Positions 1 to 32,369 of a DNA stretch of 32,369 nt are shown here, piece after piece. A program made the translations under genes and the position numbers. The stretch comes from Burkholderiaceae bacterium (GTDB lineage: Bacteria; Pseudomonadota; Gammaproteobacteria; Burkholderiales; Burkholderiaceae_C), in NCBI GenBank assembly GCA_019751915.1, contig JAIEMS010000036.1, positions 1 to 32,369 on the forward strand. Reading direction: 5' to 3'. The stretch's first letter is position 1. The number at the start of each line of letters is the position of its first letter. The notes under the pieces are model-generated. The model did no database searches and was not told the origin of the DNA. It worked only from the letters and a program-made list of their open reading frames with translations.

Positions 1-23
1 ACAGACCCTGATTCAGAAACGAG

Positions 24-245
24 TTAAATTAACCCCGGACTCCAAAGCCCAGTGCTACTGAAAATGGGGGGACGTCGCTGGCTATTGAAGCTATCGCTTG
101 CCATTATTGTATCTTGCAAATCAATAATGACATCTTCTTCAGGAGATCCATGTAACCCCGGCACATACCTAGAATCATTAGGGTCTAAAGCATCGATTTC
201 TTGAACCATTACGGTGCGAAATTTGCGGAGTTCTTGTTTATCCAT
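24..245 (-). CDS. Hypothetical 73-residue protein, low-GC region
   Basis: A complete small ORF from an ATG at 245 to a TAA at 24. I do not recognise the protein. It is acidic in the middle, with a stretch reading EIDALDPNDSRY and later EEDVIIDLQD, ends in a proline/serine-rich tail, and has no hydrophobic segment or signal peptide. The DNA is clearly richer in A and T than the genes from 706 onward, which suggests acquired DNA. No convincing Shine-Dalgarno sequence precedes the ATG. The open frame ending at 254 lies just upstream on the same strand, 8 nt away, so the two could be an operon remnant such as an effector end plus an immunity-like gene; that is speculation. It may be a real small gene or a chance ORF. 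Confidence 0.4.
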   Translation of the reverse strand: MDKQELRKFRTVMVQEIDALDPNDSRYVPGLHGSPEEDVIIDLQDTIMASDSFNSQRRPPIFSSTGLWSPGLI

Positions 246-705
246 TATTTTGACTATCGTTCAAGGGATTTCCCTAGTATGTCGTAGTTATTACATCCCG
301 CACGATCATAAGGACGATTTTCGAATAAATTAGGTCTGGAATCGTACCAATCCTTCATGAACTGCATCGGTTTTTTCTTTTCAAAGCCGACTGGAGCAGC
401 TGGGAAGTGTACAAAGCAAGGTGGCGCAGCAACGTCTCCTCCAAATCCAAAGAATCCTCAAAGTGGTGGTTCTTGAGAACATCACTGCGAACGCGATGGC
501 CTGCAACCCCCATTCCATGGCACAACTCTGGTACAACCCCATCCAGCACTGCGCCTAAAACTGCCTTACAACAAAGCAGCACGACGCAAAGTTGGATTCA
601 CTGAAACCGCAATGCACTGGCTGCGGCAAATTCCCAGCGGCCCAGTTCCTTTCTAAAATCCCGACACCCGCATTCCGCCGTACCACCCACAGAGCACATC
701 ACCCT
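246..705. other. 460-base stretch with no intact gene; broken frames on both strands
   Basis: Besides the minus-strand fragment at 254-457, the plus strand has a frame open from 361 to a TAA at 556-558 with fairly GC-rich third positions. It reads SRLEQLGSVQSKVAQQRL, then LLQIQRILKVVVLENI, and ends in WYNPIQHCA. It looks like the C-terminal end of a helical protein but follows a stop directly and has no start codon of its own before an internal ATG. The bases 592-705 continue the frame of the EAL-HDOD gene upstream of its likely start and contain a CTGC motif that looks accidental. No terminal inverted repeats of an insertion sequence were seen. The best reading is a decayed accessory region. 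Confidence 0.4.
254..457 (-). pseudogene. Possible C-terminal fragment of an unidentified protein
   Basis: On the minus strand a frame is open from just after a TGA at 458-460 down to a TAG at 254-256, 67 codons before the stop. Its end reads like real protein: FEKKKPMQFMKDWYDSRP, then NLFENRPYDRAGCNNYDILG. There is no good start: the first ATG lies about 38 codons from the end and another three codons later (358). The N-terminal part is therefore missing, or the frame broke near 460. The base composition is low in GC like the neighbouring 24-245 ORF. I cannot name the family. It could equally be a short free-standing ORF beginning at 358. Confidence 0.25.
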
Positions 706-1974
706 ATGTCGAGCACTTCCGTCACCGGGCTATCTTCCGCCCCTCCAGCTTCTACCCCCGCCGCAGGCGCGCCCATGATTGCCCGCCAAGCCATCGTCAA
801 TGCACAGCACGTCGTGGTCGGCTACGAACTGTTCAACCGCTCCCGCACTGGCCCAGGCCACACAGCTGCCACCGATGTGGCGCTGGTGTTTACCGCCCTC
901 TCCCACGCCGGTAGCGATGAGTTGGTTGGTAAAAAGCGCATGTTCGTCAATTGCACCCACGAGAGCTTGGTCGGTGGGCATTTGGAGTTGATTGATCCCG
1001 ACAAAGTGGCGCTAGAGATCCCTCCTTTGGCGCACACCAGCGCCGAAGAAGTTGCCATGCGCACGCCCACCTTGGCGGCCCTGCGCAAGCGCGGATTTCA
1101 TTTGGTCTTTAACCACACTGTGCTCGAAGCAGCCTACGCTGCTTGGTTGCCATTGGCCGACTACATCAAACTCGACTTATCGGTGCTAGCCCCTGACCAG
1201 CTGGCCGTGCTCATCAGCTATGCCCAGCGCCATTCGCACGCTGCCTTGGTGGCAGAAAAGGTTGAAACTGCCCAGCAGTACGACATGGTTTCGAGCTACG
1301 GGGTACAACTGTTCCAAGGCTATTGGTTCGCCCGCCCTGCGCTGGTGCAAGCCAAATTGGTCTCGCCAGTGCAGAGCAGCATTTTGGAGCTGATTAATTT
1401 AGTGCGCAAACAAGCCAGCACCGAAGAAATTGAAGAAGTACTGAAGAAAGATGCTGGACTGGCCTTCAACCTGATGCGCCTGATCAACTCCTCGGGGTTT
1501 GGGCTGTCGCGCGAGATCACCTCGTTTCGCCAAGCGGTGATGCTGATGGGCCTGAAAAAGCTGTTTCGCTGGGCTGCGCTGTTGCTGACAGCCTCGCGCA
1601 CCGGCGGCACACCACCGGCGGTTGGACAGACGGCGGTGGTGCGGGGCCGAATGATGGAGTTATTGGCCCTAGAGACCATGCCCGCTGAAGAGGCCGATCA
1701 GGCTTTTGTGGCTGGGATTTTCTCGCTGCTCGACACCATGCTGAACATGCCAATGACCGATGCGTTGAGACTGCTGAGTGTGCCGCCTATTGTCGAGGCT
1801 GCACTGCTGCACCGCGAAGGCATCTTGGGCCACCTGCTGAGTTTGGCCGAGGCTTGCGAATCGGGCGACGATGCCGCCTTTGATCGCGCTGCAACCGACC
1901 TGCGCTTGAGCAGCCAGCAAATCAATATCGCCCACCTGCATGCGTTGGCGTGGGCCGACCATATTGGTAACTGA
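706..1974 (+). CDS. EAL-HDOD signalling protein, copy 1 (YuxH family)
   Basis: A 422-residue protein with an N-terminal degenerate EAL domain (about residues 20-205) and a C-terminal HDOD domain (about 215-400). The EAL signature position reads GYELFNRS, and later blocks read DYIKLDLS, LVAEKVET and LFQGYWFARP. These match the YuxH type, which lacks the full set of metal-binding acidic residues, so c-di-GMP hydrolysis is unlikely and a protein-protein signalling role is inferred. The HDOD block contains LMRLINSSGFGLSREITSFR. The frame is open upstream to 592, but the ATG at 706 gives an N-terminus MSSTSV matching the MSSTPD start of the paralogue at 2038, so 706 is preferred. Neither start has a clear ribosome binding site. 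The gene is the first of a tandem duplicate pair 63 bp apart. Confidence 0.85.
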   Translation: MSSTSVTGLSSAPPASTPAAGAPMIARQAIVNAQHVVVGYELFNRSRTGPGHTAATDVALVFTALSHAGSDELVGKKRMFVNCTHESLVGGHLELIDPDKVALEIPPLAHTSAEEVAMRTPTLAALRKRGFHLVFNHTVLEAAYAAWLPLADYIKLDLSVLAPDQLAVLISYAQRHSHAALVAEKVETAQQYDMVSSYGVQLFQGYWFARPALVQAKLVSPVQSSILELINLVRKQASTEEIEEVLKKDAGLAFNLMRLINSSGFGLSREITSFRQAVMLMGLKKLFRWAALLLTASRTGGTPPAVGQTAVVRGRMMELLALETMPAEEADQAFVAGIFSLLDTMLNMPMTDALRLLSVPPIVEAALLHREGILGHLLSLAEACESGDDAAFDRAATDLRLSSQQINIAHLHALAWADHIGN

Positions 1975-2037
1975 TGGATACACGGCCAGTGCACGCATCG
2001 CTCCTAAAATCCATGGCACACCATTTCGCTGCACCCC

Positions 2038-3318
2038 ATGTCTAGTACCCCTGACCCATCCGTCGCTCCTTCATCTGCAACCCCCCAAAGTCCTGAAGCC
2101 GACAACTTGGTTCCGATCGCACGCCAAGCGATCGTGGACAAGGATCGTGCCGTTTTTGGTTACGAGTTGTTTGACCGTTCCACCTCGATCCATGCCCACA
2201 GTGCCGACAGCGATGCCGCGTTGCTGTTCAATGCGCTGTCGTATGCTGGAACGGAGTCGCTGGTCGGGCAAAAATTGGTGTTTATCAACTGCACCCACGA
2301 CGGCCTGACGGGGGGGCATCTGGAGCTGATTCACCCTGACAAGGTGGTGTTAGAAGTGCCCGCGCTTGCACCCCATGCCAGCGCCTTAGACATTGAGGCC
2401 AGTGCGGTGGTGTTGGCAAGCCTGCGTCGGCGCGGGTTTCGCTTGGCTTTTAGCCAAGAGGTGCTGTGCCCACAGTACGCCCCGTGGTTCGATCTGGCTG
2501 GATTCATCAAGATGGATTTGACAGCATTTGCGCTCGAGCAAGCACCGGCTTTGGTCAAGTTCTCGCGCACGCACACGATGGCGCACTTAGTGGCCGAGAA
2601 GGTCGAAACCGAAGAGCAGCACAAGTACATGTTTGACTTGGGTGTGCGGCTGTTCCAAGGCTATTTGTTTGCCAAGCCCGCATTGATTCAGGCACAGACG
2701 GTACGGCCCGCACAAGCGACCATCCTGCATCTGATCAGTATGGTGCGCCAACAGGCCAACATCAGCGACATTGAGGAGTTGCTGAAAAAAGACCCGACAC
2801 TGTCGTTTAATTTGCTGCGCTTTATCAATTCTTCGGGCTTTGGTTTGTCGTGCGAGATCACCTCGTTTCGCCATGCGGTGATGATTTTGGGGCCGAAAAA
2901 GCTGTTTCGCTGGGCTTCGCTGCTGCTGACGACTTCGCGGGCCGGTGGCTCGCCGCCGGTCGTGGGCACCACAGCCGTGGTGCGTGGACGGCTGATGGAG
3001 CTGCTGGCTGCCGAGATGATGTCGCCCGAAGAGTGCGACAACGCTTTTGTCGTCGGGGTGTTCTCCTTGCTGGATGTCATGCTGGGCATGCCACTGGACA
3101 AAGCCCTCGAAGCGGTGGCGCTGCCGCAAACGGTGGTCGATGCACTGCTGCACAACACCGGCCCTTTCGCCCCGTTTTTGGCCCTGACCAAAGCCTGCGA
3201 AAGCGGCGACGATGCCGCCTTTGCCTTCAATGCCGATGACCTGCACCTGTCCAACCGTCAAGTCAATTGGGCGCATTTACAGGCTCTGGCCTGGGCTGAG
3301 GGCCTGAGCGAGTCCTAA
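2038..3318 (+). CDS. EAL-HDOD signalling protein, copy 2 (YuxH family)
   Basis: A 426-residue paralogue of the preceding gene with the same order: degenerate EAL domain (GYELFDRS, FIKMDLTAF, LVAEKVETEEQ, LFQGYLFAKP), then HDOD (LLRFINSSGFGLSCEITSFR). Similarity runs over the whole length with long identical runs, which indicates tandem gene duplication. Differences cluster in the proline-rich N-terminus and the helix after LVAEKVET. As in copy 1 the EAL catalytic residues are incomplete, so a regulatory, non-enzymatic role is inferred. In related bacteria such proteins act in motility, surface behaviour or stress responses; nothing here says which. A terminator hairpin follows the stop by a few bases. 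The ATG start at 2038 is the only good one near the conserved N-terminus. Confidence 0.87.
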   Translation: MSSTPDPSVAPSSATPQSPEADNLVPIARQAIVDKDRAVFGYELFDRSTSIHAHSADSDAALLFNALSYAGTESLVGQKLVFINCTHDGLTGGHLELIHPDKVVLEVPALAPHASALDIEASAVVLASLRRRGFRLAFSQEVLCPQYAPWFDLAGFIKMDLTAFALEQAPALVKFSRTHTMAHLVAEKVETEEQHKYMFDLGVRLFQGYLFAKPALIQAQTVRPAQATILHLISMVRQQANISDIEELLKKDPTLSFNLLRFINSSGFGLSCEITSFRHAVMILGPKKLFRWASLLLTTSRAGGSPPVVGTTAVVRGRLMELLAAEMMSPEECDNAFVVGVFSLLDVMLGMPLDKALEAVALPQTVVDALLHNTGPFAPFLALTKACESGDDAAFAFNADDLHLSNRQVNWAHLQALAWAEGLSES

Positions 3319-3321
3319 CAA

Positions 3322-3354
3322 AAAGCCCCACCAACAAACTGCTGGCGGGGCTTT
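3322..3354. terminator. Bidirectional rho-independent terminator
   Basis: AAAGCCCC at 3322-3329 pairs with GGGGCTTT at 3347-3354 around a 17-nt loop. Read on the minus strand, the stem is followed by TTTTTGTTA, a good U-tract for the macrodomain gene. On the plus strand GGGTGTTTTG follows, a weaker tail serving the EAL-HDOD pair. Confidence 0.75.
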
Positions 3355-3399
3355 GGGTGTTTTGTCACAGCACCCGGGCGGGTGCCGGTGCGGGCTACA

Positions 3400-3906
3400 T
3401 TAACCGAGCTTCTCGTCGGCTTGCACCCCTGCGTGGTAAACCTCGTAAATGATGACTGGAACACCCAGACCACCCAGATACTGCTGGATCAAGGGCTTGA
3501 CATCCGCCCATTCCAAGCCGCCCACGCCCGTCGCCAGGCAGGGCAGGGCGATGCTCTTGATGCCTTCTTTTTGGACATATTGCGCCAGCGCTTTGAGCGC
3601 GTGACCGACGTTTTCAAGCGTAGCTTTACCGGGCTTGGCCGCTGGGCCTTCGCCACGCATGTCTTGCGTCAGCAGGTTGACGATGCCGCGTGTTTTGCCT
3701 TCTGCATCCACACCAGCCCAAGCCCAGATGCTGCCAGCGGGCAATGCGTGCGACTTCGTGGCGTGGCGGTAATCGCGCACCAACGACGGCCAGCGCTCGC
3801 GCAGAGCCAGTGCCAAACCGCTGTCAAAGTGGTCGTGCGTGGCAATGCCGTGGGCAATGACCTGGGCATGGGTCAGCAAAATGTCGCCTTCAACTTCACG
3901 GATCAT
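3400..3906 (-). CDS. Macrodomain protein (ADP-ribose-binding)
   Basis: A 168-residue protein that is essentially a single macrodomain. It begins MIREVEGDILLTHAQVIAHG, as macrodomains of the ALC1/TARG1-DarG type do. It then has an acidic/histidine turn (THDHFDSGLALALRERWP), the phrase GIVNLLTQD, and the glycine-rich loop LPCLATGVGGLEW that would hold the ADP-ribose diphosphate. Family members bind ADP-ribose or remove it from proteins or nucleic acids. No DarT-like toxin gene lies beside it, so a stand-alone repair or metabolite role is more likely than an antitoxin role. The frame extends upstream to 3957, but the ATG at 3906 is preceded by AAGGAAAA at proper spacing. It is divergent from the AEC permease gene and ends at the terminator near 3350. 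Confidence 0.82.
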   Translation of the reverse strand: MIREVEGDILLTHAQVIAHGIATHDHFDSGLALALRERWPSLVRDYRHATKSHALPAGSIWAWAGVDAEGKTRGIVNLLTQDMRGEGPAAKPGKATLENVGHALKALAQYVQKEGIKSIALPCLATGVGGLEWADVKPLIQQYLGGLGVPVIIYEVYHAGVQADEKLG

Positions 3907-4033
3907 ATTTTTTCCTTTTTCGAGCTTGCAATAGACCCCGATCACACCCGTAAGCAAGACCGGGGCGATGAACCTTGTGGCTCAGTGAACACTATAGCGG
4001 TTTGTTGGGCCTGCACACGCTATCCTCCTGCCC

Positions 4034-4939
4034 GTGAATTACGCACAACTCCTCTTTCCCGATTTTTCGCTGATTTTGTCTGGCTACTTGATTTGCCGCT
4101 ACACGGCCCTCAACCGCACGGTCTGGCAACCGGTCGAGAGCTTGGTTTACTACCTGCTGTTTCCGGTGCTGCTGTTTCAGTCCATTGTCAAAAGCCCTAT
4201 TGACTTGGGCGCAGCCTCGGGCTTGATGGCAGCGGGCCTGATGACCGGGCTGGGTGCGGTTGCGCTGGCCTATTCTCTACCGCATCTGCCGTGGTTGGGC
4301 CAGCGCGTGGATGTGCGTGACCACGCCGCCAGCGCACAGGTGGCCATTCGTTTTAATTCGTTCATTGGTTTGGCCATTGCCGAGCGGCTGGCAGGCAGCC
4401 AAGGTTTGCTGATGATTGCAGTGTTGATTGGGGTTTGCGTTCCGCTGTTCAATGTGGCGGCTGTCTGGCCGATGGCCCGCCACGGGCGGCACAATTTTGT
4501 GCGTGAGCTGCTGCGCAATCCGCTTATTTTGGCCACGGCCTCGGGGTTGATGGCGAATTTGCTGGGATTTCATATTCCGAGTTGGCTTGAGCCGAGCGTG
4601 GCACGTATCAGTGCGGCTTCGCTGGCGCTGGGGCTGATGACAGCGGGTGCGGGCATGCAGTTTGGGCTGTTGGCACGCGGCAAGCTGCTGTCGCTATCGG
4701 TTCTGAGTATTCGCCACATTGCACAGCCGCTGCTGGCTTGGGCCACGGCCACTTGGCTGGGGCTGGATGCGACACAAACGACGGTGCTGTTGGCGTTCTC
4801 GGCTTTACCGACTGCATCGAGTTGCTACGTGCTGGCAGCGCGCATGGGCTACAACGGGCCGTATGTGGCCGCGTTGGTCACGCTCTCGACCTTGCTGGGG
4901 CTGGTCAGTTTGCCGTTTGCCTTGGGCGTTTTGCGCTGA
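4034..4939 (+). CDS. AEC-family permease (auxin efflux carrier-like)
   Basis: A 301-residue integral membrane protein with about ten hydrophobic segments spread over its whole length. It fits the AEC (auxin efflux carrier) family, whose bacterial members export or exchange small carboxylates such as malate, malonate or lactate; the substrate here is unknown. Recognisable family features are the N-terminal FPDFSLILSGYL helix, ESLVYYLLFPVLLF in the second segment, the polar RFNSFIG turn, the central hydrophilic loop around MARHGRHNFVRELLRNP, and the final ALPTASSCYVLAARMGY block. The start is GTG at 4034; no strong ribosome binding site precedes it. It is divergent from the macrodomain gene across about 127 bp. 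A dispersed repeat copy lies immediately downstream. Confidence 0.85.
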   Translation: MNYAQLLFPDFSLILSGYLICRYTALNRTVWQPVESLVYYLLFPVLLFQSIVKSPIDLGAASGLMAAGLMTGLGAVALAYSLPHLPWLGQRVDVRDHAASAQVAIRFNSFIGLAIAERLAGSQGLLMIAVLIGVCVPLFNVAAVWPMARHGRHNFVRELLRNPLILATASGLMANLLGFHIPSWLEPSVARISAASLALGLMTAGAGMQFGLLARGKLLSLSVLSIRHIAQPLLAWATATWLGLDATQTTVLLAFSALPTASSCYVLAARMGYNGPYVAALVTLSTLLGLVSLPFALGVLR

Positions 4940-4950
4940 AAACTGCTCTT

Positions 4951-5000
4951 ATTTTAATAGCTTACAGTGCTTACCCATCAAGGGCTACACACTGTTTTAA
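4951..5000 (+). repeat. Dispersed repeat, copy A (queG 3' end)
   Basis: ATTTTAATAGCT, then 16 nt, then CAAGGGCTACAC, followed by a TTTTAA end. The repeat supplies the TAA stop of queG (4997-4999, minus strand) and fills the gap to the AEC gene. It shares block sequence and exact spacing with the copies in lpxK, the asparaginase gene, upstream of prfB and upstream of ybaK. Confidence 0.65.
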
Positions 5001-6085
5001 CCACAATTTTGTGCCAAAGCCCATGCTACGTGCTCACGCACCAGTGCGCTTTCGTGCTCGGCCCGCGACTGCAATGCAGCTTGAATAGTGCTATCACCAG
5101 TAGCGCGCAGCGCATTACCCAGCGCCACGGCCACATTGCGCAGCCAACGTTCGTGGCCGATGCGCCGAATGGGGCCACCCTCGGTCAAGCGCAGAAAAGT
5201 GGCTTCATCCCAAGCAAACAGGTGTACCAGTTGCTGCCCCGACAGGCCAGCGCGGGCATCAAAATCGGGCAGGGCACTCCTCTGGGCAAATTTGTTCCAC
5301 GGGCACACCAGCTGGCAATCGTCACAGCCGTAAATACGGTTGCCCAACAGGGGCCGCAGTTCGAGCGCAATCGGCCCGGCGTGTTCAATCGTCAGGTACG
5401 AGATGCAGCGGCGCGCATCGACCCGGTAGGGGGCAACGATGGCCTGTGTTGGGCACACATCGAGGCACGCTTGGCAGCTACCACAATGGCCACTGACGCT
5501 GGCCGTCGGCTCTAGCGCCATATCGACATAGATTTCACCCAAAAAGAACATCGACCCAGCCGCGCGGTTCAGCACCAGCGTGTGCTTGCCACGCCAGCCT
5601 TGCCCGCTGCGTTGGGCCAGTTCAGCCTCTAGCACCGGCGCAGAATCGGTAAAGACCCGGTAGCCCAGCGGGCCGACAGCGGCGCTGATCTGGTCGGCGA
5701 GCTTTTGCAAGCGCCCTCGCAGCACCTTGTGGTAGTCGCGCCCCCGGGCATAAACCGACACAATGGCCTCGTGCGGGCGCTCTAAGCGCGCTAATTCAAC
5801 CCCTTGCCAACCGCCGGGGGTATCGGCAACTGTGTGACGGGGCAAATAATCGAGCCGAGCGGTAATCACGCTGACGGTGCCGGGCACCAGCTCGGCGGGG
5901 CGGGCACGCTTGAGTCCGTGCGCGGCCATGTAGTGCATTTCACCCTGAAAGCCGTGGGCTAACCACTGGAGTAATCCGGGTTCTGCCGAGGACAAATCAA
6001 CACCGGCCACGCCAATTTGGGACAATCCCAGATCGCGCGCCCACTGCTGAATTTGAGGAACGAGTTGACTGCTACAAACCACCAT
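4997..6085 (-). CDS. queG: Epoxyqueuosine reductase
   Basis: A 362-residue protein of the QueG family, which uses cobalamin and two 4Fe-4S clusters to reduce epoxyqueuosine to queuosine in the wobble position of GUN tRNAs in the cytoplasm. The first ferredoxin-like cluster motif is CGSCQACLDVCPTQAI and the second is YGCDDCQLVCPWN. C-terminal HEAT-like helices follow (RWLRNVAVALGNALRATGD). The N-terminal block has RPAELVPGTVSVITARLDYL, typical of the cobalamin-binding part. The ORF is open upstream to 6490, but family members begin near the ATG at 6085 (MVVCSSQLVPQIQQWARDLG). The gene is divergent from tsaE and their 5' ends overlap if tsaE starts at 6065. The stop codon lies inside a dispersed repeat. 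Confidence 0.93.
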   Translation of the reverse strand: MVVCSSQLVPQIQQWARDLGLSQIGVAGVDLSSAEPGLLQWLAHGFQGEMHYMAAHGLKRARPAELVPGTVSVITARLDYLPRHTVADTPGGWQGVELARLERPHEAIVSVYARGRDYHKVLRGRLQKLADQISAAVGPLGYRVFTDSAPVLEAELAQRSGQGWRGKHTLVLNRAAGSMFFLGEIYVDMALEPTASVSGHCGSCQACLDVCPTQAIVAPYRVDARRCISYLTIEHAGPIALELRPLLGNRIYGCDDCQLVCPWNKFAQRSALPDFDARAGLSGQQLVHLFAWDEATFLRLTEGGPIRRIGHERWLRNVAVALGNALRATGDSTIQAALQSRAEHESALVREHVAWALAQNCG

Positions 6086-6580
6086 CGCCCTATTGTAGAA
6101 AGCGCCCCATCCGGGTGCCTGCGCCAATGCACTTGGCTGACCGAGGACGACACCGCTGCTTTTGCCCAAAACTTGGCAGCCCAGCCTGCGCTGGCCGATG
6201 CTTTTATCACCCTGCACGGCGACTTGGGGGCCGGTAAAACCACGCTGGTGCGCCACTTGCTGCGCGCACTCGGGGTGCAAGGGCGCATTAAAAGCCCGAC
6301 CTACGCCGTGGTCGAGCCTCACCAAGCGCCCGATCTGAGCATCTGGCATTTTGATTTTTACCGCTTCGATGACCCACGCGAGTGGGAAGATGCCGGGTTT
6401 CGGGATATTTTCGCCAGCCCCGGCTTGAAGCTGGCCGAGTGGCCCGAAAACGCTGCCGCACTGATTCCGACCGCCGATCTGGCTGTCCACCTAGAAGCCC
6501 TCGACGACACAGCCCGGCGCGCTACCCTGCACGCGCACACGGCCTTAGGCCGCACCGTGCTGCAAGGAGTGTGCCCATGA
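6065..6580 (+). CDS. tsaE: tRNA threonylcarbamoyladenosine synthesis ATPase TsaE
   Basis: TsaE (YjeE) is the small ATPase that drives turnover of the TsaB-TsaC-TsaD system making t6A37 in ANN-decoding tRNAs. The Walker A motif is GDLGAGKTTLVR, followed by the family block IKSPTYAVVEPH, HFDFYRFDDPREWEDAGF and the ending phrase LKLAEWPENA. No ATG is available upstream of the conserved region. The TTG at 6065 has GAGG six bases before it and gives 171 residues; another TTG at 6017 is possible. With the 6065 start the gene overlaps the divergent queG start by 21 bp. It ends in an ATGA overlap with amiC, so the two are translationally coupled, as in many betaproteobacteria. Confidence 0.9.
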   Translation: MTATNHHRPIVESAPSGCLRQCTWLTEDDTAAFAQNLAAQPALADAFITLHGDLGAGKTTLVRHLLRALGVQGRIKSPTYAVVEPHQAPDLSIWHFDFYRFDDPREWEDAGFRDIFASPGLKLAEWPENAAALIPTADLAVHLEALDDTARRATLHAHTALGRTVLQGVCP

Positions 6581-8073
6581 GCCGCACTCCCTCTGTCGAT
6601 ACGGCAGCGCCGACCCTGTACGCCCCCACCCGGCGCACATTGCTGCAAAGCGGCAGCTTGGTGCTTTTGCTGGGCGCACAGCACATTGCCCACGGTGCCA
6701 GCATCGTGGCCGTGCGGGTCTGGCCTGCGCCCGAGTATTCGCGCGTCACCATCGAGTCCGATAGCAAACTCACCACCAAACAGTTTTTTGTTACCACACC
6801 ACCACGATTGGCGCTGGACATTGAGGGCATTGACCTCAGCCCAGCGCTGCGCGAGCTGGTCGCCAAAGTGCGGGCCGATGACCCCAACATTGCCGGAATC
6901 CGCGTCGGCCAAAACTCCCCCGGCGTAGTGCGGCTGGTGATTGACCTCAAACAAGCGGCCAAACCACAGGTTTTCACCCTGCCCCCGGTGTCGGCCTACG
7001 GCCACCGGCTGGTGCTTGATTTGTACCCGGCTGCGCCCGTCGATCCGCTCGAAGCGCTGATTTCCGAGCGCCTGAAAGACCGTACGCCCGCGACGGCCAG
7101 CACCGCAACCGCCAGCGCAGCCCCAACGCCTGCACCCGCGCCCCGGCCCACAGCATCGGGGGTTAAACCGACCAAGGCCGCCAGCACAGCGGTCGATCCT
7201 TTGGGTGAACTGATCGCCGAACGCGCCGTTCCACCGCGCGACACGGGCCGCCCGGCACCCGCACCAGCGCCTACGCCACCAGCGCCCCCCGCACCGCCGC
7301 CTCCGGCACCACCCAAGCCCACTGCGACACCCAGCAACGCCAACCACACCGACCGGCTCATCATCGTCGCGCTAGACCCCGGTCATGGTGGCGAAGACCC
7401 CGGTGCCATTGGCCCGAGTGGAACGCGCGAAAAAGATGTGGTGCTGCGCGTCGCCAACTTGCTGCGCGAGCGCATCAATGCCACCACGGTCAGCGGCAAC
7501 CCGATGCGGGCCTACCTGACGCGCGACGGTGATTATTTTGTGCCACTGGGCACGCGGGTGCAAAAGGCGCAGCGGGTGCAGGCAGATTTGTTCATCAGCA
7601 TCCATGCCGACGCTTTCAGTAACCCTGAAGCGCGTGGGGCCAGCGTGTTTGCACTGAGCCAAGGCGCAGCGTCGAGTACCGCAGCACGCTGGTTGGCGAA
7701 CAAAGAAAACCAAGCCGACTTGATTGGTGGCCTCAATGTGCGCGCCAAAGACCAGCACGTACAGCGCGCACTGCTCGATATGAGCACCACCGCGCAAATC
7801 AACGACAGCCTGAAATTGGGCAGCGCGCTGCTTGGGGAAATCAGCAACGTCGGCAAGCTGCACAAACCACGGGTTGAACAAGCCGGGTTTGCCGTGCTCA
7901 AGGCACCCGATATTCCCAGTGTGTTGATCGAGACCGCCTTTATCAGCAACCCCGAAGAAGAATCTAAACTGCGCACCAGCGCCTACCAAGAGCAGCTGGC
8001 CGATGCACTGATGCGCGGCATTACCCACTACTTTGCCAAAAATCCGCCGTTGGCGCGCAGCCGCTCGGTATAG
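6577..8073 (+). CDS. amiC: N-acetylmuramoyl-L-alanine amidase AmiC type
   Basis: A 498-residue periplasmic zinc amidase that cuts the bond between N-acetylmuramic acid and L-alanine, splitting septal murein at division. The N-terminus carries a twin-arginine signal (TRRTLLQSGSLVLLLGA). An AMIN domain (about residues 40-145) targets the protein to septal peptidoglycan. A long proline/alanine-rich linker (about 150-255) precedes the Amidase_3 domain (about 262-490). Zinc-site motifs visible are DPGHGGEDPGAIG, TREKDVVL, FISIHADAF and the catalytic glutamate region VLIETAFISN. The start ATG at 6577 overlaps the tsaE stop and has AAGGAGT upstream. The ORF frame extends back to 6382 but that part is inside tsaE. 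An EnvC/NlpD partner is expected elsewhere. Confidence 0.93.
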   Translation: MSRTPSVDTAAPTLYAPTRRTLLQSGSLVLLLGAQHIAHGASIVAVRVWPAPEYSRVTIESDSKLTTKQFFVTTPPRLALDIEGIDLSPALRELVAKVRADDPNIAGIRVGQNSPGVVRLVIDLKQAAKPQVFTLPPVSAYGHRLVLDLYPAAPVDPLEALISERLKDRTPATASTATASAAPTPAPAPRPTASGVKPTKAASTAVDPLGELIAERAVPPRDTGRPAPAPAPTPPAPPAPPPPAPPKPTATPSNANHTDRLIIVALDPGHGGEDPGAIGPSGTREKDVVLRVANLLRERINATTVSGNPMRAYLTRDGDYFVPLGTRVQKAQRVQADLFISIHADAFSNPEARGASVFALSQGAASSTAARWLANKENQADLIGGLNVRAKDQHVQRALLDMSTTAQINDSLKLGSALLGEISNVGKLHKPRVEQAGFAVLKAPDIPSVLIETAFISNPEEESKLRTSAYQEQLADALMRGITHYFAKNPPLARSRSV

Positions 8074-8087
8074 AGCGCAGTTTGGAT

Positions 8088-8103
8088 GCCCGCGCCAGCG
8101 GGC
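8088..8103. terminator. Weak hairpin between amiC and dedA
   Basis: GCCCGC, loop GCCA, GCGGGC forms a 6-bp GC stem in the 34-bp gap between the convergent genes. Only GGCTTTAG follows on the plus strand, and no T-run is present on the minus side, so termination may be inefficient. Confidence 0.4.
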
Positions 8104-8107
8104 GGCT

Positions 8108-8764
8108 TTAGGGCTGTGGTGTCGCGGCCTCGTTGCGCGCTGTGCGCAAGCCACCCCAAATGGCAATGGCGCTGGGCACCAAAATCAGCGCCCAAATAAT
8201 TTTGTCTAAATTTTGTTTCACCCAAACAAAATTGCCAAAAAAGTAACCGGCACTGCAAATGCCCAGCACCCACAACAGTGCGCCACCGACGTTAAATGCG
8301 GTGAATTTGCCTCGCCCCATCGCCGCCACACCGCCTACAAAGGGAGCAAAGGTGCGAATAAACGGCATAAAACGCGCCAGCACGATGGTGATGCCGCCAT
8401 AGCGCTCATAAAACGCATGGGCTTGGTCAAATGCTTTGCGGTTGAACCAACGCGAGTTTTCCCACTGAAACACCTTGGGCCCTAAAAAGCGGCCAATGCT
8501 GTAGTTGCACTGGTCGCCCAAAATCGCCGCCGCCAACAGCACGGCACAGGCCGGAGCGAACTCGACCAGACCCGCGCCCGACAGCGCCCCCACGATAAAC
8601 AGCAGCGAATCGCCCGGCAAAAATGGCATCACCACCACGCCAGTTTCGACAAACACAATCAAAAACAACAGCGCATAGACCCACGGGCCATAGGCAATGA
8701 CAAAGGCCTCCAAGTGTTTGTCGATGTGCAGAATGAAATCAAGGAGAAAAGTAAAGGCTTCCAT
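8108..8764 (-). CDS. DedA-family membrane protein
   Basis: A 218-residue inner-membrane protein of the DedA/VTT (SNARE-associated) family. Members influence membrane potential and lipid carrier recycling, and some recycle undecaprenyl phosphate or phosphatidylethanolamine. Family marks are FVETGVVVMPFLPGDSLLF near residue 40, the GDQCNYSIGRFLG motif, and RFMPFIRTFAPFVGGVAAM with the conserved arginines of the re-entrant loop. Three to four further hydrophobic helices follow, including the C-terminal one. The frame is open upstream to 8938, but the ATG at 8764 gives the normal DedA N-terminus (MEAFTFLLDFILHIDKHL). It is divergent from mutL with 72 bp between the chosen starts. Confidence 0.9.
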   Translation of the reverse strand: MEAFTFLLDFILHIDKHLEAFVIAYGPWVYALLFLIVFVETGVVVMPFLPGDSLLFIVGALSGAGLVEFAPACAVLLAAAILGDQCNYSIGRFLGPKVFQWENSRWFNRKAFDQAHAFYERYGGITIVLARFMPFIRTFAPFVGGVAAMGRGKFTAFNVGGALLWVLGICSAGYFFGNFVWVKQNLDKIIWALILVPSAIAIWGGLRTARNEAATPQP

Positions 8765-8836
8765 AGGGCTTTCAAAGAGCAGGGGCGCATTATCCCTAGA
8801 CCGGCTGCGCTGGGGGCGGTCTCTAAAATAGCCCGC

Positions 8837-10819
8837 GTGAATGCCATTGCCCCCCTTCAAGCCCCGCAGTTGGCCCCCTCTGCCACTGCCACCGCACGCC
8901 CCTCGATCCGTGAACTGCCCGATGAGCTGATCAGCCAAATCGCTGCCGGTGAGGTGGTTGAGCGCCCCGCCTCGGTGGTGCGCGAACTGCTAGACAACGC
9001 CCTCGATGCCGATGCCGGAGAAATTACCGTGCGCCTGTTGGCCGGTGGTGTGCGCCTGATCGCGGTCGAAGACGATGGCAGCGGCATTGCCCAAAGTGAG
9101 TTGCCACTGGCCCTGCGCCGCCACGCCACCAGCAAAATCGCCAACCTGCACGACCTCGAAACCGTGGTAACGATGGGTTTTCGGGGCGAGGCGCTGGCAG
9201 CGATTTGTGCGGTGTCAGAAACGGCCATTTTGTCGCGTCCGCAGGGTCAAAGCAGTGCACTTTTGCTCGATGCCCGCAGCGGTGAGTTGCGCCCGGTTGC
9301 ACGGGCTACCGGCACCACGGTAGAAGTCAAAGAGTTGTTTTACTCAACCCCTGCGCGGCGCAAATTTCTGAAAACCGATGCCACCGAGCTGGCCCACTGC
9401 ACCGAGGCTGTGCGCCGCCACGCACTGGCGCGGCCCGATGTGGGTTTTGCCATCTGGCACGCAGGCAAGCTGCTCGAGCAATGGCGCGCCACGCTGGTGT
9501 CGGGGCAAAAAACCGCCACCGATGCATTGGCCCAGCGTTTGGGCGACGTGCTGGGCGAGGCATTTGTGGCGCAATCGGTGGCCGTGGCGCACACCCAAGG
9601 GTCGGTCACTGTAACCGGGCGGGTCGGTTTGCCCGATGCAGCCCGGTCACGCCCAGACCAGCAGTACGTGTATGTGAATGGCCGTTTTGTGCGCGACAAG
9701 GTCATTAGCCACGCCGCGCGCAGCGCCTACGAAGACGTGCTGCACGGCCAGCGCCAGCCGGTGTATGCGCTGTATATCGAGATCGACCCGGCGCGGGTGG
9801 ACGTGAATGTCCATCCCACCAAAATCGAAGTGCGGTTTCGGGACAGCCGAGAAATCTACCAAGCCGTGCGCCATGCCATCGAGCAGGCACTGGCCGTGCC
9901 CCGCACAGGTACAGGTGTGCAGGCCGTCGTGGGTGCCGCCGAAGCCCCCAATGCCGACAATTTGCCAAAATTTGAATCTAAACAGGCTGTAGCCCGCGCT
10001 GGGTCTATACAAGCTGCTCTACATTTTGAAGAGCGTGGCGGCCACCGCGTGGCAGATTTACAAGCCCTTTGGGGCGCACCACGCCAACATCTGGCACCCG
10101 CCCAGACCAGCCAAGACCACCTTGCAGCGTGGACAACCGGCAGCAGCGCACCAGCCAGCAGGCTGGCAGAGACTGCTCCAGCTTCCGCCAGCGTAGCCCC
10201 TGCCCCGGCCCCAGATGCCAGCACAGACGCACCTTGGCCGCTGGGCCGAGCGCTGGCCCAGTTGCACGGCATTTACATCTTGGCTGAAAACGCCCAAGGG
10301 CTGGTGCTGGTCGATATGCACGCCGCCCACGAACGCATCGTCTATGAACGCTTCAAAGCCCAAGCCGACACCGGCGCACGCCTGAGCAGCCAGCCGCTGC
10401 TAATTGCGGCGACCTTTGCCGCCACCGCCGAAGAAGTCGCCACTGCCGAAGAAAACGCCCAAACGCTGGCCCAACTGGGCTTAGAGATCACGCCGCTGTC
10501 GGCCAAAACACTGGCCGTGCGTGCCGTACCCACAGCGCTGGCACACAGCGATGCGGTCGATTTGGCGCGCAGCGTTCTGACCGAATTGTCCAGCCACGAT
10601 GCCAGCACCGTCGTGCAACGCGCCCAAAACGAAATTTTGGCCACCATGGCGTGTCACGCCGCTGTGCGCGCCCACCGGCACCTGACCATGGATGAAATGA
10701 ACGCCCTGCTGCGCCAAATGGAAGTGACCCAGCGCGTAGACCAATGCAACCATGGCCGTCCAACGTGGCGGCAGCTCACTTTGCGTGAACTCGATGGCCT
10801 GTTTTTGCGCGGTCGCTAA
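8837..10819 (+). CDS. mutL: DNA mismatch repair protein MutL
   Basis: A 660-residue MutL that couples MutS mismatch recognition to strand removal. The GHKL ATPase motifs are ELLDNALDADA (about residues 50-60), DDGSGI (79-84), RRHATSKI and GFRGEALAAI (114-123). The transducer domain ends near 360 (VNVHPTKIEVRF), then a variable alanine/proline linker, then the dimerisation domain. DMHAAHERIVYE at about 493-504 fits the endonuclease motif D(M/Q)HA(x2)E(x4)E, so this is probably a nicking MutL as in bacteria lacking MutH. The C-terminal blocks ACHAAVRAHRHLT and CNHGRPTW agree. A GTG at 8837 gives the usual start distance from IRELPDELISQIAAGEVVE; no clear ribosome site is visible. Linker codons 384-397 come from a dispersed repeat copy. 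Confidence 0.94.
   Translation: MNAIAPLQAPQLAPSATATARPSIRELPDELISQIAAGEVVERPASVVRELLDNALDADAGEITVRLLAGGVRLIAVEDDGSGIAQSELPLALRRHATSKIANLHDLETVVTMGFRGEALAAICAVSETAILSRPQGQSSALLLDARSGELRPVARATGTTVEVKELFYSTPARRKFLKTDATELAHCTEAVRRHALARPDVGFAIWHAGKLLEQWRATLVSGQKTATDALAQRLGDVLGEAFVAQSVAVAHTQGSVTVTGRVGLPDAARSRPDQQYVYVNGRFVRDKVISHAARSAYEDVLHGQRQPVYALYIEIDPARVDVNVHPTKIEVRFRDSREIYQAVRHAIEQALAVPRTGTGVQAVVGAAEAPNADNLPKFESKQAVARAGSIQAALHFEERGGHRVADLQALWGAPRQHLAPAQTSQDHLAAWTTGSSAPASRLAETAPASASVAPAPAPDASTDAPWPLGRALAQLHGIYILAENAQGLVLVDMHAAHERIVYERFKAQADTGARLSSQPLLIAATFAATAEEVATAEENAQTLAQLGLEITPLSAKTLAVRAVPTALAHSDAVDLARSVLTELSSHDASTVVQRAQNEILATMACHAAVRAHRHLTMDEMNALLRQMEVTQRVDQCNHGRPTWRQLTLRELDGLFLRGR
9987..10027 (-). 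repeat. Dispersed repeat, copy E, inside mutL linker
   Basis: On the minus strand the sequence has AAAATG, then a TAG/AGC block, about 17 nt, then CGCGGGCTACAG, matching the copy upstream of prfB (AAAATGATAGCT, 16 nt, CAAGGGCTACAG) apart from one indel and a few substitutions. It is read in frame as part of the non-conserved MutL linker (residues reading AVARAGSIQAALHF). Confidence 0.45.
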
Positions 10820-10992
10820 AAGCAGGCCCAGACCTGATCGGCCAGCATCACCATAAAGTCCGGCTGGGTATAGAGCACAAACACCGCCCACAAAACCAGC
10901 ACCAGCAGCACTAGCCCAAGCCGCACTGTCCAGAGTCGCCGTGTGCGTTGGCGACGGGTGGGAGAGGTGTGCGGAAGGGTGGTGAGAGACAT
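10816..10992 (-). CDS. Small single-pass membrane protein, 58 residues
   Basis: A short ORF from ATG (10992) to TAG (10816). Its product has a basic N-terminus (TSPTRRQRTRRLWTVRLG), one strong transmembrane helix (LVLLVLVLWAVFVLY, about residues 27-41) and a short tail YTQPDFMVMLADQVWACF. By the positive-inside rule the N-terminus would face the cytoplasm. The ATG lies one base after the TGA of the MFS transporter gene, so the two are probably co-translated. The stop codon overlaps the last bases of mutL on the other strand. The coherent membrane topology and coupling support a real gene. The function is unknown; an accessory subunit of the neighbouring transporter is a guess. Confidence 0.65.
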   Translation of the reverse strand: MSLTTLPHTSPTRRQRTRRLWTVRLGLVLLVLVLWAVFVLYTQPDFMVMLADQVWACF

Positions 10993-10993
10993 A

Positions 10994-12211
10994 TCAAGCA
11001 GGTTGTGAAGCGGTACGGCGCAGGGAATGCTCGTGGATGGGCAAGTTTACCAACGCGGCCAGCACACCCAATCCAATGGCAAGGTACCAGACCATATCGT
11101 AACTGCCCATGCGGTCGTACACGTAGCCGCCCAGCCAGACTCCCATAAAACTGCCCATTTGGTGGCTGAAAAATACAAAACCGCCCAACATCGACAAATG
11201 CTGCACCCCAAAAATCTGGGCAATCAGGGCATTGGTTGGCGGCACCGTCGATAGCCACAACGCACCGATCACTGCCGAGAACACATACACCGACAGCGGC
11301 GACAGTGGCACCGCCAAGAAAATACTGATCACTACAGCCCGGGCCGCATAAATGAACACCAAAATATGGCGTTTAGGCATGCGCTGTCCGAGTGAGCCGG
11401 CAAAGTAGGTACCCAGCACATTGAACAGCCCAATCAGCGCCAGCGCCTGACTGCCCACCTGCGCCGACAACCCGTGGTCACGCAAGTAGCTGGGCATATG
11501 AACCCCAATAAACACCACCTGAAAACCACACACAAAATACCCTGCCGTCAGCAACCAAAAACTCGGCAATTGAAAGGCCTCGGCCAAAGCTTGGGCAATC
11601 GTTTGGTCACGCTGCACCGGCTCAGCCCCCTTGAACCCCGGCTCGCGCAAGCCCAGCGCCAGCGGCACAATCAACAGCACCATCAGCGCCAGCACCAGCA
11701 AGGCCGCTTGCCAGCCCAAACTGGCAATCAAAAAACCCTCGGCTGGCACCATCAAAAACTGGCCGAATGAACCCGCCGCCGCCGCCACCCCCATGGCCCA
11801 CGAACGCTTTTCTGGGGCAATCTGGCGGCCCAGCACGCCGTAAATCACAGCGTAGGTGGTACCAGCCTGTGCAGCACCAATCAACACCCCTGCCGTCAAA
11901 GCAAACAGCGTCGGCGTGGGAGATAAGGCCATGCCCGCCAGCCCCAGCCCGTACAGCACCGCGCAAGACACCAGCACCCGAAAGGCTCCAAAACGGTCGG
12001 CGGCCATGCCCATGAAAACGCCAATCACCCCCCAAGACAAATTCTGAATCGCCAGCGCCAGCGCAAACGACTGGCGCGTCCAGCCCATGTCCTGTGTGAT
12101 GGGTTGCAACCACAGGCCAAAACCGTGGCGGATGCCCATGGATAAAGTAACAATGGCCGCGCCACAGGCCAGCACCTGAAGCATCGAGAGTTTGCGCAGT
12201 GGGGTGTTCAT
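10994..12211 (-). CDS. Major facilitator superfamily transporter
   Basis: A 405-residue protein with about twelve hydrophobic helices of the MFS type. The loop after helix 2 holds MGMAADRFGAFRVLVSC (the GxxxDRxGxR signature). The middle loop contains the charged stretch LREPGFKGAEPVQRDQT, and the second half repeats the loop as GSLGQRMPKRHIL. The family resembles the monocarboxylate/oxalate-formate antiporter branch, but the substrate cannot be read from the sequence. The frame extends to 12478, but the first good start after parE-side sequence is the ATG at 12211 (MNTPLRKLSMLQVLACG). The small membrane gene at 10816-10992 follows at one-base spacing. The parE gene is divergent across 139 bp; TTGACA occurs there at 12245-12250 without a good -10. 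Confidence 0.85.
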   Translation of the reverse strand: MNTPLRKLSMLQVLACGAAIVTLSMGIRHGFGLWLQPITQDMGWTRQSFALALAIQNLSWGVIGVFMGMAADRFGAFRVLVSCAVLYGLGLAGMALSPTPTLFALTAGVLIGAAQAGTTYAVIYGVLGRQIAPEKRSWAMGVAAAAGSFGQFLMVPAEGFLIASLGWQAALLVLALMVLLIVPLALGLREPGFKGAEPVQRDQTIAQALAEAFQLPSFWLLTAGYFVCGFQVVFIGVHMPSYLRDHGLSAQVGSQALALIGLFNVLGTYFAGSLGQRMPKRHILVFIYAARAVVISIFLAVPLSPLSVYVFSAVIGALWLSTVPPTNALIAQIFGVQHLSMLGGFVFFSHQMGSFMGVWLGGYVYDRMGSYDMVWYLAIGLGVLAALVNLPIHEHSLRRTASQPA

Positions 12212-12350
12212 CCACCGAATGTAACGGTGGAGTCCCCTTTTTGCTTGACACCCAGCGGACACCCTGCATCCGCTATGGCAGCGCTGACAACGCCAGAAGG
12301 CTGTTTTTATCAACAGTCTTTGTTGCGGGGCAGCACTACAATCCGCCACC

Positions 12351-14333
12351 ATGGCAGCCAAACCCACCCCCGCAACCGTCCCCGAATACTCCGAAAGCTC
12401 CATCCGTGTGCTCAAGGGCCTAGAGCCCGTCAAGCAACGCCCGGGCATGTACACCCGCACCGATAACCCGCTGCACATCCTGCAAGAGGTGCTCGATAAC
12501 GCCGCCGACGAAGCGCTGGCCGGTCACGGGAAAAAAATCAAAGTTACGTTGCATGCCGACGGCTCCGTGGGCATTGACGACGATGGTCGTGGCATTCCGT
12601 TTGGTATGCACCCCGAAGAAAATGCCCCGGTAATTGAGCTGGTTTTTACCCGCCTGCATGCCGGTGGCAAGTTTGACAAAGGCAAGGGCGGGGCCTACAG
12701 CTTCTCGGGTGGCTTGCACGGCGTGGGCGTGAGCGTGACCAACGCCCTGTCGCAGCGCCTGCAAGTGAGCAGCTACCGCGAAGGCCAAGTCGCCCAACTG
12801 GTCTTTGCCGGTGGCGATGTGATCGAACCCCTGACCCTGCGCCCGCAAGCCGAAGGCGAGCGCCGCCAAGGCACCAGCGTGCGCGCTTGGCCCGATGCCA
12901 AATATTTTGAGTCAAGCCACCTGCCGATGGGCGAATTGACGCACTTGCTGCGCAGCAAAGCGGTGCTGATGCCGGGCGTTTCAGTGACCCTCGTCAACGA
13001 AAAAACCCGCGAAACCCAAACTTGGCAATACAAAGGCGGCCTGCGCGACTACTTGGTGCAAACGCTGTCCGCCGATCCGGTGATTCCGCTGTTCGAGGGC
13101 GAGGGTTTTGCCGACAGCCAGCACGACAGTTTTGCCGAGGGCGAGGGCGCTGCTTGGTGCGTCGCCTTTACCGAAGAAGGCGCACCGGTGCGCGAGAGTT
13201 ACGTCAATTTGATTCCCACCAGCGCGGGCGGAACCCACGAAAGTGGCCTGCGCGATGGTTTATTTCAGGCGGTGAAAAGTTTTATCGAACTGCACAGCTT
13301 GCTGCCCAAAGGGGTCAAGCTGATGCCCGAGGATGTATTTGCCCGCGCCAACTACGTCCTCTCGGCCAAGGTACTCGACCCACAGTTCCAAGGCCAAATC
13401 AAAGAGCGACTGAACTCGCGCGATGCCGTGCGGCTGGTGTCGGGCTTTGTGCGCCCGTCGCTGGAGCTGTGGTTGAACCAGCACGTCGAATACGGCAAAA
13501 AGCTGGCGGAACTCGCCATCAAAGCAGCACAAACGCGCCAAAAAGCGGGTCAAAAGGTCGAAAAGCGCAAAGGCTCGGGCGTGGCCGTGTTGCCGGGCAA
13601 GCTGACCGATTGCGAAAGCCGTGATCTGGCCTACAACGAGGTTTTTTTGGTCGAAGGTGACTCCGCCGGTGGCAGCGCCAAAATGGGCCGCAACAAAGAA
13701 AACCAAGCCGTGCTGCCGCTGCGCGGCAAAGTGTTGAACACTTGGGAGGTCGAACGCGACCGGTTGTTTGCCAACAACGAAATCCATGACATTGCCGTCG
13801 CCATTGGTGTGGACCCGCACGGGCCGCAAGACACGCCCGATTTGAGCGGGCTACGCTACGGCAAAATTTGTATTTTGAGCGATGCCGATGTGGATGGCTC
13901 GCACATTCAGGTGCTGCTGCTCACGTTGTTCTTTAAGCACTTCCCGAAGTTGATCGACACCGGGCATATTTTTGTGGCACGCCCGCCGCTGTTTCGGGTC
14001 GATGTGCCTGCACGCGGCAAAAAGCCTGCCAGCAAAATGTATGCGCTCGACGAGGGCGAACTGTCTGCTATCTTGGACAAATGCGCCAAAGACGGCGTTG
14101 CGCGGGAGAAGTGCGCCATCAGCCGCTTCAAGGGCTTGGGCGAAATGAACGCCGAGCAGCTCTGGGAGACCACGCTCAACCCCGACACCCGCCGACTAAT
14201 GCCGGTGCAATTGGGTGCGCTGGGCTTTGCTGCGACCGAAAGCCTCATTACCAAGCTGATGGGCAAGGGTGAGGCCGCTGCCCGCCGCGAGCTGATGGAG
14301 CTACACGGCGACAGCGTGGCGTTGGATATTTAG
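12351..14333 (+). CDS. parE: DNA topoisomerase IV subunit B
   Basis: A 660-residue ParE, the ATPase subunit of topoisomerase IV that decatenates daughter chromosomes with ParC. GHKL ATPase motifs are EVLDNAADEALAG (about residue 45) and DDDGRGIPFG, with the phrase GGLHGVGVSVTNALS. The Toprim domain contains VFLVEGDSAGGSAKMGR and LSDADVDGSHIQVLLLTLFF, and the C-terminal tail has RFKGLGEMNAEQLWETTLNP. The length (about 660) and the short loop between Toprim motifs fit ParE rather than the longer GyrB of proteobacteria. The start is the ATG at 12351. parC is not in the window; the next gene is sodB, convergent, with only 4 bp between the stops. Confidence 0.94.
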   Translation: MAAKPTPATVPEYSESSIRVLKGLEPVKQRPGMYTRTDNPLHILQEVLDNAADEALAGHGKKIKVTLHADGSVGIDDDGRGIPFGMHPEENAPVIELVFTRLHAGGKFDKGKGGAYSFSGGLHGVGVSVTNALSQRLQVSSYREGQVAQLVFAGGDVIEPLTLRPQAEGERRQGTSVRAWPDAKYFESSHLPMGELTHLLRSKAVLMPGVSVTLVNEKTRETQTWQYKGGLRDYLVQTLSADPVIPLFEGEGFADSQHDSFAEGEGAAWCVAFTEEGAPVRESYVNLIPTSAGGTHESGLRDGLFQAVKSFIELHSLLPKGVKLMPEDVFARANYVLSAKVLDPQFQGQIKERLNSRDAVRLVSGFVRPSLELWLNQHVEYGKKLAELAIKAAQTRQKAGQKVEKRKGSGVAVLPGKLTDCESRDLAYNEVFLVEGDSAGGSAKMGRNKENQAVLPLRGKVLNTWEVERDRLFANNEIHDIAVAIGVDPHGPQDTPDLSGLRYGKICILSDADVDGSHIQVLLLTLFFKHFPKLIDTGHIFVARPPLFRVDVPARGKKPASKMYALDEGELSAILDKCAKDGVAREKCAISRFKGLGEMNAEQLWETTLNPDTRRLMPVQLGALGFAATESLITKLMGKGEAAARRELMELHGDSVALDI

Positions 14334-14337
14334 GCGA

Positions 14338-14919
14338 TCAGGCGAAGTTGGCTTCGGCAAACTTCCAGTTCACCAAATTGCCCAAGAAGGTTTCGACAAA
14401 CTTAGGACGGGCGTTGCGGTAGTCGATGTAGTAGGCGTGTTCCCAGACATCGACGGTCAAAAGAGCTTTGTCAGCGGTGGTCAGCGGCGTGCCTGCTGCA
14501 CCGGTGTTGACAATATCGACACTGCCGTCGGCCTTCTTGACCAGCCATGTCCAGCCCGAACCAAAATTGCCCACTGCCGACTTGACGAAAGCTTCTTTGA
14601 AGGCAGCGTAAGAGCCAAACTTGGCGTTAATGGCATCGGCCAGTGCGCCAGTGGGTTCACCGCCACCGTTGGGGGTCATGCAGTTCCAGAAGAAGGTGTG
14701 GTTCCAAATTTGGGCCGCATTGTTGTAGATGCCGCCGCTGGACTTTTGGATGATTTCTTCCAAGCTCAGGGCTTCAAATTCGGTGCCCTTTTGCAGATTG
14801 TTCAGGTTCACAACGTAAGCGTTGTGGTGCTTGCCGTGGTGAAACTCCAGCGTTTCTTGGCTGTAGTGTGGGGCCAGAGCGTCGATGGCGTAGGGCAGAG
14901 CGGGAAGGGTGTGTTCCAT
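14338..14919 (-). CDS. sodB: Superoxide dismutase, Fe type
   Basis: A 193-residue cytoplasmic superoxide dismutase converting superoxide to oxygen and hydrogen peroxide. The metal ligands are His27, His74 (in QIWNHTFFW), Asp157 and His161 (in [11 protein letters not shown]). Gln70 in NNAAQIWNH sits at the position that marks iron-type enzymes (AAQ before the WNH block), whereas manganese enzymes usually carry the glutamine later in the chain. This supports FeSOD or a cambialistic enzyme. The ATG at 14919 is preceded by AAGGAA at proper spacing; the frame runs on to 14955 but that part is not conserved. Its end is almost in contact with parE and no terminator was seen between them. Confidence 0.94.
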
Positions 14920-15062
14920 AGCGGTTCCTTGGAGTTTTAAAGGGTAGGCTGCCAATTGTAGGAATTAAAGCCAAACTTGGCTGGCGCGGGTCTATACGAG
15001 CGTTCCGGCACCCCTAGAAGCTGGGCGATAATGGCCCCTTCCTTACCCGAGCGGAGAGAAAA

Positions 15063-15704
15063 TTGTTGTCGATCATACAAGCTGCAGGCTGGCCTATCTG
15101 GCCCTTGATTGCCTGCTCCGTTCTGGCGCTGGCACTGATTTTGGAGCGCTTTATTGCCCTTCAAACGTCCCGCGTTGCGCCAGCCAAGTTACTCCATGAG
15201 GCCATGGCCGTATCTTCTAGCGGGGTGCCCAGCGCCGATGTGGTGGCACATTTGGCGAAAAATTCGGCACTGGGTGAGGTGCTCGCCAGCGGACTGCGGG
15301 CGATGAACACCAACCCCCGCTGCTCCGAAGCTGACCTGCGCGCCACCATCGAGGGCACGGGCCGCTCTGTGGCGCACCGGCTTGAAAAATACCTGACGGC
15401 CTTGGGCACCATTGCTTCGGCTGCGCCGCTGCTGGGCTTGATGGGCACGGTGATCGGCATGATCGAGATTTTTGGCTCGCAGGTCGGCTCCGGCGGTGTG
15501 GGCCAAGCCTTGGGCGGGGGCAATCCAGCACAGCTGGCCCACGGTATCTCGATTGCGCTTTACAACACGGCCTTTGGTCTGATGATTGCCATTCCTGCAC
15601 TGATTTTTTGGCGCTACTTTCGCAGCCGTGTCGATGCCTATTTGCTGACGCTGGAGTTGGCGGCAGACCAGTTTGCACGCCACCTGATTCAGCTTCGCAA
15701 ATGA
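15063..15704 (+). CDS. exbB: ExbB/TolQ-type proton channel subunit
   Basis: A 213-residue inner-membrane protein of the MotA/TolQ/ExbB family. There is an N-terminal helix (WPIWPLIACSVLALALILERF), a cytoplasmic loop with GTGRSVAHRLEKYLTALGTI, then two helices (APLLGLMGTVIGMIEIF and ALYNTAFGLMIAIPALIFW) with the conserved Thr and Pro of the channel. With ExbD it would harness the proton gradient to energise an outer-membrane receptor system through TonB or a TonB-like partner, which is not in the window. The start appears to be TTG at 15063 (or 15066), with GGAG upstream. It overlaps exbD by ATGA and heads the cluster to adk, so its product may serve envelope functions linked to LPS assembly or iron uptake. 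Confidence 0.88.
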   Translation: MLSIIQAAGWPIWPLIACSVLALALILERFIALQTSRVAPAKLLHEAMAVSSSGVPSADVVAHLAKNSALGEVLASGLRAMNTNPRCSEADLRATIEGTGRSVAHRLEKYLTALGTIASAAPLLGLMGTVIGMIEIFGSQVGSGGVGQALGGGNPAQLAHGISIALYNTAFGLMIAIPALIFWRYFRSRVDAYLLTLELAADQFARHLIQLRK

Positions 15705-16138
15705 ACTTCCGTCCGCGCCAGAAAGACGAGCCCGAGATCAATCTGATCCCGTTCATTGATGTGCTGCTGGTGATTCTCATCTTCTTGATGCTGACCACCA
15801 CCTACAGCAAATTCACCGAAATGCAGCTCACACTGCCGGTAGCCGATACCCAGCAGCAGCGCGACCGCCCCCGTGAAATCATCGTGGCCGTTGCAGCCGA
15901 TGGGCGCTATGCCGTCAACCGGGGTGGCGTTGATGGCAAAGGGGTCGAGCCTGTAGCACGCGCACTGGCCGAAGCAGCCAAAGTCGGCGGGCCGGGCAGC
16001 GTGGTCATCATCAGCGCCGATGCCACTGCGCCACACCAAGCAGTGATTACGGTGATGGAGGCAGCGCGCCGCGTTGGCCTGATGCAGGTGACCTTTGCCA
16101 CCCAGTCGTCTGCCCGTGCAGGCGTGGGTGCACCGTAA
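15701..16138 (+). CDS. exbD: ExbD/TolR-type subunit
   Basis: A 145-residue protein with a short cytoplasmic N-terminus, one transmembrane helix (INLIPFIDVLLVILIFLM) and a periplasmic domain (about residues 45-140). Asp20 in the helix is the conserved proton-handling residue of the family. The periplasmic part contains REIIVAVAADGRYAVN and VIISADATAPHQAVI, typical of ExbD/TolR folds. The ATG at 15701 overlaps the exbB stop (ATGA), so subunits would be made together. The adjacency to lpxK and kdsB is a usual Comamonadaceae arrangement and does not by itself tell whether this is the TonB or a Tol-like system. No tonB or tolB was seen. Confidence 0.9.
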   Translation: MNFRPRQKDEPEINLIPFIDVLLVILIFLMLTTTYSKFTEMQLTLPVADTQQQRDRPREIIVAVAADGRYAVNRGGVDGKGVEPVARALAEAAKVGGPGSVVIISADATAPHQAVITVMEAARRVGLMQVTFATQSSARAGVGAP

Positions 16139-16211
16139 ATGCGCTGGGCAGCCTTAGCGCAGCCCAACGCCAGTGTGATTCGTTTTTTCTTTGGTACAGG
16201 CACGTTTGCAC

Positions 16212-17207
16212 ATGGGGCTTGAATCGACCCTGCAACGCGCTTGGCGCGGGCGTGGGCTGCTGGTTTGGGCGCTGTGGCCGTTGGCGCTGTGCTACGGCAC
16301 ATTGGTGGCGCTGCGCCGCGCGATGTACTGCACCGGCCTGCTGCGGGCCGAGCATCCGGGGGTGCCGGTGGTGGTGGTAGGCAACGTCATTGCTGGGGGT
16401 GCAGGCAAAACGCCTGTGGTGATGGCACTGGTGCAACATCTGCAAGCGCAGGGTTGGCGGCCGGGGGTGGTTTCACGCGGTTATGGCCGCAGCAGCCGCG
16501 ACTGCCGTCCGGTGCAAACCGATAGCCTGCCCAGCGACGTGGGCGACGAACCCTTGCTCATTGCCCGCCACTGCGGGGTGCCCGTCATGGTGGCCGCACG
16601 GCGCATCGACGCTGCGCGGGCGCTGATGGAGCAACACCCCAACACCAACATCCTTGTTTGCGACGATGGCCTGCAACACTGGGCACTGGCACGCGACGTT
16701 GAGGTGTGTGTTTTCAACGACCAAGGTGTTGGCAATGGTTTGCTGCTACCGGCTGGCCCACTGCGTGAGCCGTGGCCCCGTGCGGTCGATTTGGTGCTGC
16801 ATTGCGGGGCGGTGCCTCGCAGCGTCGCCCCGAGTTTTGCACTCCAGCGCCAACTGGCCGATCACGCCTTGCGCAGAGATGGCACCCATGTCCCTTTGGC
16901 CGATTTGCGCCATACGCCGGTGTGTGCCGTGGCAGCCATCGCCCGGCCAGAAGATTTTTTTGCCATGCTGCGCGCACAAGGTCTGAGCTTGGCCCAAACC
17001 TGTGCGCTGCCAGATCACTATGATTTTAATAGCTACAAAAACATAGCAGACAAGGGCTACACCGTGATTTGCACCGAAAAAGATGCTGCCAAGCTCTGGC
17101 AGCACTGTCCGCAGGCATTGGCCGTGCCTTTGCAAGTGAATGTGGATGGTGCTTTCTTTGTTGCGCTGGATGCGCTGTTACAGCGGACACTATCATCGTC
17201 GTCCTGA
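16212..17207 (+). CDS. lpxK: Tetraacyldisaccharide 4'-kinase
   Basis: A 331-residue LpxK that phosphorylates the 4' position of the tetraacyldisaccharide 1-phosphate precursor to lipid IVA at the inner membrane. An N-terminal membrane helix (LLVWALWPLALCYGTLVAL) precedes the P-loop region VVGNVIAGGAGKTPVVMAL, which is followed by VVSRGYGRS. Later come DDGLQHWALARDVEVCVF and the C-terminal VICTEKDAAKLW. The ATG at 16212 is chosen over a TTG at 16191 as it gives the family start (MGLESTLQRAW); a ribosome site is not clear. Residues encoded by 17021-17070 (FNSYKNIADKGY) come from a dispersed repeat sitting in a variable loop before the TEKD block. It lies downstream of exbD by 73 bp. Confidence 0.93.
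   Translation: MGLESTLQRAWRGRGLLVWALWPLALCYGTLVALRRAMYCTGLLRAEHPGVPVVVVGNVIAGGAGKTPVVMALVQHLQAQGWRPGVVSRGYGRSSRDCRPVQTDSLPSDVGDEPLLIARHCGVPVMVAARRIDAARALMEQHPNTNILVCDDGLQHWALARDVEVCVFNDQGVGNGLLLPAGPLREPWPRAVDLVLHCGAVPRSVAPSFALQRQLADHALRRDGTHVPLADLRHTPVCAVAAIARPEDFFAMLRAQGLSLAQTCALPDHYDFNSYKNIADKGYTVICTEKDAAKLWQHCPQALAVPLQVNVDGAFFVALDALLQRTLSSSS
17021..17070 (+). repeat. Dispersed repeat, copy C, inside lpxK
   Basis: ATTTTAATAGCT, exactly 16 nt, CAAGGGCTACAC: both blocks are identical to copy A at 4951 and the spacer length is the same. It is in frame in lpxK and encodes FNSYKNIADKGY between the conserved DHYD and VICTEKD positions. Confidence 0.65.
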
Positions 17208-17231
17208 ATCTCTTACCCACCACCCGCTGCT

Positions 17232-17414
17232 ATGGATCCCAAACTGCTTGAACTGCTGGTCTGCCCCGTCACCAAAGGCCCACTGACCTACGACCGTGAA
17301 TACCAAGAGCTGATTTCGCGCAGCGCTCGCTTGGCCTACCCGGTACGCGACGGCATTGCCGTACTGCTCGAAGACGAAGCCCGCACCCTGACCGACGAGG
17401 AACTCGACCAGTGA
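17232..17414 (+). CDS. Trm112-family small protein
   Basis: A 60-residue protein of the Trm112/YcaR type. It begins [20 protein letters not shown] and continues with an [19 protein letters not shown] block typical of the family. Eukaryotic Trm112 activates methyltransferases, while the bacterial small form is usually found next to kdsB and its job is not firmly set. Only one cysteine is left of the zinc-binding set, so zinc binding is doubtful. It starts 24 bp after lpxK and its stop overlaps the GTG start of kdsB (GTGA), so coupling is likely. Confidence 0.88.
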
Positions 17415-18223
17415 CGGCGGCGCAGCACGCGGGCACCCCGTTCACGGTGCTGATTCCTGCACGCATGGCATCGAGCCGTCTGCCCAACAAACCCTTGGCC
17501 GATATTGCCGGTTTGCCGATGGTGGTGCATGTGGCGCGCCGGGCAGCACAAAGCGGTGCCATGCGCACAGTGGTCGCTGCCGACGACGAACGCATCTTGC
17601 ACGCCTGTGCCCAGCACGGTGTCGAGGCCATTGCCACCCGCAGCGACCACCCCAGCGGCAGCGACCGACTGGCCGAGGCTTGTGAGCAACTGGGCTTGGA
17701 GGGGGGCGACATCGTCGTCAATGTGCAAGGCGATGAGCCACTGATGGACCCCGCCTTGGTTCGCGCCACAGCCGCGTTGCTCGAGGCCCACCCCGAGGCC
17801 AGCATGGGCACCGCAGCCCACCCCATTGCCACATGGGCCGACTACCAGAATCCGAACATCGTCAAAGTGGTGCTCGATGCGCGTGGGCTGGCGCACTACT
17901 TCAGCCGCGCCCCGATTCCGTATGCCCGCGATCACCCAGCGTGCCCGTGGTGGGACGCTAGCGCTGCACAAGCCCAACCGGGTGTGGCGGCACTGGCGGG
18001 CTATGCGCCCTTGCGCCACATTGGGATTTACAGCTACCGCGCCCAATTTTTGCGCCAGTTTCCGGGCTTGGCGCAAGCACCCACCGAGGCCATTGAAGCG
18101 CTGGAGCAGCTGCGTGCCCTGTGGCACGGGCACCGCATCGCGGTGCATATTGCCGCCAATGCCCCCGGCCCCGGTGTCGATACTGCCGAAGACTTGGCGC
18201 GGGTGCGCGCTTTGCTGGGCTGA
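17411..18223 (+). CDS. kdsB: 3-deoxy-manno-octulosonate cytidylyltransferase
   Basis: A 270-residue KdsB that couples KDO to CMP, the activation step for adding KDO to lipid A in the cytoplasm. Motifs are [20 protein letters not shown] at the N-terminus, [28 protein letters not shown], and the sugar-binding block [12 protein letters not shown]. Its C-terminal [15 protein letters not shown] and [10 protein letters not shown] match the family as well. The start is GTG at 17411, four bases overlapping the Trm112 gene. Together with lpxK two genes upstream it makes a compact LPS inner-core cluster. adk follows after 130 bp. Confidence 0.95.
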
Positions 18224-18344
18224 ATCCAGTCCCCCGTAGTAAGGCACAACCAAGGATGTGCATGCTATCCTAGCCCTTCGCCCAAACGCCATGCTCCGGG
18301 GGGCAATCCCGGGCCTGTGGCGCCAGCCGATTACACACACTTAG

Positions 18345-19010
<666 letters not shown>

Positions 19011-19040
19011 TCTTTCCGCGCCGCCTTCGGTGCCGGTAAG

Positions 19041-19064
19041 CGCCCCGCTGTGCGGGGCGTTTTT
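19041..19064 (+). terminator. Rho-independent terminator after adk
   Basis: CGCCCCGC (19041-19048), loop TGT, GCGGGGCG (19052-19059), then TTTTT. This is a perfect 8-bp GC stem with a T-run, 30 bp after the adk stop and before the end of the convergent asparaginase gene. Confidence 0.9.
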
Positions 19065-19079
19065 GCGTCTGGCGCAGGT

Positions 19080-20051
19080 TCAACCGGGGGCTTGGGCCGC
19101 CGCCAACTCCAGCATCAGGCTGATGCGGGCCTTGACCGGACTCAGCCCGGGCATACAGGGAAAATCGAAACCATCCCCCTCCGGGTGCGCTATGGTTTGC
19201 CCCAGTGGGCAGCGGGTGGCAAGGCGCACCGCCACGCCTTGGGCCTGTGCCTGTCGCAGTGCGCCTTGCAGTGCGCGGTGGACGGTTCCATTGCCCGTAG
19301 CGGCCACCACCAGACCCTCTACGCTGCTGGCAACCAACGCCTCGACTGTGGCAGCGCTGGCACCCGCGTAGCTCATGGTGATTTCGACACGCGGCCAAGA
19401 AGCGCATTGTGCTACATCTTTAATAGCTACAAGTGTGCTCCTTGCTTGGGCTGGAGCCTCGTTTTGTGCCCAACGCAGCGTTTTTTCTTCGACCCAGCCC
19501 AGTGGCCCCGATTCGCCAGAACTGAACGCATTTGGCCGGTAGGGGTGTACCTTTTGCACCTGCTGTGCCCCATGCACCTCGCCAGCACAGACCACCCACA
19601 CCCCCCGCAGGCCTGCGGCACAGGCCACGACCATAGCGTCGCGCAGATTTTGCGGCCCATCGGGGGCTAAAGCCGTTGCAGGACGCATGGCGCAGGTCAG
19701 AACCACCGGCTTATCGGCCTTGAGAACGCAGTGCAAAAACCATGCTGTTTCCTCCAGCGTGTCGGTGCCGTGGGTCACAACGACGGCACCGACCTGCGGA
19801 TCGTCCAAATGGTGCTGGCAACGCAGCGCCAAAGTGCGCCAAACGGCAAAGTCCATGTCTTTGCTATCGATCTGCGCCACTTGCTCTGCCCGCACCTCCC
19901 TCGTGCCAACCTCCCCGCCCGCAGTTGCCTGCGCCAGCAGCGCCTGCACACCCACTTGCGCGGCGGCATAACCCACGTTGTCGCCCGCCACAGCCGCAAC
20001 CCCGGCAATGGTGCCGCCCGTTCCTAAAACCATCAATCGACCTAACTCCAC
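19080..20051 (-). CDS. L-asparaginase family protein
   Basis: A 323-residue member of the asparaginase/glutaminase family that hydrolyses L-asparagine to aspartate and ammonia. The first catalytic threonine sits in LGTGGTIAG. DSKDMDF and VVTHGTDTLEETAWFL carry the second threonine-aspartate-lysine group, and a later block reads DGPQNLRDAM. No signal peptide is visible, so it is probably cytoplasmic. Starts at TTG 20063, GTG 20051 and ATG 20033 are possible; the GTG at 20051 has GGAG six bases upstream and is chosen. Codons near 19417-19462 come from a dispersed repeat (STLVAIKDVAQ). The gene is divergent from lexA across a LexA box, so it may respond to the SOS regulator. Confidence 0.87.
   Translation of the reverse strand: MELGRLMVLGTGGTIAGVAAVAGDNVGYAAAQVGVQALLAQATAGGEVGTREVRAEQVAQIDSKDMDFAVWRTLALRCQHHLDDPQVGAVVVTHGTDTLEETAWFLHCVLKADKPVVLTCAMRPATALAPDGPQNLRDAMVVACAAGLRGVWVVCAGEVHGAQQVQKVHPYRPNAFSSGESGPLGWVEEKTLRWAQNEAPAQARSTLVAIKDVAQCASWPRVEITMSYAGASAATVEALVASSVEGLVVAATGNGTVHRALQGALRQAQAQGVAVRLATRCPLGQTIAHPEGDGFDFPCMPGLSPVKARISLMLELAAAQAPG
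19417..19462 (+). repeat. Dispersed repeat, copy D, inside the asparaginase gene
   Basis: TTTAATAGCT, 16 nt, then CTTGGGCTGGAG. The first block is the same as in copies A and C and the spacing is exact; the second block has drifted (CTTGGGCTGG against CAAGGGCTAC). It is read in frame on the minus strand between NEAPAQA and the block QCASWPRVEITMSYAG. Confidence 0.5.
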
Positions 20052-20066
20052 CGAACACTCCAAAAA

Positions 20067-20082
20067 CTGGCTGAAAATACAG
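20067..20082. promoter_or_regulatory. Probable LexA (SOS) box
   Basis: CTGGCTGAAAATACAG fits the CTG-N10-CAG form of the proteobacterial LexA operator, with one half reading ACAG. It lies 47 bp before the lexA ATG and 16 bp upstream of the chosen asparaginase start. Autoregulation of lexA is expected; the divergent gene could be repressed as well. Confidence 0.7.
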
Positions 20083-20128
20083 CCACTGGATTAAATGACA
20101 GCCCCGTTCGGCACTCACTGGAGCCACT

Positions 20129-20929
20129 ATGTCGCCCCCACCCAAGCTCACCGCCCGACAGCAGCAAATCCTTGATTTGATTCAGACCGCCCTAACGAAC
20201 AACGGTGCGCCACCGACCCGGGCCGAGATTGCCGCCCAACTGGGCTTTAAATCGGCCAATGCCGCCGAGGAGCACCTGCAAGCGCTAGCGCGCAAAGGGG
20301 TGATTGAGCTGGTCAGCGGCACCTCGCGCGGCATCCGCCTGTGCGCCCCAACCGTGCGCGCCCTCAACGCCGAACGCGGTGTGCCACTGGGTTTGCCGAT
20401 GGTCAGCATGGCACAACGCATGCTGCCCCTGATTGGTCGGGTGGCCGCCGGTGCACCGATTTTGGCGCAAGAACACATAGAGCAAACTTATTGCATCGAC
20501 AGCGGCTTGTTTGCACAAGAGGCCGATTATTTGCTCAAGGTACGCGGCATGTCGATGCGCGACGTGGGCATCATGGATGGCGATTTGCTGGCCGTGCAAA
20601 CGGGCCACGAAGCCCACAACGGACAAATCATTGTGGCCCGACTGGGCGATGAAGTCACCGTCAAGCGCCTGCACCGCACCACCCACAGCATTGAGCTGCG
20701 ACCAGAAAACCCCGATTACCCCACCATCACAGTCAAACCCGGCCAAGCCTTCGCTATCGAAGGCCTTGCGGTAGGGCTGATTCGGTGCAATATGTTCAGC
20801 CCAGTGCGGCCAAGGCACAATGCGAACTATGTTTCAATCCACGCCTCTCAAGAGGCGACTTTGGAAGAGGTTGGGCCTCCCCTAAAACGATTCTATTCCC
20901 CTGAAGGGGATGTTTCAAACCGAAGTTAG
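20129..20929 (+). CDS. lexA: LexA repressor with an unusual C-terminal extension
   Basis: The SOS repressor and autoprotease. The winged-helix DNA-binding domain is at residues 7-70 ([34 protein letters not shown]). The self-cleavage site is Ala107-Gly108 in GRVAAGAP. The catalytic dyad is Ser142 (RGMSMRD) and Lys179 (EVTVKRL). The family ends a few residues after [12 protein letters not shown], at about 224 residues; here the conserved part ends at Arg219 and 47 more residues follow. That tail uses codons rare in this genome (AGG, CTA, CGA, AGT) and spans a CRISPR-like repeat and a hairpin, so the native last codons and stop seem to have been replaced. The core is intact and probably functional. 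A LexA box lies upstream. Confidence 0.93.
20831..20859 (-). CRISPR. Solitary type I-C-like CRISPR repeat
   Basis: The plus strand begins GTTTCAATCCACGCC and ends GGCGAC, identical to the ends of the usual 32-nt type I-C repeat read in reverse. The middle folds as CGCCTC, TCAA, GAGGCG. This copy is 29 nt, about 3 nt shorter in the loop. In canonical orientation (ending GATTGAAAC) it lies on the minus strand. Only one copy was found, no cas gene is in the window, and it is inside the 3' end of lexA, so it is a remnant or an isolated element, not an array. Confidence 0.5.
20897..20920. repeat. Second hairpin with a repeat-like GTTTCAAAC flank
   Basis: TCCCCT, GA, AGGGGA forms a short perfect inverted repeat at 20897-20910, then T and GTTTCAAAC (20912-20920). 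The 10 bases GTTTCAAACC differ by one base from the start of the CRISPR-like repeat (GTTTCAATCC) 81 bp upstream. It may be another decayed repeat of a different type, or chance. Confidence 0.3.
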
Positions 20930-20935
20930 TTTTAG

Positions 20936-21943
20936 ATGAATATTGTGATCCTCGATGACTATCAGGATGCTGTGCGTAAGCTCCCTTGCGCCACCCGCCT
21001 CGAACCCTACAACGCCAAAGTCTTTACCAATACGGTCAAGGGGCTGGGCCAGCTGTCTGTGCGACTCAAAGATGCTGACATCATCGTGTTGGTACGCGAG
21101 CGCACACAAATCACCCGCCAACTGGTCGAAAAACTGCCCCGCCTGCGCTTGATTGCCCAAACCGGCAAAATCGGTAGCCACATCGACGTTGCTGCCTGCA
21201 CCGAAAACGGCATTGCCGTGGCCGAAGGTGCCGCTTCGCCAGTGGCCCCCGCAGAATTGACTTGGGCTTTGGTTATGGCCGCCATGCGGCGCTTGCCACA
21301 GTACATTGCCAACCTCAAGCACGGCGCATGGCAACAGTCGGGACTCAAGTCGGCTTCCATGCCACCTAACTTCGGCATTGGCAGCACCTTGCGCGGCAAA
21401 ATATTGGGCATTTGGGGGTACGGGCAAGTCGGCCAAATTGTGGCCCAGTATGGGCGCTCCTTTGGTATGGATGTTCGCATCTGGGGGCGCACAGCGTCAC
21501 GGGCCCAAGCACTGGCCGATGGTTTTAAGGCAGCCCATACCCGCGAAGAATTTTTTACCCAGTGTGATGTGATCTCGCTGCATTTGCAGCTCACTGACGA
21601 AACCCGGGCCAGCATCACCCACGAAGATTTGGCCCGCATGAAGCCAACGTCGCTGTTGGTCAATACCTCACGCGCTGAAATTATCGAACCCGATGCCTTG
21701 ATTGCCGGGCTGAACCGTGGTCACCCCGGAATGGCTGCAATTGATGTGTTTGAAAGCGAGCCTATTTTGCAAGGCCATGCCCTGCTGCGGCTAGAAAACT
21801 GCATCTGTACGCCGCACATTGGCTATGTTGAGCAAGACAGCTACGAACAGTCTTTCAGCGCCGCCTTTGACAATGTGATCCATTACATCAAGGGTACACC
21901 CAAGAACATTATCAATCCGGGGACGCTGCAGATGCGCCGGTAG
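20936..21943 (+). CDS. D-2-hydroxyacid dehydrogenase family protein
   Basis: A 335-residue NAD(P)-dependent oxidoreductase of the D-isomer 2-hydroxyacid dehydrogenase family (phosphoglycerate, glyoxylate and hydroxypyruvate types). The Rossmann motif is WGYGQVG (glycines 161, 163, 166). The catalytic residues fit Arg246 (NTSRAEII), Glu275 (VFESEP) and His294 (TPHIGY). The N-terminal substrate domain reads LIAQTGKIGSHIDVAAC, as in SerA-like members. There is no ACT domain, so it is not the longer SerA. The substrate is not clear from the sequence. The ATG is 6 bp after the lexA stop and no Shine-Dalgarno is evident, because the upstream bases belong to the unusual lexA tail. Its 3' end overlaps the convergent gene by 32 bp. 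Confidence 0.85.
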   Translation: MNIVILDDYQDAVRKLPCATRLEPYNAKVFTNTVKGLGQLSVRLKDADIIVLVRERTQITRQLVEKLPRLRLIAQTGKIGSHIDVAACTENGIAVAEGAASPVAPAELTWALVMAAMRRLPQYIANLKHGAWQQSGLKSASMPPNFGIGSTLRGKILGIWGYGQVGQIVAQYGRSFGMDVRIWGRTASRAQALADGFKAAHTREEFFTQCDVISLHLQLTDETRASITHEDLARMKPTSLLVNTSRAEIIEPDALIAGLNRGHPGMAAIDVFESEPILQGHALLRLENCICTPHIGYVEQDSYEQSFSAAFDNVIHYIKGTPKNIINPGTLQMRR

Positions 21944-22511
21944 CATCGCTGCCACCAGCGTACTCTTGCAAGATGGCTTGGCGCACCGCTTGGCGTACGC
22001 CCAATTCAATTTCTTCTCTGAGCCGCAAAAACGCAATGCGGGTTTGCTCCTGCACTACGGTGGCAATGGTTTGGTGTAAATGGGCATCGAGCGCACCATC
22101 AATGCGCTGTAAAAACAGTTCTACCCACTGATCTTGCAGTGCTTGGGGGTCTGCACCAGTTGTCACGTCAGACGGAGCAATCGCTGTGGGCATTGGCTCG
22201 GGTAGCGCAGGGGCTGCCTCGGGCTTGGCAGCAGCCGCTAGCGGCCAAGGTGGCATTTCCATGGTCGGGTCACCGGGGTGTACCGACGGCCACGGCCCCA
22301 GCGGTGCTGATGCTGGCACAGGTGCTACAACGACAGGAGCAACATACGGCAGCGGTGCAGAAGAAAATACCTCCTCTTCTTGCACCCCATCGAACTTATC
22401 GGGCAAAGGGGGCAGCGCCAGCGGCGCTGGCAGTGCTGCATCGGCGGGTTCTGCCACCACTTCGGTCAGGGTAGGCACAAATCGGGGGGGCGCTTTAGAA
22501 GATATTGCCAT
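21912..22511 (-). CDS. Proline-rich hypothetical protein (DUF2486-like)
   Basis: A 199-residue protein. It starts with MAISSKAPPRFVPTLTEVV, runs through a long proline/alanine-rich low-complexity stretch (about residues 25-125), and ends in a helical, charged segment (WVELFLQRIDGALDAHLHQT, then IATVVQEQTRIAFLRLREEI). The order of an FVPTLTEVV start and a C-terminal helix resembles short Burkholderiales proteins annotated as DUF2486; I am not certain. There is no signal peptide. The ATG at 22511 is chosen although the frame is open to 22574. It lies 7 bp after holC on the same strand, so it is probably the last gene of pepA-holC. It overlaps the 3' end of the dehydrogenase gene. Confidence 0.6.
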   Translation of the reverse strand: MAISSKAPPRFVPTLTEVVAEPADAALPAPLALPPLPDKFDGVQEEEVFSSAPLPYVAPVVVAPVPASAPLGPWPSVHPGDPTMEMPPWPLAAAAKPEAAPALPEPMPTAIAPSDVTTGADPQALQDQWVELFLQRIDGALDAHLHQTIATVVQEQTRIAFLRLREEIELGVRQAVRQAILQEYAGGSDATGASAASPD

Positions 22512-22518
22512 GTGTGTG

Positions 22519-22953
22519 TCAGGATGCCATGGACACCAAATCGTGGCGCACGATCGCGTAGCCGTGTTGAACATAGTGGTGCCAGCGCTCGCGTGCGCAC
22601 TGGCGATCGGTGTCGTCGTGGGCGCTAACCACCTCGATCAGCTTGCCAAAGTCCGCGTAGCCCAACGGCACCTCATCGCCCACATTCAAGAGCACTTCAT
22701 GGTGGCGCGCTTGGCGCGGGTCTTCCAGCAATACCACCGGCGAGGCCTCCAACAGCCCATCGGTGGCATCTGCCCGGCAATGCGCGACAAAATCGTGCGG
22801 CTCTAGATGCCAAAGCATGGTGTCTAGTACCGCTAGCGTTGCCGATGGCGCGGTGATGACCAAGCGCGTGCCTAAGCGCACCATTTTTCGGGCAAAACGA
22901 CAGGCGTAGGCCAGTTTGTCGGGCGCATTGAAATGGAAGGCCACTTGCGTCAT
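22519..22953 (-). CDS. holC: DNA polymerase III chi subunit
   Basis: A 144-residue HolC. Chi links the clamp loader to single-stranded DNA-binding protein in the replication holoenzyme. The N-terminus MTQVAFHFNAPDKLAYACRF is typical of betaproteobacterial chi, followed by LEPHDFVAHCRA and ASPVVLLEDPRQARHHEVLL. An ATG at 22974 would give seven extra residues and a 4-bp ATGA overlap with the pepA stop, so coupled translation from there is an alternative; 22953 is preferred on family length. It follows pepA directly, as in many proteobacteria. Confidence 0.87.
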   Translation of the reverse strand: MTQVAFHFNAPDKLAYACRFARKMVRLGTRLVITAPSATLAVLDTMLWHLEPHDFVAHCRADATDGLLEASPVVLLEDPRQARHHEVLLNVGDEVPLGYADFGKLIEVVSAHDDTDRQCARERWHHYVQHGYAIVRHDLVSMAS

Positions 22954-22970
22954 GGCAATACCCGGCAGGT

Positions 22971-24491
22971 TCATGCGCTGCGCGAAGCGCCAGACTTAGC
23001 ACGGGCACCGCGCCCAGTCGATTTGCTGGTGGCCTTGACAGCCGGTGCGTCACTGGTACACGCTTGCAACAGGTAATGCACCAACAAACCGACAGGCCGC
23101 CCGGTAGCGCCCTTGGCGGCACCACCCTTCCATGCGGTGCCAGCAATGTCCAAATGGGCCCAAGGCTGCTCACCGGCAAAGCGCTGCAAAAACTTTGCTG
23201 CCGTGATGGCACCACCGGGCCGCCCAGCCACATTCGCCATATCGGCAAAATTGGTTTTCAGGCCTTCGGCGTAATCATCGTCCAGCGGCAAACGCCAGCA
23301 CGGGTCTTGTGCCGCTTCGCCAGCGGCCAACAAAGCAGCCGCCAAGCCGTCGTCCGATGCAAACATACCGCTGCGAACACCGCCCAAGGCAATCACGCAA
23401 GCGCCGGTGAGGGTGGCAATATCCACCATCACTGCGGGCTTGAAGCGGGCGGCATAGGTCAGTGCATCGCACAGCACCAAACGGCCTTCGGCATCGGTGT
23501 TGAGGATTTCGATGGTTTGCCCGCTCATGCTGGTAACGACATCGCCGGGTTTGACGGCGCGGCCATCGGGCATGTTCTCGCAGGCGGCAATCAAACCGAC
23601 CACATTGATGGCGGGCTGCAATTCGGCCAACGTACGAAACACCCCCAGCACGCTGGCAGCGCCGCACATATCGAACTTCATCTCGTCCATCTCGGGAGCC
23701 GGTTTGATCGAGATGCCGCCGGTATCAAAGGTGATGCCCTTGCCCACCAGTACGACCGGGGCTTGGGATTTGGCTGCGCCGTTGTAGCGCAGCTCGATAA
23801 AGCGCAATTCTTCTGCAGCGCCTTGCGCCACCGCCATGAAAGCGCCCATGCCCAGCTTGGCAACCTCTGCTGGCCCCATGACCTTGCATTGAACATTGGG
23901 CGATTTGGCAAGCTCTTTAGCAGCCGCAGCCAGCAAGGTCGGTGTAGCGTAGTTGGCAGGACGGTTGCCCCACTCGCGTGCCAACTCAACGCCCGTGGCA
24001 ATCGCTACGCTGCGCTCGAAAGCCTCGGCCACAGCAGCGGTATCGGCAACGCCCAGCACCACGCGGTTGAGGGTGCGCGCCTCGGCCTTGGGTTTGCTGG
24101 TGGTGTAAACATAGCTGGCCTGAAACATGGCCGAGACCGCAGCGGCTACGGCACTGGCATCGCCCCCCCCCGCAAAGCACACCACTGCCCGTTTGACAGC
24201 ACCCGTACCCAGCGCACCCGCCAACCCCAGCAGCGCCTGACGCACTGCTGCGGGCTTGCCCGTGCCAACACCGGCCAAAATGACCCGGCGCGCTGCCACG
24301 GCAGGCACTTGGTAGCAGTGCAGACTTTTACCAGGCTTGGTTTGCAGGTCGCCGTTTTTCAGGGCATGGGCCACCAAGGTGGACAAAGCGTCTTCTGCCC
24401 GGGCAAAGCCCTCAGGCACCAGCACCACCAGCAAATCACATTTTTCTGCCACAGCTGCCGACAGGTCGAGCGCTTTCAAATCAAAGTTCAT
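22971..24491 (-). CDS. pepA: Leucyl aminopeptidase (cytosol aminopeptidase)
   Basis: A 506-residue M17 metallopeptidase that removes N-terminal residues; in some bacteria the hexamer is also a DNA-binding regulator. The N-terminal macro-like domain is variable. The C-terminal catalytic domain has VLVGKGITFDTGGISIKP, MKFDMCGAASVLG and the signature NTDAEGRLVLCDAL, which supply the two zinc sites. The C-terminal tail is basic (KATSKSTGRGARAKSG), beyond the usual end, and may contact nucleic acid. The ATG at 24491 has GAGGCG upstream; the long open frame to 24752 is not conserved. It is divergent from lptF, with only 25 bp between the starts, so their promoters overlap the opposite genes. Confidence 0.94.
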   Translation of the reverse strand: MNFDLKALDLSAAVAEKCDLLVVLVPEGFARAEDALSTLVAHALKNGDLQTKPGKSLHCYQVPAVAARRVILAGVGTGKPAAVRQALLGLAGALGTGAVKRAVVCFAGGGDASAVAAAVSAMFQASYVYTTSKPKAEARTLNRVVLGVADTAAVAEAFERSVAIATGVELAREWGNRPANYATPTLLAAAAKELAKSPNVQCKVMGPAEVAKLGMGAFMAVAQGAAEELRFIELRYNGAAKSQAPVVLVGKGITFDTGGISIKPAPEMDEMKFDMCGAASVLGVFRTLAELQPAINVVGLIAACENMPDGRAVKPGDVVTSMSGQTIEILNTDAEGRLVLCDALTYAARFKPAVMVDIATLTGACVIALGGVRSGMFASDDGLAAALLAAGEAAQDPCWRLPLDDDYAEGLKTNFADMANVAGRPGGAITAAKFLQRFAGEQPWAHLDIAGTAWKGGAAKGATGRPVGLLVHYLLQACTSDAPAVKATSKSTGRGARAKSGASRSA

Positions 24492-24516
24492 AATTCGCCT
24501 CATTTTGTTCGATCCA

Positions 24517-25614
24517 ATGTTATTCGATTCATCCATCCGCAAGGAGTTGGCACGCAGCTTTGGGGCCATCTTGGTGGTGCTAGTGACCGTGGTTATGACC
24601 ATGATGTTGATTCGCACACTGGGCCAAGCCTCGCGCGGCAGCGTGAGCCCCTCTGACGTGATGCTGGTGATGGGCTTTACCGTGCTGGGCCAGTTGCCGA
24701 CCATCTTGAGCCTGAGCCTGTTTGTCGCCATTGTCGGCACCCTCTCGCGCATGTACCGCGACAGCGAAATGGTGATTTGGTTTGCCAGCGGACGCGGGCT
24801 GGCCTCGTTGCTACGCCCTTTGCTGCGTTTTGCTTGGCCGGTGATGCTGAGCGTGGCGTTGCTGGCGCTGTTGGTTTGGCCGTGGGCAAATCAGCAAATT
24901 CAGGCGCTGAAATTTCAGTACGAGCAACGCAGCGACATCGACCGCATTGCCCCCGGCGAGTTTCAGGAGTCCGCCAACGGCCAGCGGGTGTTCTTTATCG
25001 ACAAAGACAGCTCGGTCGAAGGCTCGTTTGCCCACAACGTCTTTATTGCCACCAACGAGCCGCGTGGCGAGACCACCACCTCGGCACGCAGCGCCCGCAT
25101 TGAGGTGCGCAACGGAGAGCGCTTTGTGGTGCTCAACGACGGTCAACGCCTTGAGTTTTCAGCCACCCAGCCGGGCCTGAAGCTGAGTGAGTTTTCGGAG
25201 TACGCCACCCGCATTGGCGTGGCCCCGTCCAGCGCGCCCGACGATTCCTCGGTCAAAACGCGCAGCACAGCGCAATTGCTGGCACGGGCCTCGCCGCTGG
25301 ACAAAGCCGAGTTAGGCTGGCGCATGGGGCTGGCGCTGGCAGCCTTTAATTTTGTGTTGCTGGCGCTGGCACTGGCAAGCGTCAATCCCCGTGCCGGGCG
25401 CAGTACCAACATGGCGGTGGCACTGTTTGCCTTTATCGTTTACTACAACCTGCTGACACTGGGCCAAAGCTGGGTCGGGGTGGGCAAAATCGCTCTGGTG
25501 CCCTTTTTGTTCCTGTTGCACGGCGGCACACTGGCGCTGTGCGCTGTTTTGGTGACGATGCGGCACCGGCAATGGAGCCTGCGCCAATGGCTTCGCACAA
25601 GGAGCGCTGCATGA
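24517..25614 (+). CDS. lptF: LPS export permease LptF
   Basis: A 365-residue inner-membrane subunit of the LptB2FG transporter that extracts LPS and passes it to LptC. The N-terminus reads MLFDSSIRKELARSFGAILV, the first helix holds VVLVTVVMTMMLIRTLGQAS, then a second membrane pair around VMGFTVLGQLPTILSLSLFV. A periplasmic beta-jellyroll domain (about residues 125-260) is followed by three C-terminal helices. The ATG at 24517 fits the family start. It overlaps lptG by ATGA. The lptA-lptB-lptC genes are not in the window. The promoter must lie in or upstream of the pepA 5' end. Confidence 0.93.
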   Translation: MLFDSSIRKELARSFGAILVVLVTVVMTMMLIRTLGQASRGSVSPSDVMLVMGFTVLGQLPTILSLSLFVAIVGTLSRMYRDSEMVIWFASGRGLASLLRPLLRFAWPVMLSVALLALLVWPWANQQIQALKFQYEQRSDIDRIAPGEFQESANGQRVFFIDKDSSVEGSFAHNVFIATNEPRGETTTSARSARIEVRNGERFVVLNDGQRLEFSATQPGLKLSEFSEYATRIGVAPSSAPDDSSVKTRSTAQLLARASPLDKAELGWRMGLALAAFNFVLLALALASVNPRAGRSTNMAVALFAFIVYYNLLTLGQSWVGVGKIALVPFLFLLHGGTLALCAVLVTMRHRQWSLRQWLRTRSAA

Positions 25615-26726
25615 AAACCATCCGCCGCATGATTTACCGCGAAGTCCTCGCTGCTGTGGGCTTTGTGACGCTGGGATTTTTGGCGCTTTTTTTCTTTTTT
25701 GATTTGGTGGAAGAACTGCGCTGGGTCGGGCAAAGCCCCGCCGGGGGCTACCAGTTGCCCCAAGCGCTGCTGTTTGTGGCGCTGACGATTCCGAGCCACC
25801 TCTACGAGTTACTGCCCATCACGGTGCTGATTGGCACGATCTTTGTCATGGCGCGGCTGGCGCAAAGCTCGGAGTTCACCATTTTGCGCACCAGCGGTCT
25901 GGGGCCTTGGCGAGCACTGCACACGCTGCTGGCCTTGGGCGCTGCCTTTGTAGTCCTGACTTTTGCCATGGGCGACTATGTAGCCCCGCTGTCTGACCGG
26001 GCCGCACAATTGGTCAAGGCACGTTACCAAGGGCGGCTGACCACCGGGGCCACCGGCGCTTGGCTCAAAGAGCGCCAAGATGCGCACTCGTTTTCGGTCA
26101 ATGTGCGCGCCATTGGGCCTGATGGTGGCATGCTGGGGGTGCGAATTTTTGAGTTTGATGCCCAAGGCCAACTGGTCTCGCGCACCCAAGCCGCCAGCGC
26201 ACAATTTGGCCCCAACAACGTTTGGACACTGCACCAAGCCCAGCGCAATGTTTTTCATCTCCAGCAAGCCCGCGAGGGCAAACCGGCCCGGGTGGAGTCG
26301 CTGCAAGCGCCCCAACTAGACTGGCCGACGCACATCAGTGCCGATATGGTCGCTGCGGCGGTGCTCAAGCCCGACCGCATGGCCACGATTGACCTGTTTC
26401 AGTTTATTCGCCACCTCGATGCCAACCAGCAATCGGCCCAGCGCTACGAAATCGAGTTCTGGCGCAAGGTGTTTTACCCCCTGAGCTGCTTGGTGATGGT
26501 GGTGCTGGCGCTGCCCTTTGCGTACCTGCATTTCCGCTCGGGCAGCATTACCGGCTACGTCTTCGGTGGTGTCATGGCGGGCATTAGCTTTTTCTTGCTC
26601 AACAACGTGTTTGGCTTTGTCGGCACCTTGCAAAACTGGTCGCCGTGGATGGCTGCGGCAGTGCCCGGTTTCATTTATTCGCTGTTGTCGCTAGGGGCCT
26701 TTGGCTGGCTGGTATTGCGGCGCTGA
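25611..26726 (+). CDS. lptG: LPS export permease LptG
   Basis: A 371-residue partner of LptF. It starts MKTIRRMIYREVLAAVGFVT, with a first helix LGFLALFFFFDLVEELR. The coupling helix region LLPITVLIGTIFVMARLAQS and SEFTILRTSG fits the family. A periplasmic domain (about residues 130-270) and C-terminal helices ending LSLGAFGWLVLRR follow. The ATG at 25611 overlaps the lptF stop and has AAGGAGC upstream, so it is strongly coupled. With LptB it forms the ABC transporter that drives LPS to the periplasmic bridge. Confidence 0.94.
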   Translation: MKTIRRMIYREVLAAVGFVTLGFLALFFFFDLVEELRWVGQSPAGGYQLPQALLFVALTIPSHLYELLPITVLIGTIFVMARLAQSSEFTILRTSGLGPWRALHTLLALGAAFVVLTFAMGDYVAPLSDRAAQLVKARYQGRLTTGATGAWLKERQDAHSFSVNVRAIGPDGGMLGVRIFEFDAQGQLVSRTQAASAQFGPNNVWTLHQAQRNVFHLQQAREGKPARVESLQAPQLDWPTHISADMVAAAVLKPDRMATIDLFQFIRHLDANQQSAQRYEIEFWRKVFYPLSCLVMVVLALPFAYLHFRSGSITGYVFGGVMAGISFFLLNNVFGFVGTLQNWSPWMAAAVPGFIYSLLSLGAFGWLVLRR

Positions 26727-26754
26727 GTTTTTAGCCCTCCAAAGTACCCATCGT

Positions 26755-27144
26755 ATGCCCCCGAAAAACCACGGCGTTATTCTCTTTGCCCACGGTTCAC
26801 GCGACCCGCTGTGGCGTGCGCCGATTGAGGCCGTGCGCCAGCACATCGCCACCCACACGCCGCAGGTGCTGGTGTGCTGCGCTTATCTGGAGCTGTGTGA
26901 ACCCAACTTGCTGCAAGCAGCACAGCAGTTGCTCGATCGCGGTGCTGGCGCTATCACCGTCGCACCGATGTTCTTGGGCACCGGCAAACATGCCCGCGAA
27001 GATTTGCCACAGTTGATCGCTACCCTGCGCGCCCAGCATCCCGGCGTAGCGTTCACGGTGCAAGCGGCCATTGGCGAAGACCCACGCATGACAGCGCTGA
27101 TGGCTGAGATTGCCTGCACACCACCACTGCCCGTTTTTCCCTAA
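26755..27144 (+). CDS. cbiX: Sirohydrochlorin chelatase, small CbiX type
   Basis: A 129-residue single-domain chelatase of the CbiX/SirB class that inserts cobalt or iron into sirohydrochlorin. Motifs are VILFAHGSRDPLWRAPIEAV near the N-terminus and the second metal-site histidine in APMFLGTGKHAREDLPQL. It is about half the size of the double-domain CbiK/CbiX, so it would act as a homodimer. The adjacency to cysB suggests a role in siroheme for sulfite reductase rather than in cobalamin, though that is an inference. The ATG at 26755 is 28 bp after lptG; the frame is open further up but inside lptG. No strong ribosome site is visible. Confidence 0.85.
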   Translation: MPPKNHGVILFAHGSRDPLWRAPIEAVRQHIATHTPQVLVCCAYLELCEPNLLQAAQQLLDRGAGAITVAPMFLGTGKHAREDLPQLIATLRAQHPGVAFTVQAAIGEDPRMTALMAEIACTPPLPVFP

Positions 27145-27208
27145 AACCGCAAAAAGTCGATTTATATCATTTGCAGCATAATGATTGAATTCTTTATCTG
27201 CAAACAGC

Positions 27209-28150
27209 ATGAATCTGCACCAATTTCGCTTTGTTCAAGAAGCCGCCCGCCGCAATCTGAACCTGACCGAAGCCGCCAAAGCACTGCACACCTCGCAGCC
27301 CGGGGTTTCTAAAGCCATCATCGAGTTAGAAGGTGAGCTGGGCATTGAGATTTTTGCCCGCCACGGCAAGCGGCTCAAACGCATTACCGAGCCGGGCCAG
27401 CATGTGCTCAAGAGCATTGAACTCATCATGCGCGAGGTCAGCAACCTCAAACGCATTGGCGAGCAGTTCAGCGCCCAAGACAACGGCACTCTGAGCATTG
27501 CCACCACCCACACGCAGGCACGCTATGTGCTGCCGCTGCCGGTGGCACGCCTGCGCGAGGCCTATCCCAAGGTCAATGTCAGTCTGCACCAAACCACCCC
27601 CGACCAAGTGGCCCGCATGGTGATCGACGAGGTGGCCGAAATTGGCATGGCCACCGAATCGTTGGCCGACTACCCCGAACTCGTCACCCTGCCCTGCTAC
27701 GAGTGGCAACACGTGCTGGTGCTCCCGCCGGGCCACCGGCTGGCACAAAAAGAGCGCATCGGCTTAGAAGACATCGCCCACGAAGCGTTGATTACCTACC
27801 ACCCGTCCTTTACCGGGCGCGGCAAAATCGACGCGGCTTTTACTGCACGCCGCTTACAACCGCGCATTGCCCTTGAAGCGATTGATTCGGACGTGATCAA
27901 AACCTATGTCCGCTTAGGCTTAGGGATTGGCATCGTGGCCGAGATGGCCATGCGCGATGACCCGGTGGGTGATTTGCTGGTGCGCCCGGTGGGGCATTTG
28001 TTCGGCCAGAGCGTGGCGCGGGTGGCTTTCAAGCGCGGGGCCTATCTGCGAAATTTCGTTTACAAATTTGCCGAACTCATCAGCGACCGCCTCAGCCGAG
28101 ATTTGGTTGCCCGTGCGATGACGGGTCAGGTCAACGATTACGAGCTGTAA
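27209..28150 (+). CDS. cysB: LysR-type regulator CysB
   Basis: A 313-residue CysB/Cbl-type regulator. The N-terminal helix-turn-helix has MNLHQFRFVQEAARRNLNLT, with EAAKALHTSQPGVSKAIIEL as the recognition region. The C-terminal domain binds inducers such as N-acetylserine, with GTLSIATTHTQARYVLP and LITYHPSFTGRGKID as matching blocks. CysB activates sulfate assimilation genes under cysteine shortage. The frame is open to 27185, but the ATG at 27209 is the usual start. The AT-rich gap before it (TTTATATCATTTGCAGCATA) may be its promoter and autoregulatory site, though I could not assign -35 and -10. It is convergent with ybaK. Confidence 0.9.
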   Translation: MNLHQFRFVQEAARRNLNLTEAAKALHTSQPGVSKAIIELEGELGIEIFARHGKRLKRITEPGQHVLKSIELIMREVSNLKRIGEQFSAQDNGTLSIATTHTQARYVLPLPVARLREAYPKVNVSLHQTTPDQVARMVIDEVAEIGMATESLADYPELVTLPCYEWQHVLVLPPGHRLAQKERIGLEDIAHEALITYHPSFTGRGKIDAAFTARRLQPRIALEAIDSDVIKTYVRLGLGIGIVAEMAMRDDPVGDLLVRPVGHLFGQSVARVAFKRGAYLRNFVYKFAELISDRLSRDLVARAMTGQVNDYEL

Positions 28151-28168
28151 TGGCGCGCTGGGGCCGCT

Positions 28169-28678
28169 TCAGTCGGGTTCCGCCAAAGCGCATTGCACCG
28201 GCTGCGCCGCCAGCAGTTGCACACAGACTTGGGGGTCAATTTGCACCAAAAACCCCCGTCGTCCGCCGTTGATGGCAATGCGGGGCAGCGCCAAAATGCT
28301 CTCTTCTATGTACACCGGCATGGCCCGGCGGGTGCCAAAGGGCGATGTGCCACCGACCAAATACCCGCTGTGGCGGTTGGCTACCTCGGGGGTACACGGC
28401 TCGACCGACTTGGCACCGATCTGGCGGGCCAGATTTTTGGTCGAGACCTTGCGGTTGCCGTGCATTAGCACCAGCAGCGGTTTGGCATCTTGGTCTTGCA
28501 TGACCAGCGTTTTGACCACGCTGAACGGGTCCAAGCCCAGCACCGCCGCACTGTGGCGTGCGCCGCCGTGCTCTAGGTACTCGTAGGGCAGCCCGGTGAA
28601 CTCTACCCGCTGCGATTTGAGCATTTGTGTGGCGGGTGTTTCGCTGACATGGGCGTTTTTGGGGTCTTTTTTGGCCAT
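28169..28678 (-). CDS. ybaK: Cys-tRNA(Pro)/Cys-tRNA(Cys) deacylase, YbaK type
   Basis: A 169-residue protein of the YbaK/ProX editing-domain family. It hydrolyses Cys-tRNAPro made by mistaken charging, working with ProRS. Marks are VVKTLVMQDQDAKPLLVLMH with the conserved lysine, KNLARQIGAKSVEPCTPEVA, and GYLVGGTSPFGTRRAMPVYI. The MAKKDPKNAHVSETPATQML start at 28678 is chosen; the frame is open to 28816 but that part runs across a dispersed repeat and lacks conservation. It is divergent from the alpha/beta hydrolase gene and convergent with cysB, with 18 bp between the stops. Confidence 0.9.
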   Translation of the reverse strand: MAKKDPKNAHVSETPATQMLKSQRVEFTGLPYEYLEHGGARHSAAVLGLDPFSVVKTLVMQDQDAKPLLVLMHGNRKVSTKNLARQIGAKSVEPCTPEVANRHSGYLVGGTSPFGTRRAMPVYIEESILALPRIAINGGRRGFLVQIDPQVCVQLLAAQPVQCALAEPD

Positions 28679-28699
28679 TTTAGGATCTTCAAATTCATC

Positions 28700-28750
28700 A
28701 AAAACAATAGCATCAAACCATTGTGGAGCGTGCGCTAGCGTGCTATTTTG
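28700..28750 (+). repeat. Dispersed repeat, copy F (upstream of ybaK)
   Basis: AATAGCA, 16 nt, CGTGCGCTAGCG, then TGCTATTTTG. The ends AAAACAATAGCA and TGCTATTTT are a near inverted repeat. The blocks are more diverged than in A and C, but the 16-nt spacing is kept. It fills the ybaK leader and the start of the divergent promoter region. Confidence 0.5.
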
Positions 28751-28845
28751 CCCATAATCTTCTGATTTTTGCCTATTTTCGGCCTGCCAAGGCACTGTCT
28801 CAGCGTTGACTGACAAAGAAACGCCATCCCCGAAATAATGCCGCC

Positions 28846-29781
28846 ATGTACCAAGTTGCCCGTCCTTCCCGCTGCGAATTCGTTCCTGTCCGTACCCTCG
28901 ATTACCACGTCCGTCTCTGGGGCAACGCCAGCGCCAGCACCCGTCCGCCGTTGCTGCTGGCCCACGGTTGGATGGATGTGGGTGCTTCTTACCAATTTGT
29001 GGTCGATGCCTTGTCGCAGGCGTTTTGCGACAACCGGCTCATCATTGCCCCCGACTGGCGCGGCTTTGGCCTGACCGCCCCGCCCGCCCGCACCGACCAT
29101 TACCACTTTGCCGATTATTTGGCCGATCTTGAATACCTGCTAGACCACTACGCACCCGGCCAAACGGTGGATTTGGTCGGCCACAGCATGGGCGGCAACA
29201 TCGCCATGATGTACGCCGGAGTACGCCCGCAACGCGTGCGCCGCTTGGTTAATCTGGAGGGCTTTGGTCTGCCCGCCACCGAGCCTTCGCAGGCGGCCCA
29301 GCGCTACGGCCAGTGGATTGACGATATCCGCCGCCTTGAGCGCGGCGACATCGCCCTCAAAGGCTACGACAGCCTCGACGCTGTAGCGCAGCGCTTGATC
29401 AAAACCAACCCACGCTTGCCGCTGGACAAAGCCACTTGGTTGGCACAGCACTGGTCGCGTCCTAACGCACAAGGGCAGTGGCAAATTTTGGGTGATCCGG
29501 CACACAAAATACCCAGCCCCCAGTTGTACCGGGTCGATGAGGTGCTGGCGGTTCACAGCGCCATCAGCGCCCCCACCTTGACCGTCGAGGCCCGCGAGGA
29601 CAGCATGGTGCAGTGGTGGAAGGGAAAGTACGATTTGGACGAGTACCACGAACGCCTGAAGGTCGTGCCCAACTACCGCACCGTCGTCCTTGATGGGGCT
29701 GGTCATATGTTGCACCACGACCAGCCCCAAGCGGTAGCGACACTGATCGAAGACTTTTTGGCCGAGGCAGACCCAGCCTAA
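28846..29781 (+). CDS. Alpha/beta hydrolase
   Basis: A 311-residue alpha/beta hydrolase. The oxyanion-hole region is LLLAHGWMDVG (about residues 37-47), the nucleophile is Ser114 in GHSMGGN, and the catalytic histidine is His287 in GAGHMLHHDQP. The acid is likely in VEAREDSMVQWW near residue 250. WRGFGLTAPPARTDHYHFAD fits the epoxide hydrolase/haloalkane-dehalogenase-like branch, but the substrate cannot be read. There is no signal peptide, so it is cytoplasmic. The ATG at 28846 is the only good start; no strong ribosome site is evident. It stands alone, divergent from ybaK, and is followed by a decayed PAS-GGDEF gene. Confidence 0.85.
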   Translation: MYQVARPSRCEFVPVRTLDYHVRLWGNASASTRPPLLLAHGWMDVGASYQFVVDALSQAFCDNRLIIAPDWRGFGLTAPPARTDHYHFADYLADLEYLLDHYAPGQTVDLVGHSMGGNIAMMYAGVRPQRVRRLVNLEGFGLPATEPSQAAQRYGQWIDDIRRLERGDIALKGYDSLDAVAQRLIKTNPRLPLDKATWLAQHWSRPNAQGQWQILGDPAHKIPSPQLYRVDEVLAVHSAISAPTLTVEAREDSMVQWWKGKYDLDEYHERLKVVPNYRTVVLDGAGHMLHHDQPQAVATLIEDFLAEADPA

Positions 29782-29789
29782 GGTTGCCG

Positions 29790-30119
29790 CACCCTTGGTG
29801 CAAAAAATTGGGGGTTTGGGCAGTTCACACCCCATGGGCGCATCGCTCGTACCAACCAGAGGGCCGAGCAGCTTTTTGGTCACGACCACGACGAGTTGCT
29901 GAGCATGCAGGTCTAACAACTGATGCCTGTGCACTACCGCACAGCCCATACCGACCAACGCAGCGCGTACTTCCATGTGGTAGCCAAGGCGTAGTGGCAT
30001 GGTTTGGTGGCGAGGGGTTTTGCGTTAGCATGACCACTGCCGCCGACGCACAGCTTCACCGTGCCAAAGAAGCCGGACGCAACCGCGTATGGGCAAAATC
30101 AGCTTCCCCACCCGCCTAA
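29790..30119 (+). pseudogene. Decayed PAS-GGDEF (diguanylate cyclase) gene
   Basis: Two pieces of a c-di-GMP signalling gene are left. The first frame gives a PAS-like piece, HGRIARTNQRAEQLFGHDHD followed by ELLSMQV, broken by a TAA at 29914-29916. The same frame then continues QLMPVHYRTAHTDQRSAYF to a TAG at 29992. From about 29997, in another frame, the remnant reads WFGGEGFC, resembling the GGDEF signature RFGGEEFC, and runs almost at once into ADAQLHRAKEAGRNRV, the end of a GGDEF domain, to the TAA at 30117. The normal distance between those two motifs is about 60 residues, so there was an internal deletion as well as a frameshift and a nonsense change. No function is expected. The rest of the 29782-30317 gap holds repeat copy B and the prfB leader. 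Confidence 0.7.
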
Positions 30120-30152
30120 TTGCCACAGTACGGGGTGGGGCCGTCGTTTTCA

Positions 30153-30218
30153 CAAATTTTAGATCCCATAGGGCTGTAGCCCTTGCACCACAAGCACCAT
30201 TAGCTATCATTTTTAATA
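30153..30218 (-). repeat. Dispersed repeat, copy B (upstream of prfB)
   Basis: On the minus strand: AAAAATGATAGCT, exactly 16 nt, CAAGGGCTACAGCCC, then an AAAATTT end. GGGCTGTAGCCC (30171-30182) is itself a palindrome. It lies about 100 bp before prfB and could affect its promoter or leader; no -10 or -35 was assigned. Confidence 0.6.
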
Positions 30219-30317
30219 ACAAAGATACCTTTTAGCCGATCTTTTGGGCAGGCAACAGGGCCTATGGCAGCGCGTGAGAAAATCGCCCCCTCTTTACCAG
30301 ACACTCAGGACAACACC

Positions 30318-31422
30318 ATGGAAGCAGAACGCGTCAACTTGATCGGCAACACCCTCATCGACTTGGCCGCCCGAACCCAAGAGTTACGGGGGTATCTTTG
30401 ACTACGATGCCAAATTTGAACGCCTGAGAACCGTCAACGCCTCGCTGGAAGACCCCAGCGTCTGGAACGACCCCAAGCGCGCCCAAGAACTGGGCAAAGA
30501 GAAAAAAGCCCTCGATGCTGTGGTGCTGACGCTGGAGCGGCTCGCCAGCGAGTTGGCAGACAACACCGAACTCTTTGAGATGAGCAAAGAAGAAGGCGAC
30601 GAAGCCGGTTTGCTCACTATCGAGGTCGAAACCGCCAAGCTGCGCCCCGACATTGAGGAGTTGGAGTTTCGGCGCATGTTCCGCAACGAGGCCGACCCGC
30701 TCAACTGCTACTTGGATATTCAAGCCGGAGCCGGTGGCACCGAAGCCTGCGACTGGGCCAGCATGCTGCTGCGCCAGTACCTCAAGTATGCCGAGCGCAA
30801 GGGCTTCAAAACCAGCGTGGACGACGAAACCCCCGGCGACGTTGCGGGCATCAAAGGTGCGACCATCCATATCGAAGGCGAGTACGCCTTTGGCCTGCTG
30901 CGCACTGAAACTGGCGTACACCGCTTGGTGCGCAAGTCGCCTTTTGATTCGTCCGGTGGCCGCCACACCAGCTTTGCCAGCGTGTTTGTTTACCCCGAGA
31001 TTGATGACTCCATCGAGATCAACATCAACCCCTCGGATGTGCGCACCGACACCTACCGTGCCAGCGGTGCCGGCGGTCAGCACATTAACAAGACCGATTC
31101 GGCAGTGCGCCTGACCCACATGCCCACCGGCATCGTGGTGCAGTGCCAAGACGGACGCAGCCAGCACGGCAACCGCGACATCGCTTGGCAACGTCTGCGC
31201 TCTAAACTGTACGATTTTGAGATGCGCAAGCGCCAAGAGGAGCAGCAAAAGCTCGAAGACACCAAGACCGATGTCGGCTGGGGTCACCAAATTCGCTCCT
31301 ACGTGCTCGACAACAGCCGCATCAAGGACTTGCGTACCAACGTCGAAATCTCCGCCACCCAGAAGGTGCTGGACGGAGACCTCGACGCATTCATTGAAGC
31401 CTCGCTCAAACAGGGCGTTTAA
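30318..31422 (+). CDS. prfB: Peptide chain release factor 2, with programmed +1 frameshift
   Basis: RF2 ends translation at UGA and UAA. The gene is in two frames: an ATG at 30318 opens 27 codons to an in-frame TGA at 30399-30401, and the rest is read in the +1 frame from GAC at 30400, giving about 367 residues. Motifs are the stop-recognition SPF ([12 protein letters not shown]) and the GGQ loop ([19 protein letters not shown]) that triggers hydrolysis. The N-terminus [20 protein letters not shown] is normal. A reading that starts only at 30520 would miss the N-terminal domain. It is followed by pepN 8 bp later on the same strand. Confidence 0.95.
30384..30402 (+). promoter_or_regulatory. 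RF2 programmed frameshift site
   Basis: The sequence CGGGGGTATCTTTGAC has a Shine-Dalgarno-like G-run a few bases before CTT-TGA-C. It is nearly identical to the classical prfB site: the ribosome slips +1 on CTT when RF2 is scarce, so RF2 regulates its own synthesis. Confidence 0.92.
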
Positions 31423-31430
31423 GGAAAACC

Positions 31431-32369
31431 ATGTTGCTTATGCGTGACGGACAGGGACAAGCCACGACGATTCACCGCAGCGACTACCAAGCACCCGCTT
31501 GGTGGATCGACACCGTGGATCTGGCGTTTGATCTCGACCCAGCCAAAACCAGGGTACTGAACAAGATGCGCCTGCGGCGCAACCCCGATGTGCCCGCGCA
31601 GGCGCTGCGCCTGCATGGTGACGACCTGAATCTGTCGCGCGTACTGCTCAATGGTGCCGGAACCTCGTTCAAGATGGACGGCAACCAGTTGGTACTCGAA
31701 AACCTGCCCGAGGGCGACGCGCCCTTCGATCTGGAAATCTTCACCACCTGCGAGCCTGCCAAAAACACCAAGCTGATGGGGTTGTATGTCAGCCAAGGTA
31801 CGTTTTTTACCCAGTGCGAGGCCGAAGGCTTTCGGCGCATCACCTACTTTTTAGACCGGCCCGACGTGATGGCCCACTACAGCGTCGAGTTGCGCGCCGA
31901 CAAAGCGCTGTACCCGGTGCTACTGTCCAACGGCAACCGGGTCGCGCACGGCGATTTGGACGGGGGCCGCCACTTTGCCCGCTGGGTCGATCCCCACAAA
32001 AAGCCCTGCTACCTGTTCGCGCTGGTCGCGGGCACACTGGTGTCGCGCCAGCAGCGCATTACCTCGCTGGCGGGCAAAGAGCATTTATTAGAAATTTATG
32101 TCCGCCCCGGCGACTTGGGTAAAACCGAGCACGCCATGAACTCGCTCATGGCCAGCGTGGCGTGGGACGAGGCCCGCTTTGGCCTGCCGCTCGATTTGGA
32201 GCGCTTTATGGTGGTGGCCACCAGCGACTTCAACATGGGCGCGATGGAAAACAAGGGCTTGAACATCTTCAACACCAAGTTTGTTCTGGCCAGCGAATCT
32301 ACCGCCACCGACACCGACTTTGCCAACGTCGAAAGCGTGGTCGGTCATGAATATTTTCACAATTGGACG
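31431..32369 (+). CDS. pepN: Aminopeptidase N, 5' part (runs off the window)
   Basis: An M1 metallopeptidase, proteobacterial PepN type, broad N-terminal residue specificity, cytoplasmic. 313 codons are visible with no stop before the end of the window. It begins MLLMRDGQGQATTIHRSDYQ. The N-terminal beta domain has TKLMGLYVSQGTFFTQCEAE, then EGFRRITYFLDRPDVMAHYS. The exopeptidase motif GAMEN (about residue 270) and the zinc motif HEYFHNWT (about 306) are present; the second glutamate ligand lies past the end. AAGGA precedes the ATG by 5 bp. It is 8 bp after prfB, so co-transcription is likely. Full length in the family is near 880 residues. Confidence 0.95.
   Translation, partial: MLLMRDGQGQATTIHRSDYQAPAWWIDTVDLAFDLDPAKTRVLNKMRLRRNPDVPAQALRLHGDDLNLSRVLLNGAGTSFKMDGNQLVLENLPEGDAPFDLEIFTTCEPAKNTKLMGLYVSQGTFFTQCEAEGFRRITYFLDRPDVMAHYSVELRADKALYPVLLSNGNRVAHGDLDGGRHFARWVDPHKKPCYLFALVAGTLVSRQQRITSLAGKEHLLEIYVRPGDLGKTEHAMNSLMASVAWDEARFGLPLDLERFMVVATSDFNMGAMENKGLNIFNTKFVLASESTATDTDFANVESVVGHEYFHNWT

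Follow-up and report, generated by a model that had tools for sequence, protein, structure and literature searches.

A CRISPR-like repeat in the 3' end of lexA as the probable left end of a dispersed, start-codon-landing repeat

A 29-nucleotide sequence that resembles a type I-C CRISPR repeat, GTTTCAATCCACGCCTCTCAAGAGGCGAC, lies at positions 20831-20859 on the plus strand of the window (the whole stretch of 32,369 nucleotides from a Burkholderiaceae bacterium that was analysed here), within the open reading frame of lexA. An earlier note on this DNA had taken it for a lone repeat, which could be the relic of an array, a mini-array or an inserted single unit, and the locus raises the question of what such a sequence is doing at the end of a repressor gene. 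The answer proposed here is that the 29-mer is most likely the left end of a mobile, non-autonomous repeat that lands at start codons, a member of a non-Neisseria branch of what appears to be the REP2/CREN family, and that this copy forms the 5' leader of the gene behind lexA.

The locus behind lexA and the copies in its genome

The position of the 29-mer inside the lexA frame (20129-20929, plus strand) is as the note had described it. This frame encodes 266 amino acids with LexA domains by Pfam, its native stop has been lost, and the sequence that now closes it belongs to a dispersed element of 107 nt (20829-20935, plus strand) that reaches as far as the next gene's ATG. That gene, a D-isomer-specific 2-hydroxyacid dehydrogenase gene (20936-21943, plus strand), lies immediately 3' of the element and begins with the target ATGAA (20936-20940, plus strand). 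The CRISPR-like left end (29 nt, 20831-20859, with the CRISPR sense on the minus strand) includes hairpin 1 (20842-20857), whose arms at 20842-20847 and 20852-20857 enclose the loop TCAA. It is followed by the hairpin 2 region (20860-20886, with an inner stem pairing about 20867-20870 with 20876-20879) and by hairpin 3 (20897-20910, TCCCC-TGAA-GGGGA), all three being drawn from folds and covariation; the outer stem of hairpin 2 is degraded in the window copy, and hairpin 2 is kept in Neisseria copies. Further right are the palindrome GTTTCAAAC (20912-20920), kept in most aligned copies, the tetranucleotide GAAG (20922-20925, plus strand), a weak form of a GGAG Shine-Dalgarno-like motif located 10 nt 5' of the ATG, and the TAG (20927-20929, plus strand) that is the present stop of the lexA frame. 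A comparison of the window with Rfam gave no match at gathering score.

Comparison with relatives, which the note had recommended, indicates that the segment is not ordinary lexA coding sequence. The reading frame of the window's lexA crosses the upstream region of the dehydrogenase gene, enters the element and stops at 20927-20929; over 20770-20929 it adds ~43 residues past the usual end, the final ~33 of them encoded by the element. The lexA genes of relatives end differently, with one shared C-terminus (once as a GIAVG variant) or with ...NTMLN and a stop in seven of the eight loci given, the eighth (L158) giving none, and are separated from the dehydrogenase gene by several hundred nucleotides with a possible small ORF, a gap that is missing in the window. 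The suggestion that the segment had been inserted is borne out, as the site before the dehydrogenase gene is empty in all 12 relatives examined; the gene starts with ATGAA in 11 of these and with GTCAAT in the twelfth. In one such relative (L163) the sequence ...caaggcacaatggcggg is joined directly to ATGAACATCG, and in the window ...caaggcacaatgcgaact is followed by the element and then by ATGAATATTG; the ATG at the left junction could belong to the element or represent a 3-nt duplication. The insertion in the window separates the ATG of the dehydrogenase gene from its upstream region.

The repeat is not alone. In the window's genome (G000; 2.72 Mb in 55 contigs) the 15-mer GTTTCAATCCACGCC occurs eight times on eight contigs, the reversed control not at all, and all eight occurrences open copies of one dispersed element, ~75-115 nt long. 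BLAST with a 112-nt query (window 20829-20940, E up to 10) returned 54 matches from this genome, comprising 17 repeats of a CRISPR array, 29 element loci outside the array (L010-L038, full or partial, all at E 1.1e-5 or better) and eight weaker or second pieces. The mean column identity in the alignment of the 19 near-complete copies is 77%. Right ends were counted by hand at 27 loci, two with a left end only (L030 and L038) being set aside: 19 keep ATGAA, with a frame open for 50 codons in 17 of these, and eight are without it. Copies in this genome mostly carry the weaker GAAG or AAG as their Shine-Dalgarno-like motif.

Target sites, structure and spread

Empty sites are found at other genes as well. 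Among the loci examined in the genus, plain sequence stands right before ATGAA at proS in 20 of 20 relatives, at argF in seven of seven, at a fourth gene in three of three and at a fifth in the one relative examined, where the upstream flank is also identical (tgggcatttcaggaaagtctaagattgtata); at these genes and at the dehydrogenase gene, five in all, the copies of the window's genome hold the element exactly at the empty-site position. Like the window copy, most copies lie directly 5' of start codons, and the genes downstream of different copies are unrelated to each other. Thirty-five of 55 ATGAA copies (those tested out of 58, three being dropped as duplicates or cut off) lead into an ORF of at least 80 codons, compared with 196 of 596 control sites, which are ATGAA occurrences elsewhere in these loci (Fisher p 1.2e-5). 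The remaining 20 of the 55 open no such ORF, and ATGAA as such therefore seems to be the target, start codons presumably being favoured through the survival of copies.

The consensus consists of a left end ATGTTTCAATCCAC, hairpin 1, hairpin 2 (TTTGGAAGAGG...CCTCTCCCAAA), hairpin 3 (CCCCCTGAAGGGGG), the palindrome GGTTTCAAACC and a right part that reads GGAGTT...TTTTNG before ATGAA. The ends are shared: of 63 distinct copies, 50 begin with ATG, GTTTCAATCCAC is present at the left end in 47, GGAG and GAAG occur within the last 20 nt in 41 and 10 respectively, and 58 have ATGAA at the right end. However, a search pattern for the right end supplied 41 of the 63, out of 47 stretches, and right-end counts outside the window's genome are biased because the pattern demanded that end. 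As to an in-frame reading of the element into the next gene, the distance is a multiple of three in 37 of the 63, but copies of one lineage have lengths in common. Some copies (L121, L126 and L152) have a longer hairpin 1, for example CCCAAGCACAGCTTGAGCGA, which is even closer to long CRISPR repeats, and such left ends are also listed in G031, G033 and G035. Five others (L115, L150, L139, L151 and L120) are broken by insertions of ~118-159 nt, which in L115 and L150 sit at the identical point of hairpin 3 and apparently represent another repeat.

The paired structure is conserved. In 61 of the 63 copies, all but L107 and L123, a hand-set structure, which like the alignment we chose ourselves from the sequences scored, leaves 88.3% of cells paired; shifting it by one to three columns lowers this to 44.9-57.4%. 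Two-sided changes affect 13 of the 22 pairs of the structure (mean of 7.8 in shuffled alignments, none of 500 reaching 13; 7-11 when slid), the covariation score is 0.181 against 0.108 in shuffled alignments of the 61 copies, and further pair types number 33 against 28.6, a value that 10 of the 500 shuffles reach. Covariation is seen in hairpin 1 across the 61 copies. When the first alignment, of 19 copies, was folded automatically to a consensus, only five pairs resulted. As single RNA the window copy is not unusual (z -1.36, with 28 of 200 shuffles folding equally well or better); two other copies read on the same strand reach z -3.82 and -4.13, and DNA folds of single copies range from z -2.20 to -4.31, with L044 at -1.77. 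On the plus strand the stems contain 93 A-C cells against 49 G-T cells, an excess that would favour the minus (CRISPR-sense) strand as the folded one, which is only a hint as the cells are not independent.

Within the genus, matches occur in five of 26 genomes: that of the window, G001 (one), G004 (two), G015 (seven) and G022 (four). The right-end pattern, applied to one genome per species, returned 47 stretches, 46 of them betaproteobacterial by title and one titled Pseudomonadota, from such taxa as Giesbergeria, Azoarcus, Azonexus, Rhodoferax, Polaromonas, Sulfuricella and Accumulibacter. A covariance model search over 399 genomes of the order, in which ~9 candidates per genome were scored, found matches in at least seven, a lower bound because the model gave nine matches in the window's genome, where BLAST gave 29 loci. 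Another carrier (G028) has 36 left-end matches, none of them closely spaced among the matches listed. Shorter, distant relatives of 85-88 nt that end in the motif TTTAAACCAGCAAG and GATAAA, not ATGAA, were seen at L189, L190, L192 and L194, possibly another branch.

A related repeat in Neisseria

Two of the genomes found by the covariance model share one genus, which we infer from N. gonorrhoeae records to be Neisseria, and their copies read ATGTTTCAACACACAGGGC... and have a different hairpin 1. After hairpin 1 these copies continue with a very similar hairpin 2, with GGTTTCAACC and, in the best copies, with TTAAGGAAATTTTGATGAA. The homology is clear: aligned with the consensus, the Neisseria version scores 71, and the maximum in 500 shuffles was 19.5. 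Of the 46 genomes in its genus 20 carry it, with at least 18 matches in six of these. Two N. gonorrhoeae records hold it at 23 and 22 places, and one copy stands directly 5' of a gene beginning MKWVTVVLSFALVCCQYS, which we take to be ftsB. Near-complete Neisseria copies are ~127-156 nt long, and many end in AAGGA, which resembles a ribosome-binding site and lies 6-7 nt before the ATG (by eye), and ATGAA.

Passages of two papers describe CREN as a 150-bp element 5' of nhba in some meningococcal strains with reference to the REP2 paper, and implicate it in the cell-contact induction of downstream genes (PMC9031163, PMC5079597), and a REP2 repeat is placed upstream of pilC1 in a passage of another (PMC3898611). 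Like these, the Neisseria version is a short intergenic repeat with around twenty copies in several genomes, found directly 5' of genes; the agreement of position, size, copy number and genus argues strongly, short of proof, that it is REP2/CREN. The window element differs from it in hairpin 1, whose CACACAGGGC stem in Neisseria is not CRISPR-like, and the window copy has a weaker Shine-Dalgarno-like motif (GAAG) and is 107 nt long, as compared with ~150 bp for REP2/CREN. The branch to which the window copy belongs lies outside Neisseria, whereas CREN is termed specific for pathogenic Neisseria in a passage of PMC5079597; among the papers listed by a literature search, judged by title and abstract opening and with subscription literature mostly outside it, none described the element outside Neisseria. 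What appears to be new is thus the sister branch outside Neisseria, the Neisseria kind of repeat being already known.

The CRISPR likeness, its rival explanations and mobility

The resemblance to a type I-C repeat is genuine, and the search for arrays and cas genes that the note had proposed found both elsewhere in the same genome. A type I-C array of 17 identical 32-nt repeats, GTTTCAATCCACGCGCCCACAAGAGGCGCGAC, lies at G000:C23:6052-7158 (L040), upstream of a cas3-like ORF, and near it, at G000:C23:1041-2798, is cas8c (Csd1), which scores above the curated cut-off; from their size and order the ORFs around cas8c may be read as cas7, cas5 and cas3, and the sole Cas1 match of the genome is on another contig (G000:C15:66851-67732). 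The note's remark that no cas gene lies nearby holds as far as cas8c, the one cas gene searched for in the window, which was not found in it. Among the five carriers in the genus, the other four have no detectable cas8c (G015 among them having a completeness of only 64%), and all four have type I-F Cas1. Some Cas1 was found in 15 of the 18 carriers searched, and none in G029, G033 and G039, which were searched via loci of unstated completeness. Arrays of 36-37-nt repeats of the form GTTTCAATCCACGCCC...GCGA were seen in three element carriers (L127:4508-5091, L176, L177 and L178), with a Cas1 gene near those of L176, L177 and L178.

It is extremely improbable that a true type I-C CRISPR repeat, whether array relic, mini-array or single insert, makes up the left end. 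This reading has in its favour that the element and the resident array share GTTTCAATCCACGC, CAAGAGGCG and a GCGAC-type end, with GTTTCAATCCACGC...GCGAC set in a hairpin in type I-C repeats and element alike, and that in the window's genome, alone among five, the resident array outscored the others against the element. The element end is nevertheless 3 nt shorter than the array repeat (29 against 32 nt) and has a different stem-loop; it is single, no copy forming an array of two or more repeats with spacers, and no second repeat adjoins it; some 80 conserved nucleotides follow it in full-length copies; and in each of five genomes whose arrays share the motif, the array repeat differs from the element end, which was taken once per genome. 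The true unit is the dispersed element of 107 nt, whose right end is fixed and which contains three hairpins; in Neisseria, hairpin 1 takes a form that is not CRISPR-like. The ~80 conserved nucleotides largely refute the relic, mini-array and single-unit readings of the note, and the eight exact 15-mers and the 29 loci tell against a lone or relic repeat. Nor did the element look like the leader and repeat of a local array, there being no evident resemblance past the last repeat in G000, G034, G038, G030 and G029 (by eye, with a word search in G000). The terminal ATGTTTCAA is common to the Neisseria version, and part of the CRISPR match is therefore simply the element's end; the TCCACGCCC that follows it may reflect coincidence, repeat capture or selection. 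It is unlikely that recombination at the GTTTCAA end, which element and CRISPR repeat have in common, led to capture of the CRISPR-like end. In favour of capture, TCCACGCCC follows ATGTTTCAA only in the non-Neisseria branch, the longer stem (CCCAAGCACAGCTTGAGCGA) of some copies recalls longer repeats, and CAAGAGGCG is common to element and array in the window's genome; against it, no copy among the matches listed is identical to its resident array repeat, and a genome's own array scores best in one genome of the five only.

A solitary repeat unit acting as an RNA anti-CRISPR (Racr), or one that sequesters Cas5 or Cas6, would likewise present one CRISPR-like repeat outside an array, and the retention of the hairpin and of GTGGATTGAAAC in many copies (GTTTCAATCCAC being present at 47 of 63 left ends) and the frequency of Cas1 among the carriers would suit it. 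In published solitary repeats the host subtype is matched in 83%, according to a passage of PMC10651486, whereas the four other carriers in the genus lack detectable cas8c and have type I-F Cas1; the window's own genome does have a type I-C system. The element is furthermore chromosomal, multi-copy and part of a larger conserved unit, and carriage by phages or plasmids, a trait of solitary repeat units, was not seen: no record of the phage collection matches it, viral contigs, scanned for the Neisseria right end only, gave nothing, and the only two matches in the plasmid collection are N. gonorrhoeae records of ~2.17 Mb that are labelled plasmids and are chromosome-sized. We consider this function highly improbable. 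It is very unlikely, too, that the left end is a functional mimic of a CRISPR repeat, captured or selected, by which Cas5c would bind or cut ~30 gene leaders or antisense transcripts in type I-C carriers. A cis-regulatory RNA leader, riboswitch-like or contact-regulated and kept for gene control in place of a mobile repeat, would fit a covarying structure directly 5' of genes and the link of Neisseria CREN to contact induction in passages of PMC5079597 and PMC9031163; as the downstream genes are unrelated, orthologous sites are empty in relatives, some ATGAA copies have no long frame and the window has no Rfam match at gathering score, it is an improbable explanation, although a regulatory leader and a mobile repeat are compatible with each other. 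As an observation the CRISPR reading holds in part, and as an explanation it mostly fails; the likeness is probably a property of hairpin 1 in the non-Neisseria branch and not a CRISPR function.

The preferred reading, a mobile repeat, would have a small element with no genes of its own moved by an enzyme from elsewhere and inserted directly 5' of ATGAA, and insertion at that position would account for surviving copies lying mostly at start codons. The gene would retain its ATG and the element would become a 5' leader of ~107 nt with three hairpins. In most copies outside the window's genome a Shine-Dalgarno-like GGAG or AAGGA stands 6-10 nt 5' of the ATG, the GGAG at a spacing of 10 nt, and might keep the gene translated, in which case the survival of copies before proS and argF would be accounted for; by analogy with what is reported for CREN in Neisseria, the element might also regulate the gene. 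The IS200/IS605 layout comprises terminal hairpins, no long inverted repeats, no target duplication and a fixed sequence beside one end. The element resembles non-autonomous derivatives of this group (PATE/REP type) in its hairpins near both ends and the lack of a clear target duplication; it also shows no obvious terminal inverted repeats, and its subterminal hairpins and fixed neighbour ATGAA/TTCAT suggest, by analogy, single-strand transposition of the IS200/IS605 kind. It differs from them in that no matching transposase or autonomous copy was found and in showing no correlation with Y1 transposases, which are found in 22 of the 26 genus genomes, mostly without the element, and did not turn up in G456 and G464 (the latter 83% complete), both Neisseria genomes rich in copies. 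As candidate partners, ten Y1 loci were rejected, since neither end beat the best of 20 shuffles at any of them (L063 and L174 equalled it). Mobility driven by Cas1 was rejected also, although the Cas1 matches in 15 of 18 carriers had seemed to point to it: the weak matches in six carriers proved to be type I-F Cas1 (six of six tested, with a neighbouring Cas3f tested in one). The lack of a Cas1 match in three carriers is not decisive, since they were searched via loci of unstated completeness. No mobilising enzyme was found among these candidates.

Many Betaproteobacteria other than Neisseria appear to carry a sister family of a repeat that has been described from that genus. Should the CRISPR-mimic reading be true, it would tie a start-codon-landing mobile repeat to CRISPR machinery. 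Counts of solitary CRISPR repeats call for caution, as dozens of dispersed CRISPR-like units stem here from one mobile repeat. The clean empty sites reveal an element whose insertion point is precisely the start codon and which comes to separate a gene, even a core gene such as proS or argF, from its promoter region, and raise the questions of how a mobile element can sit at a start codon without killing the gene and whether its targets gain shared control.
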